NCBI GenBank assembly: GCA_020161775.1
Contig: JAIUOW010000023.1
Span: 1-64,000 of the forward strand
DNA from: Pseudomonadota bacterium
Lineage (GTDB): Bacteria > Pseudomonadota > Gammaproteobacteria > Burkholderiales > Burkholderiaceae_C
Direction: 5' to 3'
Length of the DNA stretch: 64,000 bases
Shown: in pieces, positions 1 through 64,000 of the stretch
Layout of the letters: each line of letters opens with the position of its first letter
Numbering within the stretch: position 1 is the first letter of the stretch
Made by a program: the position numbers and the translations under genes
The notes under the pieces: model-generated
Told to the model about the DNA's origin: nothing
Database searches by the model: none
What the model saw: the letters and a program-made list of their open reading frames with translations, nothing else

Positions 1-124
1 ACCCATTGGGTATATCCCGCCGGCAGAAGCTGAGGCAAACTACTACCGGCAACTCGCCAGTCAGCCCTCCACGGTGGCGGCCTGACTTAAACCAACGGGC
101 CTCCATGAAACTCGGGGCGGTTCA
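1..124 (+). mobile_element. Right end of an IS3-family insertion sequence (partial)
   Basis: The window opens inside an insertion sequence. A transposase C-terminus ends at 85, and 100-124, read on the minus strand, begins TGAACCGCCCCGAGTTTC, which I recognise from memory as the type of terminal inverted repeat found in IS3-family (IS51/IS407-like) elements. The left end lies outside the window. Immediately downstream, from 125, the sequence reads in frame into an MBL-fold hydrolase, so the element appears to have inserted into the first codons of that gene. The short target duplication cannot be confirmed without the other end. Confidence 0.75.
2..85 (+). CDS. IS3-family transposase OrfB, C-terminal 27 residues (partial)
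   Basis: The reading frame is open from the window edge to a TGA at 83-85. It contains GYIPPAEAEANYY, a tail typical of the DDE integrase subunit (OrfB) of IS3-family elements. Only the extreme C-terminus is present, so the catalytic residues lie to the left. The stop falls shortly before the inverted-repeat end, the usual layout for this family. Confidence 0.75.
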   Translation, partial: PIGYIPPAEAEANYYRQLASQPSTVAA

Positions 125-186
125 GGGCAACCCAGACGATTGGTGGCAACTGCATTGAGCTTGCAGAGGCAGGGAGCCGTCTGATC

Positions 187-1338
187 TTGGATGTAGGCCG
201 ACCGCTGGACTCCCCAAAGGACGCATCGGGACTTTTGCCGTCTTCCTTGGACCTTGCAGCACCAACCGCAGGATTGCTGATATCCCACCCACATCTAGAT
301 CACTACGGTCTCTTGCCAGAGACGCCCCCGCAGTGGCCGGTGTACTCGGGCGCCATGGCTGGGCGGTTAATGGCGTTGACAGCCGGGATTCATGGAAAGG
401 TACCAGTCAGGGACTATCGGTACTGGAATAGTGGAGAACCTTTGCAGATCGGGCCATTTCGAGTTACTCCGCTGCTAACCGATCATTCCGCCTTTGATGC
501 CTACATGCTGCTGATTGAGGCGGACGGCAAAAAGGTGCTTTACTCTGGCGATTTTCGTGCCCACGGACGTAAAGCCAGTCTTGTGCGAGCGCTGATGCGG
601 CGACCTCCGGAAAACCTTGATGCTCTACTGCTAGAAGGCACCAACCTGGGTAGCGAAAAGGCCACCGCAGCGGAAAGCGAACTTGAACATTCCTTCTGTA
701 CCTTGTTCCATCGGACGGAGGGGCGCGTTTTCGTGAGTTGGTCCGCTCAGAATATTGATCGTACAGTCACGTTGTACCGCGCATGCCTTCGAAGCGGCCG
801 GACACTGGTGGTTGACCTGTACACCGCACAGGTTTTGGAGTTGCTCGCGGAGAGTGGTCGGCTTCCTCGCCCTGGGCTGAAGCAGTTGAGGGTGGTAGTA
901 ACCCGCACCTTCGTGCGCCTGTACAAGGCCCGCGGCGATGAAGCGTTCGTTGAGCGTATGGCAGCCTATGGTATTTCCGCGAAAGCCCTTGCTTCTGATC
1001 ATGAGCGCTGGGTCATCATGATTCGACCATCGTTGTTAAGGGACTTCGAGCAAAAGGGCGTACGGCCTACCGCACATGATGCATGGAGTTTCTCGCAATG
1101 GCGTGGATATCTTGGCCAACCGGACGGGCATAAGCTGCAGTCGTGGTTTGACTCCGGCATGGCCCAAGCCGACCACATTCACACCTCGGGTCATGCGTCA
1201 ACGGCGGATTTGATGTCATTTGCTTTGGCGATGAAAGCCAAGCGATTGATACCGATTCACGGAATGCACTGGGACGTAGCTGGGGCGCAATTTCCGAACG
1301 TTCTACGCCTGGGCGATGGTGTTCCGGTAGAAATTTAG
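187..1338 (+). CDS. MBL-fold (beta-CASP, RNase J-like) metallo-hydrolase, 5' end cut by an IS
   Basis: A metallo-beta-lactamase fold hydrolase related to RNase J/beta-CASP nucleases. The metal-binding motif HPHLDH is at residues 34-39 of the TTG-initiated frame. A YSGDFRAHGRK motif follows, and HTSGHAS and LIPIHG sit near the C-terminus, as in beta-CASP proteins. The same frame runs upstream without a stop to 109 and, after the IS end at 124, encodes TQTIGGNCIELAEAGSRL, which is the expected family N-terminus. The native first ~5-10 codons are therefore missing, replaced by the IS end. No ATG remains upstream, so expression would need TTG-187 or a non-standard start. The metal site is intact. 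The substrate is unknown. Confidence 0.8.
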   Translation: MDVGRPLDSPKDASGLLPSSLDLAAPTAGLLISHPHLDHYGLLPETPPQWPVYSGAMAGRLMALTAGIHGKVPVRDYRYWNSGEPLQIGPFRVTPLLTDHSAFDAYMLLIEADGKKVLYSGDFRAHGRKASLVRALMRRPPENLDALLLEGTNLGSEKATAAESELEHSFCTLFHRTEGRVFVSWSAQNIDRTVTLYRACLRSGRTLVVDLYTAQVLELLAESGRLPRPGLKQLRVVVTRTFVRLYKARGDEAFVERMAAYGISAKALASDHERWVIMIRPSLLRDFEQKGVRPTAHDAWSFSQWRGYLGQPDGHKLQSWFDSGMAQADHIHTSGHASTADLMSFALAMKAKRLIPIHGMHWDVAGAQFPNVLRLGDGVPVEI

Positions 1339-1909
1339 GTGTATGAACTTAGGCTCCATCAGGAAGCCGATACGGCGCTCGACTCTTTACGCTGAGAGTT
1401 TCTACCCGGCCTGGGTCGAAAGCAGACATTAGAGAGCGGACGAAAAATTAGCATTCGGCAAAAAAACTGCTAAATTGGAAGCTCGCTAGGCGCAAGCGTT
1501 GCGACGAGCTGGCGAACCAGCCATATAGGAATGAATGTAACGTGCTGGCTCGCACTCTCGCGCGAGCCAATCTTGTTGCATTGCGATAGCGAAGGGCTCG
1601 CCTTGCAGGTAAGGCCGAGAACAAAACTTCGCGCACTTCGGATTCGTACGTCTGTCGGATGTCCCTTTTTGTCATGGGCGCTTGACTGCGTATGCACATC
1701 ATCGACTGATGCCCCAGCTCCCGGCACTGCTGCTGCCGGACATGCTAGCAATTACTTTCCGACCAGGTAATCGCAAGCTACTACATCTCGCCATTGGCGT
1801 ATTCCTTCGCAAATTCTGAGCGCGTGCGAAGGACGGATTAATAAAAGTCGCTCCTAACAACCACCAGGGCGGAAAGGTGGTGCCTGCCATTTCCATAAAG
1901 GAGAAATAG
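1339..1909. other. 570-bp intergenic region without a convincing gene
   Basis: Short open frames exist on both strands, but none has a credible start signal or a recognisable product. The stretch is rich in short inverted repeats around 1480-1620. A leader hairpin with arms ACCACC/GGTGGT lies at about 1860-1882, just ahead of the next gene. I see no RNA gene here. Confidence 0.5.
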
Positions 1910-2767
1910 ATGGCTGCACATAACGACGCAAACGTACTCGCGGCTACAACATCAGGTTGTCAGACTTTGATCGTGCTACAACAAGAACAAAATCTGGATC
2001 TCAAAGCGACTGTCCTGAACGGACGAACAGTAGCAATTGATGGTCCAAACCTTGCGGTGGACTGGACATCACTTCATTTTGTCGGGAGCATCTTGGTCAA
2101 CGCCTTGGTCAATACCGGACTTGTGGGAGCAGAGGTAATAAAGCCTGTTGAACAAATCCTGCGCGGCAGTCATGGCATGAATCCGAACCTGAAGTTGACA
2201 ATTTCAGAGCAAATTGATGCCGGTACATTGGTCAAGCTGGGCGCACAGGTGGAATACACGCTAAATGCGATCATGAAAAAGCCCTCGGAGCGCGCAGACA
2301 ACCAGCACGTTCTGTTTGACGATCAAGTCACAAATACTGCTGTTCTTGAGTCAATCGAGCGTGACCTCGATCGGTTCGGTGGACGCAACCTGAAGGCAAA
2401 AGTAAGGGGCGAAATTCCCGGTCGTGCGCCAGTCATTTTGGATGGGGCACTCGGGCGGCGACGAGACAAATCTGACTACACCCCCGAGTCGAAAATGTTT
2501 TCGGGAACAATCCGGGGTTTGATCAATGAGCCCAGCCAGCGATGCCTACTTTTTAGACCCAGTGAAGGCGCGGTCATCGAAATACACTTTGAAGAAGGCC
2601 AGATTGACTCACAGATTAATCTGGAACTAATCGCGCAACTCAACAAGTTCCAAACACCGTGCGCGGTGACGGTATTTGTCACCGTCGGCCCACGTGGGCA
2701 GGCTGTTTATAGCTTCAGCCAAATTAAAGCTGAGCCACCGCCTGAGGCTTTACTGGCCGTCCAATAG
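1910..2767 (+). CDS. Hypothetical protein, 285 aa, convergent with the giant recombinase
   Basis: I do not recognise the family. The start is well supported by AAAGGAG about 8 bases before the ATG. The protein is soluble, without a signal peptide or membrane segment. Its N-terminal half has alternating hydrophobic strands and helices. The C-terminal third (after about residue 190) contains strand-rich stretches such as AVIEIHFEEGQ and AVTVFVTVGP. Codon use and base composition match the neighbouring low-GC genes, not the T6SS region downstream, which suggests co-acquisition with the island. Its last 18 bases overlap the 3' end of the minus-strand recombinase gene, so the two are tail to tail. 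A functional link is inference. Confidence 0.75.
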   Translation: MAAHNDANVLAATTSGCQTLIVLQQEQNLDLKATVLNGRTVAIDGPNLAVDWTSLHFVGSILVNALVNTGLVGAEVIKPVEQILRGSHGMNPNLKLTISEQIDAGTLVKLGAQVEYTLNAIMKKPSERADNQHVLFDDQVTNTAVLESIERDLDRFGGRNLKAKVRGEIPGRAPVILDGALGRRRDKSDYTPESKMFSGTIRGLINEPSQRCLLFRPSEGAVIEIHFEEGQIDSQINLELIAQLNKFQTPCAVTVFVTVGPRGQAVYSFSQIKAEPPPEALLAVQ

Positions 2768-5700
2768 GGCGCTGACGATTAACAATAGGACCAATTCATA
2801 AGAACTAAGTCGTTCCTGATAGGTGCGCCGCGCAATGGCGCCAACGCGATGCTGCACGCGCACAGGCGGATCACCAACTTCCACGGAATCTACTTGTAGA
2901 CCGGAGAGTTCCGCATCCTTATCAACATTGATTGAAACCGGAAGTTGATGTTTTTCTGCGTACGAGGCAAGGCTTGGGTGCAAGTCTTTCCTTGCGCTGA
3001 CCAGCGTCACTGCTTCCGTGGCGATGTTCCACGCAGTCAAAACGCCCTTGAGAACTTTGAAGTGCTCTTCCTTATGAAGGAGGATGTGCCTGGAGGGACC
3101 TACCATCTCCTTCAGGAGTTCGTCGACTGCTGAGCGCGGTGCCAGCTCAGGTACACCAGCAGTCAAATCGTTCGCCCGGCGCACCAGCACGACCCAACGC
3201 GCGGGGCGGATATTGCTAAGCAAATCAGAAACCGGGTGTGGACTTTCAGCAAGAGACTTCAGACGACGGCGCAAGATCGTATCGATCACATTCAGGGCAT
3301 TCAGCACCTCTTCGCCGGCGCTGATAGACATGTCTGTTCTGAAGGCGGCCCGCTCAAGTGGGACGCCTTGACCCAACAAATGAAGCAAACGCAGGACTTG
3401 CCCTGCAGTGATTGTGCGAGGAGGCTGGACCGGGATGACGTATTCGCCAAGGTATGCCGGGTCCTTTGTCATCTCATCCAAGTTGAAGGCATCCACCGTG
3501 AAGCCACGTTTGGCTTGCGATTTGGTGGTCGACCAAACCCGCCGTTCAGCGAGCTCCGGCACCATGTGCAGGTAGCTCCTGACGGCCGTCGTCGGGTGCG
3601 CGTGTCCTAGCAGTCTTGCGATTGCCCAGAGCGTCCGGTGCGTGACATGATCGTGGCTCAGCAACAGCTTGCGCACATGGCTGCACCATTCTTGCTTGCT
3701 GTGCGATGAAGCGGCAGATCGTTTCGGTGGGTTCTTCGATGAGGCGTGCGGCCATACCCCCTCACAGTCATCAATGAGAAGCTCCCCCGCGCGAAAAGCA
3801 AACGAGTGTCGAGCGTGATGAAGGCTGATACTTGAGTTGCGCGTTACTTCTTTAAGGATTTTCGACAGCTTCACACGCACAAGTCGGTCGTTAATCAACT
3901 GGGCAACGTTCCCGGGTTCGAAAAAAAGCGGCAGATCAAATTGACCCATTGCGTGGCCTTGCCAGAGTGCGAGATAGCGATCAATGATCTCGTGCTCGAG
4001 TTCGCTGAGTTGGAACAGTAGCGGTACCTGACGTCGGGCGTTGATCGTCTTCAGGGCGCGCAACTTGTTGGATCGCACCAGAACAAGGGGATTGTCGGAA
4101 ACAGCGTCGACCCAGTCGGAGCGCATCAGTCCGCATGCCTCTGCGCCGCGCAGACCAAATCGATAGCACAGCAACAGCACAAACGCAGTTGCGAGATCGT
4201 CGAAGGAGGCTGATTGGGGGTTGGTGACCAGCACGCCCAGCGCATACTGGTATTCCTTCTCGAGGATATACCCCGGTGAAATCGACAGAAGCTCTTCGCC
4301 GCCGGGCACCTCGGACCAGTCAGGATCGTCGACAGCCATTTCCCGACTGACCAGGCCGTGAAAATTGCGCAGCAACATCAGCGCTAGCCGCCAGGTGCGA
4401 TAGTTAGCAGCAGGTTGATCCTGGGTCGACTCATTTGATTCAGTTGCGTCAGTGGCAGTTTGTATCGGTTCTTGCGGAGGCAGGGACAGACGCGCTTGCA
4501 TGATCTGAACATAGAACTCTGTGACGTCTTTGGCGTCACAAGTACTCAGGTCATGTTCGTAAGCCACTGCCTCGAAACAGGTGGACAGCGCATTGAAATA
4601 GCGCAGGACCGAGCGCAGCTTCAAGTCGCCGCGAGAGGTGCGGCGCCAAAGCAGTGACCGAACCCACTCAGCCAGTAGTCGGCAGGACAGACTTACATCA
4701 GGATTGGCCGTGATGACTTTGCGCAGTGCGGAATCCAGATTTTTCCGGGGACTGCTTTTCTTGCTTGTGCAGTTGCTGATTTCCTTTCGAACCTCCGCAA
4801 AGAAAGCGTGTGCATCCTGTTGTAGCTTTGCTTTCCGCGCCGCGGCGGTAGCGTCTTTTGACCCGTGGGAGACGGATTCACTGAGCCTCACACTACCCGT
4901 CGTCTCTACCAGGACGTCACCCAAAAAGGTGTACTCGTCAGCCTGACCGTTGCTTGGCGTGACGATCCAGTCAACGTCCTCCTCATCCGCGGTTGCGGGA
5001 TCGGTCGGTTTGATATTGGCTTCCGGGGTGGTTGGCAGCAGGCTGACGGCGTATCCACGATGCACACGTACCCAGTCCGCATGGTTGAGCGCAGCAGTAA
5101 CTACGTGGCCACCCAGGTAGGCGGCGACCAAGCCGGGATATTCCTGCCAATTCACCTGGTCGATGATGGTGCGCAAAGACTGTATGAATTTCGCGTAATC
5201 ACCCGAAGTGCCACCACTGGTCTGAGCAGCTTCGGCGACAGCGTGGAGCGTCTTGGGCAGCGGCGTCGTTGCAGCGTCGATTTTGATTGTCGAGCCGACC
5301 GCCCGGGACAATAGCGCTGCAGCCATTTCGGGAATTCGGTATCGAACCCTCGGGGACTGGGCATTTTGGTGAAGGACGGGGGAATGCTCCAGGTAGTACA
5401 GGCCCGTGAAAGTGACCAATTGGTAATTTCGATTGTTCGCGAGGTCATCAAGGACGCGCTTGTCAGCGACACGTGATTCGCAGGCTACGCACGCGATGCC
5501 CAGCATCAGACTTTGGCCTATTGAGACTTTGCTTGGCGTGATCGATGCGAGCTCTTGCGCCAATGCCTTGGCGGCGGCTCTCAGGCGCTGGGGCGCTCGG
5601 ATGGACAGCGCGGTGATTGGCGAGGATTCCTCCAGCAGCGGCAAGTACCGCTTCTTCAGTCGGGGGCCTGACCCGCTTGCTTGCCATCGGTCCGAGATCC

Positions 5701-8416
5701 AATAGCGCATGGCGTCGTAACGCAGACTGCCCATCGGATGTGGAAGCCCCTGAGTGGTCAGCAACATTCGCTGGCTCAATTTCTCCCAATCGTCAGCGGA
5801 CAGGCTGTCCACCGGGCGATCGGCCAAAAAGGCGTCGATATCCTGACGCGCTACCTCCTTGGCCCGGCGGTGACTGTCTTGGCGTTGTTTTGTACGGGCT
5901 TCCTGACCAAACTGCTCGTCAGATCTCAGAGCAGTTCCTCCCGACGGCTTGGGCACATGCGCCGCCTCGCTTTCCGGCCAGATGGGGGCAATCGGCCGGG
6001 AAAACTGCAAACCCGCAAGCAGCTCATCCAGAGCCGGCGCACATGCTTGGATGTCGTCCGCCAAGATGCGCAGGGAGTAGGGCCCGTACGGCGAAGTCCC
6101 CTGTTCAGAATGACCCATCAGGCCGTTGACGATCTCATGGTCGACTTTCCGTCGGGTCAAGGCTGTGGCCAGACGATGCCGCATCAGGTTCCAGGGCAGC
6201 GGCCACTCGAAGATCTCAAGCGCGCTCAAAGTTTTTTCGCTGACTTCCGTCCAGGCCAGTTCCGGTTTGGTGCTGATGAGAAACAGCAGGGGCAGTGATG
6301 TGCTGGCTTGCCAATCTGCCAGACGCTCGATTTCTTTTGAAAACAAGCTGTCAATAGGCTTCAGCAACCTGGACAGGCGCTTCAGGTGGGGCCGAAGCAC
6401 ATGCTCAAGGATGTCCACCACCAACGGGGGAAGCGGAACAAGACGTCCATCATGCAGTTGGAAGGACACTTTGTCGGCGATAAAGATCCGCCAGTTTTGC
6501 AGATCAATCCAGTCGATGGACTCAAACGGCGAGCGAATGGGCCGCGCGCCGGTGGCTGACATCAGTATCACCGCGACGTAGGCAATCAAGGCGTTGTGGT
6601 GCGCCGCCCAACTTCTCGGATCGGTGGCCAACCGGTTGACCTTGTGGATTGCATCGGCGCAGGCCTGCTTCAGCAGCTCCTCAATCGGGTCAAGTTCACT
6701 CCCCGCGGCATTGCGTTTCTTGTCAGACGACGGTTCCGGTGGATTTGCCGTTGTGCCGGTCGCCGCCTGCAGGGCCGAGAGAACAAATTCGGCGGAATAC
6801 GCGCTGTACGCACAGGCTGCAGGCAGTCCGGAATGGGGGTGGCTTGACAGCAGGAGCGCCAAGGTCTGATCCTGCGTCGACTCAAATATCAGTTGACCCA
6901 GCAGGCGCGACAGCATCCCGGAGGTGACGCGCTGCAGATCCGGGTCGACAGCGCAAGCTTGGTTGAACTGTTGCTCGGCTGTCGTCGCATGACGCCACAG
7001 TTGACCCAGCAAGGTGCTGTCCTGTGCACGGGCGTGCATGGCCCGGACCGCTCGGGCAACGGGTTCGGGCAGTGGAATCTGTATGGCTGGCGCTAACGGT
7101 GAAACCCAGTTGCTCGCCGCGCCGTCAGCGTGCCAGCTGTTGTACCGCCGAGGAGGTAGGCGATGAAGAAGACCGTCGGCAACATCGATTCGCCAGTCCT
7201 TGGCTGGCTCCGCTCCCAGCTCCAGGCGCATGACCGTCCGGAGTGAATTGCTACTCAGGGCAGACAGCCAGACCAACGCTGCCAATTCCTGCAGGTCGGC
7301 ATCGCTGCCAGCCCAAACTTGGTTGAGCCACGCTTGGAGGGCTTTGCGCTCAGCCGTATTGGGACGGTTCCAGCTGAACGGCAGGACCTGCCGGTCTTCG
7401 ATCGATGCCAGCAGAACGCCTGTGGCTTTACGCTCCTGTTCGACAGGTGTCTCGTTCTCGTCGACGCCAACGATTTGGCAGGCATTGTTCTCCACGCCCG
7501 CATTGCCCAGCGGGATGAGGCCAAGATCAGTGGCCGATTCCCCGTAAAGACCTGGTTCATCCTCCTCGGTCTCAGGCGTTTGGGTGCTCAAGCCCCAGTT
7601 CTGACTGGCAGGAGATGCTTGCCACTCCTTAGAAAACAGCCTCCCGGATTCAGTCGGGGTCGCACTTTGACCAGATGGCCACTTACCTTGCGCAAACTTC
7701 TCCAGCTCGCGCAGCGTGGTCAACTCGATCGGCCGGGCGTGCGCCAGTTCACCGCGCAGCGCCCCCGCACGGGTGGCCAAATGTCGCGTGATCCCGTGGA
7801 ACGAATCGAATGGCCCCCTTAGTCGACTGAACAAGGTCAGCCAGGCCGGCTCTGTGTCAATCCCCATGCGCAGCTTTTCTGCGGCGTTGACGAGGTATGG
7901 GTTTGGCTGGCACCCCGTGAAGGCGGCATTGAGAAACTGTACAAAAAACCAGCAACGTAGCGCCTCAATCCAAGTCGAATCCTCCTGCGGGCATGGCGGC
8001 AGCGGCCGCGCAAGGAGCGCTAGAAGTGGCAGATCGCTGAGCGAACCACCGACCAGTTGACGCTCGATGGCCCGTTGCCCGGGGGCGGCAGGATTCTGCA
8101 CATATATATATGGCGCAATGCTGCTGGCTTCCAGCAACTCCAGGAGATCTGGCAAAAGAGGGACTTCATCTTGCCAAGTCCGCAGGTAACGCTGCGACTC
8201 GGGCATCCGCAGGTAACCGAGGGCGGTGCCGATTTGCTGGGGGTATTCGAGCGTCCGGGTGGCATCTATGACGAGGGCCAGCGTTGGCTGGAGACCAAGC
8301 TTGCTTGCCCAGTGTAGAAGGCTGGCCAGTTTTGACCCAATGGTCACACCAGAGCTGACCTGACGACCGGCGTTGCTGGCGGGCGGGGCAGCGATGTTGG
8401 GATCAGTTGGTTCCAA
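2750..8416 (-). CDS. Giant protein with two tyrosine-recombinase-like catalytic domains (1888 aa)
   Basis: The C-terminal unit has the full tyrosine-recombinase signature: Arg1423 in FGLRGAEA, His1534/Arg1536 in LHHARHSF, His1605 in LLGH and the candidate nucleophile Tyr1615 in VRSYLH (codon 3572-3574). A second, divergent unit lies at about 600-790: Arg625 in SATGARP, Arg746-His747 in NLMRHRLAT, His769 in LMGH, and Tyr777 or Tyr780. Its Asn743 replaces the first His of the HxxR box. Typical integrases are 300-450 residues, so this is four to six times that size, with long non-catalytic stretches at 1-590, 800-1400 and 1640-1888. The start is uncertain: TTG at 8416 has no clear Shine-Dalgarno, and no in-frame ATG lies between it and the upstream stop. 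It is probably a mobile-element or chromosomal recombinase, but DNA-binding without catalysis is possible. Confidence 0.75.
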   Translation of the reverse strand: MEPTDPNIAAPPASNAGRQVSSGVTIGSKLASLLHWASKLGLQPTLALVIDATRTLEYPQQIGTALGYLRMPESQRYLRTWQDEVPLLPDLLELLEASSIAPYIYVQNPAAPGQRAIERQLVGGSLSDLPLLALLARPLPPCPQEDSTWIEALRCWFFVQFLNAAFTGCQPNPYLVNAAEKLRMGIDTEPAWLTLFSRLRGPFDSFHGITRHLATRAGALRGELAHARPIELTTLRELEKFAQGKWPSGQSATPTESGRLFSKEWQASPASQNWGLSTQTPETEEDEPGLYGESATDLGLIPLGNAGVENNACQIVGVDENETPVEQERKATGVLLASIEDRQVLPFSWNRPNTAERKALQAWLNQVWAGSDADLQELAALVWLSALSSNSLRTVMRLELGAEPAKDWRIDVADGLLHRLPPRRYNSWHADGAASNWVSPLAPAIQIPLPEPVARAVRAMHARAQDSTLLGQLWRHATTAEQQFNQACAVDPDLQRVTSGMLSRLLGQLIFESTQDQTLALLLSSHPHSGLPAACAYSAYSAEFVLSALQAATGTTANPPEPSSDKKRNAAGSELDPIEELLKQACADAIHKVNRLATDPRSWAAHHNALIAYVAVILMSATGARPIRSPFESIDWIDLQNWRIFIADKVSFQLHDGRLVPLPPLVVDILEHVLRPHLKRLSRLLKPIDSLFSKEIERLADWQASTSLPLLFLISTKPELAWTEVSEKTLSALEIFEWPLPWNLMRHRLATALTRRKVDHEIVNGLMGHSEQGTSPYGPYSLRILADDIQACAPALDELLAGLQFSRPIAPIWPESEAAHVPKPSGGTALRSDEQFGQEARTKQRQDSHRRAKEVARQDIDAFLADRPVDSLSADDWEKLSQRMLLTTQGLPHPMGSLRYDAMRYWISDRWQASGSGPRLKKRYLPLLEESSPITALSIRAPQRLRAAAKALAQELASITPSKVSIGQSLMLGIACVACESRVADKRVLDDLANNRNYQLVTFTGLYYLEHSPVLHQNAQSPRVRYRIPEMAAALLSRAVGSTIKIDAATTPLPKTLHAVAEAAQTSGGTSGDYAKFIQSLRTIIDQVNWQEYPGLVAAYLGGHVVTAALNHADWVRVHRGYAVSLLPTTPEANIKPTDPATADEEDVDWIVTPSNGQADEYTFLGDVLVETTGSVRLSESVSHGSKDATAAARKAKLQQDAHAFFAEVRKEISNCTSKKSSPRKNLDSALRKVITANPDVSLSCRLLAEWVRSLLWRRTSRGDLKLRSVLRYFNALSTCFEAVAYEHDLSTCDAKDVTEFYVQIMQARLSLPPQEPIQTATDATESNESTQDQPAANYRTWRLALMLLRNFHGLVSREMAVDDPDWSEVPGGEELLSISPGYILEKEYQYALGVLVTNPQSASFDDLATAFVLLLCYRFGLRGAEACGLMRSDWVDAVSDNPLVLVRSNKLRALKTINARRQVPLLFQLSELEHEIIDRYLALWQGHAMGQFDLPLFFEPGNVAQLINDRLVRVKLSKILKEVTRNSSISLHHARHSFAFRAGELLIDDCEGVWPHASSKNPPKRSAASSHSKQEWCSHVRKLLLSHDHVTHRTLWAIARLLGHAHPTTAVRSYLHMVPELAERRVWSTTKSQAKRGFTVDAFNLDEMTKDPAYLGEYVIPVQPPRTITAGQVLRLLHLLGQGVPLERAAFRTDMSISAGEEVLNALNVIDTILRRRLKSLAESPHPVSDLLSNIRPARWVVLVRRANDLTAGVPELAPRSAVDELLKEMVGPSRHILLHKEEHFKVLKGVLTAWNIATEAVTLVSARKDLHPSLASYAEKHQLPVSINVDKDAELSGLQVDSVEVGDPPVRVQHRVGAIARRTYQERLSSYELVLLLIVSALLDGQ

Positions 8417-8568
8417 TTGGCATGTCAGGCTGAGCTGATGTTGCCGTTGACTGTACCCCTATTTGAGAGGTAGAACCGCTTTTTTAGCGGTTATACGCCT
8501 ATTCTCAACATGTTATATGCTGGTCTTTGGCGTGGCCTCATAACCTTCCAGCGGCTTCCGCTGAAAGC
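8417..8568. other. Short spacer with a hairpin upstream of the recombinase
   Basis: No gene is recognisable. An AACCGCT/AGCGGTT hairpin (8474-8492) and a second one, CAGCGG/CCGCTG, near 8550-8563 are visible. The stretch should hold the minus-strand promoter of the recombinase gene and possibly its crossover site, but I cannot define either. Confidence 0.4.
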
Positions 8569-8603
8569 AAACGCCCACTAACCAGTGGGCGTTTTTGTTT
8601 TTG
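8569..8603 (+). terminator. Rho-independent terminator, plus strand
   Basis: The stem ACGCCCACT/AGTGGGCGT has a four-base AACC loop and is followed by TTTTGTTTTT on the plus strand. No complete plus-strand gene precedes it, so it probably belongs to a gene lost when this region was rearranged. Confidence 0.75.
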
Positions 8604-8682
8604 TGCCCACCTTGTTCCAAGCGAGGATTCCAAGCGAGGACGCGTGTCGTGAACGGAATTCACGAGATGTTCAGATTTTCCT

Positions 8683-9655
8683 TCAGGTGGGTTGGCTGCA
8701 AATCTCCGCTTCCTCTGCGACACGGCGGGCCAGGATTCGACGAAATTGCACCAGTGCCGAATCCATGGCCAACGGCAGCATGGGTGCATCCGGGTGACGC
8801 TTGATGTTCTCGTGCTGGGCCGTAATCGTCTCCAGGTCTTCGTGGAACGCCGCCAGCAGATTGGCAAAGATGGTTTCCTTCAGGTCGGCGTTGCCGTCAG
8901 TGCTGCGATGTGACTCCTGAAAGAAATAATGCGTGCTGTCGTGTGTTTCGGGTGTCAGCGTCTGGCAGCTGTGGAACAGGATGGCTCGGTCCAGATGGAC
9001 GTCACCAGTGGGCTTGCTGCCCGATCCCATCAGTAGCGTGCCAGGCAATACGAAGTCGTAGTCAATCCAGCGGTCCGCAGGGGTATCGAAGCCGCGGAAG
9101 TCGTAGTAGGCAGGTGGTGGCACGTTGTCGATACGCCGCGAAACGTTCACCCCATTCGCCAATGGCTTCACCGTCGGAGCGACTTCTGCGATGCGTGTGC
9201 TACCGCCCAGCGTGCCGGCGTGAACGTAGCTCAGGTGCGAGAAATCCAGCAGGTTGTCACAGATCAGCAGGTAGGGGGTGGGGTAGTGCAGATAGCCCGG
9301 CTTGTACTGCCATTCGGGATGGTCGCAGGAGAAGTTGTCCGGCAAAAGAGCCTCATCGGCCCGTTCTGTGTCGCCCATCCAGATGAACACCCACTTGTTT
9401 TTCTCCACGACGGGATAGCTTCGGACCCGCGCTTTGGGTGGCACCGTCGTCATACCTGGAACCTCGACACAGGCGCCGCTGGGGTCAAACTTCAGGCCGT
9501 GATAGCCGCAGCGCACGCAGTCGCCCTCCAGGCGGCCGCGCGACAGGGGAGCCAAGCGGTGACAGCATCGGTCTGCCAGCGCGGCCAAACCGCCACTGGA
9601 GGTGCGATACACAAGCACGGGTTCGTTGAGTACGGTGCGGTGGAAAAGATCGGGT
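8683..9655 (-). pseudogene. 5'-truncated Rieske aromatic-ring oxygenase (VanA-like)
   Basis: This is the oxygenase component of a VanA-type Rieske non-heme iron demethylase, which converts vanillate-like methoxybenzoates. The Rieske [2Fe-2S] ligands are visible: CCHRLAPL and, 17 residues later, CGYHG. The mononuclear-iron region DNLLDFSHLSYVHAG follows. The C-terminus looks complete and stops at 8683. The N-terminal ~20-30 residues, which normally carry a WYVA segment, are missing: homology starts at LFHRTVLNEPV near 9655, where the sequence changes to a glyA fragment on the other strand. No reductase (VanB) gene is nearby. I regard it as a remnant. Confidence 0.75.
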
Positions 9656-9669
9656 GACCCGGGAGGCTT

Positions 9670-10332
9670 GTGGCCACAGGGCACTTCCCGAACCCGTTGC
9701 CGCATGCCGACATTGTCACAAGCACGACGTACAAGAATTTTCGCGGCGTGCGCGGCGGACTGATCCTGTGCAATGCCCCTGTCCTGGCGCAGCGAATCGA
9801 CGCCGCTGTCTGCCCCGGCCTGCAGGGAACGCCCAGCATGAACATGATCGCGGCCAAGGCCGTTGCGTTCAAGGAGGCGCTGCAGCCTGAGTTCGCCCAT
9901 TACAGTGAGCAAGTGTTGCGCAACGTGCGGGCACTGGGTGCCGCGCTTGCGCAACGCGGCATCCCAATGCTCACTGGCGGTACAGATGTTCCATTCCTGA
10001 TAGCCGACCTTCGGCCGCTCGGCATCGACGCCGATCCGCTGGTCCGCGCGCTCGACGCATTGAATGTCGGCTGCAACGCTGCCCCAGTCCCCGGGGACAT
10101 TGACTTTGCAAAGGCGCGAGGATTGCGTCTGGGCGCATCCTCGCTGACGACCAGGGGCATGGGCGAAGACGAGTTCGTGGAGATTGCCGGGGTCATTGCC
10201 GATGTTGCCCATGCGATCGCACAGGGGGGCATGCCGACCGCAGGCGCGGCGGACGCAATTCGCGCCTTGAGCCGCCGTTTTTTTGCCCTTTTTTGTAACT
10301 GGCCTAGGCGTCACCGCGATGTCATTGTTTAA
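9670..10332 (+). pseudogene. glyA: 3' fragment of serine hydroxymethyltransferase (5' half missing)
   Basis: The frame encodes the C-terminal ~220 residues of an SHMT (normal length about 415-430). It begins at HFPNPLPHADIV, followed by the PLP-lysine segment TSTTYKNFRG (usually TTTTHKTLRG), GLQGTPSMNMIAAKAVAF and GGTDVPFLIADLRP. The substrate and PLP residues of the N-terminal half are absent, and the sequence upstream of ~9665 belongs to the oppositely oriented oxygenase. The His-to-Tyr change before the PLP lysine and the odd tail (FALFCNWPRRHRD) suggest a divergent copy under relaxed selection. A functional glyA must be elsewhere. Confidence 0.75.
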
Positions 10333-10363
10333 TGCCACAGTCGATCAGATTCAGGCGTGAATA

Positions 10364-10393
10364 TTGCACTAGTTTCGTAAGGGTTAGTATTTA
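10364..10393 (+). promoter_or_regulatory. Candidate sigma-70 promoter for the T6SS operon
   Basis: A TTGCAC -35 and a TATTTA -10 separated by 18 bases lie about 110 bases before tssB, in the only sizeable gap upstream of the T6SS genes. A good Shine-Dalgarno (GAGGGG) precedes the tssB ATG. The promoter is proposed from sequence alone. Confidence 0.4.
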
Positions 10394-10500
10394 GAAACAA
10401 GCCCTGAAAGGTTCATAGAATGAATTTCACGCCTGTGACTGTTCTACGCAACAGCTCAATCTGAACCACCACTTTCGTAACAATTCTAGAGGGGAAAACC

Positions 10501-11031
10501 ATGGCAGACAGTCTGCAAAAATGGGTTGGCCGCAACAGGCCGCCGCGCGTCCAGATCACGTATGACGTCGAAATCGGCGATGCGGTCGAGAAAAAGGAGC
10601 TGCCCATGGTGGTCGGCCTGCTGGCCGATCTGTCGGGCCAACCGGCAACCCCCCTGCCCAAGCTCAAGGACCGTCGCCTGGTCGAGATCGACCGCGACAA
10701 CTTCAATGAAATCATGGGCAAGATCAGCCCCCGCCTGGACCTGTCGGTGCCCGACACCATGAAAGGCGAGGGCAACCTCAAGATCGAACTCAATTTCAAG
10801 GAGTTCGACGATTTCCATCCCGAAGCCATCGTCAAGCAGGTCCCGCGCCTGGCCAAGCTGCTTGAAGCGCGCCAGCAACTGCGCGACCTGCTGGCCAAGC
10901 TCGACGGCAATGACGAACTGGACAGCCTGCTCGAAAACATCGTTGCCAACACCGAGGACCTGAAGAAGGTCCAGTCGGAAGCCAATGCCGGCGCAGAAGC
11001 GCCTGCAGACGAATCGGCCCCGGCGGCCTGA
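10501..11031 (+). CDS. tssB: T6SS contractile sheath small subunit TssB (VipA)
   Basis: TssB pairs with TssC to build the cytoplasmic contractile sheath around the Hcp tube. The 176-residue length is typical. The N-terminus MADSLQKWVGRNRPPRVQI and the following ELPMVVGLLADLSG segment are family hallmarks. The acidic/alanine-rich tail (EANAGAEAPADESAPAA) is variable. GAGGGG lies 7 bases before the ATG. It is the first gene of a plus-strand operon, with tssC 60 bases downstream. The gap contains an imperfect GGTGCACC/GGTGCGCC hairpin. Confidence 0.95.
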   Translation: MADSLQKWVGRNRPPRVQITYDVEIGDAVEKKELPMVVGLLADLSGQPATPLPKLKDRRLVEIDRDNFNEIMGKISPRLDLSVPDTMKGEGNLKIELNFKEFDDFHPEAIVKQVPRLAKLLEARQQLRDLLAKLDGNDELDSLLENIVANTEDLKKVQSEANAGAEAPADESAPAA

Positions 11032-11091
11032 TCAAACCATTCTGGTGCACCCTTTTCGGTGCGCCGCAACAATTTGGAACGGTGAAACAAA

Positions 11092-12582
11092 ATGGCAGAA
11101 ACCCAAGCAAGCGCTGAAGGCGGCGCAGCAACCGCAACCGCAGACATGACTCTTCTGGACAAGATCGTCCACGAAGGCAATATGGCGGTCGAACCGTCGC
11201 AAGGCCCCTACGCCAAGAAGCTGATCGGGCAATTTGCATCGCAGATCCTGGACGAGGGCATGAAGGCCGCGCCGGACAAGGGCGTCGTGGCCATGATCAA
11301 CGAGCGCGTCGCGGAAATCGACAAGCTGCTCACGGACCAGCTCAACGCGATCATGCATGACGCCAAGTTCCAGGCGCTTGAGGCGTCCTGGCGCGGCCTG
11401 CACGACATGGTGTATGGCACGGAAACCAGCTCGCGCCTGAAGCTGCGCCTGCTCAACGTCACCAAGAAAGAACTGCTCAAGGACCTGGAGTCCGCCGTCG
11501 ATCACGACATGAGCGTTCTGTTCAAGAAGATCTACGAAGAGGAATACGGCACCTTCGGCGGCCATCCCTATTCGCTGCTGATCGGTGACTACACCTTTGG
11601 CCGCCATCCGCAGGACATGGCCCTGCTGGAGCGCATCTCCAAGGTGGCCGCCGCCGCGCATGCGCCGTTCATCGCGGCTGCGTCGCCCGCGCTGTTCGAC
11701 ATGAAGTCGTTCACCGACCTGGGCGTTCCGCGCGACATGTCCAAGATCTTCGAAAGCGCCGAGCTGGCCACCTGGCGCAGCTTCCGCGAATCGGAAGACT
11801 CCCGCTACGTGTCGCTGGTGCTGCCCAGCTATGCCGCGCGCCTGCCGTATGGCGCCAAGACCATCCCCGTGGACAACTTCAATTTCGAAGAAGACGTGGA
11901 CGGCAAGGACCACTCCAAGTACCTGTGGGCCAACTCCTGCTACCAGCTGGGCCTGCGCATCACCGATGCGTTCGCCAAGTTCGGCTGGTCCACGGCGATC
12001 CGCGGCGTCGAAGGCGGTGGCAAGGTCGAGGGCATGACTGCCCACGCCTACAAGACGGATGAGGGCGACGTGGTGCTCAAGTGCCCCACCGAGGTCACCA
12101 TTACCGACCGCCGCGAAAAGGAACTCAACGACCTGGGCTTCATTGCCATCGTCAACTCCAAGGGTTCCAACTTCGCCGCCTTCTTTGGCGGCCAGACGGT
12201 CAACAAGCCCAAGCTGTACAACAAGGACGCGGCCAACGCCAACGCCCAGCTGTCGGCGCGCCTGCCGTACGTGCTGGCGGCTTCCCGCTTTGCCCACTAC
12301 ATCAAGGTCATCATGCGTGACAAGGTCGGCAGCTTCCAGACGCGCGGCGAGGTGGAAACCTACCTGAACAACTGGATTGCCGACTACGTGCTGATCAATG
12401 ACTCCGCGCCGCAGGCCACCAAGGCCCGCTTCCCGCTGGGGCAGGCGCGCGTGGACGTGACCGAGGTGCCCGGCAAGCCCGGCGCCTACCAGGCCACCTG
12501 TTTCCTGCGCCCGCATTTCCAGATGGAAGAACTGACGGCGTCCATCCGTCTGGTGGCTGAGCTGCCGCCGGCCGCCGCGTGA
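11092..12582 (+). CDS. tssC: T6SS contractile sheath large subunit TssC (VipB)
   Basis: TssC forms the sheath with TssB and carries the C-terminal region that ClpV recognises after contraction. The 496-residue length matches the family. Recognisable blocks include WRGLHDMVY, the HPYSLLIGDY segment, and the C-terminal ARVDVTEVPGKPGAYQATC followed by FLRPHFQMEELTASIRLV. The N-terminal ~20 residues are Ala/Thr-rich and variable. The start is taken at the ATG following GGAACGGTGAAACAAA. hcp follows after 33 bases with its own AGGAG. Confidence 0.95.
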   Translation: MAETQASAEGGAATATADMTLLDKIVHEGNMAVEPSQGPYAKKLIGQFASQILDEGMKAAPDKGVVAMINERVAEIDKLLTDQLNAIMHDAKFQALEASWRGLHDMVYGTETSSRLKLRLLNVTKKELLKDLESAVDHDMSVLFKKIYEEEYGTFGGHPYSLLIGDYTFGRHPQDMALLERISKVAAAAHAPFIAAASPALFDMKSFTDLGVPRDMSKIFESAELATWRSFRESEDSRYVSLVLPSYAARLPYGAKTIPVDNFNFEEDVDGKDHSKYLWANSCYQLGLRITDAFAKFGWSTAIRGVEGGGKVEGMTAHAYKTDEGDVVLKCPTEVTITDRREKELNDLGFIAIVNSKGSNFAAFFGGQTVNKPKLYNKDAANANAQLSARLPYVLAASRFAHYIKVIMRDKVGSFQTRGEVETYLNNWIADYVLINDSAPQATKARFPLGQARVDVTEVPGKPGAYQATCFLRPHFQMEELTASIRLVAELPPAAA

Positions 12583-12615
12583 TACCTGCCACTTTCAATA
12601 TTCCAGGAGTAAACA

Positions 12616-13095
12616 ATGGACGTCATCATTCTCGACATCAAAGACATCAAGGGCAATTGCACCATTGATGGCTACGCCGACAAAATCATCCTGAATTCGT
12701 ACAGCCACAGTGTGGCCTTGCCCATGAGCATGGACGTGGCCAACACCGAGCGTACGGCAGGCAAGCCGATGTTCTCCGAGATGAACTTCTCGAAGATGAC
12801 CGACCAGTCCACGCCGGCCCTGTACGCCGCGTGCACGGAAGGCAAGAAGCTGGGCGATGCCACGCTGCACATCGGTCGCAACGAGGGCGGCAAGTTCATG
12901 TCGCTCATGAAGTACGTGATGACCAACGCCATGGTGTCCAACATCAACACCTCTGGCGGTGGCGGCATCCCGTCCGATTCGTTCTCGCTGAACTTCACCA
13001 AGATCACGTCCGAGTTCACCCAGCAGAACCCCGACTCGACCAAGAAGGGTACGGCAACGTTCGGTTGGGATCTCACGACCAACAAGGCGGCCTGA
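12616..13095 (+). CDS. hcp: T6SS tube protein Hcp (TssD)
   Basis: Hcp hexamers stack into the inner tube and carry small effectors. The protein has 159 residues, the usual single-domain Hcp length, with no C-terminal effector extension. The N-terminus DVIILDIKDIKGNC and the SLNFTKITSEFTQQNPD segment are typical of the Hcp1 family. The AGGAG site is strong. A stem-loop immediately downstream (13127-13151) may raise hcp transcript abundance relative to the structural genes that follow, which would suit a protein needed in large amounts. Confidence 0.95.
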   Translation: MDVIILDIKDIKGNCTIDGYADKIILNSYSHSVALPMSMDVANTERTAGKPMFSEMNFSKMTDQSTPALYAACTEGKKLGDATLHIGRNEGGKFMSLMKYVMTNAMVSNINTSGGGGIPSDSFSLNFTKITSEFTQQNPDSTKKGTATFGWDLTTNKAA

Positions 13096-13126
13096 GCATC
13101 GCGGACTACTCCGTCACTCGTCCCTG

Positions 13127-13151
13127 GCCCCTTCATTTTCATGAAAGGGGC
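13127..13151 (+). terminator. Stem-loop between hcp and tssE, possible attenuator
   Basis: The inverted repeat GCCCCTTCAT...ATGAAAGGGGC (one bulged base, TTTC loop) directly follows hcp. There is no T-run, so it is more likely a 3'-end stabiliser or partial attenuator than a full terminator. tssE starts 7 bases later. Confidence 0.5.
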
Positions 13152-13157
13152 TAGAAG

Positions 13158-13604
13158 ATGTCGGAGCTTGTCCGAGGGTCATCCGTCCCGCTGTTTGACC
13201 GGCTGGCTACCCAGGAAGCCACAGGCAAGGATGCCTCGTGGTTGTTGCTGCCCGAACAACTCCAGACATCGATAGCCAGGGAGTTGTCACGGCTGTTCAA
13301 CACGCGCAGCCGCCTGCCACCCTCGGAGTTTCACCAGAACTCCGGCACGGTCATTGACTATGGCGTGCCGGACTTTTCGGCGCTTTACGCGCGCCGCGGC
13401 GACGACGTGGCCGTGCTCGAATCCGCGCTGGCCCAGGCCGTGACGCTGTTCGAGCCGCGGCTGTCCAACGTGACCGTCAAGGTCCAGGGCATGGCCCAGC
13501 GGGCCGATGCCGCGGCGGTCACGGTCGGTGGCGATGTCATGATCGGGCTGAAAGCCCAGCGTGTGAGTTTCGAGCTGGAAATGAACCCTTCGGACACGGT
13601 GTGA
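13158..13604 (+). CDS. tssE: T6SS baseplate protein TssE (gp25-like)
   Basis: TssE is the gp25-like wedge component of the T6SS baseplate and nucleates sheath assembly. The 148-residue protein has the family's LSRLFNTRSR segment, a DYGVPDFS motif and an EPRL element near residue 110. It lies between hcp and tssF in the common TssE-F-G order, 15 bases before the GTG start of tssF. Confidence 0.9.
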   Translation: MSELVRGSSVPLFDRLATQEATGKDASWLLLPEQLQTSIARELSRLFNTRSRLPPSEFHQNSGTVIDYGVPDFSALYARRGDDVAVLESALAQAVTLFEPRLSNVTVKVQGMAQRADAAAVTVGGDVMIGLKAQRVSFELEMNPSDTV

Positions 13605-13618
13605 AAGCGGCATGACCG

Positions 13619-15382
13619 GTGGCTGAAATCCTTCACAACGACCTGTTGCAGTACTACAAGCGCGAGCTGTCCTATTTGCGGGGACAGGGCGCGGACTTCG
13701 CACGCCGCTACCCCAAGGTGGCTTCGCGGCTCGCATTGCATGGCTCGGAGTCGATTGACCCGCACACCGAACGGCTGGTGGAGGCGGTGGCTTTCCTGGC
13801 CGCGCGGGTGCACCGCGACCTGGACCGTGAGTTTCCCCAGATTGCCGCTGCGCTGCTGGACAACCTGTGCCCGTCGCTGATCCAGCCGGTCCCGTCCATG
13901 ACCGTGGCGCAGTTCGCGCTGGACCCTTCCCAGGGCAAGGTCACGGCGGGTTACCGGGTGCCACGCCACACCATCCTGTACGCGTCCACCTCTGGCGGTG
14001 ACCAATGCCGCTTCCGCACGGCGTGGGACACCACGTTGTGGCCGGTGTCGGTGGTAGCTGCCAACCTTCCGGGTGATTCCACGCTGCGCCTTACGCTCGA
14101 ATGTGAACCAGGCGCCGATTTTTCCGAGCTGGAAATCGATTCATTGCGCCTGCATGTGCACGGTGACTGGATGGCGGCCATGCCGCTGTATGACCTGCTG
14201 GTGTCCGGTGTTGCCAACGTCACCACGCAGGGCGCCGACGGCGTGCGCCACACGCTGGGCAGCGGCGCCTGGCGCGAGGTGGGCTATGCCGATGACGAAG
14301 AGGTGTTGCCCCTGCCCGGCCACGCCCAGCCCGCTTACGGCATGATGCAGGAATATTTTGCCTTCCCGCGCAAGTTCCATTTCTTTGAACTGAACCGCCT
14401 GCGTGGGCGCCTGGGGCAGGGCACGCGCTGCGATCTCACCTTGACGCTGGACCGGCCGCAGCGCGGGCTGCGCACCGTCAGTGCCGACAACTTCCGCCTG
14501 GGCTGTGTGCCCGCGGTCAACCTGTTCCCGCGCACCAGCGAGCCCATCGTCATCGACCACCGGCACTACGAGTACCTGCTGTCGGCTGACCGCCAGCGCG
14601 GTGCCACGACCGAAGTGCACTCCATTGTCTCGGTCACCGCGTCGGACCCCAACGCGGACCGCCCCGTCATCGTGCCCAGCTTTGCGGCCATGGGCCCCAA
14701 CCGGGACGGGGGCGACACCACGTTCTGGGCCTCGCGGCGTGAACAGAGCCTGCGCGAAAACATTTCCGGCAGCGATGTCTTCCTGACTTTCGTGGACCAG
14801 GCCAACGCACTGAAGCCACCCAGCGAGCCCGTGGTCTATGCCAACCTGCTGTGCACCAACCGCCGCCTGGCCGAGCAGGTGCCGGTGGGCGCGCGCATGG
14901 TGGTGGAAGGCGTGTCGCAAAGCATCCAGGTCAGCTGCCTGTACGAGCCCACCAGCCAGCGCGATCCGCCGCTGGGCAGCGAGACCTTGTGGCGCCTGGT
15001 GTCGTTGCTGACGTTGAACCACCAGTCGCTGGTCAGCGGCACCACGGGCACGGACCAGTTGCGCGAAATGCTCATGCTGTTCGCCTCCGACAGCATGCGT
15101 GACCATGAGCAGATCCGCGGCATCCGCGGGCTGGAGGCGCGCAGCATCACCGCCCGCATCGGGCAGGACGCCTGGCGCGGCTATTGCCGCGGCACCGAGG
15201 TGGTGCTTGATTACGACGAGGAAGCCTTCGTTGGCGGCTCACCGCTGCTGATGTCTGCCGTGCTGGCCCGTTTTTTTGCGATGTACACCTCGGTCAATTC
15301 GTTTGTCCGGCTGGCCGTGCGCCGCGGTGATGAGGTATGGAAGCAATGGGAACCGATGAGCGGCCGCCAGCAGGTACTCTGA
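13619..15382 (+). CDS. tssF: T6SS baseplate protein TssF (VasA)
   Basis: TssF, with TssG, TssE and TssK, forms the baseplate wedge. The 587-residue product begins VAEILHNDLLQYYKRELSYL and continues to FARRYPKVASRL, both classical TssF N-terminal signatures. The C-terminal LARFFAMYTSVNSFVRL is also typical. The start is GTG at 13619, the only codon giving the conserved N-terminus. The end overlaps tssG by 46 bases, indicating translational coupling. Confidence 0.95.
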   Translation: MAEILHNDLLQYYKRELSYLRGQGADFARRYPKVASRLALHGSESIDPHTERLVEAVAFLAARVHRDLDREFPQIAAALLDNLCPSLIQPVPSMTVAQFALDPSQGKVTAGYRVPRHTILYASTSGGDQCRFRTAWDTTLWPVSVVAANLPGDSTLRLTLECEPGADFSELEIDSLRLHVHGDWMAAMPLYDLLVSGVANVTTQGADGVRHTLGSGAWREVGYADDEEVLPLPGHAQPAYGMMQEYFAFPRKFHFFELNRLRGRLGQGTRCDLTLTLDRPQRGLRTVSADNFRLGCVPAVNLFPRTSEPIVIDHRHYEYLLSADRQRGATTEVHSIVSVTASDPNADRPVIVPSFAAMGPNRDGGDTTFWASRREQSLRENISGSDVFLTFVDQANALKPPSEPVVYANLLCTNRRLAEQVPVGARMVVEGVSQSIQVSCLYEPTSQRDPPLGSETLWRLVSLLTLNHQSLVSGTTGTDQLREMLMLFASDSMRDHEQIRGIRGLEARSITARIGQDAWRGYCRGTEVVLDYDEEAFVGGSPLLMSAVLARFFAMYTSVNSFVRLAVRRGDEVWKQWEPMSGRQQVL

Positions 15383-16452
15383 CGGCGCGGCTGGGAAGCC
15401 GCCCGCACGGGTTCAACCTGTTCCAGGCCATCAGCCTGCTGGAGCGGGCCGCGCCCCACATGCCCGCTGTCGGCGAGGGCCACGGCGAGCCCGAGGCCGT
15501 GCGCCTGAACGCCGTGGTGTCGCTGGGTTTCCAGGCCAGCGACGTCAGCGCGGTGAAGCCCGGCGCCGAGTCCGGCGAGGCCTACACCCTGCTGTCGCCC
15601 GTGATGTCACTGGCCGGCGCCCAGGGCCCGCTGCCGCTGCCATTCACTGAAATGGTGCTGGAGCGCAAGGCCGCGCGCGACCACGCCACCGCCGATTTCC
15701 TGGACATCTTCAATCACCGCTTCCTGGCGTTCCTGTACCGCAGCCGCAAGAAGCACCACATGGGCCTGAACTGGCGCGACCCGCAGGACTCCGCGCTGGC
15801 TGGCAGCCTGGACGCGCTGAGCTCGCTGGGCCTGCGCGCGGGGGTGCACGGCCCGGGTGGCGTGACGCCGTGGCTGCGCCATGCGGGCTTGCTGGGCGGC
15901 GCGCCGCGCTCCATGACCGGGCTGCTGGCCTTGCTGGGTGACCGCCTGGGCCTGCGCGTGCGCGGCTCGCAGTTTCGCGGCGAATGGCGTGAGCTGGAGC
16001 CCGCCGACCTGTCACGCCTGGGCGCCACCGGCGCCGCCGCGCCCCGGCTGGGGCAAACGGCCGTGCTGGGCCGGCGTGCCTGGTACCAGGGCGCGGGCAT
16101 CATCGTGGAATTCAGCCACCTCGCGCTGGCACGGCTGCGCAAGCTGCAGCCCGGCGGTGAAGAGCACGAGCTGCTCAAGTGGCTGATCGATCGTTACGTG
16201 CAGCAGGAAATGGGCGTCACGCTGGTGCTGGGCGTGGACGCAGCCCAGGTCAAGCCGCTGCAGCTGGCGTGGCCACGCGCGGGCGCTACCGCCGCCCCCG
16301 CAGGCACCACCACCGCCAGCGCGCAACCGCCCCGGCTGGGATGGACGACCTGGCTGGCCGGTGGCCGATCAGGCGCCCACGCACGTCACCTGCCCCCTGT
16401 ACGCCTGCGCCTGGGCGCCTTGCAGCCCAGCCACTCCACCCACGGATACTGA
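15337..16452 (+). CDS. tssG: T6SS baseplate protein TssG (VasB)
   Basis: TssG partners TssF in the baseplate. The 371-residue protein has the conserved FNLFQAISLLER near the N-terminus, GPLPLPFTEMVLER, and a DIFNHRFLAFLYR block, all diagnostic. The C-terminus carries the usual LGWTTWL followed by a tail of ~35 residues rich in Arg, Gly and His. Translation starts inside tssF; ATG-15337 gives a short lead before the conserved region, and an ATG four codons on (15346) is also possible. Confidence 0.9.
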   Translation: MEAMGTDERPPAGTLTARLGSRPHGFNLFQAISLLERAAPHMPAVGEGHGEPEAVRLNAVVSLGFQASDVSAVKPGAESGEAYTLLSPVMSLAGAQGPLPLPFTEMVLERKAARDHATADFLDIFNHRFLAFLYRSRKKHHMGLNWRDPQDSALAGSLDALSSLGLRAGVHGPGGVTPWLRHAGLLGGAPRSMTGLLALLGDRLGLRVRGSQFRGEWRELEPADLSRLGATGAAAPRLGQTAVLGRRAWYQGAGIIVEFSHLALARLRKLQPGGEEHELLKWLIDRYVQQEMGVTLVLGVDAAQVKPLQLAWPRAGATAAPAGTTTASAQPPRLGWTTWLAGGRSGAHARHLPPVRLRLGALQPSHSTHGY

Positions 16453-16457
16453 CACCC

Positions 16458-19163
16458 ATGGACATCGACATCCGGACACTGCTAGGCAGGCTCAACCCCG
16501 AGTGCAAGCGCACGCTGAATCATGCAGCCGAGCTGTGCGTGCAGCAGACCCACTACAACGTGGATGTGGAGCACCTGCTGTTCAAGCTGCTCGAAGGGCC
16601 TGCGCCTGACGTCGGTCTGATCCTCGCGCAGTTTGACCTGAAGGCCGACGCGCTGCAGGCGCAGCTGCAGCAGGCCATGGACCGCTTCAAGCGCGGCAAC
16701 AGCCGCACGCCGTCGTTCTCGCCCAACCTGGCGCCGCTGTTCCAGGAGGCCTGGCTGCTCAGCTCCATGCTGCTGGGTGAACAGCAGGTGCGCTCGGGCA
16801 CCATCCTGCTGGCCCTGCTGGAGGTGGACAGCCTGCGCGGGCTGCTGCTGGAGTCTGCACCCAGCCTGCTGCAGATTCCGCGCGAGACCTTGCGCAACGG
16901 CCTGGCCGACCTGCTGGCCACGTCGGCGGAAGACGCCGGTGGCGCGGCCCGCGCAGCCGGCCCCGCGCCAGCGCCGGCCGCCGCAGGGCAGCCCGGTGCC
17001 AGCGCAGACGCCCCGCGCCAGATGCCGACGATGCGCAAAGGCAGCGGCAACACGCCGTCGCTGGACCAGTACACCGTTGACATGACGCAGGCCGCGCGCG
17101 AGGGCAAGATCGACCCGATCCGCGGGCGCGACCCCGAAATCCGCCAGATCGTGGACGTGCTGCTGCGCCGCCGCCAGAACAACCCCATCCTCACCGGCGA
17201 GGCCGGCGTGGGCAAGACAGCCGTGGTGGAGGGCTTTGCCCAGCGCATCGTCGCGGGCGACGTACCGCCGTCACTGAAGAACGTGTCGCTGCGCGCGCTG
17301 GACCTGGGCCTGCTGCAGGCCGGCGCGGGCATGAAGGGCGAGTTTGAAAACCGTCTCAAGTCCGTGATCGCCGAGGTCAAGGCCTCGCCCACGCCCATCA
17401 TCCTGTTCATTGACGAGGCGCACCAGCTCATCGGCGCGGGTGGTGCAGAAGGCCAGGGCGACGCGGCCAACCTGCTGAAGCCGGCGCTGGCGCGCGGCGA
17501 GCTGCGTACCGTGGCCGCCACCACCTGGGCTGAATACAAGAAATACGTGGAACGCGACCCGGCGCTGGCGCGCCGCTTCCAGGTGGTGAAGGTGGAGGAG
17601 CCCAGCGAAGACATTGCCATCGACATGCTGCGCGGCATGGTCGCCACACTGCAAAAGCACCACGGCGTGGAGATCGTGGACGATGCCGTGCGCGACGCCG
17701 TCAAGCTGTCGCACCGCTACATCTCGGGCCGCCAATTGCCAGACAAGGCCATCAGCGTGCTGGATACCGCCTGCGCCCGCGTGGCCATTGGCCAGAGCGC
17801 GCTGCCGCTGGAGATCGAAGACATCACCCGCGACATCGGCAGCGCCGAAAACCAGCTGCGCATCCTGCGCCACGAAGCCGCCACCGGCAAGGACAACGCC
17901 GGCGCCATTGCCACGCTCACGGCCGAGCTGGAAGGCCTGCGCCAGAAGCACAAGCGCCTGTCCGACAAGCTGGGCGACGAAAAGAATGCCGTGGCCGAAA
18001 TCGTTGCCCTGCGCAAACGCATTTCCGACAGCGTGGACGCACAGACGTCCAGCGACGACGCCGACATGCTCAAGGCCAGCCTGCAGCGGCTGGAAAAAGG
18101 CCTGGAGGCCGTGCAGGACGACGAGCCCATGGTGCCCGTGTGCGTGGACTCCTCCGTGGTGGCGCAGGTCATCTCGGGCTGGACGGGCATCCCCGTGGGC
18201 CGCATGCTGGCCGACGAACTGCACACGGTGCTCAACCTCAAGGAAAAGCTGCGCGAGCGCGTGGTGGGCCAGGACCAGGCGCTGGACGCCATAGCCCGGC
18301 GCGTGCGCACCTTCCGCGCCGACCTGGACGACCCGGGCAAGCCGGTGGGCGTGTTCATGCTGGTGGGGCCGAGCGGCGTGGGCAAGACCGAAACAGCCTT
18401 TGCGCTGGCCGACCTGCTGTATGGCGGCGAACGCAACATGGTCACCGTCAACATGTCCGAGTTCCAGGAAGCGCACACGGTTTCCAGCCTCAAGGGCGCG
18501 CCACCCGGCTACGTGGGCTATGGGCGTGGCGGTGTGCTGACCGAAGCCGTGCGCCGCCGCCCTTACAGCGTGGTGCTGCTGGACGAAATGGAAAAGGCCC
18601 ACCCCGACGTGCTGGAGCTGTTCTTCCAGGTGTTCGACAAGGGCCAGATGGAAGACGGCGAAGGCGTGATGATCGACTTCAAGAACACGCTGATCCTGCT
18701 CACGTCCAACGCGGCGCAGGACGTGATCACCGACGCTTGCGAAGGCGGGCGACGGCCTGACCCGCAGCATCTGGTGGACCTGTTGCGCCCGGCGCTGCTC
18801 AAGCAGTTCTCGCCGGCCTTCCTGGGCCGGCTGGTGCTGGCGCCTTACTACCCGCTGGGCGACGGGCAGATCCAGTCCATCGTGAACCTCAAGCTGGGCA
18901 AGCTGGCCCAACGCTTTGCGCGCAACCACAAGGCCGAATTCACCTGGGACGACGCGGTGTCGCGCGCCATCACAGAGCGTTGCACCGAGGTGGACAGCGG
19001 CGCGCGCAACGTGGACCACATCCTCACGCAGTCGGTGCTGCCCGAGGTGTCGCGCCTGGTGCTGGAGCGCATCTCCATGGCCGACCCGTTTGGCAGCGTG
19101 CACATGGGCCTGGGCGCGGACGGCCAGTTCAGCTTCCGGTTCGGCCCGGTGCGCAAGGACTGA
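16458..19163 (+). CDS. tssH: T6SS sheath-recycling AAA+ ATPase ClpV (TssH)
   Basis: ClpV extracts and unfolds contracted TssB/TssC sheath in the cytoplasm. The 901-residue product has the double Clp-N repeat (about 1-150), an Ala/Pro/Gly-rich linker near 155-190, AAA+ module 1 with Walker A GEAGVGKT near 247 and Walker B LFIDEAH, a coiled-coil middle domain, and AAA+ module 2 with GPSGVGKT near 637 and VLLDEMEKAH. The frame is open upstream to 16179, but ATG-16458, just after tssG, gives the conserved start MDIDIRTLLGRLNPECKR. vgrG follows after 14 bases. Confidence 0.95.
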   Translation: MDIDIRTLLGRLNPECKRTLNHAAELCVQQTHYNVDVEHLLFKLLEGPAPDVGLILAQFDLKADALQAQLQQAMDRFKRGNSRTPSFSPNLAPLFQEAWLLSSMLLGEQQVRSGTILLALLEVDSLRGLLLESAPSLLQIPRETLRNGLADLLATSAEDAGGAARAAGPAPAPAAAGQPGASADAPRQMPTMRKGSGNTPSLDQYTVDMTQAAREGKIDPIRGRDPEIRQIVDVLLRRRQNNPILTGEAGVGKTAVVEGFAQRIVAGDVPPSLKNVSLRALDLGLLQAGAGMKGEFENRLKSVIAEVKASPTPIILFIDEAHQLIGAGGAEGQGDAANLLKPALARGELRTVAATTWAEYKKYVERDPALARRFQVVKVEEPSEDIAIDMLRGMVATLQKHHGVEIVDDAVRDAVKLSHRYISGRQLPDKAISVLDTACARVAIGQSALPLEIEDITRDIGSAENQLRILRHEAATGKDNAGAIATLTAELEGLRQKHKRLSDKLGDEKNAVAEIVALRKRISDSVDAQTSSDDADMLKASLQRLEKGLEAVQDDEPMVPVCVDSSVVAQVISGWTGIPVGRMLADELHTVLNLKEKLRERVVGQDQALDAIARRVRTFRADLDDPGKPVGVFMLVGPSGVGKTETAFALADLLYGGERNMVTVNMSEFQEAHTVSSLKGAPPGYVGYGRGGVLTEAVRRRPYSVVLLDEMEKAHPDVLELFFQVFDKGQMEDGEGVMIDFKNTLILLTSNAAQDVITDACEGGRRPDPQHLVDLLRPALLKQFSPAFLGRLVLAPYYPLGDGQIQSIVNLKLGKLAQRFARNHKAEFTWDDAVSRAITERCTEVDSGARNVDHILTQSVLPEVSRLVLERISMADPFGSVHMGLGADGQFSFRFGPVRKD

Positions 19164-19177
19164 ACGGGGCCACACAG

Positions 19178-21196
19178 ATGCGTACCGGCTTCACCCAGGC
19201 AAATGCCTTCCTCACGCTCACCACGCCCTTCGGCGCGGACGTGCTGCTGCTGGACGCGTTCGACGGGACGGAAGCCATCTCGCAGCCGTTCCGCTTTTCG
19301 CTGACCATGCGCGCGGGAAGCGCCACGCTGGACGCGGCCACCATCGTGGGCGCGGTGGCCACCGTCAAGATGGCGCTGGCCAACGGCCCCACGCGCTACT
19401 TCAGCGGCATCGTGTCGCGCTTTGTGCATTCGGGCGGCGACCGCGAGTTTTCGGCCTACTCGGCCGAGCTGGTGCCCAAGCTGTGGCTGCTCACGCTCAG
19501 CCGCAACCGCGTGATCTGGCAGAACAAGACGGCGGCCGACATCATCAAGGCCGTGCTGGGTGAATTTGGCGTGACCTTCGAGGCCAAGCTCACCGCCACC
19601 TACCCCACGCGCGAATACTGCGTGCAGCATGATGAAACGGCGTTTGATTTCATCTCGCGCCTGATGGAAGAAGAAGGCATCTTCTACTTCTTCACCTTCG
19701 CCAGCGGCACCCACACCATGGTGCTGGCGGATGCCACCAGCGCCCACACGGCCTGCGCCGACGCCGCCACGCTGCGCTTTTTGCCGCCCACCGGCGGCGG
19801 GCGCGAGCTGGTGGACACCGTGACGCGCATGGAGTCCGAAAGCCGCCTGGTGGCGCAGCAGTACACCTCCAACGACTACGACTACCTCAAGCCCAGCACT
19901 TCGCTGCTGGCCGACCAGACCGGCACGGCGGGCAAGGGCGCGCAGTTCGAATACCCGGGCGGCCACACCGTGGCGGCCGACGGCACGCAGCGCGCCAAGG
20001 TGCGCGTGCAGGCCGAGCAGGTGCAAAGCGCCGTGGCGCGCGGCCAGAGCTTTTGCTATGCGCTGGCGGCCGGCACCAAGTTCACCCTGTCGGGCCACAC
20101 CCGCACGGCGCTCAACACCGCCCATGTGCTGCGCACCGTGACGCACACGGCCAGCGAGCAGCACTACAGCAACGCATTCGAGACCTTCCCGGCCACGGTG
20201 CCGTTCCGTCCGCCGCGCAGTACGCCGCGCCCGCGCGTGGCTGGCAGCCAGATCGCCACGGTGGTGGGCTCCAGCGGCGAGGAAATCTGGACCGACAAGC
20301 ACGGCCGCATCAAGGTGCAGTTTCCCTGGGACCGCCTGGGCAAGAAGGACGAGAACAGCTCGTGCTGGGTGCGCGTGTCGCAGACCTGGGCCGGCCAGGG
20401 CTGGGGCGCGCTGTTCCTGCCGCGCATCGGGCAGGAAGTCATCATCAGCTACATCGATGGCGACCCTGACCGCCCGCTGGTCACGGGCAGCGTCTACAAC
20501 GCCGAAAAGACGCCGCCGGTGACGCTGCCGTCCAACCAGACGCAAAGCACCATCAAGTCGCGCTCGTCCAAGCAGGGCGCGGCCGGCAATGAAATCCGCT
20601 TCGAGGACAAGAAGGATGCCGAGGAGTTCTACTTCCATGCCCAGAAGGACATGAAGGTCGAGATCGAAAACGCCCTGACCACCACCGTCAAGGCCAGCCA
20701 CGAAGTGCACACGCTTGAAAAGGGCGACCGCACCGTGGACGTGCAGACCGGCAAGGAAGTGCACAAGGTCAAGGGCACGCGCGAGGTGGAAGTCACCGGC
20801 AACGAAACCCATACCGACAAGGCCGACTTCACCCACAAGGTCACGGGCAACTACGAGCTCAAGGTCACCGGCAACCTGGTGATCGACGTGACCGGTTCCG
20901 TCACGATCAAGGGCGCCAAGGACGTGGGCGTGAAGGCCGGCACCACGCTGGACGCCGAGGCCGGCACCGCCCTGACCAACAAGGCGGGCACGGCGCTCAC
21001 CAACCAGGCCGGCACGTCATTGACCAACAAGGCCAGCCTGGACCTGACCAACCAGGCGGGCACCGGCCTGAAAAACAAGGCCGGCACCACGCTGGACAAC
21101 GAGGGCGCCATGGTCACCAACAAGGGCTCGGCCATGCAGACCGTGGACGGCGGTGGCATGCTGACGCTCAAGGGCGGCCTGGTGAAGATCAACTGA
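19178..21196 (+). CDS. vgrG: T6SS spike protein VgrG (TssI)
   Basis: VgrG trimers cap the Hcp tube. The 672-residue protein has gp27-like domains (to about residue 370), a gp5 OB-fold around 375-470 (DKHGRIKVQFPWD, RIGQEVIISYIDGDPDRP), and a long beta-prism needle. The C-terminus carries seven copies of an 8-residue repeat of the form AGTxLTNK (residues 587-642), each encoded by 24 bases. The tail MLTLKGGLVKIN is typical of VgrGs without an enzymatic extension. ATG-19178 is chosen because it gives the family N-terminus; the open frame extends upstream into clpV. The following genes are probably its cargo or adaptors. Confidence 0.95.
   Translation: MRTGFTQANAFLTLTTPFGADVLLLDAFDGTEAISQPFRFSLTMRAGSATLDAATIVGAVATVKMALANGPTRYFSGIVSRFVHSGGDREFSAYSAELVPKLWLLTLSRNRVIWQNKTAADIIKAVLGEFGVTFEAKLTATYPTREYCVQHDETAFDFISRLMEEEGIFYFFTFASGTHTMVLADATSAHTACADAATLRFLPPTGGGRELVDTVTRMESESRLVAQQYTSNDYDYLKPSTSLLADQTGTAGKGAQFEYPGGHTVAADGTQRAKVRVQAEQVQSAVARGQSFCYALAAGTKFTLSGHTRTALNTAHVLRTVTHTASEQHYSNAFETFPATVPFRPPRSTPRPRVAGSQIATVVGSSGEEIWTDKHGRIKVQFPWDRLGKKDENSSCWVRVSQTWAGQGWGALFLPRIGQEVIISYIDGDPDRPLVTGSVYNAEKTPPVTLPSNQTQSTIKSRSSKQGAAGNEIRFEDKKDAEEFYFHAQKDMKVEIENALTTTVKASHEVHTLEKGDRTVDVQTGKEVHKVKGTREVEVTGNETHTDKADFTHKVTGNYELKVTGNLVIDVTGSVTIKGAKDVGVKAGTTLDAEAGTALTNKAGTALTNQAGTSLTNKASLDLTNQAGTGLKNKAGTTLDNEGAMVTNKGSAMQTVDGGGMLTLKGGLVKIN
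20936..21103 (+). repeat. Seven tandem 24-bp repeats inside vgrG
   Basis: Seven in-frame 24-bp units encode AGTTLDAE, AGTALTNK, AGTALTNQ, AGTSLTNK, ASLDLTNQ, AGTGLKNK and AGTTLDNE. The units are diverged at wobble positions, so the repeat is kept at protein level, consistent with one beta-strand rung of the spike per unit. Confidence 0.85.
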
Positions 21197-21197
21197 C

Positions 21198-21920
21198 ATG
21201 GCAGCCACCGACACAACACCGGCCCCCTTGCCCCCCACGGGCGAGATCGTCGTGTTCGAGCAACGCGACGAGGCGGGCGTGCTGCTCAGCCGCACACAGC
21301 TGCAAGACGGCGTGCCCCAGGGCGAGATGACGCGCTTCAGCCCGGACGGCCGCCCCGTGGCGCAGGCCAGCTACCAGGACGGCGTGCTGAACGGCACCTC
21401 CCGCCTGTGGGACGACAAGGGTCAGCTCGTGCAGGAGGCCAGTTACCGCGCCGGCCAGCAGCATGGCCTGACCCGGGTGTACGCCGCGGGCCGGCTGCTG
21501 TCCGAGCAGCTGTTCGCGTTTGGCCTGCCGCACGGCGAGATGACGTCCTATTCAGAGGCTGGCGTGCCCACTTGCAAGCTGATGTTCCAGCGTGGCGAGA
21601 TCGAGGGCGAGGCGCTTTTCATGCACGAGGGCCAGCTGGTGCGGCGTGCCAATTACCGCAAGGGCCTTCTGGAGGGCCAGGCGATCGACTACGATCGGGA
21701 CGGTGCCAAGGTGCAAAGCGCCGACTACAAGGCCAACCTGCTGGACGGATGGCTGCGGCGGTACTGGCCCAACGGCGAGGTGATGGAAGAGCTGCAGTAC
21801 AAAGCGGGCAAGCCGTTGGGCAAGCCGAAACGCTTCAACAGCAAGGGGGCCGAACAACACGATGACGCTGCGGGCCAGGCCAGCCTGATGCAGCGGCTCG
21901 AGAAACTCGTGAGGGGATAG
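21198..21920 (+). CDS. MORN-repeat (YwqK-like) protein next to vgrG
   Basis: The 240-residue soluble protein is built from about seven degenerate MORN-2/YwqK-type repeats, each with a G-x-x-x-G-x-x-x-x-Y/F pattern (for example LNGTSRLWDDKGQLVQ and LDGWLRRYWPNGEV). There is no signal peptide. Its start codon is one base past the vgrG stop, so it is translationally coupled. MORN-like proteins beside vgrG are sometimes described as antitoxin-, adaptor- or immunity-like, but the sequence does not decide among these. The C-terminus is charged (LMQRLEKLVRG). Confidence 0.8.
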   Translation: MAATDTTPAPLPPTGEIVVFEQRDEAGVLLSRTQLQDGVPQGEMTRFSPDGRPVAQASYQDGVLNGTSRLWDDKGQLVQEASYRAGQQHGLTRVYAAGRLLSEQLFAFGLPHGEMTSYSEAGVPTCKLMFQRGEIEGEALFMHEGQLVRRANYRKGLLEGQAIDYDRDGAKVQSADYKANLLDGWLRRYWPNGEVMEELQYKAGKPLGKPKRFNSKGAEQHDDAAGQASLMQRLEKLVRG

Positions 21921-21923
21921 GGC

Positions 21924-22313
21924 ATGGCAATACAGGCAGCCATGGGGGCGACGTTGCAGTGCAGTTTTGGCGTGGCGCCGGGCACGCTGATGGTGCTGCC
22001 CGCCAACCTGGTCATGACCGGGGGTGTGCCCGGCGGCAACATCATGGACAACAAGCCCATGGTGAACGTGCTGCCGTTCGGCATGTGCAATTCACCGTCC
22101 AACCCCATGGTGGCCGCGGCCACCGCCGCCGCCCTGGGCGTGCTGACGCCCATGCCCTGCATTCCCGTCACAGCCGCGCCCTGGGTGCCGGGCGCCCCCA
22201 CCGTGCTGATCGGCAACATGCCGGCACTGCAAAACTCCTGCAAGCTCATGTGCAACTGGGGTGGCGTCATCCAGATGCTGGTGCCCGGCCAGTTCACCGT
22301 GATGGTCCCCTGA
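21924..22313 (+). CDS. DUF4280 PAAR-like protein
   Basis: The 129-residue protein matches the DUF4280 family: the N-terminus GATLQCSFGVAPGTLMVLP, a central MDNKPMVNVLPFGMC, CIPVTAAPWVPGAPTVLIGN, and the ending MCNWGGVIQMLVPGQ. DUF4280 proteins are PAAR-like and sharpen VgrG spikes or tether effectors. Four cysteines (in QCSF, GMC, PCIP and LMCNW) could bind metal or pair. It is separated from the MORN gene by 3 bases and lies downstream of vgrG, consistent with a spike-tip role. No toxin domain is fused. Confidence 0.85.
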   Translation: MAIQAAMGATLQCSFGVAPGTLMVLPANLVMTGGVPGGNIMDNKPMVNVLPFGMCNSPSNPMVAAATAAALGVLTPMPCIPVTAAPWVPGAPTVLIGNMPALQNSCKLMCNWGGVIQMLVPGQFTVMVP

Positions 22314-22326
22314 CACCGCCAACACC

Positions 22327-22542
22327 ATGCAATACACCATCTCCATGACCTCCCGGATGCTTGCGCTGGCGGCGCTGTGCATCTTCCTGCTGTGCGTGCT
22401 GCTGTTCCTGCTGGGTGTGGAGCTGGGCAAGCGCTTTGCCACGCCCGCCGCGCCAGCCCCCGTGGCCGAGCGCATCACCCCCGCCGAGACGGCGCCTGCG
22501 ATGCAGGTGCCGTCGTCGGCCCCGATTTCCATAAAACCATAA
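22327..22542 (+). CDS. Small single-pass membrane protein, 71 aa
   Basis: I do not recognise a family. One strong transmembrane helix lies at residues ~9-33 (LALAALCIFLLCVLLFLLG), followed by a Pro/Ala-rich periplasmic or cytosolic tail. The gene fits exactly between the DUF4280 gene (13 bases before) and the binding-protein gene (14 bases after), so it is likely translated as part of the operon. Roles such as membrane anchor or immunity protein are only inference. Confidence 0.6.
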   Translation: MQYTISMTSRMLALAALCIFLLCVLLFLLGVELGKRFATPAAPAPVAERITPAETAPAMQVPSSAPISIKP

Positions 22543-22556
22543 GGCTGGGAAGACCC

Positions 22557-23585
22557 ATGTTCTCAAACCACTTCCTTCACCATGCCCGCCGCCAGGGGGG
22601 TATCTGGCTGCGCTGGGCCGTCCTGGCGCTGGGCATTGCCGCCAGCGGCGCTGCATTGACCCAGACGCCACCAGCCAAACCGGCAGCTGCGGCCACCCCC
22701 GCGGCCAAACCTGCGCCCGCGCCAGGCGCCGCCGCGCCCGCCGCCGCGGCGCCGGTCCCGGCGGCCGCCGCCAGCGGTGCCGCCCAGGCGGCGCAGGCCG
22801 CCGTGACGCTGTCGCCCGCGCCAGCGCTGGTCAAGGTGCCCGACGGCCGGCTGCTCGCGCCCGACATCGCCCGCATCGTCACGCGTGGGGAACTCATCGT
22901 GGCCATGCTGGGCGTGGACACGCCGCCTTTTTTCTATGAGAAAAAGGGCGAGCTGGTCGGCCTGGAGGTGGACCTGGCGCGCGCCATCGGCAAGGAGCTG
23001 GGCGTCAAGGTGCGCTTCAACCGCGAGGCCAAGACCTTCAACGCCGTGGTGGACATCATTGCCCGCGGCGAAGCCGACATGGCCATCAGCAAGCTGTCGC
23101 GCACGCTGGCACGTACCCAGGTCATCAGCTTCAGCCAGCCGTACCTCACGCTGAACCACGCGCTGATCCTCAACCGCGTGAAGTTCGCGCAATACGCCAA
23201 GGACAAGCCGCTGCCACAGGTTATCCGCAACTTCACGGGCAGCATCGGCGTGATCGCCAAGTCCTCGTTCTCCGACTATGCCCAGCGCAACTTCCCCAAG
23301 GCCAAGGTCCAGGAATACCCGGGCTGGGGCGACGTGCTCAAGGCGCTGGAAAAAGGCGAGGTCATCGGCGCCTACCGCGACGAATTCGAAGTCAAGCGCA
23401 TCCTCAAGGCGGACCCCACCGCTTCGCTGGTGTTGCGCACCGTGACGCTCAAGGACCTGGAGGACACGCTGGGCATCGCCGTGGGTATCACGGACCGGGT
23501 GCTGCTGGCATTCGTCAATGAATACCTGACCCAGCGCACCGACAAGCTGACCACCGACAAGGTGCTCGCGGCCCTCGAAAAATAA
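22557..23585 (+). CDS. Periplasmic solute-binding protein, amino-acid (family 3) type
   Basis: The protein resembles family-3 extracellular binding proteins (PBP2 fold). It has ITRGELIVAMLG-like and FFYEKKGELVGLEVDLARAI motifs after a signal sequence (residues ~18-35), and an Ala/Pro linker (~36-95) that may tether it. The ligand-binding domain spans ~100-335. It would bind polar amino acids or related anions in the periplasm. No ABC permease or ATPase genes are adjacent; two sodium/proton-coupled symporters of another class follow, which is unusual. ATG-22557 is preferred over upstream in-frame positions because it gives a signal peptide. It sits inside the T6SS locus. Confidence 0.8.
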   Translation: MFSNHFLHHARRQGGIWLRWAVLALGIAASGAALTQTPPAKPAAAATPAAKPAPAPGAAAPAAAAPVPAAAASGAAQAAQAAVTLSPAPALVKVPDGRLLAPDIARIVTRGELIVAMLGVDTPPFFYEKKGELVGLEVDLARAIGKELGVKVRFNREAKTFNAVVDIIARGEADMAISKLSRTLARTQVISFSQPYLTLNHALILNRVKFAQYAKDKPLPQVIRNFTGSIGVIAKSSFSDYAQRNFPKAKVQEYPGWGDVLKALEKGEVIGAYRDEFEVKRILKADPTASLVLRTVTLKDLEDTLGIAVGITDRVLLAFVNEYLTQRTDKLTTDKVLAALEK

Positions 23586-23600
23586 CCGGCAAGGCACGAT

Positions 23601-24875
23601 ATGAACGCAAAAAAACTCTACGCGCTCGCACTCAACCCCTGGGTGGTGATTGGCAGCCTGGCCGCCGGTTTTGCCGTCGGCATGATGGCGCCCGCCTTTG
23701 CCGTCAAGCTGGGCTTCATCGGCGACGTCTATGTGGACCTGCTCAAGATGATCACGCTGCCCTTCATGGTGTCGGCGGTGATCTTCAGCCTGCAGCGGCT
23801 GTTCCGCGAGGGCGGCACGGGCAAGCTGCTGGGCCGGGTGGTGGTGGTGTTCCTGGCGTTCTCGGCGGTGGTGGCCATCCTGGGTGCGCTCACGCTGCTG
23901 ATCATGCGGCCGGGCGAGAACCTGTCGCCCCAGACCATGCAGACCTTTGGCCAGATCGTGGGCAACGACCTGAACTCCAGCGACACGGTCATGGAGCTCA
24001 AGGGCGTGGACGCCGTGCAGAAGACCGTCGGCTTCTCGGAAGTGCTGCTCAGCCTGGTGCCCACCAACATCTTCTCGGCCCTGGCCAGCGGCGACACATT
24101 GAAGGCCCTGGTGTTTGCCATGCTGTTCGGCCTGGCCGTGGGCCATGTGCCCTCGCGCATCTCCGACGGCCTGACCCATTCGCTGGAGACCATCTACCAC
24201 TCGTGCCAGACGCTGGTGCGCTGGCTCAACTACCCGCTGCCCATCGTGCTGTTCTGCATGAGCGCGGCGCAGCTGGGCAAGACCGGCATGGAGCCCCTGC
24301 AGGCCATGATCCAGTTCGTGGTGGCGTTCTTCGTGGCCTCCATCGTCATCCTGGTGATCGCAGCCGTCATCATCTGGCAACGCTCCAACAACTCGTTCGG
24401 CCAGACGCTGAATGCGCTGCGCGGACCCTTCGCGCTGGCGCTGGCCACGCGCAGCAGCGCCACCTGCATGCCCATCATGATCGAGAGCCTGGCCGACCGC
24501 CTGGGCTTTGCCCGCTCGCGCGTGGAGCTGCTGGTGCCGCTGGCGGTGTCGCTGTTGCGCACCGGGCCGGTGGTGTACTACGTCTGCGCCACGCTGTTCA
24601 TTGCCCAGCTATACGGCCGCGCGCTGAGCCCGGCCGACGTGGCCGTGGTGATGGCCGCCTCGATCCTGGCCGGCTTTGCGTCCGCCGGCATGACCGGCCT
24701 GGTCACCGTCTCGCTGGTGGGCATGACCTGCACCTACCTGGGCCTGCCGTTCGAGGCCGCGTTCATCCTGTTCCTGGCGGTGGACCCGATCTGCGACATG
24801 CTGCGCACGCTGGTGCTGGTCATCGGCAACACGGCCGCCGTGTCGCTGATCTGTCCCAAACCACTCAAGATCTAG
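23601..24875 (+). CDS. DAACS-family dicarboxylate/amino-acid:cation symporter (1)
   Basis: The 424-residue protein belongs to the SDF/GltP family of secondary transporters for glutamate, aspartate or C4-dicarboxylates. Eight hydrophobic segments and the two re-entrant loops can be traced. HP1 has TRSSATCMPI in place of the usual SSSxxTLP. The TM7 motif NMDGT is absent, reading LRTGPVVYY. The TM8 region keeps D-x-x-C-DMLRT and GN. The altered TM7 suggests changed cation coupling. It lies 15 bases after the binding protein and 10 bases before a racemase. Confidence 0.9.
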   Translation: MNAKKLYALALNPWVVIGSLAAGFAVGMMAPAFAVKLGFIGDVYVDLLKMITLPFMVSAVIFSLQRLFREGGTGKLLGRVVVVFLAFSAVVAILGALTLLIMRPGENLSPQTMQTFGQIVGNDLNSSDTVMELKGVDAVQKTVGFSEVLLSLVPTNIFSALASGDTLKALVFAMLFGLAVGHVPSRISDGLTHSLETIYHSCQTLVRWLNYPLPIVLFCMSAAQLGKTGMEPLQAMIQFVVAFFVASIVILVIAAVIIWQRSNNSFGQTLNALRGPFALALATRSSATCMPIMIESLADRLGFARSRVELLVPLAVSLLRTGPVVYYVCATLFIAQLYGRALSPADVAVVMAASILAGFASAGMTGLVTVSLVGMTCTYLGLPFEAAFILFLAVDPICDMLRTLVLVIGNTAAVSLICPKPLKI

Positions 24876-24885
24876 GGAGATTGCC

Positions 24886-25599
24886 ATGTCGCGCATCGGT
24901 GTGTTCGGCGGAATGGGTCCCCAGGCCACGGTCGATTTTCTGGACAAGCTCGTGCGGCTCACGCCCGCGTCGCGTGACCAGGACCACCTGCCCGTGATCG
25001 TGGCCAGCCTGCCACACATCCACGACCGCTCGCGCGCCATCCTGGGCACCGGGCCCGACCCGCTGCCCATGCTGCTGTCGGGCATTGATTTCCTCAACAG
25101 CTCGGGCGTGGGCGTCATCGCCATTCCCTGCAATTCCTCGCACCACTGGTATGAGCAGATGAGCCAGCGCAGCGCGGTGCCCATCCTGCACATTGCCCAG
25201 ACCTGCGTCGCGGCCATGGCGCAATCCGCCGGCAAGGTCGCCGTTTTTGCCACGCGCGGGGCGCTGGCCTCGGGCTTTTACCAGCGCGCGCTGCAAGCCC
25301 GTGACATCGGCTTCGTGGTGCCGGACCCTGACACCGCGCAGGCGCAGGTGGACAGCTGCATCCGCGAAATCAAGGCCGGCAACATGGCCGCGGGCGGCGC
25401 GCACCTGGCGGCGGCCCTGGCCGATGCCCATGCGCATGGCGCGACTGCCGTCATCATGGGCTGCACTGAAATCCCGATCGCCGCGCAGCACGCGGGCGAT
25501 ACCCCGCTGACGCTGGTGGACAGTTCTCTGGAGCTGGCCCGTGCCAGCGTCAACTACGCGCTGGCGCGCGGCTGGAACAGGCCCGGATGGGATTCCTGA
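24886..25599 (+). CDS. Aspartate/glutamate racemase family enzyme
   Basis: The 237-residue protein has the two-cysteine active site of PLP-independent Asp/Glu racemases: Cys82 in IPCNSSHHWY and Cys193 in MGCTEIP, plus the N-terminal GVFGGMGPQATVDF. It should interconvert L- and D-aspartate or glutamate, or act on a related acid, in the cytoplasm. It overlaps the next transporter by 13 bases. Flanked by two amino-acid symporters within a T6SS locus, it may process D-amino acids taken up from the medium or from lysed neighbours; that is inference. Confidence 0.9.
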   Translation: MSRIGVFGGMGPQATVDFLDKLVRLTPASRDQDHLPVIVASLPHIHDRSRAILGTGPDPLPMLLSGIDFLNSSGVGVIAIPCNSSHHWYEQMSQRSAVPILHIAQTCVAAMAQSAGKVAVFATRGALASGFYQRALQARDIGFVVPDPDTAQAQVDSCIREIKAGNMAAGGAHLAAALADAHAHGATAVIMGCTEIPIAAQHAGDTPLTLVDSSLELARASVNYALARGWNRPGWDS

Positions 25600-27068
25600 G
25601 CCGGCTCTCAGCCAATCCGCTGGCGCTGCTGGCCTGTGTGGTCGCCGGCGCGCTGGTGGGCATCTTCCTGCCCGAGCTGGGCACGGGCGCCGCCGTGCTC
25701 AGCCAGCTGTACCTGTCCGTGGTCAGCATGGCGGCGCTGCCGCTGCTGCTGGTGGCCACGTTCTTTGGCCTGCGCCAGACCATGGCATTGCCCCAGCCGG
25801 GCCTGCGGGTGCTCATGATCGCCGCGCTGGCCGTGGTGCTGGTGGTCGTCTGTGCCGCTGCCGGCACGCTCATGGGCGTGGTGGCGGCGCCGGGGCAGAA
25901 CCTGAGCCATGACACGCGCGAATACCTGGGCGGCATGGTGCAAAGCGCCGGGGGCGACGCAGCCAGCGCCGAGATCACCCTCATGGATCGCGGCGAGCCG
26001 CCAGCCCGCGACAAGCCGTTCCTGTCCGGGGTGTTCCCTGACAACTTCTTTCGTGCCCTGGCCGAAGGCAAGTCGCTGGGCATCCTGCTGTGCGCCATCC
26101 TGTTCGGGCTGGCCTTTGCCGCGCTGAGCAAGACCCAGAACAACCCGCTCACGCAGGTGTTCGAGGCGATCTACCGCGCGCTTGAAATCATCATTTCTCG
26201 GGTCAACCTGTTCATTCCGCTGCTGGTGTTTGGCGTGACGGCATCGTTCTTCGCGGTCACCGAGCCGCGCACGGTGGCCGCCATGCAAAGCTTCCTGTGG
26301 AGCTTCATGCTGATGGTGCTGGTGCTGGGTGCGCTGGCCGTCGGGCTGATCGCGCGCCAGTCGGGGCTGCCGGTGCTGGCCGTGTTGCAGGCCCTGAAGG
26401 CCCCCGCGCTGATCAGCCTGACCTCGGCCAGCACCACCGCCAGCATCCCTGACACCATCGAAGCCATGAGCACGCGCCTGGGCTTCAGCCGGGGCGTGGT
26501 CGAACTGGTCACCCCCATCTCTTCGGTGTTCCTGCGTTCGGGCTCGGCCCTGTACTACGCCTTGCTGACCGTGTTCGTGGCCAACCTGTATGGCCGCGCG
26601 CTCACGCCCGACCAGCTGGCCCTGATCTGCGCGGGCTCGGCCGTGGCGGCCTTCGCCTCGGCGGGCAGCAACAGCCTGGCCAACGTGGCCTATGCCAGCA
26701 TGGTGCTCGCATTGCTGCAACTGCCTGCCGAAGCTGCCCTGGCGCTGTTCCTGGCCATCGACCTGATCTGCGAGGCACCGCGCAACTGGCTCACGCTGAT
26801 GTTCTCCTGCGCGCTGATGGCACTGGTCTCGCGCGGCCTGCCGTCCGAGCGCCAGGCCGCGCAGGAGCCGGGCGCCGCCGTGGCCGCGCTGCCGGTGCGT
26901 TTTGCATTCACCCGCAGCGACCTTATGATCGCCGCGGCATGCTCGATGGCGGCAGCGCTGCTGATCGTCATGCTGGGCATAGGCGTTGGCCTGCGCCGTG
27001 GCGAGGGCGCGCAGGCCCCCGGACTGAGCCTGGGCCATGTATGGACAGCGGAAACAACCCGAACGTGA
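25587..27068 (+). CDS. DAACS-family dicarboxylate/amino-acid:cation symporter (2)
   Basis: A second, 493-residue SDF/GltP-family symporter with only distant similarity to the first. It has HP1 LTSASTTASIP and a degenerate TM7 (LRSGSALYY instead of NMDGT). TM8 reads AIDLICEAPRN, losing the DMxRT element retained by its neighbour. An extra hydrophobic segment at about 440-475 precedes a short tail. Its TGA overlaps the tssJ ATG (TGATG), coupling the module to the second half of the T6SS operon. Confidence 0.85.
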   Translation: MGFLSRLSANPLALLACVVAGALVGIFLPELGTGAAVLSQLYLSVVSMAALPLLLVATFFGLRQTMALPQPGLRVLMIAALAVVLVVVCAAAGTLMGVVAAPGQNLSHDTREYLGGMVQSAGGDAASAEITLMDRGEPPARDKPFLSGVFPDNFFRALAEGKSLGILLCAILFGLAFAALSKTQNNPLTQVFEAIYRALEIIISRVNLFIPLLVFGVTASFFAVTEPRTVAAMQSFLWSFMLMVLVLGALAVGLIARQSGLPVLAVLQALKAPALISLTSASTTASIPDTIEAMSTRLGFSRGVVELVTPISSVFLRSGSALYYALLTVFVANLYGRALTPDQLALICAGSAVAAFASAGSNSLANVAYASMVLALLQLPAEAALALFLAIDLICEAPRNWLTLMFSCALMALVSRGLPSERQAAQEPGAAVAALPVRFAFTRSDLMIAAACSMAAALLIVMLGIGVGLRRGEGAQAPGLSLGHVWTAETTRT

Positions 27069-27565
27069 TGAACCGAAAAAGCTTTATCGCCGCCGCCCTG
27101 GGGGGCCTGGGCGCCAGCCTGCTGGCCGGCTGCGGCAGCGTCAACCGCCTGATGAACCTGGTGGGCTTCAAGGGCACCCGGCTGGCCTGGAAAGAGATCG
27201 TCATCGCCGCGGCCGATGGCGCCAACCAGAACAGCGCCGTGGCCGTGGACATCGTGCTCGTGCTGGAAGAGGCCGCCATCGAAAAGCTGTCGGCCCTGCC
27301 GGCGCCGAAATGGTTTGCCAGCCGGGCGGACCTGCTCAAGACCTTCCCCGGCGAGTTCAGCTACAAGAGCTGGGAAATCACGCCGGGCCAGATCCTGCGC
27401 CTGCCCGGCTCGGTCTTTGGTTCTCCCAATGTGCTGACAGTGTTTGTTTTTGCGGACTACCTGGCGCCCGGAGAGCACAGAATGAGAGTAGATCAGTTGC
27501 AAAACGGGATAATGATCCAGTTGGCGGCGCGGGGCTTTACCGTGCAACCGCACAAGCCGGATTAA
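27068..27565 (+). CDS. tssJ: T6SS outer-membrane lipoprotein TssJ
   Basis: TssJ anchors the trans-envelope complex (TssJ-L-M) to the outer membrane. The 165-residue product has a lipoprotein signal with lipobox LLAGC (Cys22) and a transthyretin-like beta domain with conserved blocks around IVIAAADGANQNS and KSWEITPGQ. Earlier in-frame positions upstream lie within the symporter gene; ATG-27068 gives a proper signal peptide. tssK follows after 10 bases. Confidence 0.9.
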   Translation: MNRKSFIAAALGGLGASLLAGCGSVNRLMNLVGFKGTRLAWKEIVIAAADGANQNSAVAVDIVLVLEEAAIEKLSALPAPKWFASRADLLKTFPGEFSYKSWEITPGQILRLPGSVFGSPNVLTVFVFADYLAPGEHRMRVDQLQNGIMIQLAARGFTVQPHKPD

Positions 27566-27575
27566 AGGAGGCCGA

Positions 27576-28901
27576 TTGAACCCCCAGAACGTACCGCAAC
27601 GCATCGAATGGCATGAGGGCATGCTGCTCGCGCCGCAGCATTTCCAGCAGGTCTCGGCCCGGCTGGACGCGCTGGTGGCCTGGCATACCCTGGCTGTTTC
27701 GCCGTTCGGCTGGGGGGTGCGGCGGCTGGCGCTGGATTCAGCCCTGCTGCCCGCGGGCCTGTTCCGGGTGCGCCAGCTCGAAGCCATCCTGCCCGACGGC
27801 ACCGCCGTCTTTTTCAGCGCCGACGACCCGCTGCACGGCACGCTCGACCTGGACCTGGCGCCGTTTGCCACCCAGCTGGACGCCGGGCCGCTGGACATCC
27901 ACCTGGTGCTGCCGCTGTCGCGCAGCACCCGCGAACGCGGCACGCCGTCGCGCTTTCGCTCTGTGGCGGGCCAGCCGGTGGAAGACGAAGTCTCCGAGGC
28001 CGTAGCCGCCGACGTACCCCGCCTGGTCCCCAACCTGAGCCTGTCGGCCGGTGCCACGCCGTCGGGCCTGTACACCCACTTCCGATTGGCCACGGTCTAC
28101 AAGGACAACGAGCTGATCAAGATGGGGGCCGCGTTGCCCCCTCTTCTTGACCTGCCCAAGGACGGCGAGCTGTGGGAGCGCGTGGCCGGCTTCGTCGGCC
28201 AGTTGCGGGCCAAGGCCGCGTTCGTGGCCAAGCAGACGGCCATCCCTTCGTCCAAGACCGAGGACCGCCTGGCCTACATGGAGCAGAAGGAGCGCCTGCG
28301 CAACCTGCTGTCCGGCCTGCCGCAGATCGAAGCCGTGCTGCGCACGCCGTCGCTGCACCCGTACTCGCTTTACCTGGCGCTGTGCGCGCTGCTCGGGCCG
28401 CTGAGCATGCTCAAGCCCGGCGCGCTGCCACCCGTGCCCCCGGCCTACGACCATGCCGATCCGTCGGCCACGCTGGAGCCGCTCGTCGCCTCGCTGCAGG
28501 ATGCGCTGCAGGAGGTCAGCCAGGAATACCGCGAGGTCAAGTTCGAGTTCAGGCACGGTGCCTACGAACTCACGCTGCTGCCCGAATGGATCGACAAGCG
28601 CCTGGTGGTGGGCCTGCGCGGCCAGCCCGAAAAAGACCTGATCGCCTGGCTGGAAGGCGCCATCATTGGCTCGCAGTCGGTCTATGCATCGCTGCGCGAG
28701 CGGCGCGTGCTGGGCGCGGTGCGCGCGCCCATCGAGGTGGCCGAGGAGCTGGGCGTGCGCACCAGCTCGGGCTACACGCTGTTTGCCATCCAGGCCACCC
28801 CCGGCCTTACGCTGCCCGCACAACCCCTGATCATCAGCAACTCCGCCGAGAGCGCCGCGGCGCAGCGCCCGCAGGAGCTGGTGTTGTTCGTCAAGGGCTG
28901 A
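27576..28901 (+). CDS. tssK: T6SS baseplate protein TssK (VasE)
   Basis: TssK trimers link the baseplate to the TssJLM membrane complex. The 441-residue product begins with the conserved segment IEWHEGMLLAPQHFQQ and ends with the TssL-binding domain region ASLRERRVLGA. The start codon is TTG at 27576, supported by AAAGGAGG four bases upstream; no ATG fits the conserved N-terminus. Confidence 0.95.
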   Translation: MNPQNVPQRIEWHEGMLLAPQHFQQVSARLDALVAWHTLAVSPFGWGVRRLALDSALLPAGLFRVRQLEAILPDGTAVFFSADDPLHGTLDLDLAPFATQLDAGPLDIHLVLPLSRSTRERGTPSRFRSVAGQPVEDEVSEAVAADVPRLVPNLSLSAGATPSGLYTHFRLATVYKDNELIKMGAALPPLLDLPKDGELWERVAGFVGQLRAKAAFVAKQTAIPSSKTEDRLAYMEQKERLRNLLSGLPQIEAVLRTPSLHPYSLYLALCALLGPLSMLKPGALPPVPPAYDHADPSATLEPLVASLQDALQEVSQEYREVKFEFRHGAYELTLLPEWIDKRLVVGLRGQPEKDLIAWLEGAIIGSQSVYASLRERRVLGAVRAPIEVAEELGVRTSSGYTLFAIQATPGLTLPAQPLIISNSAESAAAQRPQELVLFVKG

Positions 28902-28923
28902 GGCCAAAGGACCGCACCGCACC

Positions 28924-29685
28924 ATGGCACGCCAATCCACGGACAAGTCAGACGACGATCACCTGGTTCAGCAATTCCGTGCCTTTTTTGACGAGGTCTC
29001 CAAGGCACAGGCCCGCGCCATCGACATGCGCGAGACCGACCCGGCCATGGCCGCGCAGAACCTGAGCCGCCATCTTGAGAACCTCATCGAGCTGCAGACG
29101 CTGGAGTCGCGCCGCGACGGCAGCCGCTTCGAGCTGGAAAGCATCGCGGATGCGCGCTACCTCAAGGCCGCGCTGGCCGACGAGATCCTGCTGAACACCC
29201 AGTGGATCGGCCGCGACCACTGGACCGAGCACCTGCTGGAAGCCTCGCTGTTTCGCACCAGCATTGCCGGCGAGAGGATCTTCGAGCGCATTGAAGAGGT
29301 GTTGTCCAGCCGCGAACCCTCGCGCCGCGACATCGCCCGGCTGTACCTGTTTGCGCTGGCGCTGGGCTACCAGGGCAAGTACCGCGGCGCGGCCGCTGAT
29401 TCGGCCCGCTTTGCCGGCTACCGCGAGGAACTCTTCCAGTTTGTGTACCAGCGCCCACCGTCCATCGGCACGCGCGACCGCGTGCTGTCCGAGCGCGCCT
29501 ACGCCAGCACGCTGTCGCACATTGCGCCGCGCAAGCTGCCCACGCTCAGCCGCTGGACGGTGATCTTCCTGCTGGGCATGCTGGGGCTCTTGGCCATCTC
29601 TGAAATTTTGTGGCTGTGGCAGTCCTGGCCGGTGCGCCAGGTGTTGCAGGGCGGCCCGGCCCCCGTGACGGAGGTGCAGCGATGA
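28924..29685 (+). CDS. tssL: T6SS inner-membrane protein TssL (DotU)
   Basis: TssL is a cytoplasmic hook-shaped domain with a C-terminal transmembrane helix. The 253-residue product has conserved blocks DEILLNTQW, AGERIFERIEEVL and ARLYLFALALGYQGKYRG, and a single helix near 218-240 (FLLGMLGLLAISEILWLW). There is no peptidoglycan-binding extension. It pairs with TssM. A 13-codon frame (from 29682) overlaps its stop and ends before tssM; I consider it non-coding. Confidence 0.95.
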   Translation: MARQSTDKSDDDHLVQQFRAFFDEVSKAQARAIDMRETDPAMAAQNLSRHLENLIELQTLESRRDGSRFELESIADARYLKAALADEILLNTQWIGRDHWTEHLLEASLFRTSIAGERIFERIEEVLSSREPSRRDIARLYLFALALGYQGKYRGAAADSARFAGYREELFQFVYQRPPSIGTRDRVLSERAYASTLSHIAPRKLPTLSRWTVIFLLGMLGLLAISEILWLWQSWPVRQVLQGGPAPVTEVQR

Positions 29686-29716
29686 ACCGCCCGCGCAGCA
29701 ATATCAGGGGGCAGTC

Positions 29717-32700
29717 ATGTTGAGGGACAACCTGTTCCTGGCCTCATTGGCCGTGCTGATCGTGCTGGTGCTGGTCATCCTGGGGCTGGTGCTGTATTTC
29801 GCGGTGCGCCGTTCGTCGGCCAAGACATCGGCCGACCCCAAGATCACCAAGCTGCGGTTTGATTCCCTGCGCAGCTCGTTCAAGCAGGCCGTGGAGCTGA
29901 TCGAGCAGAACATCGCCTCGCGTTCCGAGCGCTACAGCATCCCGTGGGTGATGGTGCTCAACGAAGGCAAGGGCCAGCGCCAGCTGCCCATCGAGCAGTC
30001 CGGCGTGGCCAGCGCGCTCAGTTCCGAGGCCGCCATGGCCGCTTCGGCCCAGGGCATTTCGTGGCACTTTTTTGACCGCGGCGTGGTCATCGACCTGCAG
30101 GGCACTTACCTGGGTTCGCCCGACGATGAGGACGCGGCCGAAAAGCCCTGGGACGAGTTCCTGGGCCTGTGCCGCAAATACCGTCCCCAGCGCCCGTTTG
30201 ATTCGGTGGTCATCACCGTGCCGGCCAGCCTGCTGCTGGACGACAACCCCGACGCCCGGCTGGAACTGGGCAAGCTGGCCAAGCTCGCGCACCGGCGCCT
30301 GTGGCTGGCGCAAAACCGCTTTGCCATGCGCTTTGCGGTGTATGTGGTGGTATCTGAAAGCGAGCAGATCGAGGGCTTTGCGCAGTTTGCGCGGCGTGTG
30401 CCGGATTCCATGCGTGCCAGCATGCTGGGCTGGTCGTCGCCGTTCGACCTGTCCACCACCTACCAGTCTGAATGGGTCGGCGAGGCGGTGGACACCGTGG
30501 TGCGCACCGTCTCGGACACCAGCGCCGAACTGTTCGCGCAGAACAACCCCGCGGGCGATGCCGGCAAGTTCTTCCTGCTGCCTTCGCGCATCGAACGCAT
30601 CCGCGCGCAGCTGCAGCTGTATGTGGACGAGCTCATGCGCCCCAGCGCCTACCACGAGCCGTTCTTCTTCCGTGGCATCTACCTGACCGGCGACAGCAGC
30701 GAATCGGCGCAAAAGGCGCTGGCCATGGACGTGGCCGATGCGGCCGCCGACATGGACGCGGGCGCTGGCGAACACGGCCCCGACCTGGTGTCGCAGCTCA
30801 TGCGCGAGCCGGCCTTCCTGCGCGACCTGTTTGAAAAGAAAGTCTTCTCTGAATACGGCCTGGCGCGCCCGTCGCGCCAGCAGCTGAGCCGGCCGGTGCT
30901 CAGCCGCGCCGCGCGCTGGGGCGCGATCGCGGTGCTGGGCACCTGGAGCGTGGGGCTCGTAGTGGCCACGGTGCAGATCGAAACCCGCCACACCGACCTG
31001 GCCCGCGCGTTGCAGCAGATCCAGGCTGACGCCGACTACCGCGCCCGTGCGGCCGAACGCGGCGAAATCATCCCTTCCGACTGGTACCGGCGCAAGGCCC
31101 TGTCGTTGCTGGCCGCCATTGAAAAACTGAGCATCGACACGCCCTGGACCGTGTTCATGCCGGGCTCCTGGCGCGTGTTTGACGACCTGGAAGAGCGCGC
31201 GGGCGAACGCATCGAGCGCGAGTTCGGCGAAATCGCCATCAACACCTTGCGCCGCGAGCTGTACACCCGCGCCAGCGAGATGACCGGCGTGGCGCAGGAC
31301 GTGAGCACGGGCGAACTCATCATTGGCGGCGAATGCACCGCGCCCACCGGCTTTGCCGCCATTGCCGAGCTGCCGCGCAAGCCCTCGCTGGCGGTGGAGG
31401 ATCTGCACGAGTTCTCGGCCCTGCTGCAGTACCTGACGCAGCTGGAGCAGCTGGACAACGCCATTGCCGCCATGCAGCGGCTGCAAAAGCCCAGCCAGAA
31501 CGAAGCCGCCGACCTGCGCATGCTGGTCAAGTACACGCTGGGCGCGGAGCTGCCCGGCAGCATCTCGCGCAGCGTGAAGTTCTTCCGCGGCGGCCCGGCC
31601 ACGCTGAGCGTCACACCGGTGCAGCAGGCCGTGCGTTGCAGCCTGGCCAAGGGCATGAACGCGCTGGAGGCCCGGCTGTTCGTCAACAACGACCTGCTGG
31701 TGTCCGAGCAGCGCCTGAACAAGCTGGCCGTGCGCCTGTTCGTGACCGACGGCAGCGCCGGCACCTACGGCCAGACGGTGGACGCCTACCGTGAAGTGCT
31801 GGCGGCCGTGAAGGAACAGGAAACCCTGCTGGCCGCCGGCAAGGGCAGTTGGATGCGCCAGAACGCGCTGGCGCTGGGCCCGGCCTACGACCGCGTGATG
31901 GCGCGCATCGCGCAGATCCGCCTGCTGGGCGCCGACGTGGCCGACCAGACCCGCCAGCAGGCGGCGGTGGCCTTCCAGAAATTCAGCGCCGAATTCTCGG
32001 CGCGGCTGGGCTCCGAGACGCAAAGCGGCGTGGTCTGGCAAGACAAGGAGGCGCGCTTCGCCTTGTCGGCTGACCGCATTGCCGTACGCGATGCCCTGGG
32101 CAACCTGTTGAACCAGCCGTTCATGACCAACCCGCGCGACCGCGAGCTGCCCGACGTGCCGGTGCAGGGCTCCATCGCCTGGGACGCGCAGCGGCTGGAC
32201 CAGGCCCTGGCGCTGGGTGACGTACGCAAGCGTTTCACCGCCGAAGGCCTGCTCAAGTTCCCGCCGGCCGTGCGGCCCAGCGTGGAGAACTTCGTCAACC
32301 AGCAGTTCGCGCGGCTGGTGAATGACCAGGTGGTGGAAGCCCTGTCGGTCACCGGCCGGGCCGAGCCGGGCCTGCAGGCCGATGCGCTGGCTTTCGATGC
32401 CTCGCGCTCGCGCCTCATCAAGGTCCAGGCACTGTTGATGGAGCTGAACGCGCGCGGCAAGGCCGACGAGCTGCGCGGCCTGATCTCGCGCGACGCCATC
32501 GCGCGGCTGCGCCAGGTGGACGAAAGCCTGTCGCGCGCCGAGCTGTATTCCGTGCGCGGGCGCGACTTCCGCGGCTGGATGGGCGACAAGGGCCCGCTGC
32601 TGCAGGCCTTTGGCGTGCAGGACGCTGCCGGCATGCAGCAGTATCTGGCCCAGCAGCATGCGCGCGCCGAAACGCTGGCCCGCCAGGCTGAAAACTACAT

Positions 32701-33775
32701 TGCTTCTCTGGACCTGCCCGCGCCCGGCCCGATCACGCTGCGCTGGCAGGCCATCAGCCGCGACCTGGAGCGCTACAAGCTCAAGAACCCCAACAGCAGC
32801 CTGGTGATGCTGGAGCAATTCCTGCTGACGCAGGGGCCGGAGCTGGACCGCTACAACTGCAGCGAAAAGCTCGCGGGCAAGGGCCCGGGCAGCCGCCCGG
32901 CGGACTACTTTGCCGACCGTCACCTGCAGATCTACACATCCCTGGTCACGCGCTGCAACGAACTGCGCACGCGCGACCAGCAGGAGCAGTGGGCCCTGTT
33001 TGCCGGCAACTTCAACCGCGTGGCCGCCGGGCGGCTGCCCTTCAGCCAGTCGCTGTCGCGCGACGTGGGCGTGGCCGACCTGGAAGAAGTCGGCCAGCTC
33101 ATCCGCACTTTTGACCGCGCCTCGCGCACGCTCAAGGAAATCCAGGCCGACCCGGCCCAGCGCAACAACCCGCAGGCACCGCAGGCGCGCCGCTTCGTGG
33201 ACCAGTTCGAACGCGTCAAGAACTTCCTGGCGCCGCTGTACCCGGCCGAGGAAACCATCGTGGCGGGCTATGACGTCACGGCCGAACTGCGCGCCAACCA
33301 GGCCGCCGAAATCGACGGCAACAAGGTGATCGACTGGACGCTGGAAATCGGCGGCCAGGTGCTGCGCCTGCGCGACGGTCCCAAGGTGCTGCGCTGGGAG
33401 CCCGGCACCCCCGTGACGCTGACGCTGCGCCTGGCCAAGGATTCACCCTTGAACGTGGTGGCCGACCCGCAGCAACCCGCCATGCTGGCCGAAGGCAAGG
33501 CCGTGAGCTTCCGCTACACCGACCCCTGGGCGCTGATCACCATGATCCAGCGCCAGCGCGAGCCCGATGGATCGCTGCGCGCTGACGGCCGTTCGCAGCT
33601 GCTGCGCATGGAATTCCCGCTGCTGGGTGCCACGGGTGAAGACCCGCGCGGCCAGGGGCTGGAGGCGCGCTCGCGCGTGTACCTGCGCCTGACGCTGTCG
33701 CCGGTGGGCAAGAAGACACCGCTGGTCTGGCCAGGCCTTTTCCCGGTGCGCGCGCCGGAATGGAACACACGTTGA
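29717..33775 (+). CDS. tssM: T6SS inner-membrane protein TssM (IcmF)
   Basis: TssM spans the envelope and contacts TssJ and TssL. The 1352-residue protein has one N-terminal helix (~7-30) and a second at ~398-418, then a long periplasmic part. Canonical TssM proteins have three helices, the first two closely spaced; here only one is visible at the N-terminus. The position of the cytoplasmic Walker A (about 74-97) reads VLNEGKGQRQLPIEQSG, without the GKS/T, and the switch region reads DLQGTYLG instead of DTAGRY. NTP hydrolysis is therefore doubtful. The C-terminal IcmF and beta domains look complete. Confidence 0.95.
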   Translation: MLRDNLFLASLAVLIVLVLVILGLVLYFAVRRSSAKTSADPKITKLRFDSLRSSFKQAVELIEQNIASRSERYSIPWVMVLNEGKGQRQLPIEQSGVASALSSEAAMAASAQGISWHFFDRGVVIDLQGTYLGSPDDEDAAEKPWDEFLGLCRKYRPQRPFDSVVITVPASLLLDDNPDARLELGKLAKLAHRRLWLAQNRFAMRFAVYVVVSESEQIEGFAQFARRVPDSMRASMLGWSSPFDLSTTYQSEWVGEAVDTVVRTVSDTSAELFAQNNPAGDAGKFFLLPSRIERIRAQLQLYVDELMRPSAYHEPFFFRGIYLTGDSSESAQKALAMDVADAAADMDAGAGEHGPDLVSQLMREPAFLRDLFEKKVFSEYGLARPSRQQLSRPVLSRAARWGAIAVLGTWSVGLVVATVQIETRHTDLARALQQIQADADYRARAAERGEIIPSDWYRRKALSLLAAIEKLSIDTPWTVFMPGSWRVFDDLEERAGERIEREFGEIAINTLRRELYTRASEMTGVAQDVSTGELIIGGECTAPTGFAAIAELPRKPSLAVEDLHEFSALLQYLTQLEQLDNAIAAMQRLQKPSQNEAADLRMLVKYTLGAELPGSISRSVKFFRGGPATLSVTPVQQAVRCSLAKGMNALEARLFVNNDLLVSEQRLNKLAVRLFVTDGSAGTYGQTVDAYREVLAAVKEQETLLAAGKGSWMRQNALALGPAYDRVMARIAQIRLLGADVADQTRQQAAVAFQKFSAEFSARLGSETQSGVVWQDKEARFALSADRIAVRDALGNLLNQPFMTNPRDRELPDVPVQGSIAWDAQRLDQALALGDVRKRFTAEGLLKFPPAVRPSVENFVNQQFARLVNDQVVEALSVTGRAEPGLQADALAFDASRSRLIKVQALLMELNARGKADELRGLISRDAIARLRQVDESLSRAELYSVRGRDFRGWMGDKGPLLQAFGVQDAAGMQQYLAQQHARAETLARQAENYIASLDLPAPGPITLRWQAISRDLERYKLKNPNSSLVMLEQFLLTQGPELDRYNCSEKLAGKGPGSRPADYFADRHLQIYTSLVTRCNELRTRDQQEQWALFAGNFNRVAAGRLPFSQSLSRDVGVADLEEVGQLIRTFDRASRTLKEIQADPAQRNNPQAPQARRFVDQFERVKNFLAPLYPAEETIVAGYDVTAELRANQAAEIDGNKVIDWTLEIGGQVLRLRDGPKVLRWEPGTPVTLTLRLAKDSPLNVVADPQQPAMLAEGKAVSFRYTDPWALITMIQRQREPDGSLRADGRSQLLRMEFPLLGATGEDPRGQGLEARSRVYLRLTLSPVGKKTPLVWPGLFPVRAPEWNTR

Positions 33776-33781
33776 ACATCC

Positions 33782-34900
33782 ATGCTTGAGCGAGACCGTT
33801 TCGCCCCCGAGATCGAGCCGCTGCTGCTGCCCATTGCCGCGGACGCGCCGTCGGGCGCGTCGCTGCGCTATGACCCGGTGTTCCTGCAGCTGCGCCAGGC
33901 CCGCGAGGAAGACGACCCCACGCTGCCCATGGGCGAATGGGAGCGCCCCCTGCGCAAGGCCGACTGGCGCGCCATTGCCAACCAGTGTGCAGGCCTGCTG
34001 TCGTCGCGCTCCAAGGACCTGCAGCTGGCCGCCTGGCTGTGCGAGGCCTGGACGCGCCAGCACCGCATGGACGGCTTCATGGCCGGCGTGCAGCTGCTCA
34101 ATGGCCTGGTGGACCAGCACTGGGACAGCGTGCACCCGCAGATCGAGGACGGCGACGTGGACGCGCGCGTGGCGTCCTTCGTCTGGATGAACGAAAACCT
34201 GTCGCTGCTGCTGCGCCTGCATGTGCCGGTGGCGCTGCTGCCCGAGCGCAGGCCGCCCCACATCAACCTGGCGGAATGGGAGCAGCTCATTGCCGGCGTG
34301 GTGCCCGAGCGCCGCGAAGACGAAGCCCCGCTGGACCGCGACCAGGTGGTGGAGGCGATCGACGCGCGCGGCCTGCTGTGGCTGGACGACCTGGGCCGCT
34401 GCGTGCAACAGGCCGCCGAGAGCTGGGACGCGCTGTCGCGCAAGCTGGACGACAAGCTGGCGCTGGAAGCGCCCAGCCTGGGCAAGGTGAGCGACACCTT
34501 GCGCCGCCTGCAGCGCGCCTGCGCCAGCCTGATGAACGGGCGCAGCCCGCACCCGCCCGCGCCGCCGGCTCCCGCCGCCGCGCAGCCCGAACAAGACCCT
34601 CTCCAGGAGCAGACCATGACGGACGACAGCACCCCCGTGGCCGGTGCAGGTGCCCCGCAGGCGCAGGCCAGCCTGCCGTCCGGCCCCATCACCAGCCGCG
34701 AGGACGCCTACCGCCTGCTGGAAGCCGCGGCCGAATTCCTGCAGCGCACCGAACCGCACAGCCCCACGCCGTACCTGGTCAAGCGCGCGGTCAGCTGGGG
34801 CCAGATGTCACTGGCCGACCTGATGCAGGAAATCGTGCGCGAAGAAGGCGACCTCACGCGGTATTTTTCGCTGCTGGGGATCAGCTCGCCGCGCGATTGA
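33782..34900 (+). CDS. tssA: T6SS baseplate-cap protein TssA
   Basis: TssA primes tail assembly at the baseplate and can stay at the distal sheath end. The 372-residue product has the ImpA N-terminal domain (~10-130; DAPSGASLRYDPVF, GLVDQHWDSVHPQ), a Pro/Ala-rich linker (~255-280), and the conserved C-terminal segment YLVKRAVSWGQMSLADLMQEIV. This short form lacks the large C-terminal extension of TssA1 types. The gene is the last of the operon and overlaps the converging Hyi-like gene by 20 bases. Confidence 0.9.
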   Translation: MLERDRFAPEIEPLLLPIAADAPSGASLRYDPVFLQLRQAREEDDPTLPMGEWERPLRKADWRAIANQCAGLLSSRSKDLQLAAWLCEAWTRQHRMDGFMAGVQLLNGLVDQHWDSVHPQIEDGDVDARVASFVWMNENLSLLLRLHVPVALLPERRPPHINLAEWEQLIAGVVPERREDEAPLDRDQVVEAIDARGLLWLDDLGRCVQQAAESWDALSRKLDDKLALEAPSLGKVSDTLRRLQRACASLMNGRSPHPPAPPAPAAAQPEQDPLQEQTMTDDSTPVAGAGAPQAQASLPSGPITSREDAYRLLEAAAEFLQRTEPHSPTPYLVKRAVSWGQMSLADLMQEIVREEGDLTRYFSLLGISSPRD

Positions 34901-35649
34901 ACCAGCTCAGACTGTCTGTGGTCGTCGAACTGGGTTTGTATTCGGCCCCTACCCAGCCCTCCCAGCCCAAGCGGTCAATTTCTGCAAACACATAGACGTA
35001 GTCGATCTCGCCGGTGCCCGGCTCGCTGCGCGCGGGCGGCGACGCGAACTGGATGTGCCCGATCTTGTGCCAGTGGCGGCGTAGCCGCGCCACCAGGTCG
35101 CCTTCTTCCACCTGCACATGGTAGCAGTCGAACATGATCTTCAGAGTCTGCAGGCCCGCGCGGTCGATCAGCGCCGCCGCCTGTTCCACCGAATGCAGCA
35201 CATAGCCGGGCCGGTCGCGCCCGTTGAGCGGCTCGATCAGCAGCTGGATGCCCGAGCCGTGCGCGCGGCGCACTGCAACCTCGAGGTTGCGGGCATAGGT
35301 GTCCCAGGCCAGCGCGCGCGGCACGCCGCCGGCCAGGCCGCCCATGACGTGGACGGCGCAGCGCCCCAGCGCATCGGCGTACGCCAGTGCCTGTTCGACG
35401 GACGCCATGAATTCGGCTTCGCGTCCGGGGAGCGCGGCCAGGCCCCAGTCGGCCAAGCCGCCATGTGCAGAGTTGATGCCAACCATGCAGAGCCCTTCAT
35501 TTCGTAGCCAGCCTGCGATTTCAAGAGCCGGGTGCGCATACGGAAACCAGCACTCCACCGCGTCGAAGCCCGCCGCGCGCGGCGGCAAACCGTTCGGAAA
35601 ATGGCATTTCCTGGAACAGGATGGACAGGTTGGCGGAGAACTTCGGCAT
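34881..35649 (-). pseudogene. Hydroxypyruvate-isomerase-like TIM-barrel protein, frameshifted near the N-terminus
   Basis: The main frame (34881-35588) encodes a xylose-isomerase-like TIM barrel of the hydroxypyruvate isomerase/Hyi type: GFDAVECWFPYAHP, LIEPLNGRDRPGYVL, MFDCYHVQVEEGDL and HWHKIGHIQFA. It lacks the usual first ~27 residues. In another minus-strand frame the expected start is present: ATG at 35649-35647 followed by PKFSANLSILFQEMPFSERF. The two frames meet in a GC-repeat at about 35571-35585, consistent with loss of two bases from a CG run or with a sequence error. Metal-binding Glu and Asp residues are retained in the main frame. It is the last gene of a five-gene operon. Confidence 0.7.
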
Positions 35650-35657
35650 CGGGAGCT

Positions 35658-37244
35658 TCAGGCGCCGCCGGCCTCGCCGCTGAACAGGGTGCTGTCCATG
35701 CGCTTGAGCGCGGGGCTCACCGCAAACTCGAATTCAACCGCCGACTTCACCGCGTCGATCTGCACGCCGGGCGCGATCTCGACCAGCTCCAGCCCCTTTG
35801 CCGTCAGGCGGAACACGGCGCGTTCGGTGATGTACAGCACCGTTTGCCCCTTGGCAATGGCCGACGGACCGTGGAAGTTAACCTGGTCGATCCGGTTCAG
35901 GAACTTGCGGTGGCGGCCGTCGCGCACGATGCGCAGGCCGGCGCCGGCCTCCACTCGGATCTCGGACTTGCCGGCGGTCAGCTCGCCGCAGAACAGCACT
36001 GTGCGCGCCTTGTGCGAGATGTCGACAAAGCCGCCGGGCCCGCGCAGGTTGCCCTGGAAGTCGCCGACGTTGACGCTGCCGTCGGACCTTATCTGTGCAA
36101 AGCCCAAGCCGGCTACGTCGAGCCCGCCGCCGTGATAGAAGTCGAACACCTCCATCGAGTCCAGGATGCAATCCGCGTTGTAGTGTGCGCCGAACGCGCC
36201 GGTCTTTTTGGGCGAGCCGATGGCTGGCATGCCGCCCAGGCCGCCGTGTTCGGTGCTGAAGTGAAACGGGCCGTCCAGCCCCTGCTCCTGCACCACGGCG
36301 GGAATGCCCGACGCCATGCCCACGCCCAGATTCACCACGTCGCCCGCGCGCAACTCCATGGCGGCGCGGCGCGCCACCACCTTGCGCACGTCCAGCGGCA
36401 ACGGCTCCAGCGGCGGAATTTCACCGCGCGCCTGTCCGCTCAGCAACGGATCGTGGCCGCCCAGCTGCGTCTGGATCGCCGTGGGGTCGATCACCACATG
36501 GTCCACCCAGATGCCCGGCACCGCGACCATGCGCGGGTTGATCGCGCCACGCGCCACGCGTTCGCGCGCCACGGCAATGACGATGCCGCCGGAGTTGCGC
36601 GCGGCCATCGCCTGGTACTTGATGCCCACGTCCACCGGCTCGCCTTCCATGCTGAGGTTGCCGTCGGGGTCGGCGGCCGTCGCCTGGATGATGGCCACGT
36701 CGATGGGAAACGTCTTGAAGAAGAGATACGGCTTGCCGTCCAGCTCCATGCGGCGCACGAAGTCGGGCGGCGGCGTGCGGTCGTTGACCGGCGTGCGGCC
36801 CGCGTCCACGGCCGCCGGGTCGGCATAGGTGTTGAGCCCCACCTCGGTCAGGAAGCCCGGCGAGCCGGTCGCCTGCTCGCGCAGCAGCTTGAACAGGCAG
36901 CCCATGGGGAACGAGTACGCCTCGAACTTGCCGCTGCTGGCCATGTCGGCAAAGCGCGGCGAGTCGCGGTGGCTGAAGGTCGCGGTAATGACGCGGCGCA
37001 CCATGCCCTCGTGCGCCAGATGCTCCAGACCGGTCTTGGGGTCGGCCCGCCAGCCCTGGCGGTTAGGCAGGAACAGCGTCAGGTCGCGCGGCGCACCCTG
37101 CGCCTCGAAGCGCTCACCCAGCGCGCGCAACACGACCTCGGGTACGGCCATGGATACCATACCGCCTACCACCACAGTCGCGCCGGGCTTCACGGCCGAG
37201 GCCGCCTGCTGAGCCGTGACGAACTTGCCTGCCTGCTCCTGCAT
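35658..37244 (-). CDS. Acyl-CoA:acetate/3-ketoacid CoA-transferase (fused alpha-beta)
   Basis: The 528-residue protein is a family I CoA-transferase with both halves fused, like propionate CoA-transferase or YdiF. The N-terminal half starts with VKPGATVVVGGMVSMAVPE. The C-terminal half has the catalytic-glutamate motif FSTEHGGLGGMPAIG, and GVGMASGIPAV precedes it. It moves CoA between carboxylates by a glutamyl-CoA thioester. It follows the Bug gene by 21 bases and precedes the Hyi-like gene by 8. The carboxylate it activates is not evident. Confidence 0.9.
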   Translation of the reverse strand: MQEQAGKFVTAQQAASAVKPGATVVVGGMVSMAVPEVVLRALGERFEAQGAPRDLTLFLPNRQGWRADPKTGLEHLAHEGMVRRVITATFSHRDSPRFADMASSGKFEAYSFPMGCLFKLLREQATGSPGFLTEVGLNTYADPAAVDAGRTPVNDRTPPPDFVRRMELDGKPYLFFKTFPIDVAIIQATAADPDGNLSMEGEPVDVGIKYQAMAARNSGGIVIAVARERVARGAINPRMVAVPGIWVDHVVIDPTAIQTQLGGHDPLLSGQARGEIPPLEPLPLDVRKVVARRAAMELRAGDVVNLGVGMASGIPAVVQEQGLDGPFHFSTEHGGLGGMPAIGSPKKTGAFGAHYNADCILDSMEVFDFYHGGGLDVAGLGFAQIRSDGSVNVGDFQGNLRGPGGFVDISHKARTVLFCGELTAGKSEIRVEAGAGLRIVRDGRHRKFLNRIDQVNFHGPSAIAKGQTVLYITERAVFRLTAKGLELVEIAPGVQIDAVKSAVEFEFAVSPALKRMDSTLFSGEAGGA

Positions 37245-37265
37245 CCTGTGCCTCTGCCTTGATTG

Positions 37266-38228
37266 TTATTCGACCTTCGCGCCCGACAGCTGCACCACTT
37301 TGCCCAGGTCAGCGATCTCCTTGCGGATGAACGCACTGAACTCCTCGGGCGTGGCGTTCATGGGGACGGCACCCATCTCGGCCAGCTTGCGGCGCGTCTC
37401 GGGCTCGGCCACGATGGTTTTCATGGCGGCGTTGACGCGAGCCACGGCGTCGGCTGGCGCGCCGGTGCGCGTGACCAGGCCGACCCAGATGCGGATTTCG
37501 TAGCCGGGGATGAACTCGCTGATCGCCGGAATATTGGGATAGCGCGGGCTGCGCGCCTGTGTGGTGACGCCCAGCGCGCGCACCTTGCCCGAGTCGATCA
37601 GCGGCGCCACTTCGGAGATTCCGCCGAAGTACGCCTGCACGCGGTTGCCCATCACGTCTACCAGCGCGGCGCTGCCCTGCTTGTAGGGCACGTGGATCAT
37701 CTTGCCGTTGGCCATGCTGTTGAACAGCGCGCCCGCCAGATGCTGCGACGTGCCACTGCCGCCCGAGCCGTAGTTGATGACCGTGCTGCCGCCTCGGGCC
37801 AGCGCCATGAACTCGCGCATGTCCTTGGCCGGCAGCTCGTTGCTAACCACCAGCATGTTGGGGATCATGGCCATGGGGCTGATCGCCACGAAGTCCTTTT
37901 CCAGGCTGTAAGTGAGGTTGCTGTACAGGCTGGGATTGGTCGCGTGCGTGTTGGAAATCATCAGCAGCGTGTAGCCGTCGGGCGCGGCTTTGGCGGCGTA
38001 GGCCGCACCGATGTTTGCGGCGGCGCCACCGCGGTTTTCCACAACCACCGGCTGGCCCAGCAGGTCGCGCAGGCGGTCGGCGGCCACGCGGGCCATGATG
38101 TCGGTGTTGCCGCCTGCCGCGAACGGCACGACCATGGTCACCGGCCGTTGCGGCCAGGCCTGGCCAAATGAAGGGGCAGCCGCCAGCGAGGCGCCGGCCA
38201 GCACGATGAGTCTGCGCGTTGAATCCAT
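37266..38228 (-). CDS. Bug-family (TTT) solute-binding protein 1
   Basis: The 320-residue exported protein has a signal peptide (~1-22) and the family's VTMVVPFAAGGNTDIMAR, VENRGGAAANIGA and VPYKQGSAAL motifs. These proteins bind carboxylates in the periplasm for tripartite tricarboxylate transporters or for sensing. No TctA/TctB membrane genes are in the window, so it must use a distant permease. It lies in the operon between the RraA-like and CoA-transferase genes. Confidence 0.92.
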   Translation of the reverse strand: MDSTRRLIVLAGASLAAAPSFGQAWPQRPVTMVVPFAAGGNTDIMARVAADRLRDLLGQPVVVENRGGAAANIGAAYAAKAAPDGYTLLMISNTHATNPSLYSNLTYSLEKDFVAISPMAMIPNMLVVSNELPAKDMREFMALARGGSTVINYGSGGSGTSQHLAGALFNSMANGKMIHVPYKQGSAALVDVMGNRVQAYFGGISEVAPLIDSGKVRALGVTTQARSPRYPNIPAISEFIPGYEIRIWVGLVTRTGAPADAVARVNAAMKTIVAEPETRRKLAEMGAVPMNATPEEFSAFIRKEIADLGKVVQLSGAKVE

Positions 38229-38269
38229 GTGATGTCTCCTTGGGTCGTTGGGGTGGGTCGGCGGGTGCG

Positions 38270-38941
38270 TCAGAGCTTGCGCAGCGCCGCCTCGACGAAG
38301 CCTCGGTCCCAGCGGCCGGCTTCAATATCAATCTCCAGAGCCTGTTCGTCGCGGTGGCGGCCCTCGGCCACATCCACGATTGCGTCGGCCTGGTCGCGCG
38401 GGATCAGCACCACGCCGTCGCTGTCGCCGACCAGCAGATCACCCGGTGCGACGGACAGCCCGCCTGCGGCAATGGGGTAGCCGATCTCACCGGGGCCGCT
38501 CTTGTAGGGGCCGTTAGGGGTGGCGCCTCGCGCCACAACCGCAAAGTCCATCGCGGCCAGTTCGTCCACGTCGCGGATGGCGCCGTCCACCACCAACGCC
38601 TCGATGCCGCGCTTTACGGCGTGGCGCGACATCATGGCACCCAGGATGGCGTTGGTCGGCACGCCGCCCGCGTCGATCACCACCACATCACCGGGGCGGG
38701 CCATGTCCAGCGCGCGGTGCACAAACAGGTTGTCGCCGGGGCGCACACGCACCGTGAAGGCGGGGCCGGCAAACCTCTTGCGCCCGCCGTAGGCGATGAA
38801 GCCCGCGGGGAAAGCCTGCAGCCGGTTGGCGGCATCGCCGATCACGGCCGCCGGAATCTGCCGGTAGCGCTCGACCAGCGCGGCGTCCACGCGCGGCCAG
38901 TCGGGGTTGATGCGAAGGCCGAGGCCTGTGAGGTGCTCCAT
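38270..38941 (-). CDS. RraA-like aldolase/demethylmenaquinone methyltransferase-family protein
   Basis: The 223-residue protein is of the HMG/CHA aldolase (RraA-like) fold: DVVVIDAGGVPTNAILG, then VVDGAIRDVDEL, which holds the Arg-Asp pair typical of the divalent-metal aldolases that split 4-hydroxy-2-oxo acids. The open frame extends to 39151, but ATG-38941 with GGAAAAGAG upstream is the better start. In a carboxylate-degradation operon, aldolase or oxaloacetate decarboxylase activity is more plausible than RNase E inhibition. Confidence 0.85.
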   Translation of the reverse strand: MEHLTGLGLRINPDWPRVDAALVERYRQIPAAVIGDAANRLQAFPAGFIAYGGRKRFAGPAFTVRVRPGDNLFVHRALDMARPGDVVVIDAGGVPTNAILGAMMSRHAVKRGIEALVVDGAIRDVDELAAMDFAVVARGATPNGPYKSGPGEIGYPIAAGGLSVAPGDLLVGDSDGVVLIPRDQADAIVDVAEGRHRDEQALEIDIEAGRWDRGFVEAALRKL

Positions 38942-38960
38942 CTCTTTTCCTTGTGTGTGA

Positions 38961-40118
38961 TCAGCCGGCTGCCCTGGCGCCCAGCACGCCTGCGCGGGTG
39001 AGCGTGTCGATGTCCTGCGCCGCAAAGCCCCAAGCCGCCAGCGCGGTGGCCGTGCTCTGGCCGGGGATGTCGGGTTTGGTGGGCATGCCGCTGGGCGTGC
39101 GGCTGAAGCGCGGCGCGGGCGCGGGCTGCACGATGCCGTCGACCTCGACAAAGGTGCCGCGTGCCACGTTGTGCGGATGACGCGGCGCCTCGGCCAGGCT
39201 CAGCACGGGCGCGAAGCAGGCATCGCTGCCTTCCAGCAGCGCGCACCACTGGTCGCGTGTGCGCGTGGCAAAGACGGCTTGCAGCACGTCGCGTGCTTCG
39301 TCGTTGGGCAGGTCGTCCAGCGCGGGCTGGCGGTCCTTCAGGCCGAGCTTGTCCAGCAGCAGCGCGCGGAACTTCGGCTCCACCGGCGCGACGGACACGT
39401 ACTTGCCGTCCGCGCACAGGTAGGTGTCGAAATACCAGGCACCGCCGTCGGTGGCATTGGTGCCCCGTTCGTCGCTGTGCAGGCCCGCGGCATAGCGGCC
39501 GTAGTAGTCGGTCATGAGCGACGCACTGCCGTCCACCATCGATGCGTCCACCACCTGGCCCTGGCCCGAGGTGCGCGCCTCGATCACGGCGCTGAGCAGG
39601 CCCAGGGCCAGGTACATGGCGCCGCCGCCGAAATCGCCGGTCAGCACCAGCGGCGGCGTGGGCGGCTGGCCCTTGCGCCCGATGGAGTGCAGCACGCCGC
39701 TGAGCGCGATGTAGTTGATGTCGTGGCCGGCACCCATGGCCAGCGGGCCGTCCTGGCCCCATCCCGTCATGCGGCCGTAGACCAGGCGCGGGTTGCGCGC
39801 GAAGCACACGTCGGGGCCGAACCCCATGCGCTCCAGCGTCCCGGGGCGGAACACGTCGATCAGCGCGTCGGCCTGTTCGATCAGCTTCAGCGCGGCCTCG
39901 ATGCCGTCCTTGTGTTTCAGGTCGATGCTGACCGACGGCCGGCTGCGTTTGAGGATGTTGTAGCGGTCGGGCCGGGGCGTACCCAGGCCGTGCGGCTCGG
40001 TCCGGTCGATGCGGATCACGTCCGCGCCCAGATCGGCCAGCAGCATGGCGCACATGGGGCCAGGCCCGATGCCACCGAACTCCACGATGCGAACACCGCT
40101 GAGCGGCCCCTTGTTCAT
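38961..40118 (-). CDS. Alpha-methylacyl-CoA racemase-like, CaiB/BaiF CoA-transferase superfamily
   Basis: The 385-residue protein starts MNKGPLSGVRIVEFGGIGPGP with AGGAGAC eight bases upstream; the frame is open to 40175 but the conserved start is at 40118. It has both residues of AMACR-type racemases: the His in GAGHDINYIALSG and the Asp in LTGDFGGGAM. That favours 2-methylacyl-CoA racemisation over CoA transfer, though some transferases share the motif. It is the first gene of the leftward operon and is divergent from the GH105-like gene. Confidence 0.88.
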   Translation of the reverse strand: MNKGPLSGVRIVEFGGIGPGPMCAMLLADLGADVIRIDRTEPHGLGTPRPDRYNILKRSRPSVSIDLKHKDGIEAALKLIEQADALIDVFRPGTLERMGFGPDVCFARNPRLVYGRMTGWGQDGPLAMGAGHDINYIALSGVLHSIGRKGQPPTPPLVLTGDFGGGAMYLALGLLSAVIEARTSGQGQVVDASMVDGSASLMTDYYGRYAAGLHSDERGTNATDGGAWYFDTYLCADGKYVSVAPVEPKFRALLLDKLGLKDRQPALDDLPNDEARDVLQAVFATRTRDQWCALLEGSDACFAPVLSLAEAPRHPHNVARGTFVEVDGIVQPAPAPRFSRTPSGMPTKPDIPGQSTATALAAWGFAAQDIDTLTRAGVLGARAAG

Positions 40119-40167
40119 CTGCTTGTCTCCTGTCTTCGGTGCAGTATGGAAGTTATCGGTAGCAAGG

Positions 40168-40189
40168 TCAAGCAAATTCGAGCAAATTC
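40168..40189. promoter_or_regulatory. Candidate operator: two 10-bp-phased AAATTC repeats
   Basis: TCAAGCAAATTC (40168-40179) is followed in phase by TCGAGCAAATTC (40178-40189). Related 12-mers lie before the second Bug gene and before the DeoR-type regulator. The site sits between the divergent AMACR-like and GH105-like genes, close to their likely promoters. Confidence 0.45.
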
Positions 40190-40277
40190 ATCCAGATATG
40201 CTTTTCAATCTACCAAAATATTCCATATACTCCAGCGCGACGGACCAGTGGTGGGCCGAAAAGTGGAGACACAACGA

Positions 40278-41276
40278 ATGACAAGCAGCATCGTCCAGCG
40301 CATCGTGGATTACGGATGGCGTGGCGTGAACACCGGTGGCAAGCACTCCGGATTGCTGAACGCGATGTACACGGCGGGCCTGCGCAAGGGCTTCGACGAA
40401 CGGGTGGCCGAGGTGCTGGCCGGCCCCGTGATCACCCATCCCAACCTGGCGGACAGTTCGTCGCGCATGCGCCCGTTGGTGCTGGCCGGCAAGGCGGCCG
40501 AAGCCCGCGCGGCCAACGACGTCTTCCAGAAAGAGCGGGTGGTGGCTGGCGGCGTGACGCAGCACACCACAGCGCGCAGCACCCACGGCTGGGTCTTTGC
40601 CGACACGGCCTACATGGTGCCGCCTTCACAGGCCATCCTGGGCAACTGGGAGCTGGCGTTCGCCGACCTCAAGGGCTATCACAAGATCCTGGCTCAGCCC
40701 GACGGGCTGATGCGCCACGTGTTCAACGCGGGCGTGCCGGCCGAGGAAAGTTACGTCGACCTGGACCTGTGGATCGATGGCACTGCCTGGGGCCGCGCGA
40801 ACGGCTGGTGGACGGCGGGCGTGGTGGACGTGCTCGAAGTCATTCCGCAGGCATCGTGGGATGCGGAACTCGTGGCCATGTACGAAAAGACCGTGGCGCG
40901 TCTGATCGAATGTCAGGACGACGGCATCTGGCGTGCGACCATCGACGACTCATACTCGCTGCTGGACACCAGTGCCACGGTGATGATCGGCTACGCGCTG
41001 GCCAAGGGCGCGCAGCTCGGCCTGGGCGGCGAGAAGGCTGAAAAGGCCAGCTTTGCCGCGCTGGAACGTGTCATGCGCCACCACTTCGACTGGAAGAACG
41101 CGATCTTGCGCGACCAGCAGTACGGGCCGATGATCGTCAACGTCTCCAGCGCCAACCCGCGCCATCACGACCATGGCAATGCCTACGGCCAGGGCTTCCT
41201 GGCCGCTCTGTATGCGTTGAATGCCGACGGCGTGCGCGTGCGCGACCTCGGCATTCGCTCGCTGCGCAACGCTTGA
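40278..41276 (+). CDS. GH88/GH105-like (unsaturated uronyl hydrolase fold) protein
   Basis: The 332-residue protein has the landmarks of the six-hairpin hydrolases of families 88/105: WIDGTAWGRANGWW followed by DVLEVIP, the catalytic-region block DSYSLLDTSATVMIGYALAKG, and a GNAYGQGFLAALY terminus. These enzymes hydrate the vinyl ether of unsaturated uronic-acid sugars. There is no signal peptide, so it would act in the cytoplasm. The long upstream open frame (from 39171) is a shadow of the AMACR-like gene; ATG-40278 has GGAGA upstream. The acyl-CoA dehydrogenase follows after 19 bases. The pairing with CoA chemistry is unusual. Confidence 0.75.
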   Translation: MTSSIVQRIVDYGWRGVNTGGKHSGLLNAMYTAGLRKGFDERVAEVLAGPVITHPNLADSSSRMRPLVLAGKAAEARAANDVFQKERVVAGGVTQHTTARSTHGWVFADTAYMVPPSQAILGNWELAFADLKGYHKILAQPDGLMRHVFNAGVPAEESYVDLDLWIDGTAWGRANGWWTAGVVDVLEVIPQASWDAELVAMYEKTVARLIECQDDGIWRATIDDSYSLLDTSATVMIGYALAKGAQLGLGGEKAEKASFAALERVMRHHFDWKNAILRDQQYGPMIVNVSSANPRHHDHGNAYGQGFLAALYALNADGVRVRDLGIRSLRNA

Positions 41277-41295
41277 ACGAAACGGCAGGCCCGGC

Positions 41296-42444
41296 ATGGA
41301 CTTCAAAATTTCGGAAGAGCAGACGGCGATTCTTGACATGACGCGGCGCTTTGCGCGCGAGCGCATCCGCCCGCATGTACGGCAATACGACCGCGACGAG
41401 CGGTTTCCGCTGGAGATTTATGCCGAGATGGGGCCGCTGGGCTTGACCGGCGGCGTGATCCCGGAGGCCTATGGTGGCGCCGGCATGGACTTCGTGACGT
41501 ATGCGCTGATGGTCATGGAGCTGGCCGAGGTCTGCCAGGTCATGGCCTGCGCGGCCACCTGGGCCAGCGGCGTGGGCGGTCTCAGTGTGCTGAACTTCGG
41601 CACCGAGGAGCAGAAGCAGAAGTACCTGGCGCCGCTGGCGCGCGGACAGGGGCCCGTGGCCTTTGCGCTGACCGAGACGCACACCGGCTCGGACGTCGCG
41701 TCCATGCGCACGCGCGCCGTGCGCGACGGTGACCACTACGTGCTCAACGGCACCAAGACCTGGATCTCGGCCGTGGCCGTGGCGCGCTGGATCGTGACCT
41801 TTGCCACGCTGGACGCCAGCGCGGGGCGCAAGGGCATCACGGCGTTTCTGCTGGAGCCCGAGTGGGCCGGCATCACGCGCACACCGTTCAAGAACAAGGT
41901 CGGCTTTCGCCCGCTGGAATCGGGTGAGCTGGTGCTGGACAACGTGCGCGTACCGGTGGCCAACCGCCTGGGCGAAGAAGGCCAGGGCTTCAAGATCGCG
42001 ATGTCGTCGGTGGAAAGCGGCCGGCTCACGGTGGCCGCGCGCTGCGTCGGCATGATGCGCGCGTGCCTGGCCCTGGCCAGCGACTATGCGAAGACGCGCG
42101 AGACCTTCGGTCAGCCCATCGGCCAGCGGCAGCTGGTGCAGTCCAAGATCACCGACATGCGCGTGGCTTACGAGACGGCGCGCCTGCTGGTGCTGCAGGC
42201 CGCGTGGAAGAAGGACAACGGCGAACGCGCCCGGGCCGACATGTCCATGGCCAAGATGTACGCGAGCGACGCGCTGATGCGCACCGCCGAGGACGCCATG
42301 CAGATCCATGGCGCCTACGGCTGCTCGGACGAATACGACATCGGCCGCTACTGGCGCGACGCCAAGTTCATGCAGACAATCGAAGGCAGCAACGAGATTC
42401 ACCGCGGGCTGATCGCGGAGTACGAGCTGGGGTATCGGCAGTAG
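41296..42444 (+). CDS. Acyl-CoA dehydrogenase
   Basis: The 382-residue flavoprotein oxidises an acyl-CoA to the 2-enoyl-CoA. Motifs: AFALTETHTGSDVASM for FAD/substrate binding, NGTKTWIS, SSVESGRLTVAARCVG, ETFGQPIGQ, and the catalytic-base region QTIEGSNEIHRG. Short- and branched-chain enzymes (isobutyryl- or 2-methylbutyryl-CoA) share this organisation; the substrate cannot be assigned. The start was chosen at ATG-41296, which gives the conserved MDFKISEEQTAILDMTRRF. It converges with the SDR gene, 6 bases apart. Confidence 0.92.
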   Translation: MDFKISEEQTAILDMTRRFARERIRPHVRQYDRDERFPLEIYAEMGPLGLTGGVIPEAYGGAGMDFVTYALMVMELAEVCQVMACAATWASGVGGLSVLNFGTEEQKQKYLAPLARGQGPVAFALTETHTGSDVASMRTRAVRDGDHYVLNGTKTWISAVAVARWIVTFATLDASAGRKGITAFLLEPEWAGITRTPFKNKVGFRPLESGELVLDNVRVPVANRLGEEGQGFKIAMSSVESGRLTVAARCVGMMRACLALASDYAKTRETFGQPIGQRQLVQSKITDMRVAYETARLLVLQAAWKKDNGERARADMSMAKMYASDALMRTAEDAMQIHGAYGCSDEYDIGRYWRDAKFMQTIEGSNEIHRGLIAEYELGYRQ

Positions 42445-42449
42445 CGCCC

Positions 42450-43235
42450 TCAGCGCAGTTCGCCGCGCGCCGCGTCGTACAGCACACCGGCCGCGGCAAA
42501 GCCGCCGTCCACATTCAGCACGTGGCCGGTGACGAAGCTCGCATCGTCCGAGCACAGGAAGCTCACCGCGCCCGCGATCTCGGCCGGCGTCGCGTAGCGC
42601 TTGAGCGCCATGCGGCCCAGGAACGCCTCGCGCTGCGCCGGGCCGTGGGCGGTGCGTTCGACCTGCGTGGGCCCGGGCGCCACGGCGTTGACCAGGATGC
42701 CGTGCGGCGCCAGCTCCATCGCCATGGTCTGCGTGAGGTTGATGATGGCGGCCTTGGACGCGCCGTAGGCGGCGCGCCCGATGCCGCCGGCCTGGCCCGA
42801 CACCGACGACAGGTTCACGATGCGCCCGCCGCCGGTTTGCACCATCAGCCGCGCGGCCGCCTGCCCGCACAGGAACACGCCCGCCAGATTGACGCGCAGC
42901 ACGCGCTGGAACTGTGGCAACGTCGTCTCCAGGAACGGTGTGCGTTCGGCGATGCCGGCGTTGCTGATCTGCAGGTCCAGCCGGCCGTGGCGTTCGGCCA
43001 CCTGCGCGTACACGCGCTGCACCGACGCCGGGTCGGCCACGTCCAGCACGGCGCCATGGGCCGGCGCGGGCGAGCCCTGCAACTGTTCCAGCGCCCGCGT
43101 CACGCGTTGCGGATCGATGTCGGCGGCAATCACGGTGGCACCGTCGGCCGCCAGGCGCAGCGCGATGCCGCGGCCGATGCCGGCGCCCGCGCCGGTGACC
43201 AGCGCGATTCTGCCTGTGAGCGGGGCGCCGCTCAT
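42450..43235 (-). CDS. Short-chain dehydrogenase/reductase
   Basis: The 261-residue SDR has TGAGAGIGRG for NAD(P) binding, an NAG motif, and the catalytic Ser-Tyr-Lys set (NLSSVSG, YGASK). Asp37-Ile-Asp (AADID) after the second strand favours NAD. It probably oxidises a 3-hydroxyacyl-CoA in this operon. ATG-43235 overlaps the MaoC gene stop (43232) by four bases; the frame extends further but has no better start. Confidence 0.9.
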   Translation of the reverse strand: MSGAPLTGRIALVTGAGAGIGRGIALRLAADGATVIAADIDPQRVTRALEQLQGSPAPAHGAVLDVADPASVQRVYAQVAERHGRLDLQISNAGIAERTPFLETTLPQFQRVLRVNLAGVFLCGQAAARLMVQTGGGRIVNLSSVSGQAGGIGRAAYGASKAAIINLTQTMAMELAPHGILVNAVAPGPTQVERTAHGPAQREAFLGRMALKRYATPAEIAGAVSFLCSDDASFVTGHVLNVDGGFAAAGVLYDAARGELR

Positions 43236-43684
43236 CCCGGGTTCTTGCGCCGCACCATGCGCACCATCTGGCCCTGGCACATGGTGGTGCCGTCATGCTT
43301 GACCAGGCGCGCGTCCCAGAACACCAGGCCGCGGTCCTTCTTGCTGACGTCGCGCTTTTCCTTGACCGCCGCCACCAGGTGCACCGTGTCGCCGATGAAG
43401 CCCGGCGCCAGGAACCGCCACTCGATACCCGCCAGCGCCATGCCGGTCTCATCCGTGATGCCGATGCGGTTGTACAGGCCGTTGGCGATGCTCACCAGCA
43501 GCATGCCGTGCGCCGCACGCTGGCCGAACACCGAGTTTTTGGCAGCCTCGGTGCTGATGTGGAAGTCGGTCAGGTCACCGGTCAGGCCGGCGAAGACGTA
43601 CAGGTCGTATTCAGCGATCGTGCGCGACGGGGAGCGGAACTCCTCGCCCACGACTAGTTCTTCAAAGTATCTCGATTTTTCCAT
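43232..43684 (-). CDS. MaoC-like (R)-specific enoyl-CoA hydratase/dehydratase
   Basis: The 150-residue hot-dog-fold protein has the hydratase-2 motif AGLTGDLTDFHIS followed by AAHGML, where the Asp and His are catalytic. It would hydrate a 2-enoyl-CoA, or dehydrate a branched 3-hydroxyacyl-CoA as in mesaconyl- or itaconyl-CoA metabolism. The stop overlaps the SDR start; the ECH gene lies 42 bases upstream in the same operon. Confidence 0.9.
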   Translation of the reverse strand: MEKSRYFEELVVGEEFRSPSRTIAEYDLYVFAGLTGDLTDFHISTEAAKNSVFGQRAAHGMLLVSIANGLYNRIGITDETGMALAGIEWRFLAPGFIGDTVHLVAAVKEKRDVSKKDRGLVFWDARLVKHDGTTMCQGQMVRMVRRKNPG

Positions 43685-43726
43685 GATGGTCCTTCGTTGC
43701 GGCCTTGGGGCTGCGCGCCGGTGGCG

Positions 43727-44545
43727 TTAGCGGCCTTCGTAGCGGGGCGCGCGCCGGTCCTCGAACGCTTGCGCGCCTTCCAGCGCGTCCTGCGTCATGC
43801 GCAGCACGCGGTTCTGGTGTTCGCCGACACGCAGGCCTTCCTCGACGCCGGCACCCATGGTGCGCCAGACTGTCTCCTTGGCAGCCTGTACGGCCAGCGT
43901 GGGCAGCGCGGCGATGCGCGCCGCGATGTCCTGCGCCACGGGCAGCAGATCACCGGGTTCGACGACCCGGTTCACTAGCCGCATGGCCAGCGCCTCCTGG
44001 GCGTCGATGATGCGCCCAGTCAAAAGCATCTCCATCGCCAGCCCCATGCCCACCAGGCGCGGTAGCCAGTACAGGCCGCCGCTGCCGGGCACCACGCCCT
44101 TGGTCACTTCGGGCAGGCCGAAGCGCGCACCGGCCGCAGCCACGCGGATGTCGCAGTTGAGCGCCAGTTCAAGCCCGCCCCCCAATGCCAGCCCCTGCAC
44201 CGCGGCGATCACCGGCTTGTGCAGCGTCGCTGGCGGCACGTAGTGGATACGGCGCGCCTCGCCTTCGCGGCTGGACCATTCGTCGTCCTGCGGCGCGGGC
44301 TCGCCCGCGCGCGCGCGTGGGCCGAAGCCCAGATCGGTCTCCCGCAGATCGCGGCCTGAGCAGAAACTGTCCCCGCTGGCGTGCAGGATCGCCACCTTCA
44401 CCGTGCGGTCCAGCGCGATCGCCTGCCAGGCACGCGATAGCGCCCGCACAGACGCGGGCGACAACGCGTTGTGGACCGCCGGGCGGTTCAGGCAGACATA
44501 GGCGATGCCGGCGTCGATCCGGTAGCTGACGGCGTCCTGGGTCAT
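43727..44545 (-). CDS. Enoyl-CoA hydratase/isomerase (crotonase family)
   Basis: The 272-residue crotonase has the oxyanion-hole segments SGDSFCSGRDL and LALGGGLELAL and the acidic region LPEVTKGVVPGSGG with a catalytic-type glutamate. The exact reaction (hydratase, isomerase, or lyase) is not decided. ATG-44545 gives the normal family N-terminus; longer starts run into the neighbouring Bug gene, whose stop lies only 10 bases upstream. Confidence 0.9.
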   Translation of the reverse strand: MTQDAVSYRIDAGIAYVCLNRPAVHNALSPASVRALSRAWQAIALDRTVKVAILHASGDSFCSGRDLRETDLGFGPRARAGEPAPQDDEWSSREGEARRIHYVPPATLHKPVIAAVQGLALGGGLELALNCDIRVAAAGARFGLPEVTKGVVPGSGGLYWLPRLVGMGLAMEMLLTGRIIDAQEALAMRLVNRVVEPGDLLPVAQDIAARIAALPTLAVQAAKETVWRTMGAGVEEGLRVGEHQNRVLRMTQDALEGAQAFEDRRAPRYEGR

Positions 44546-44555
44546 GCGGGCCGCG

Positions 44556-45539
44556 TCATTGCACGAAGCGGCCCGCCAGCACCTTGTCCCAGCGCGCGTG
44601 CTGGGCGCGGATGTAGGTGTCGAATTCCTGCGGGGTGGTGTACCTCGCGTCCATGCCGACATTGGCCATGGCCTGCCGCACGTCATCCCTTGCCAGCACC
44701 TCACGCAGTGCCGCGTTGATGCGCGTCACCAGCTCCGGGGGCATCTTGGCCGGGCCCCACAGGCCGAGCCACGTCTTGTGGTCCAGCGCGGGAAAACCGG
44801 CTTCGCTGGCACTGGGCACGTCGGGCAAGGCGGCGCTGCGCTCGGGCTGCATGACCGCCAGCGCGCGCAGGCGGCCGGACTTGATCATCGGCACCACCTG
44901 GGCGACGGTGCCGGCATTCATCTGGATCTCTCCGGCGACGACCGCTGCGGTCGCCGGACCACCGCCCTTGTAGGGCACATGCGTCAACTTGGTCTGGGTG
45001 ACCATCTGCATGAGCTCACCGCCGAGATGGTCCGACCCTCCGATGCCCGAAGAACCGAAGTTGATCTGACCGGGGTTTCGCTTGGCGTAATCCACCAGTT
45101 CGGCCAGTGTGCGCGCCGGCACGCCGGGGTGGACCGAGATGACGTTGGAGCCCTCGGCCAGCATGCCGATGGGCGTGAACGACTTCAGCGGATCGAACGG
45201 CATGTTCTTCTGCACATGGTGCGTCGTGACCATGGCGATGTGATAGACCAGAAGGGTGTTGCCGTCGGGTTCGGCGTTGGCCACCGAAGCGGCGCCGATG
45301 GTCCCTGCGGCGCCCGCAGTATTCACCACCACGAACTGGGTGCCGAACTTCTCGGACAGCCGCGGTGCGATGGTGCGTGCGATGAAATCCGTGGCGCCCG
45401 CCGGCGCGAACGGCACGACGAGCTTGACGGGTGTTTTACCGAACTCGGTGGCTTGCGCCAGGGGCAGGCAGCACGTGGCGGCCGCCAGCAGTCCGAGCGC
45501 GACCTTGCGCCGCCGGGTGATGGGGGAAAGTACGGGCAT
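44556..45539 (-). CDS. Bug-family (TTT) solute-binding protein 2
   Basis: The 327-residue exported protein has a signal peptide (residues ~10-30), LVVPFAPAGATDFIAR, NTAGAAGTIGAASV and THVPYKGGGPATA. ATG-45539 has GGAG eight bases upstream. It lies between the AMP-ligase and enoyl-CoA hydratase genes, so the carboxylate it binds is presumably the ligase's substrate. A phased AAATC/AAATTC site lies upstream (45597-45621). Confidence 0.92.
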   Translation of the reverse strand: MPVLSPITRRRKVALGLLAAATCCLPLAQATEFGKTPVKLVVPFAPAGATDFIARTIAPRLSEKFGTQFVVVNTAGAAGTIGAASVANAEPDGNTLLVYHIAMVTTHHVQKNMPFDPLKSFTPIGMLAEGSNVISVHPGVPARTLAELVDYAKRNPGQINFGSSGIGGSDHLGGELMQMVTQTKLTHVPYKGGGPATAAVVAGEIQMNAGTVAQVVPMIKSGRLRALAVMQPERSAALPDVPSASEAGFPALDHKTWLGLWGPAKMPPELVTRINAALREVLARDDVRQAMANVGMDARYTTPQEFDTYIRAQHARWDKVLAGRFVQ

Positions 45540-45596
45540 GGCAATGTCTCCTTCTTTTTGCCAGAGTATGGATGAGTTTGAGACATTGTCAAAGAT

Positions 45597-45621
45597 AAAT
45601 CCTCCGAAATCGATCAAATTC
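45597..45621. promoter_or_regulatory. Candidate operator: phased AAATC, AAATC, AAATTC cores
   Basis: AAATC at 45597 and 45607 and AAATTC at 45616 are 10 and 9 bases apart. The last lies within TCGATCAAATTC (45610-45621), which matches the 12-mer at 40168-40189. It overlaps the ligase stop codon and precedes the second Bug gene. Confidence 0.4.
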
Positions 45622-47107
45622 TTTCGAAGTGGCGGATATAGGTTTGGGCCAGCGCTGCACGTTTCACCTTGCCCAGTTCGGTCAGCGGCAGGGCAGGTTC
45701 GATGAACAGCGCCTTGGGCAGCTTGTAGCCCACCAGACGGCTGCGCAGGGCCGCCAACACGTCGACGGGTTGCACGGTCGCGCCTTCTGCGGGCTCGATG
45801 GCAGCCACCACGGCTTCGCCATAGTCAGGGTGCGGCACGGCGAAGACCGCGGCGCGGGCAACGCCCGGCAGTTCTTCCAGCGCGATCTCGACCTCGCGCG
45901 GGTGAATGTTGTAGCCGCCGCTGATGATCACCTCGCTGGTGCGGCCCACGATGTGCAGGTAGCCGTCACCGTCGAGCAGGCCGATGTCACCGGTCACCAG
46001 GCGGCTGTCGCGCAGCAGCGGCTGCTCTGCCGCGGGCCGCTGCCAGTAGCTGCCGAAAGCAGGATCGGAGAAACCGACCTCCAGCACGCCCGGCACGCCG
46101 GCGGCCACGGGCTGCCCGGCTGCATCCACCACGCGCACGACCACACCGGGCAAGGGCTTGCCGGCGCTGCCCGCGCGGCGCTCGCCCCGCAGCGGATTGG
46201 CCGTGTTGGTCATGGTCTCGGACATGCCCCAGCACTCCAGCAGCCGGTGGCCTGACTGCTGCTCGAACGCGTCGAACACCTCGCGCGCGAGCGGCGCCGA
46301 GCCCGAGATGAACAGCCGCGCGCCGGCCGCGGCGGCGCGCAGGCCCGGCTCGTCCGCCAGCCGCCGGTACATGGTGGGAACGCCCGAAAACACGGACGCC
46401 TGCGACAGGTGCCGCACCACTTCGGTGGCGTCGAAACGCGGCAGCAACAGCAGCGACGCGCCCACGCTCAGCACGCAGTGCAACGTCATGAACAGACCAT
46501 GTGCGTGGTACAGCGGCAGCGTGTGCAACAGCCGGTCGCCTGCGGTGTAGCCCAACGCCCCGGCCAGTGCGTACGCCTTGCCCGCTAGCAGCTCGTTGCG
46601 CATCAGCACGCCTTTGGGTCGCCCGGTGGTGCCCGACGTGAAGATGATTGCTGCGGCATGACCGGGCGGCAGGTTCACGTCGGGCTCACTGGCTTGGCCC
46701 ATCAGCGTGGCCAACGTGCCAACGCCTGCTGAGTCCATTGTGTGTATCGGCACGCCGCCGGCCAGCCCGCGTACCGTCTCTTCAAGCCCGGGGTCGCAGA
46801 CGACAAGGCCGGGCGCCGCATCGGCCAGCATCGGGGCGAGCTCGTGTGGTGTCAGCCGCGGGTTCAGCGGCACGTACACGATGCCGGCGCGCACGCAGGC
46901 GAGGTAGAGGAAAATATTCCATTCCGACCGTTCGAGCACGGCAGCCAGGCGATCCCCGGGCGCCAGGCCCGCGCCCTGCAGGCGCAGGCTCAGATGGGTG
47001 GTCTGGAGATCGAGGTCGGCATACGTCCAGTGGCGGCCGTCCGCCATTTGGAGGAAGGTGTCACTAAGTTTCCATGCTGGCTGAAACGTCCGGTAGAGAC
47101 TTTGCAT
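45614..47107 (-). CDS. AMP-forming acyl-CoA synthetase (malonyl-CoA-synthetase-like)
   Basis: The 497-residue ANL-superfamily ligase has the P-loop IIFTSGTTGRPKGVLM, LPLYHAHGLFMTLHCVL (like MatB-type malonate-CoA ligases), ECWGMSETM, RLVTGDIGLLD, and the C-terminal GGYNIHPREVEIAL and KVKRAAL with the adenylation lysine. It should activate a short carboxylic acid with ATP and CoA. It heads the second leftward operon, divergent from the DeoR-type regulator with a 49-base spacer. Confidence 0.9.
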   Translation of the reverse strand: MQSLYRTFQPAWKLSDTFLQMADGRHWTYADLDLQTTHLSLRLQGAGLAPGDRLAAVLERSEWNIFLYLACVRAGIVYVPLNPRLTPHELAPMLADAAPGLVVCDPGLEETVRGLAGGVPIHTMDSAGVGTLATLMGQASEPDVNLPPGHAAAIIFTSGTTGRPKGVLMRNELLAGKAYALAGALGYTAGDRLLHTLPLYHAHGLFMTLHCVLSVGASLLLLPRFDATEVVRHLSQASVFSGVPTMYRRLADEPGLRAAAAGARLFISGSAPLAREVFDAFEQQSGHRLLECWGMSETMTNTANPLRGERRAGSAGKPLPGVVVRVVDAAGQPVAAGVPGVLEVGFSDPAFGSYWQRPAAEQPLLRDSRLVTGDIGLLDGDGYLHIVGRTSEVIISGGYNIHPREVEIALEELPGVARAAVFAVPHPDYGEAVVAAIEPAEGATVQPVDVLAALRSRLVGYKLPKALFIEPALPLTELGKVKRAALAQTYIRHFERI

Positions 47108-47120
47108 GCGCTAAGATACC

Positions 47121-47135
47121 AAATCAAACAAAATC
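47121..47135. promoter_or_regulatory. Candidate operator between the AMP-ligase and DeoR genes
   Basis: AAATC occurs at 47121-47125 and 47131-47135, 10 bases apart, the second within TCAAACAAAATC (47124-47135). This resembles the sites at 40168-40189 and 45597-45621. It lies in the only gap between the divergent ligase and regulator genes, a natural place for autoregulation. Confidence 0.4.
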
Positions 47136-47156
47136 TCTCAGAATGTACCAGACGCC

Positions 47157-47999
47157 ATGACTTCGACAGCCGCGCCTCGGGCGGAACGCCTGCTGCCGCG
47201 CCAGCGGCAATCCTTCATCCTTGATGTACTGACCGAACACGGCGTGGTGTCGCTGCAGCACTTGGCGGAGCGGCTGGGCGCGTCGTTTTCCACCGTGCGG
47301 CGCGATCTGGACGACCTGGAAAGCCGAAAGCTGGTTGAGCGCACGCATGGCGGCGCGATCTTGGGTTCACTATCCAAGGCGCATGTTGAAACGGAGGAAA
47401 CGCGGGCCACTTCGGGTGCAATGAAGGGTGCCAAGGAAGCCATCGGAAGGCTCGCCGCCCATCGGGTGCGCGAGGGCGACAGCGTCATCTTCGACAGCAG
47501 CACCACCGTGCTGGAGGCCGCGCGGGCCATCGTGCAGGCGCGCCTGCGCATCACGGCGGTGACCAACAACATTCGTATTGCGGATTTGATGTCCACGTCC
47601 GACAACATCCGTCTGATCATCCCCGGCGGTACCCGGCGTCCCGGTACCAACTTGCTGGCGGGCGAGCCGGGCGACAGCTTCCTGAGCCATCTGCATGCCG
47701 ACATCGCGCTGATCGGCGCGCAAAGCGCCAGCGGCGGCATGCTGACCGACAGCCGCATCGAAAGTGCCAGCGCCAAGCGCCTGTTGATGAAAGCGGTGCG
47801 CACCAAATACCTGCTCATTGATTCCTGGAAGTTCGGCGGTCCGGGCTTCTGCGATGTAGTGCCGCTGTCGGATTTCGATGAAGTTTTCACGGACGCCGGC
47901 CTACCCGAAGAGGAGCGCAAGGACCTGGAGCGCCGCGGCGTCTTTGTTCGCATCGAAGGCAGCGAAGCAGTGGTACCAGTACAGAAGAGAGCGACGTAA
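47157..47999 (+). CDS. DeoR-family transcriptional regulator
   Basis: The 280-residue protein has the N-terminal DeoR winged helix (~15-70: RQSFILDVLTEHGVVSLQHL, TVRRDLDDLESR, THGGA) and a C-terminal DeoRC sensor domain with the phosphosugar-like motif DSSTTVLEAA and GAQSASGG. Such regulators usually sense sugar or sugar-acid phosphates, or other small acids. It is divergent from the ligase operon and is the likely regulator of the surrounding catabolic genes. Confidence 0.92.
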   Translation: MTSTAAPRAERLLPRQRQSFILDVLTEHGVVSLQHLAERLGASFSTVRRDLDDLESRKLVERTHGGAILGSLSKAHVETEETRATSGAMKGAKEAIGRLAAHRVREGDSVIFDSSTTVLEAARAIVQARLRITAVTNNIRIADLMSTSDNIRLIIPGGTRRPGTNLLAGEPGDSFLSHLHADIALIGAQSASGGMLTDSRIESASAKRLLMKAVRTKYLLIDSWKFGGPGFCDVVPLSDFDEVFTDAGLPEEERKDLERRGVFVRIEGSEAVVPVQKRAT

Positions 48000-48020
48000 C
48001 TCCCAAAAAAAGGACGAGGC

Positions 48021-48980
48021 ATGATCAACCGTCGAAGCGTGCTGATGGTAGGCGCCTGCCTGCCGTCATTGGGCGCGACGCAGGTTTTTCCGCTGCGACC
48101 CATCCGCATCGTCGTGCCCTTTGGCGCCGGCGGCATTGCCGACCTGACGGCGCGCGCGGTGGCGCAAAAGCTGGCCGACGAGCTGCGCCAGGGCGTGGTG
48201 ATCGAGAACAAGCCCGGCGCGGGCGGCATCGTGGCCGGCGAGGCCGTGGCCCGGGCCGAGCCCGACGGACACACGCTGCTGCTCATGAGCAACGGCACGG
48301 CGGTGAGCGCGGGGCTGTTCAAGGCGCTGCCGTTTGACGCGCAGAAAGACTTTGCGCCCGTGGCCACGCTGGGTTTTTTCGACATTGCGATTCTGGCCAA
48401 TGGCAACAGCCGCTTCCAGACCCTGCCCGAGCTGCTGGCCTATGGCAAGGCCAACCCGGGCAAGCTGAATGTCGCATCCATCAACATCGGCAGCACGCAG
48501 CACCTGGCGGCCGAGCTGTTCAAGAGCATGGCGGGCATCGACGTGCAGGTGGTGCCGTTCAACGGATCGCCAGCGGTGCTGACGGCGCTGCGTGGCGGCC
48601 AGGTGGACGTGGCCGTCGAAATCCTGGGGCCCATGATGGGCCAGATCAGCGCCAGGGCCGTGCGGGCGCTGGCCGTGATGGGCGCCAGGCGATCCGCATC
48701 GCTGCCCGACGTGCCCACGGTGGCCGAGGCAGGCGTGCGCGGCTTCAATGTGGCTTCATGGAACGCGCTGGCCGCGCCGGCGCGCACGCCGCCCGCGGTG
48801 ATCGCCACGCTGAACGCGGCGGTGAACAAGGTGCTGGCCCAGCCGGAGCTGCGCAAGCAGCTGGCCGACATCAACGTGGCGCCGGCCGGCGGCACGCCCG
48901 AGCAACTGCGCGAGCTGCTGGGCTCGGAAATCAAACGCTGGGCGGAGGTGATTGCGCGTTCGGGGGTGCCGCGGCAGTGA
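48021..48980 (+). CDS. Bug-family (TTT) solute-binding protein 3
   Basis: The 319-residue exported protein has a short signal peptide, IRIVVPFGAGGIADLTAR, IENKPGAGGIVAGEAV and VVPFNGSPAVL. It lies 21 bases after the DeoR regulator and is probably co-transcribed with it. As with the other two Bug proteins here, no TctAB genes are adjacent. Pairing with the regulator fits a role in ligand supply or sensing. Confidence 0.92.
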   Translation: MINRRSVLMVGACLPSLGATQVFPLRPIRIVVPFGAGGIADLTARAVAQKLADELRQGVVIENKPGAGGIVAGEAVARAEPDGHTLLLMSNGTAVSAGLFKALPFDAQKDFAPVATLGFFDIAILANGNSRFQTLPELLAYGKANPGKLNVASINIGSTQHLAAELFKSMAGIDVQVVPFNGSPAVLTALRGGQVDVAVEILGPMMGQISARAVRALAVMGARRSASLPDVPTVAEAGVRGFNVASWNALAAPARTPPAVIATLNAAVNKVLAQPELRKQLADINVAPAGGTPEQLRELLGSEIKRWAEVIARSGVPRQ

Positions 48981-49028
48981 ACCCCCTGGGGCCGGGGGAA
49001 GCGACGCTGCAGTTCCATCGCCAGCATC

Positions 49029-49418
49029 ATGGATAAATTCCTGTTGCAACTGCAGGTGCTGGAACGGCTCGCCGAAGACCTGTTGCAGGCCGAACAGGCG
49101 GCGCAGACGGCCCACGAGACGGCGACCCACGAAGAGAACATCGCCGAAAACAAGTACGACACATTGGGACTTGAGGCCGCTTACCTGGCCAACGCCGACG
49201 GCAAAGAGCAACACCTCTTTCTTGGCCCGGAAGGGGGCAGCATGAAGCTGGTCAGCGGCACCCGGCTGATTCAGGTGATCAGCGGCGAAGCCCCGTTGGG
49301 CAGGGCTGTGCTGGGCAAATGCGAGGGTGACGAGGTGTCGATACAGATCGGCCCCAACCGGCAGCAGTTTGAGGTGCTGTGGGTTGACGGGATGCCTGGC
49401 CCCGCAGAGCAAAGGTGA
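49029..49418 (+). CDS. GreA/GreB C-terminal-like small protein
   Basis: The 129-residue protein has a helical N-terminal half (~1-60; AQTAHETATHEENIAENKYD) suggestive of a coiled coil, and a C-terminal GreA_GreB-like domain (PLGRAVLGKCEGDEVSIQIG). Such small Gre-like proteins may bind the RNA polymerase secondary channel; the canonical acidic coiled-coil tip of GreA is not obvious. It is isolated between a Bug gene and a nitroreductase, 48 bases after the former. Confidence 0.7.
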   Translation: MDKFLLQLQVLERLAEDLLQAEQAAQTAHETATHEENIAENKYDTLGLEAAYLANADGKEQHLFLGPEGGSMKLVSGTRLIQVISGEAPLGRAVLGKCEGDEVSIQIGPNRQQFEVLWVDGMPGPAEQR

Positions 49419-49482
49419 CAGCAACACCGTGGCCCGGTGTCTATGATCCGGCCCGCAGACACCCAAGTCACCAGGAAGCCAC

Positions 49483-50160
49483 ATGGAGTTCGACGACGTC
49501 ATTCTCGGCCGGCGCAGCATTCGCGGCTACAAGCCGGATCCGGTTCCGCGCGCGCTGATCGAGGAAATCATCGGGCTCGCCATGCGGGCGCCGTCGTCCA
49601 TGAACACGCAGCCGTGGAACTTCTACGTCATCACCGGCGAACCGCTGGCACGAATACGCCAGGGCAACACGGAGCGAATGGCCGCTGGCGTACCCCAGTC
49701 GCGCGAATTCCGCACCGGGCAGCCGTTCGCGGGCCCGCATCGCGAGCGGCAGATCGGCGTGGCCAAGCAACTATTCGCGGCCATGGGCATTGCACGGGAC
49801 GACCAGGCGATGCGTCAGGACTGGGTGATGCGCGGCTTCCGCCAGTTCGATGCGCCCGTGTGCATCATCGTCACCTACGACCGTGCAGTCGATGGCAGCG
49901 ACGACACGCCATTCGATTGCGGCGCCGTGACCACGGCGCTTGTCAACGCCGCCTGGTCGCGCGGCCTGGGCTGCGTGATCAACAGCCAGGGCATCATGCA
50001 ATCGCCCGTGGTGCGCGAGCACGCCGGCATCGCCGACGACCAGGTCATCATGAAGAGCATCGCACTCGGATGGCCTGACGAAACCTTCCCCGCCAATGCG
50101 GTGGTTTCCGAACGCAAGAGCGTTGCGGAGGCGGCCGTCTTCGTGGGATTCAACGGGTAG
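49483..50160 (+). CDS. Nitroreductase family protein
   Basis: The 225-residue FMN-dependent oxidoreductase has the N-terminal ILGRRSIRGYKPDPVPR, the FMN segment RAPSSMNTQPWNFYVIT, and C-terminal FMN contacts around SIALGWPDETFP. It reduces nitro-aromatics, quinones or similar acceptors with NAD(P)H. It stands alone; a tRNA gene follows on the other strand. Confidence 0.9.
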   Translation: MEFDDVILGRRSIRGYKPDPVPRALIEEIIGLAMRAPSSMNTQPWNFYVITGEPLARIRQGNTERMAAGVPQSREFRTGQPFAGPHRERQIGVAKQLFAAMGIARDDQAMRQDWVMRGFRQFDAPVCIIVTYDRAVDGSDDTPFDCGAVTTALVNAAWSRGLGCVINSQGIMQSPVVREHAGIADDQVIMKSIALGWPDETFPANAVVSERKSVAEAAVFVGFNG

Positions 50161-50346
50161 AGCAGCGCGCATGGCATGCGTTCATGGCGCCCATGGAAGG
50201 CCGAACTGATGGCGCATTCCGGGCCCTACGCCGACCCGCGGGCCATAGCGGCCCTCAGGATCAGTAGGCGCTTTCATTGCGCAATCTTAAGCCGGCAGCG
50301 CCGAAGGTAAGCTCACTTGGTGCTTGCTTGCTGGGGAACACTGATT
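50161..50346. other. Intergenic stretch, no feature recognised
   Basis: No open frame with a credible start and no terminator is visible between the nitroreductase and the tRNA gene, although the 3' end of the tRNA-Arg transcript should fall here. Confidence 0.5.
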
Positions 50347-50422
50347 TGGCGCGGCTGGCGGGGATCGAACCCACGACCCTTGGCTTCGGAGGCCAATACT
50401 CTATCCACTGAGCTACAGCCGC
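50347..50422 (-). tRNA. tRNA-Arg (anticodon CCG)
   Basis: On the minus strand a 76-base cloverleaf reads GCGGCTG acceptor, TAGCTCAGTGGATAGAG D-arm, anticodon arm TTGGC-CTCCGAA-GCCAA with anticodon CCG (decodes CGG), TTCGATC in the T-arm, and the complementary CAGCCGC acceptor strand with discriminator G and an encoded CCA. All stems pair. CGG arginine codons are common in this high-GC sequence. Confidence 0.95.
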
Positions 50423-50459
50423 GTGCATGTTGCTTCTGCCCCGTGAGGGCAGCCGCGCA

Positions 50460-51095
50460 TTATCCCCCATTCCGCCCGGCTGGTCCCAGCCCCAGGCCCT
50501 TTGCGTAGGTGTCCAGCGCCCGCCGGCCCGTGGCCACCAGGTCAAACGCGCCGGGCTCCAGCAGCCAGTTCTGGATCAGGCCGTCGATCAGCGCCAGCAG
50601 GCCTTGCGCCGCCGTGGCCGCCGGCACCGGCAGGCGCTGCCCGCGCAGCCGGGCGGCGGCGCGCAGGTCGCCGGCCATGCGGTCCAGGCAGCGCCCGCGC
50701 GCGGCCAGATGGCGGTCCCGCACGGCATTGAGCTCGCTGATGTATTCCACCTTGTGCGTGATCACGTCAAACACGCGCCGCGTCTGTGCGTCGTTGGCAA
50801 TGCGGCCCAGCGCATCCAGCACCGAGCCGCGCACGTGCGCCAGCGGGTCGGCGCAGGTGGGCGGGCCGCTGAGCAGGGCGGACTCCATCGGCAGCGTCAC
50901 CCGTTCCAGCATGGCGTTGAACAGGTCCGCCTTGTCCTTGAAATGCCAGTACACCGCGCCGCGCGTGGCGCCCGCCGCCTGCGCGATGTCGTGCAGCGAC
51001 GTGCGCGACACGCCCTGCGCCTGGAACAGCGTCTCGGCGCAGTCCAGCAGGCGCGCGCGGGTGGCTTGGGCTTCTTCCTTGGTGCGTCGGGCCAT
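50460..51095 (-). CDS. TetR-family repressor (AcrR/TtgR-like) of the efflux operon
   Basis: The 211-residue protein has the TetR helix-turn-helix (~10-55; LLDCAETLFQAQGVSRTSL, AAGATRGAVYWHFKDK, the AcrR signature) and a larger ligand-binding C-terminus with HKVEYISELNAVR. The true start is ATG-51095. It is divergent from the RND operon, with a palindrome at 51148-51167 between them, so it most likely represses the pump genes and itself until a drug-like ligand binds. Confidence 0.92.
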   Translation of the reverse strand: MARRTKEEAQATRARLLDCAETLFQAQGVSRTSLHDIAQAAGATRGAVYWHFKDKADLFNAMLERVTLPMESALLSGPPTCADPLAHVRGSVLDALGRIANDAQTRRVFDVITHKVEYISELNAVRDRHLAARGRCLDRMAGDLRAAARLRGQRLPVPAATAAQGLLALIDGLIQNWLLEPGAFDLVATGRRALDTYAKGLGLGPAGRNGG

Positions 51096-51147
51096 GGGGG
51101 ATGGGGATGGGCTTGTCTTTTCCGGGGTTGGGCAGGAGCTGGCACTA

Positions 51148-51167
51148 TACATGCATGGGTGTATGTA
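51148..51167. promoter_or_regulatory. AcrR-type operator palindrome
   Basis: TACATGCATGGGTGTATGTA has arms TACATGCA and TGTATGTA (seven of eight positions symmetric, four-base spacer), closely resembling the E. coli AcrR operator TACATACAT-N-ATGTATGTA. It lies between the repressor and pump genes, near the centre of their promoter region. Confidence 0.7.
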
Positions 51168-51238
51168 TATACTCGTGTCCGCTAATATCCCGCTGGTGTG
51201 GCCGGTTCGCCACCATGCCGCTCCCACAAGGAATCCCC

Positions 51239-52474
51239 ATGCCCGCCTTGCCCGCGTTTGCCTCTACCGGCATTGCCCACGCTTCTTCCCCGGTTCGCCA
51301 TTTTGCGCTGGCGCTGGCCGCCGTGGCGGTGCTGTCCGCCTGCGGCAAGGGTGCGGACCCGGCCGCCGCCGGCGCCGCCCCGCCCCCGCCCGAGGTGGGC
51401 GTGATCACCGTGGCGCCTGGCGACGTGGGCCTGGTCACCGAGCTGCCCGGCCGGTTGGAGGCTTCGCGCGTGGCGCAGGTGCGCGCCCGTGCCACGGGCA
51501 TCCTGCAGCAGCGCCTCTTCCGCGAAGGCAGCGACGTACGCGCCGGCCAGCCGCTGTTCCGCATAGACGCGGCCCCGTATGCGGCCGCCTATGAAAGCGC
51601 CCAGGCCACGCTGGCCAAGGGCCAGGCCAACCTGGCGCAGGCCAGCGCGCTGGCCGAGCGCTACAAGCCGCTGGTGGAGGCCAACGCCATCAGCAAGCAG
51701 GACTATGCCAACGCCGTGGCCGCGCAAAAGCAGGCCGAAGCCGATGTGGCCATGGGCAAGGCCGCGGTGCAGACCGCCAAAATCAACCTGGACTACGCGG
51801 CCGTCACCGCGCCCATCTCGGGCCGCATTGGCCGCGCGCTGGTGACCGAAGGCGCGCTGGTGGGCCAGGGCGAGGCCACGCAGCTGGCCGTCATCCAGCA
51901 GATCGACCCGATGTACGTCAACTTCACCCAGCCCGCGGCCGAGGTGCTCAAGCTGCGCCGCGCGCTGGAAGCTGGCCAGCTGAAGCGCGCCAGCGAGGGT
52001 GCCGCCAGCGTGCGCGTGGTGCTGGAAGACGGCACCGAACACACCCGCCCCGGCAAGCTGCTGTTCTCTGACCTGACGGTGGATGCCTCCAGCGGTCAGA
52101 TCACGCTGCGCGCCGAGGTGCCCAACCCCGGCGGCGCGCTGCTGCCCGGCCTGTATGTACGCGTGCGGCTGGAGCAGGCCCGCGCGGGCAATGCCATCTT
52201 GCTGCCGCAGCAGGCCGTCACGCGCTCGGGCGCGGGCGACAGCGTCATGGTGGTGGCGGCAGACGGCAAGGTCAGCCCGCGCCCGGTGAAGATCGGTGAA
52301 TCGCAAAACGGCCGCTGGGTCGTGCTGGACGGCCTGAAGGCCGGCGAGCAGGTGGTGGTGGACGGCTTCCAGAAGATCCGGCCCAACGCACCGGTCAAGC
52401 CCGTGCCCTGGCAGCCTGCGGGCGCCAAGCCCGCCGCTGCGGCCGCCTCCGCTTCGGCCCCTGCCACCAAGTAA
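51239..52474 (+). CDS. RND efflux periplasmic adaptor (MFP, AcrA/MexA-like)
   Basis: The 411-residue adaptor has a lipoprotein signal (lipobox LSAC, Cys35), a biotinyl-lipoyl half (~60-90), a helical hairpin (~100-170; coiled coil around AYESAQATLAKGQANL), the second lipoyl half (VTAPISGRIGRALVTEG), and beta-barrel and membrane-proximal domains. It joins the RND pump to the outer-membrane channel. The start is ATG-51239 with AAGGA upstream; ATG-51215 is also in frame. The pump gene follows after 12 bases. Confidence 0.92.
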   Translation: MPALPAFASTGIAHASSPVRHFALALAAVAVLSACGKGADPAAAGAAPPPPEVGVITVAPGDVGLVTELPGRLEASRVAQVRARATGILQQRLFREGSDVRAGQPLFRIDAAPYAAAYESAQATLAKGQANLAQASALAERYKPLVEANAISKQDYANAVAAQKQAEADVAMGKAAVQTAKINLDYAAVTAPISGRIGRALVTEGALVGQGEATQLAVIQQIDPMYVNFTQPAAEVLKLRRALEAGQLKRASEGAASVRVVLEDGTEHTRPGKLLFSDLTVDASSGQITLRAEVPNPGGALLPGLYVRVRLEQARAGNAILLPQQAVTRSGAGDSVMVVAADGKVSPRPVKIGESQNGRWVVLDGLKAGEQVVVDGFQKIRPNAPVKPVPWQPAGAKPAAAAASASAPATK

Positions 52475-52486
52475 GGGGCCAGCAGC

Positions 52487-55400
52487 ATGGCCAAGTTTTT
52501 CATCGACCGCCCCATCTTCGCGTGGGTGATTGCGCTGTTCATCAGCGTGATGGGCAGCGTGGCCATCACGCAACTGCCCATTGCGCAATACCCGCCAGTG
52601 GCGCCGCCGTCCATCGTGGTGTCGGCCACCTACCCCGGCGCCTCGGCCAAGACGCTGGAAGAAAGCGTGATCAGCGTGATCGAGCAGGAGATGAACGGCT
52701 CGCCCGGCCTCATCTACATGGAGTCTGTTACGCAGGCCAACGGCGGCGGCCAGATCACCCTGAGCTACCAGCCCGGCACCAACCCCGACCTGGCCCAGGT
52801 GGATGTGCAAAACCGGCTGTCGCGCGCCACGCCGCGCCTGCCCGCGGCCGTGACGCAGCAGGGCGTGCGCGTGGACAAGGCACGCTCCAACTTCCTGCTG
52901 TTCACCATCCTGTCGTCCACTGATCCGAACATGACGCCGGTGCAGCTGGGCGACTATGCATCGCGCACCGTGCTGCCCGAGATCCAGCGCATCCCCGGCG
53001 TGGGCCAGGCCCAGCTGTTTGGCACCGAGCACGCCATGCGCGTGTGGATCGACCCGGCCAAGCTGGTCGGCTTCAACCTGTCGTCCGCCGACGTCACGGC
53101 CGCCATCCGCGCGCAGAACGCGCAGGTGTCCTCCGGCTCCATCGGCGAGCTGCCCAACATCGCCGGCCAGGGCATTGCCGCCACGGTGGTGGTCAGCGGC
53201 CAGCTCAATTCCATCGAGCAGTTCGGCAACATCGTGCTGCGCGCCAACACCGACGGCTCTTCGGTGCGGTTGCGCGACGTGGCCCGCATCGAGCTGGGCG
53301 CGCAGAACTACGCCACCTCGGCCCGGCTGAACGGCAAGCCGTCCACCGGCATCGGCGTGCAGCTGTCGCCCACGGGCAACGCGCTGGCCACGGCCGACGC
53401 CATCAAGAAGCGCATGGGCGAGCTGTCGCAGTTCTTTCCCCAGGGCATGACCTGGGCCATTCCGTATGACAGCTCGCGCTTCATCCGTATTTCCATCAGC
53501 CAGGTGGTCGAGACGCTGCTGGAGGCCGTGGCGCTGGTGTTCCTGGTGATGTTCCTGTTCCTGCAGAACTGGCGCTACACCATCATCCCCACGCTGGTCG
53601 TGCCCATTGCGTTGCTGGGCACCTTCGGCACGCTGCTGGCGCTGGGTTTTTCGATCAACGTGCTCACCATGTTCGGCATGGTGCTGGTGATCGGCATCGT
53701 GGTGGACGACGCCATCGTGGTGGTGGAGAACGTCGAACGCATCATGAGCGAGGAAGGCCTGCCCCCGCGCGAGGCCACCCGCAAGGCCATGGGCCAGATC
53801 CAGGGCGCCATCGTGGGCGTGACGGTGGTGCTGATTTCCGTGTTCGTGCCGCTGGCGTTTTTTGCGGGCTCCACGGGCAATATTTACCGGCAGTTTGCGG
53901 CCGTGATGGTCGCGTCCATCGGCTTTTCCGCCTTCATGGCGCTGTCGCTCACGCCGGCGCTGTGCGCCACGCTGCTCAAGCAGATCCCGGCCGGCCAGCA
54001 CCATGAGAAGAAGGGCTTCTACGGCTGGTTCAACCGCGTGTTCGCGCGCACCGCCAAGGGCTACGAGAGCCTGGTGGCGCGCATCCTCAAGCGCGCGGCG
54101 CGCTACCTGGTGATCTACGCGGCCATCATTGGTGTGGTGGCGCTGGTGTACACGCGCCTGCCCACCTCGTTCCTGCCGGCCGAAGACCAGGGCAACATGC
54201 TCGTCAACGTACAGCTGCCCCCTGGCGCCACGCAGGAGCGCACCCGCGCCGTCATGGAGCAGGTCGAGGCCTGGGTGCTCAAGCAGCCCGAGGTGCAGAG
54301 CATGGTGGGCGTGCTGGGCTTCAGCTTCTCGGGCCAGGGGCAAAACGCGGCGCTGGCGTTCATCACGCTCAAGGACTGGTCCGAGCGCAGCGACGCCAGC
54401 CAGTCGGCCCAGGCGCTGGCGGGGCGCGCGTTCGGCGCGCTGTCAGGCATACGCGATGCGTTCATCTTCCCCTTGAGCCCGCCGCCCATCCCCGAGCTGG
54501 GCACGGCGTCAGGCTTTACCTTCCGCCTGCAGGACCGCGGCGGCGCGGGGCAGGCCGCGCTGACGGCCGCGCGCAACCAGCTGCTGGGCCTGGCCGGGCA
54601 AAGCAAGGTGCTGGCCCAGGTGCGCCCCGACGGGCTGGAGGACGCGCCCCAGCTGCAGGTGGACATTGACCGCGACAAGGCCAGCGCCCTGGGCGTGTCG
54701 TTTGACGCCATCAACGCCACGCTGTCCACCGCGCTGGGCTCCAGCTATGTGAACGACTTCCCCAACCGCGGGCGGCTGCAGCGCGTGGTGGTGCAGGCCG
54801 ATGCGCCCGCGCGCATGCAGCCGGCTGACCTGCTGCGGCTGAACGCCGTGAACAGCCAGGGCCGCGCCGTGCCGCTGTCGGCGTTTGCCAGCACCCGCTG
54901 GATCACCGGGCCGATGCAGACGGTGCGCTACAACGGCTACCCGGCCATGCGCATCTCGGGTGCGCCGGCGCCCGGCTACAGCACGGGCGCGGCCATGGCC
55001 GAGATGGAGCGCCTGGCCGCCCAGCTGCCCGCGGGCTTCGGCTATGAATGGACGGGCCAGTCGCGCGAGGAAAAGCTCGCCGGCTCGCAGGCCATGATTC
55101 TTTACGGCTTTGCCATCCTGGCTGTCTTCCTGTGCCTGGCCGCGTTGTACGAGAGCTGGTCCATCCCGCTGGCGGTCATCCTCGTGGTGCCGCTGGGGGT
55201 GCTGGGGGTGCTGCTGGCCACGCTGTTCAGGGGGTACGCGAACGACGTGTATTTCCAGGTGGGGCTGATCACCATCATCGGCCTGTCGGCCAAGAACGCG
55301 ATCCTGATCATTGAATTTGCCAAGGACCTGCAGGCCCAGGGCAAGGGCGTGATCGAGTCGGCACTGGCGGCGGCCCATCTGCGCTTTCGCCCCATCGTGA

Positions 55401-55657
55401 TGACCTCCATGGCGTTTGGCCTGGGCGTGCTGCCGCTGGCCCTGGCCGGCGGCGCGGGCTCGGCCAGCCAGCGCGCCATCGGCACCGGCGTGCTGGGCGG
55501 CATGCTGACCGGCACCGCGCTGGCGGTGTTCTTTGTGCCGGTGTTCTTCGTGTTGATACGCGGCTTCTTCAAGGACAGCGAGCGCCAGCGCCGCATCCAT
55601 GCCCATGAGCTGGACCATGAACCGCCACCCGGCGCCAGCGCGGGAGACCAGGTATGA
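52487..55657 (+). CDS. RND multidrug efflux pump (HAE1, AcrB/MexB-like)
   Basis: The 1056-residue inner-membrane pump has the proton-relay pair Asp-Asp in GIVVDDAIVVVENVERI (TM4) and a lysine in LSAKNAILIIEFAKD (TM10), the N-terminal MAKFFIDRPIFAWVIALFI, and both periplasmic porter domains. Twelve transmembrane helices are expected. It exports hydrophobic or amphiphilic compounds with the flanking adaptor and outer-membrane factor. Its stop overlaps the next ATG (ATGA). Confidence 0.95.
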   Translation: MAKFFIDRPIFAWVIALFISVMGSVAITQLPIAQYPPVAPPSIVVSATYPGASAKTLEESVISVIEQEMNGSPGLIYMESVTQANGGGQITLSYQPGTNPDLAQVDVQNRLSRATPRLPAAVTQQGVRVDKARSNFLLFTILSSTDPNMTPVQLGDYASRTVLPEIQRIPGVGQAQLFGTEHAMRVWIDPAKLVGFNLSSADVTAAIRAQNAQVSSGSIGELPNIAGQGIAATVVVSGQLNSIEQFGNIVLRANTDGSSVRLRDVARIELGAQNYATSARLNGKPSTGIGVQLSPTGNALATADAIKKRMGELSQFFPQGMTWAIPYDSSRFIRISISQVVETLLEAVALVFLVMFLFLQNWRYTIIPTLVVPIALLGTFGTLLALGFSINVLTMFGMVLVIGIVVDDAIVVVENVERIMSEEGLPPREATRKAMGQIQGAIVGVTVVLISVFVPLAFFAGSTGNIYRQFAAVMVASIGFSAFMALSLTPALCATLLKQIPAGQHHEKKGFYGWFNRVFARTAKGYESLVARILKRAARYLVIYAAIIGVVALVYTRLPTSFLPAEDQGNMLVNVQLPPGATQERTRAVMEQVEAWVLKQPEVQSMVGVLGFSFSGQGQNAALAFITLKDWSERSDASQSAQALAGRAFGALSGIRDAFIFPLSPPPIPELGTASGFTFRLQDRGGAGQAALTAARNQLLGLAGQSKVLAQVRPDGLEDAPQLQVDIDRDKASALGVSFDAINATLSTALGSSYVNDFPNRGRLQRVVVQADAPARMQPADLLRLNAVNSQGRAVPLSAFASTRWITGPMQTVRYNGYPAMRISGAPAPGYSTGAAMAEMERLAAQLPAGFGYEWTGQSREEKLAGSQAMILYGFAILAVFLCLAALYESWSIPLAVILVVPLGVLGVLLATLFRGYANDVYFQVGLITIIGLSAKNAILIIEFAKDLQAQGKGVIESALAAAHLRFRPIVMTSMAFGLGVLPLALAGGAGSASQRAIGTGVLGGMLTGTALAVFFVPVFFVLIRGFFKDSERQRRIHAHELDHEPPPGASAGDQV

Positions 55658-57063
55658 AAGCCACCACCGCTGTTTCCGCCATGCGCCCGCGCCTTGCCGC
55701 GCTGGCCGCTGCCGCGCTGCTGGCCGGCTGCTCGATGATCCCCGCCTACGAGCGGCCCGCCGCCCCGGTGGCGCCCGCCTGGGCCGGCACCCCTGGCACG
55801 CCAGCGGCGCAGCCCGCGGCCGACATCGAATGGCAAAGCTATTTCAATGATGCGCAGCTGCGCCAGCTCATCACGCTGGCGCTGCAGGGCAACCGCGACC
55901 TGCGGGTGGCCGCGCTGAACATCGAGCAGGCCCGCGCGCAGTACCAGGTGCGCGGCGCGGACCGTTTTCCCACGGTCAACGCCGCCGTCACCGGTTCGCG
56001 CACGCCCAATGCGGCGGGCGGCATCACCAGCGCGTACAACGCCGGCTTCACCGTCAGCGCTTGGGAGATCGATTTCTTTGGCCGACTGGCCAGCCTGAAG
56101 GAAGCTGCGCTGGCGCAATACCTGGCCACCGAAGAGGTGCGCAAGGCCGTGCAGATCAGCCTGGTGGCGGCGGTGGCCACGGGCTACCTGAACCTGCTGG
56201 CCGACGAAGAGCTGCTGGCCATCACGCGCCAGACGCTGGCCACGCGCGAGGAATCGCTGCGCCTGTCCAAGCTGCGCTTTGACAACGGCGCTACGTCCGA
56301 GCTGGATTACCGCCAGGCCCAGTCGCTGGCCGAGGCGGCCCGCGTCGCGCTGGCCCAGCAGCAGCGCCAGCGCGCGCTGGACGAAAACGCGCTCGTATTG
56401 CTGCTGGGGCAACCGCTGCCGGCAGGCTTTACGCTGACCGGCAATACGGCCGCCCTGACGCTGCCTGAGCTGCCCGCCGGCCTGCCGTCCGAGCTGCTGG
56501 TGCGCCGCCCCGACATCCGCCAGGCCGAGCAGCAGTTGCTGGCGGCCAATGCCAACATCGGCGCGGCGCGTGCGGCGTTTTTCCCGCGCATCGCGCTGAC
56601 GGCGGGCGTGGGCAGCGCCAGCAGCCATCTGTCCAACCTGTTCAGTGGCGGCTCCTGGGGCTGGACGCTGGCGCCGCAGGCGCTGCTGCCGATCTTTGAC
56701 GCCGGGCGCAACCAGGCCAACCTGGAATCGGTGACTGCGGCGCGCGCAGTGGCCGTGGCCCAGTATGAAAAGGCCATCCAGGTGGCGTTTCGCGAGGTAG
56801 CCGACGCCCTGGCCGGCCGCGCCACGCTGGGCGAACAGCTGCGTGCCCAGCAGGCCCAGGCCGACGCCGAAGCCGCGCGCTTCAACCTGTCTGATCTGCG
56901 CTACCGCAACGGCGTGGCCAGCTACCTCGATTTGCTGGACGCCCAGCGCGCGCTGTTCACCGCGCGCCAGGCTGTGGTGCAGACGCGCCTGGCCCAGCTG
57001 CAGAACCAGGTCGCGCTGTACAAGACCCTGGGCGGTGGCTGGAAGGACGGGGCCGCGCGCTGA
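55654..57063 (+). CDS. Outer-membrane efflux channel (OprM/NodT-type)
   Basis: The 469-residue outer-membrane factor has a lipobox LLAGC (Cys26), and two TolC-like repeats beginning RDLRVAALNIEQARAQY and NIGAARAAFFPRI. The trimer forms the outer-membrane exit duct of the RND pump. It is the last gene of the operon; a 9-bp hairpin lies just downstream. Confidence 0.93.
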   Translation: MKATTAVSAMRPRLAALAAAALLAGCSMIPAYERPAAPVAPAWAGTPGTPAAQPAADIEWQSYFNDAQLRQLITLALQGNRDLRVAALNIEQARAQYQVRGADRFPTVNAAVTGSRTPNAAGGITSAYNAGFTVSAWEIDFFGRLASLKEAALAQYLATEEVRKAVQISLVAAVATGYLNLLADEELLAITRQTLATREESLRLSKLRFDNGATSELDYRQAQSLAEAARVALAQQQRQRALDENALVLLLGQPLPAGFTLTGNTAALTLPELPAGLPSELLVRRPDIRQAEQQLLAANANIGAARAAFFPRIALTAGVGSASSHLSNLFSGGSWGWTLAPQALLPIFDAGRNQANLESVTAARAVAVAQYEKAIQVAFREVADALAGRATLGEQLRAQQAQADAEAARFNLSDLRYRNGVASYLDLLDAQRALFTARQAVVQTRLAQLQNQVALYKTLGGGWKDGAAR

Positions 57064-57071
57064 TCCCGCAA

Positions 57072-57093
57072 GGCTGCGGGTTTCCCCGCAGCC
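57072..57093 (+). terminator. Hairpin after the efflux operon
   Basis: GGCTGCGGG and CCCGCAGCC form a perfect 9-bp stem with a four-base loop, 8 bases after the channel gene. There is no T-run, so Rho-independent termination is uncertain. Confidence 0.5.
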
Positions 57094-57099
57094 CCCCGT

Positions 57100-57105
57100 T
57101 ATAAT
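57100..57105 (+). promoter_or_regulatory. TATAAT -10 element before the cytochrome gene
   Basis: A perfect TATAAT lies 38 bases before the cytochrome c ATG. The expected -35 position (about 57077-57082) does not match TTGACA well, so it may need an activator or be weak. Confidence 0.45.
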
Positions 57106-57142
57106 CGCGGGTTGATTTCAAAGCCCCGCATTTGAGGACGCC

Positions 57143-57715
57143 ATGAGCGATAACACCCACGAAGAAGCCCACACCGGCCCGATCAAGAACCCCAAGCAGC
57201 TGCTGCTGGCGGTGTTTTTCTCGTTCGTCGTCCCTGTGTTCGCCATCATTGGCCTGGTGTATTACGTGTCTTCGGAGTCCAAGCCCTCCACCAGCGCCGC
57301 GCCCACCAGCCTGGGCGGCGTCAGCGAAGACGACCGTGCCAAGGGCCTGGCCGCGCGCATCCAGAAGGTCGGCATGGTGGAAATCCGCGACGCCAACCGC
57401 GCCCTGCAAACCGGTGAAGCCGTGTTCAAGGCCCAATGCTCGGCCTGCCACACTGCCGGTGTGGCCAACGCCCCCAAGCTGGGTGACGCAGCCGCCTGGG
57501 GTGTCCGTATCAAGACCGGCCTAGACGCGCTGGTGAACTCTGCCCTCAAGGGCAAGGGCGCCATGGGCCCGCAGGGCGGTGGTGATTTTGACGACGTTGA
57601 AATCGCCCGCGCCGTGGTGTACATGGCCAACGCGGCCGGTGCCAAGTTTGCCGAGCCGCAGCGTGCTGGCGCTGCCACCGCCACGGCAGCCGCCGCGCCG
57701 GAAGCCAAGAAGTAA
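57143..57715 (+). CDS. Membrane-anchored c-type cytochrome (c5-like)
   Basis: The 190-residue protein has an N-terminal anchor helix (~20-43), a flexible linker, and one heme site Cys99-Ser-Ala-Cys102-His103. A conserved Met (near KGKGAMGPQGG) would be the distal ligand. It should carry electrons in the periplasm. A bidirectional terminator follows. It is an isolated gene with its own -10. Confidence 0.9.
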   Translation: MSDNTHEEAHTGPIKNPKQLLLAVFFSFVVPVFAIIGLVYYVSSESKPSTSAAPTSLGGVSEDDRAKGLAARIQKVGMVEIRDANRALQTGEAVFKAQCSACHTAGVANAPKLGDAAAWGVRIKTGLDALVNSALKGKGAMGPQGGGDFDDVEIARAVVYMANAAGAKFAEPQRAGAATATAAAAPEAKK

Positions 57716-57754
57716 ACGGCGCCAATTCAACGCCCTCTGTTTGCGTTCCCCGTC

Positions 57755-57781
57755 AAAGGCCGGTCAGTGACCGGCCTTTTT
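57755..57781. terminator. Bidirectional terminator
   Basis: AGGCCGGTCA/TGACCGGCCT form a strong stem with A- and T-tracts on either side, serving the cytochrome gene on the plus strand and the DUF2946-type gene on the minus strand. Confidence 0.85.
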
Positions 57782-58338
57782 CATGGGTGCCTGGCCGGTG
57801 CCGTTTGTTGCGGGCTGCGCACATAGCCGAAGCGCCCGGGCATCTGCGCGCCGGGCAGTTCGTGCGGCGTCCACAGCCCCTGCTCGACGGCGTCGGCCGC
57901 GAGGCCCATGTCCTGGGTGTGAACCAGGCCAAAGCCGATGTCGCATTCCAGGTACAGCCGCCCCTGCTCATCCAGCACGCTGGAGCGCACCGACCCCGCA
58001 GCGCCAGTGTGGGCGGTGACGGTGAAGTCGCGGCCCACGCGCCAGACCATGGGCGTCAGTTCCAGCTCCACATACACGCGCTGCGGCCCGTTCTGGAAGA
58101 ACCAGCGCCCCTGGGCATCGCTTTCGTAGTTGCGCTGGATGAACTCCACCAGCTTCTCATGGCGCAGCAGCGAGCCGCGGCTGGCTGGCGTGCCGCCGTC
58201 GGCGCTGGAAAACGGGCCGGCGGCCTGCGTCCTGTCGTCGCGCATGTACCAGTTGCCGCGCGCGTCCAGGCCCAGCCAGCCGTAGCAGTCGGGCACGTTG
58301 GGCCATTTGGCAATGGCCTGGCGGACGATGTCATCCAT
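57781..58338 (-). CDS. DUF2946-type protein
   Basis: The 185-residue soluble protein matches, as I recall it, a betaproteobacterial DUF2946-type family: MDDIVRQAIAKWPNVPDCYG, the GNWYMRDDRTQAAGPF block, and FFQNGPQRVYVELE. The function is unknown. The start is supported by AAAGGAACC before the ATG. The TauE/SafE gene is 11 bases upstream and may be co-transcribed. Confidence 0.75.
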   Translation of the reverse strand: MDDIVRQAIAKWPNVPDCYGWLGLDARGNWYMRDDRTQAAGPFSSADGGTPASRGSLLRHEKLVEFIQRNYESDAQGRWFFQNGPQRVYVELELTPMVWRVGRDFTVTAHTGAAGSVRSSVLDEQGRLYLECDIGFGLVHTQDMGLAADAVEQGLWTPHELPGAQMPGRFGYVRSPQQTAPARHP

Positions 58339-58349
58339 GCAGGTTCCTT

Positions 58350-59120
58350 TTAGCGCAGGAAGGCGTCATGCCCGGTCTTCAGGATCAGCGCCGTGACGAC
58401 AACGATGAACACCACGCGCACAAAACCCGCCCCGTGCTTGAGCGCCATGTGCGTGCCCAGCACGCTGCCCAGCACGTTGGCAATGGCCAGCGCCAGCGCA
58501 AAGTGCCACCACACATGGCCCTTGATGGCAAACAGGATCAGCGCGGCCAGGTTGGTGGCGGTGTTCAGCAGCTTGGCCGAGGCCGAGGCGTTCAGGAAGT
58601 CATAGCCCAAAAGCCGCACAAACAGGAAAACGAAAAAGCTGCCCGTGCCGGGGCCAAAAAAGCCGTCGTAAAACCCGATCAGCAGGCCGATGGTGCTGGC
58701 TGCCAGCATTTCGGCGCGCCCGGCCAGGCGCGGCGCATGCTCGCGGCCCAGATCCTTGCGCGCCAGGGTGTAGCCCAGCACGGCCAGCAGGATGAACGGC
58801 AGCACCTTGCGCAAAAAATCCGGCGAGATGACGGTAACCACCCAGGCGCCCGCGAACGAGCCCGCGAAGCCGGCGGCGGCCGCCGGCAGCAGGGCGCGCC
58901 AGCGCATGTCCACCCGGCGGGCGTACTGCCAGGTGGCCATGCCCGTGCCCCAGACGGACGCACTTTTGTTGATGCCAAACAGCGTGGCGGGGTGGGTGTT
59001 GGGAAAAACCGCGAACAGGGCCGGTACCAGCACCAGCCCGCCGCCGCCCACGATGGAGTCCACAAAACCGGCCAGCAGCGAGGCCAGCGACACAAGCATC
59101 AATTCCATAAGAGGGGGCAT
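58350..59120 (-). CDS. TauE/SafE-family sulfite/anion exporter
   Basis: The 256-residue protein has about eight hydrophobic helices and the family duplication GFVDSIVGGGGLVLVPAL and GFYDGFFGPGTGSFF. These permeases move sulfite, sulfoacetate or other organosulfonates. The frame is open to 59375; ATG-59120 or ATG-59108 is the likely start, neither with a strong ribosome site. A hairpin with a T-run (59139-59163) lies about 20 bases upstream on the coding strand. Confidence 0.85.
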   Translation of the reverse strand: MPPLMELMLVSLASLLAGFVDSIVGGGGLVLVPALFAVFPNTHPATLFGINKSASVWGTGMATWQYARRVDMRWRALLPAAAAGFAGSFAGAWVVTVISPDFLRKVLPFILLAVLGYTLARKDLGREHAPRLAGRAEMLAASTIGLLIGFYDGFFGPGTGSFFVFLFVRLLGYDFLNASASAKLLNTATNLAALILFAIKGHVWWHFALALAIANVLGSVLGTHMALKHGAGFVRVVFIVVVTALILKTGHDAFLR

Positions 59121-59138
59121 TGTCGCAGCCCCAATAAA

Positions 59139-59163
59139 AAGGCGCCGGGGTTGCCGGCGCCTT
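59139..59163 (-). terminator. Hairpin with T-run in the leader of the TauE/SafE gene
   Basis: On the minus strand AAGGCGCCGG and CCGGCGCCTT pair with a five-base loop, followed by TTTTTATT. This Rho-independent terminator shape sits about 20 bases before the TauE/SafE start codon, so it would end an upstream transcript or attenuate this gene. Confidence 0.7.
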
Positions 59164-59278
59164 GCAAGAGGCATCTCGTGGGATGCCCGGATATTGAATT
59201 CGACTTGTGGGGGGTGTCTCCTCGGTCCCTCGCCCTTGCGCGCGCAGCGCGCTTGCGAGTGCGTGCACTGTAGCCAAC

Positions 59279-59293
59279 GCACCCGCTTAGTGC
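59279..59293 (+). promoter_or_regulatory. NtrC-like binding site upstream of the ammonium transporter
   Basis: GCACCCGCTTAGTGC has the dyad GCAC-N7-GTGC of NtrC sites with a pyrimidine and a purine at the inner positions. It lies about 63 bases upstream of the sigma-54 -24 element, the usual enhancer distance. Confidence 0.6.
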
Positions 59294-59355
59294 ATTGGGG
59301 GTTTCCCGCCCTTGCTTTGGTGCGCGCAACGCCCGTGTCAGGGTTAACCAGCAAT

Positions 59356-59370
59356 TGGCATGACTTATGC
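59356..59370 (+). promoter_or_regulatory. Sigma-54 promoter of the ammonium transporter gene
   Basis: TGGCATGACTTATGC carries the invariant GG and GC of the -24/-12 elements at the correct ten-base spacing. It is 44 bases before the ATG of the transporter gene, so transcription should be activated by nitrogen limitation through NtrC. Confidence 0.75.
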
Positions 59371-59414
59371 GTCAACCGGTTGACTCAGATACACCAAGAA
59401 CAAAGGACATCAAC

Positions 59415-60878
59415 ATGCGTGCAGTTGGGAAGAAAACCATAGTGCTCATTGCCTTGTGGCTGGTGGCCCATGTGGGCGCCTGGGCGCAGGCCAGTGCAGC
59501 GACGCCTGCCAGTGCCCCCGAAGCGGTGGCTGCGCCTGCCCCCGCCCCGGAGCCCGTCGCCACGCCTGCGCCGGTTGCTGCGGCGGCCCCGGCACCTGCA
59601 CCTGCTGCTGCGCCCCCTGCCGCCCCCGCGCCGCTGACGCGCCCCGGCATGGTGGCCACCGACACGATCAACGCCGCCGACACTGCCTGGATGATGACCT
59701 CCACCGCGCTCGTGCTGCTGATGACGCTGCCCGGCATTGCGCTGTTCTATGCGGGCATGGTGCGCAAGAAGAGCGTGATCAATACCATGGCCTGCGTGGT
59801 GGCCATCGCGGCCCTGGTCAGCCTGTTGTGGTTTACCGTGGGCTACTCCTGGGCGTTCACGCCGGGCAGCAGCTTCCTGGGCAATGGCGAGCGCATGTGG
59901 TTCAGCGGGCTGGATTACCTGAAGGAAAGTGGCAAGGTGGCCGTCAGCCACATCGCGCCCAACATCCCGGAATCGGTGTATTCGATCTACCAGCTCACTT
60001 TTGCCATCATCACGGCGGCGCTGGTGGTGGGCGCATTCGTGGAGCGCATGAAGTTCTCCGCCATGCTGTGGTTCATCGGCATGTGGTCCCTGGTGGTCTA
60101 TGCGCCCATCGCCCACTGGGTGTGGGAGCCGGGCGGCTGGCTGGCCAGGCTGGGCGCGCTGGACTTTGCCGGCGGCTCGGTGGTGCACATCAATGCCGGC
60201 ATCTCCGGCCTGGTCGTGGCCTATTTCCTGGGGCCGCGCCGCGGCTACGGGCGCGAGGCCTTCGAGCCGTTCAACCTGGGGCTGACCATGGCCGGCGCGG
60301 GCATGCTGTGGGTGGGCTGGTTTGGCTTCAACGCCGGCTCGGCCGTGGCGGCCGACGGGCGCGCGGGCCTGGCCATGGCGGTCACGCACATTGCCGCATC
60401 AGCCGGCGCCATGTCCTGGATGTTTGGTGAATGGGTGCTGCGCGGGCGGCCGTCGCTGCTGGGCCTGTGCTCGGGCCTGGTGGCGGGGCTGGTGGCCATC
60501 ACGCCGGCGGCGGGCTTTGTGACGCCGGGCTCGGCCCTGCTGATCGGCTTCATTGCCGGGCTGGCCTGCTACTGGGGTGCCACGGGCCTCAAGCGCCTGC
60601 TGCGTGCCGACGACTCGCTGGATGTCTTTGGCGTGCACGGCATAGGCGGCATCGTGGGTTCGCTGCTGACCGGCATTTTTGCCAGCAAGGCCGTCTCGGG
60701 CGTGGAGGGCAGCGTGCTGACGCAGGCCATCGGCGTGGGCGCGGTCATGTTCTACAGCCTGGTCATGACGGCCCTGTTGCTGTGGTTGACCAAGCTCATC
60801 GTGGGCCTGCGGGTGGACGAGCAAAGCGAGCTGACCGGGCTCGATATTGCACAGCACCGCGAGCGGATCAGTTCCTAG
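59415..60878 (+). CDS. amtB: Ammonium transporter (Amt/AmtB)
   Basis: The 487-residue protein has a signal sequence, an Ala/Pro-rich linker (~23-80), and the eleven-helix Amt core. The pore histidines are present in VHINAGISG and DVFGVHGIGG. AFVERMKFSAMLWF is typical of the family. The long low-complexity region between signal and first helix is unusual. The start is ATG-59415 with AAAGGA upstream. The gene has a sigma-54 promoter and an NtrC-like site; no glnK (PII) is adjacent, and an unknown protein follows. Confidence 0.92.
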   Translation: MRAVGKKTIVLIALWLVAHVGAWAQASAATPASAPEAVAAPAPAPEPVATPAPVAAAAPAPAPAAAPPAAPAPLTRPGMVATDTINAADTAWMMTSTALVLLMTLPGIALFYAGMVRKKSVINTMACVVAIAALVSLLWFTVGYSWAFTPGSSFLGNGERMWFSGLDYLKESGKVAVSHIAPNIPESVYSIYQLTFAIITAALVVGAFVERMKFSAMLWFIGMWSLVVYAPIAHWVWEPGGWLARLGALDFAGGSVVHINAGISGLVVAYFLGPRRGYGREAFEPFNLGLTMAGAGMLWVGWFGFNAGSAVAADGRAGLAMAVTHIAASAGAMSWMFGEWVLRGRPSLLGLCSGLVAGLVAITPAAGFVTPGSALLIGFIAGLACYWGATGLKRLLRADDSLDVFGVHGIGGIVGSLLTGIFASKAVSGVEGSVLTQAIGVGAVMFYSLVMTALLLWLTKLIVGLRVDEQSELTGLDIAQHRERISS

Positions 60879-60914
60879 TTCGCGGCCCAGACTTTCACAT
60901 CCAGGAGGTGCTCC

Positions 60915-61367
60915 ATGCTGGTCAGTGAAAAACTCGCGATGGCAGCGCACCTGCATGTGCTGCTGCGGCGCAAGACGGGCCGTGTGACCGACACCGAATG
61001 GATGGCGGCAAACGCGGAGTACGCCATGGAGATCGTGCGCTTCGCGCGCGCCAAGGCGCAGGAAGACGGCCACCCCGACCTGGCCGAATGGGCCGACAAG
61101 CTGGAGCGCGCCACGGTGGAGTCCGCTGCCAAAGCCCCGGCCAAGCCGCTGGCGCAGACGGCCATGCAGCTGCTGCGTGACCGTCAGGCTGCCACGGCGG
61201 CCGCGGCGCCCGCGCCGCTGGTGGAGCAACCCGCGCCCGCACCCGAGCACACCGGTGGCTTCCTCAATTCGGTGTTTGGCGAATCGGGCTTTGCCGATTC
61301 CACCCTGGGGCGCGACGCCAAGCCGCGCGACCCCAACGCGCCGCGCTACGTGGGCGGCATCCGTTAA
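60915..61367 (+). CDS. Hypothetical protein, 150 aa, downstream of amtB
   Basis: I do not recognise a family. The N-terminal half is helical (MLVSEKLAMAAHLHVLLRRKTGRVTDTEW, about 1-60), the middle is Ala/Pro-rich, and the end is DPNAPRYVGGIR. There is no signal peptide or membrane segment. AGGAGG precedes the ATG. It lies 36 bases after amtB, where many relatives carry glnK, so it may be co-regulated by nitrogen. A regulatory role on Amt is inference. Confidence 0.7.
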   Translation: MLVSEKLAMAAHLHVLLRRKTGRVTDTEWMAANAEYAMEIVRFARAKAQEDGHPDLAEWADKLERATVESAAKAPAKPLAQTAMQLLRDRQAATAAAAPAPLVEQPAPAPEHTGGFLNSVFGESGFADSTLGRDAKPRDPNAPRYVGGIR

Positions 61368-61374
61368 GGCCTGT

Positions 61375-63024
61375 TCAGGCCGCGCGCGCCGCGGCGCGGA
61401 TCCAGCCTGCGGCCTTTTCCGCCATCATCAGCGTGGGCGAATTGGTGTTGCCGCTGGTGATGGTGGGCATGGCGCCCGCGTCCACCACGCGCAGCCCGCC
61501 GATCAGGCCGCCTTGCCCGTCGCGCACGCGCATCTGCGAATCGAGCACCGCCATCGGGTCATCGTCCCGGCCCATTTTGGTGGTGCCCACCGGGTGGAAG
61601 ATGGTGGTGGCGATGTCGCCAGCCAGACGGGCCAGGTCTTCGTCGCTCTGGAACTGCGTTCCCGGCTTCCATTCCTGGGGCTTGAACTTCGCCAGCGCCG
61701 GCTGCGCCACGATGCGGCGCGTGACGCGCAGCGAATCGGCCGCGACCTTGCGGTCTGCGTCGGTGCTCAGGTAATTGGGCGCGATGGCCGGCGCATCCTC
61801 GAACTTCGCGCTGCGGAGGGTGACCGTGCCCCGGCTCGTGGGGTTGAGGTTGCACACGCTGGCCGTGAACGCGGGCACGGTGTGCAGCGGCTCGCCAAAG
61901 GCGTCCAGGCTCAGCGGCTGCACGTGGTATTCAATGTTGGCGTAAGGCTGGTCGGGCGAGCTGCGCGTGAAGGCGCCCAGCTGCGACGGCGCCATGCTCA
62001 TGGGGCCGCTGCGCTTCAGGGCATATTCCAGCCCGATTTTGGCCTTGCCCCACAGCGTGTTGGCCATGGTGTTCAGCGTCGGCACGCCCTGCACCTTGAA
62101 CACCGCGCGGATCTGCAGGTGGTCCTGCAGGTTGGCGCCCACGCCGCTCAGGTCGTTCACCACCTCGATGCCGTGCTGGCGCAGCAGCGCCGCCGGGCCA
62201 ATGCCCGACAGCTGCAGGATCTGCGGCGAGCCAATGCTGCCCGCGCACAGGATCACCTCGCGCGCGGCGGTGGCGGTGGTCATGCCTGAGCCGGTCCACA
62301 CCTGGGCGCCGGTGCAGCGGCGGCTGCCATCGGGCTGCGTTTCAATGATGAGCTTTGCCACCTGCGCCGAAGTCCACATTTCAAAGTTGGGCCGCGCGTA
62401 GCAGATGGGCCGCAGGAAGGCCTTGGCCGTGTTCCAGCGCCAGCCGTTTTTCTGGTTGACCTGGAAGTAGCCCACGCCTTCGTTGTCGCCGCGGTTGAAA
62501 TCCTCGCTGTGCGGTATGCCGGCCTGCTGCGCGGCCTGGGCAAACGCGTCCAGGATGTCCCAGCGCAGGCGCTGGCGCTCTACCCGCCATTCACCGCCCG
62601 CGCCGTGCAGGGCGTCGGCGCCCTTGTAGTGGTCTTCGTGGCGCTTGAAGTCGGGCAGGCAGTTGTCCCAGGCCCAGCTGGCGTCGCCGGTCAGTTGCGC
62701 CCACTGGTCGTAGTCGCGCGCCTGGCCGCGCATGTAGATCATGCCGTTGATGCTGCTGCACCCGCCCAGTGTCTTGCCGCGCGGATAGCGCAGCGTGCGC
62801 CCGTTCAGCCCGGCGTCGGGCTCGGTCTGGTACAGCCAGTCGGTGCGCGGGTTGCCAATGCAGTACAGGTAGCCCACGGGAATATGGATCCAGTGGTAGT
62901 CGTCCTTGCGGCCCGCCTCGATCAGCAGCACCCGTTTGCTGGCATCGGCGCTCAGCCGGTTGGCGAGCAGGCAACCTGCCGTGCCGCCACCAATGATGAT
63001 GTAGTCGAAGCTTGTCTCGCTCAT
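61375..63024 (-). CDS. GMC-family FAD-dependent oxidoreductase (choline dehydrogenase-like)
   Basis: The 549-residue flavoenzyme has the FAD-binding IIIGGGTAGCLLANRLS, GRKDDYHWIH, GGCSSINGMIYMRGQ, the PROSITE-like CAGSIGSPQILQLSGIGP, and the catalytic FHPVGTTKMG and GNTNSPTLM near the end. It oxidises a primary or secondary alcohol. The frame is open to 63132; ATG-63024 gives the conserved start. It converges with the 150-residue gene, 7 bases apart. Confidence 0.92.
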   Translation of the reverse strand: MSETSFDYIIIGGGTAGCLLANRLSADASKRVLLIEAGRKDDYHWIHIPVGYLYCIGNPRTDWLYQTEPDAGLNGRTLRYPRGKTLGGCSSINGMIYMRGQARDYDQWAQLTGDASWAWDNCLPDFKRHEDHYKGADALHGAGGEWRVERQRLRWDILDAFAQAAQQAGIPHSEDFNRGDNEGVGYFQVNQKNGWRWNTAKAFLRPICYARPNFEMWTSAQVAKLIIETQPDGSRRCTGAQVWTGSGMTTATAAREVILCAGSIGSPQILQLSGIGPAALLRQHGIEVVNDLSGVGANLQDHLQIRAVFKVQGVPTLNTMANTLWGKAKIGLEYALKRSGPMSMAPSQLGAFTRSSPDQPYANIEYHVQPLSLDAFGEPLHTVPAFTASVCNLNPTSRGTVTLRSAKFEDAPAIAPNYLSTDADRKVAADSLRVTRRIVAQPALAKFKPQEWKPGTQFQSDEDLARLAGDIATTIFHPVGTTKMGRDDDPMAVLDSQMRVRDGQGGLIGGLRVVDAGAMPTITSGNTNSPTLMMAEKAAGWIRAAARAA

Positions 63025-63092
63025 GCTGCCTCTTTCGTTCTGGTTCTGGCCAGGAGTATTGCTGGCGTTGCTTTCCGTGCCCTTACCTCGCG

Positions 63093-63333
63093 GCAAAGCC
63101 ACGCCTGCGGCGCACCGGCCTGGGGGCTTCACTGTGACGGTCGCCTGCGGCGACTCCCCTGTGCTGCTCAGGGTTCGGTCGCACTGCGGAACTCGCTACG
63201 CGCTGCGCGCTGCGCTCGGACAGCCGCAGTGAGTCAGAGCACGAAGCGCGCTCACGCGCGCCGACACTCACCCTTGCGCTGCTCGGCGTCACAGAGGCGC
63301 CCCCAGGCCGGTGCGCCGCAGGCGTGGCTTTGC
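63093..63333. repeat. Nested inverted repeat with 35-bp perfect arms
   Basis: Arms 63093-63127 and 63299-63333 are perfect reverse complements (35 bp) around a 171-bp core. The core has its own palindromes, including CACTGCGG (63182-63189) and CCGCAGTG (63224-63231), and stretches that look like REP-type extragenic palindromes. It fills the gap between the GMC oxidoreductase and mmsA genes. No gene is seen inside. Confidence 0.85.
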
Positions 63334-63397
63334 AGAGCTATGGCTGGTGCGCCACCGGTGGGCGAACCCCGCGCGTGAAGTAACAGGGCAACAAGAT

Positions 63398-64000
63398 TTA
63401 CTTCGCGGTAGGCATCACAAACTCTGCACCTTTCCCGATACTCTCGGGCCAGCGCTGCATGATCGACTTCTGCTTGGTATAGAACCGCACGCCTTCCTCG
63501 CCATACGCGTGCATGTCGCCAAATAGCGATTTCTTCCACCCGCCAAAGCCGTGCCACGCCATGGGCACCGGGATCGGCACGTTGATGCCCACCATGCCAA
63601 CCTGGATGTGGCGTGAGAATTCGCGCGCCACATTGCCGTCACGCGTGAAGCAGCTCACGCCGTTGCCGAACTCGTGCGCGTTGATCAGGTTGACCGCTTC
63701 CTTCAGGTCGTGCACGCGCACGCAGGACAGCACGGGGCCGAAGATCTCTTCCTTGTAGATTTTCATGTCCGGCGTCACGTGGTCGAACAGTGCGCCGCCC
63801 AGCCAGAAACCGTTGTCGCAGCCCTTGCCGGCGCTCGCGCCCTTGAAGTCACGGCCGTCCACGACCAGCTTCGCGCCTTCCTTCACGCCCTGCTCGATGT
63901 AGCCGGTGATGCGCTGGTACGCCGCGCTGGTCACGATGGGGCCCATCTCGGCGTCCAGCTCGGTGCCGTTTTTCACCTTGAGCGTTTTGGCGCGCTCGGC
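63398..64000 (-). CDS. mmsA: Methylmalonate-semialdehyde dehydrogenase (acylating), C-terminal part
   Basis: The frame is open to the right edge; the 5' end lies outside. The 201 codons present encode the C-terminal third of a CoA-acylating aldehyde dehydrogenase: [48 protein letters not shown] and [11 protein letters not shown], typical of MmsA/IolA. It converts methylmalonate or malonate semialdehyde to propionyl- or acetyl-CoA in valine or inositol catabolism. Confidence 0.93.

Follow-up and report, generated by a model that had tools for sequence, protein, structure and literature searches.

The window, i.e. the whole stretch of 64,000 nucleotides that was analysed, encodes an open frame of 1888 amino acids (2750..8416, minus strand, TTG start) in which two tyrosine recombinase domains are present in one polypeptide. 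On balance, we consider it probable that this protein is a bipartite recombinase, with a mostly nucleophile-less but pocket-bearing N-terminal part covalently joined to a complete C-terminal part. Across the family, the two parts are found together, be it in one frame or in adjacent genes, and the alignments give good support to the degenerate N partner as a conserved family trait and no quirk of the window gene.

In the assembly, the frame is stop-free within a frame of 1902 amino acids, and the gene is present as a single copy in its own genome. The first 330 residues form a fast-evolving region without known domain (7427..8416, minus strand). The N-terminal recombinase-like catalytic domain (residues ~600-790; 6047..6619, minus strand) carries R625, K649, N743 in place of the first His, R746, H769 and a possible Tyr, Y780. 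The C-terminal recombinase (residues ~1242-1620, core-binding and catalytic; 3557..4693, minus strand) carries R1423, K1456, H1533, R1536, H1605 and Y1615, the complete signature that the sequence-only reading had recognized, and is followed by a tail with no assigned function (residues 1640-1888; 2753..3499, minus strand). The two signatures had been placed about 840 residues apart; this value has to be corrected, as the first Arg residues, at 625 and 1423, are separated by 798. The long spacers, formerly called unexplained, could be accounted for in their inner part, where the stretch ahead of each catalytic domain is conserved and probably represents a core-binding domain, and they stand as described at the fast-evolving ends of ~330 and ~250 residues. 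For the pair L025/L028, which is 47% identical, identity amounts to 33% in the first ~330 residues, 39% in the last ~250, 51% in the N catalytic domain and 57% in the C catalytic domain. No matches were obtained with PADLOC on the window or by phmmer search of the protein against PDB sequences.

A PF00589 search with the whole protein gave an E value of 5.7e-10 and 39.7 bits (cut-off 27.1), with residues 1404-1542 as the best stretch. Two stretches were reported at E<=1 and one, the C-terminal, at E<=0.1, so that this search placed the C domain well above the cut-off and left the N domain marginal (E between 0.1 and 1) when a single sequence was used. The C profile aligned to an Xer profile with an E value of 8.7e-17 (hhalign). 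In the alignment of 32 C domains, 29 cover all six catalytic columns and three do not; R, K, R, H and Y are found in each of these 29 rows and the first His in 25 of them. AlphaFold predictions of the two halves were built on 4 and 5 aligned sequences and were of use in part: the C half (mean pLDDT 47.5) is usable solely around residues ~1190-1540, where fold matches to XerH, XerA, IntI and Cre were obtained, and the three-dimensional model of the N half (mean pLDDT 40.8) was not used. The six residues and the predicted catalytic fold point to a tyrosine recombinase (PF00589) at the C-terminus.

For the N domain, the identification was based on its relatives. A profile of 34 sequences aligned to the Xer profile (15 sequences) with an E value of 6.8e-9 and a probability of 95.8, while 30 column-shuffled copies reached E values of 0.14 to 0.80; the recombinase homology of this domain is therefore beyond chance. 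The same profile matched an independent arm-type integrase family (E 2.1e-4) and, weakly, the C profile itself (E 0.0019, probability 14.5). By homology, the N-terminal domain is assigned to the tyrosine recombinases, which confirms the proposal of two such domains in one chain.

In the MAFFT alignment of 34 N domains, the columns of R625, K649, R746 and H769, residues that bind the DNA phosphate, are invariant. Duplicates (L029, L037, L092) had been left out of this alignment, as had L035 and the L091 fragment, which end before the last His. The first-His column is replaced in 33 of the 34 rows, with Asn in 25 and His in one. At the column of Y780, Tyr is found in seven rows, Phe in seven and another residue or a gap in 20, which leaves 27/34 rows without Tyr at the nucleophile position. 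Since the C domain keeps R, K, R, H and Y in every covered row, the loss of catalytic residues is specific to the N half. In the window protein, the absence of the first His and the ambiguity of the Tyr (Y777 or Y780) had been noticed before and were found again here. Y780 is located one residue farther from the His than the Tyr of the C domain, and hhalign places it opposite the catalytic Tyr of the arm-type integrase; for this reason, the inactivity of the N domain is not certain in the window protein. Between two plasmid N genes, dN/dS was 0.41 (115 differences). One close plasmid pair gave 1.06 on 5 differences only, and other close pairs had too few differences for a value. The N domain looks constrained rather than decaying.

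Domain profiles derived from window residues 330-860 (N) and 1000-1640 (C) were used to scan the architecture of related loci. Both profiles were matched by 12 distinct frames: that of the window, L004 (1798 aa), L022 (1867 aa), L025 (1855 aa), L026 (1862 aa), L028 (1834 aa), L033 (1769 aa), L087 (1762 aa), L090 from a Rubrivivax MAG (1890 aa), the Acinetobacter plasmid protein L103 (1683 aa; N coverage ends at the Lys column), L123 (1763 aa) and L148, a second copy in G298 (1949 aa, locus cut). L084 (1767 aa) and L085 (1473 aa) were rejected as fused frames, as the N profile alone matches them. At 24 distinct loci, the N and C profiles match neighbouring frames; three further loci proved to be duplicates and were not counted, and L091 (contig-cut, with a frame change in N) and L088 were kept outside. 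One of the 24, L127, has stops within its N match. Three loci, L024, L076 and L078, are split inside the N domain, directly before its catalytic part. The sequence-only reading had set a fused protein against known systems of separate genes; the window protein is not the only fusion, and both arrangements occur in one family. Of 19 split pairs for which gene ends were read, seven overlap by exactly 4 bp (L027, L030, L031, L035, L071, L083, L093), the usual sign of translational coupling. In public records, these large integrase genes are named site-specific integrase or hypothetical protein only.

The phylogenetic tree of C domains groups the window protein with L090 and L091 (support 100/98), and its deep branches are mostly weakly resolved. 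With L091 and L088 scored as split, the fused label changes seven times on the tree, at least two of these changes being forced by starred branches, and is weakly clustered (75/500 shuffles as low). With the window protein as query (E<=0.001), matches were found in 2 of 60 relatives and in 13/300 genomes sampled from the order, the latter count including its own genome. A seven-member profile at E<=1e-15 recovered 14/300 genomes in the order and 12/299 in the phylum; in the class sample it matched 65/369 at E<=0.001, mostly Xer-sized frames, and in 15 the best match reached an E value of at most 1e-15 (own genome included in each case). Among plasmids, the window protein itself weakly matches six records, and a split C gene as query retrieved 212 records, 208 of them from Acinetobacter; the family was also found on plasmids of Alphaproteobacteria. 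One Acinetobacter plasmid carries a second C-type recombinase (L039 17456-20657) in two overlapping frames, apparently broken. No relatives were found among the 10 pattern matches of the window protein alone in genome_contigs or in viral_contigs searched with A7, and a related-locus search of phages with the window protein gave zero matches.

Several known systems combine more than one recombinase. Gamma-Mobile-Trio (GMT) islands (GmtY, GmtZ, GmtX) are recombinase-bearing islands with defence cargo and resemble the family in this respect; GmtY corresponds to a model of 441 positions (NCBIfam NF040693), against 1888 residues in the window protein. The SE elements are described, in the available text, with an intA-tfp-intB-srap operon of four separate genes, two active recombinases, strand-biased circularization and Tfp, a recombinase-fold protein reported without RHRY motif (PMC10214605). 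They share with the family a large recombinase accompanied by a recombinase-fold protein without catalytic motif, coupled translation and cargo-bearing islands. As far as this description goes, they differ in that the N domain of the family keeps R, K, R and H, in that a single fused gene encodes the recombinase of the window, and in that SEs were reported from Gammaproteobacteria only, whereas the family is also found on Alphaproteobacteria plasmids. GInts, in the text consulted, encode three recombinases and GinD by separate genes (GinA, GinB, GinC, GinD), as an operon at the island end, with GinC as a degenerate recombinase (PMC5385486). The likeness in operon position and degenerate member is offset by the first Arg, which GinC is described to lack and the N domains keep, and the family was set apart from GInts by this description. 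Unlike the ginABCD layout, no further integrases were found by Pfam among the window open frames at 1-12000 (the contig starts at base 1). RIT elements and Tn554 (TnpA, TnpB, TnpC) also have several recombinases acting jointly, Tn554 being compared by description only; the accessible descriptions of RIT give three separate recombinases of 315-410 aa, each with a catalytic Tyr, as opposed to one two-domain gene in the window (PMC3414803; PMC10214605). For Acinetobacter GR13 plasmids, the available text reports one core tyrosine recombinase gene, tyr13, and mentions no degenerate partner (PMC9455709); the likeness here is at the plasmid level, with the GR13 plasmid pDETAB5 carrying a 779-aa N gene and a 1064-aa C gene of the family. 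In the open literature, with subscription journals mostly outside its scope, no paper was found on a fused pair of such kind.

The half-of-sites logic and the comparison with XerCD belong to the general knowledge of tyrosine recombinases. In the bipartite recombinase, the N domain would occupy one half of the core site and the C domain the other; N would hold the DNA and activate or place C, and C alone would cleave. A synapse of two such proteins, each a pseudo-dimer, would comprise two subunits that cut and two that do not. It would exchange one strand pair, and host replication would resolve the junction, as reported for the strand-biased SE elements; by this analogy, the exchange may be half-of-sites and strand-biased.

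Alternatively, both domains of the window protein could be active as a covalent XerC/XerD-like pair, each cutting one strand pair in turn. R625, K649, R746, H769 and Y780 are all present, Tyr occupies the Y780 column in seven rows and hhalign pairs it with the integrase Tyr. This reading appears unlikely in view of the Asn at the first His and of the Phe, Val, Ser, His, Thr, Cys or other residues at the Tyr column in 27/34 rows, among them all other ten 'large frame' rows, so that the family does not need this Tyr. It is similarly hard to favour an N domain repurposed as a DNA-binding or regulatory module outside the synapse, e.g. an autorepressor or target selector. Phage repressors with a recombinase fold do exist in the PDB, and one of them, SroF of phi3T, was matched by the C model in Foldseek; however, plain DNA binding leaves the Arg, Lys, Arg and His of the N pocket in 34/34 rows unexplained, and N and C are fused or adjacent.

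The protein could also be a divergent member of GMT, SE or GInt with two genes fused, given that SE and GInt pair active recombinases with a fold protein lacking catalytic residues (Tfp, GinC), according to the text available for both (PMC10214605, PMC5385486). We regard this as improbable: models named GmtX/Y/Z in NCBIfam, of which GmtY alone was confirmed in the library, gave no match at E<=0.1 to 22 members and 6 further proteins, and the proteins of one SE, that of pAQU1, reached E values of 0.0033 or worse with the N and C profiles, against 1.7e-15 and 1e-33 for the positive controls. Finally, it is extremely improbable that the fused frame arose by an error of sequencing or assembly, or that it is a pseudogene in decay, as full-length fused frames are present in several other genomes and records, no internal stop is found, the catalytic residues are intact and no supporting point was found; the earlier view of one real polypeptide is upheld.

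The element ends and attachment sites sought near the window gene did not come to light: for the window element, neither an attachment site nor an empty site nor another copy was found, and the only dyad near the gene is terminator-like. This 11-bp perfect inverted repeat with a 4-nt loop (8569..8594, no strand assigned) is located 153 bp upstream of the recombinase gene and downstream of a Rieske gene, and probably represents a terminator, not an att site. DNA shared between relatives and the right flank starts only at window position ~10490 (nearest sampled: G710, 82%), and there is therefore no empty site for the window.

On Acinetobacter plasmids, the same ~95-bp dyad site, a 15-bp inverted repeat with a 19-bp centre, is found past the C gene in three divergent modules, at 29 bp (L039 type), about 276 bp (L103) and about 570 bp (L104) after the C stop; the window has no such site. 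A 101-bp stretch around the dyad is present in 53 plasmid records, all from Acinetobacter, 39 of them with at least 80% of the stretch. Plasmid L097 lacks 2600 bp found in L099; on its left side, this gap ends within the centre of the dyad repeat, which fits recombination at a core site in this one case, with a partner end without clear second dyad. A dyad past the C gene as a general att site was rejected, as arms of at least 14 bp occur downstream in 3/31 loci (two being the same site) against 1/300 control windows. An apparent junction in plasmid L037 was dropped as evidence, because an IS3 insertion explains it.

A convergent 285-aa gene (1910..2767, plus strand), a candidate partner without any family match, overlaps the 3' end of the recombinase gene by 18 bp. 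Several relatives have a convergent or downstream gene at this position. No homology between these counterparts and the 285-aa gene could be detected, save for that of L090 and L091 to each other, and a shuffled version of the window gene reached an E of 0.0014 in this comparison; a conserved third partner was consequently rejected. An integrase gene of 403-466 aa is common to 10 of 36 compared family loci, and eight of the ten, or their kin, also have a second gene next to it. The one integrase scanned has Arm-DNA-bind_2 and PF00589 domains; the two accompanying genes scanned showed an HD domain and weak TraI_2 similarity. The own genome of the window also has, at L096 (G000:C2:276500-296000), an arm-type integrase that shares 60% identity with the integrase next to the recombinase of a relative, surrounded by what look like defence genes.

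The recombinase pair adjoins annotated BREX, HNH, HipA or type I restriction genes on Acinetobacter plasmids and precedes a HipA gene on a Ketogulonicigenium plasmid; read from their sequences, the remaining family islands appear defence-rich. On the Ketogulonicigenium plasmid (L071 6282-12714), N and C are closely grouped with two more genes, one of 141 aa preceding and one of 248 aa following them, both without Pfam matches. In the window, an RNase J-like beta-CASP metallo-beta-lactamase gene is located near the contig start (1-1338), so that the region lacks its left end. The Rieske/VanA_C oxygenase gene (8683-10332, minus strand, Pfam) is opposed on the plus strand by a frame which we take to resemble the C-terminal part of a serine hydroxymethyltransferase-like enzyme; the two seem truncated back to back near 9660. 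Genes from 10490 onwards presumably form a type VI secretion cluster. The family is likely to serve the integration and movement of genomic islands.

More tentatively, and with clear reservation, we propose that these proteins form a widespread, undescribed class of island recombinases, an obligate live/dead pair that was repeatedly joined and split, and whose covalent asymmetry would lead to half-of-sites exchange of one strand pair and to copy-out of defence-bearing islands. Tyrosine recombinases normally act as four like subunits that alternate in cutting. If one half of the fused pair is non-cutting, this asymmetry would be fixed within one chain. The fused pair would then make it possible to test directly for what reason degenerate recombinases persist in SE- and GInt-type elements, and whether the direction and the strand bias are set by a degenerate partner. 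Large integrase genes that now carry generic labels would, in addition, receive a name.
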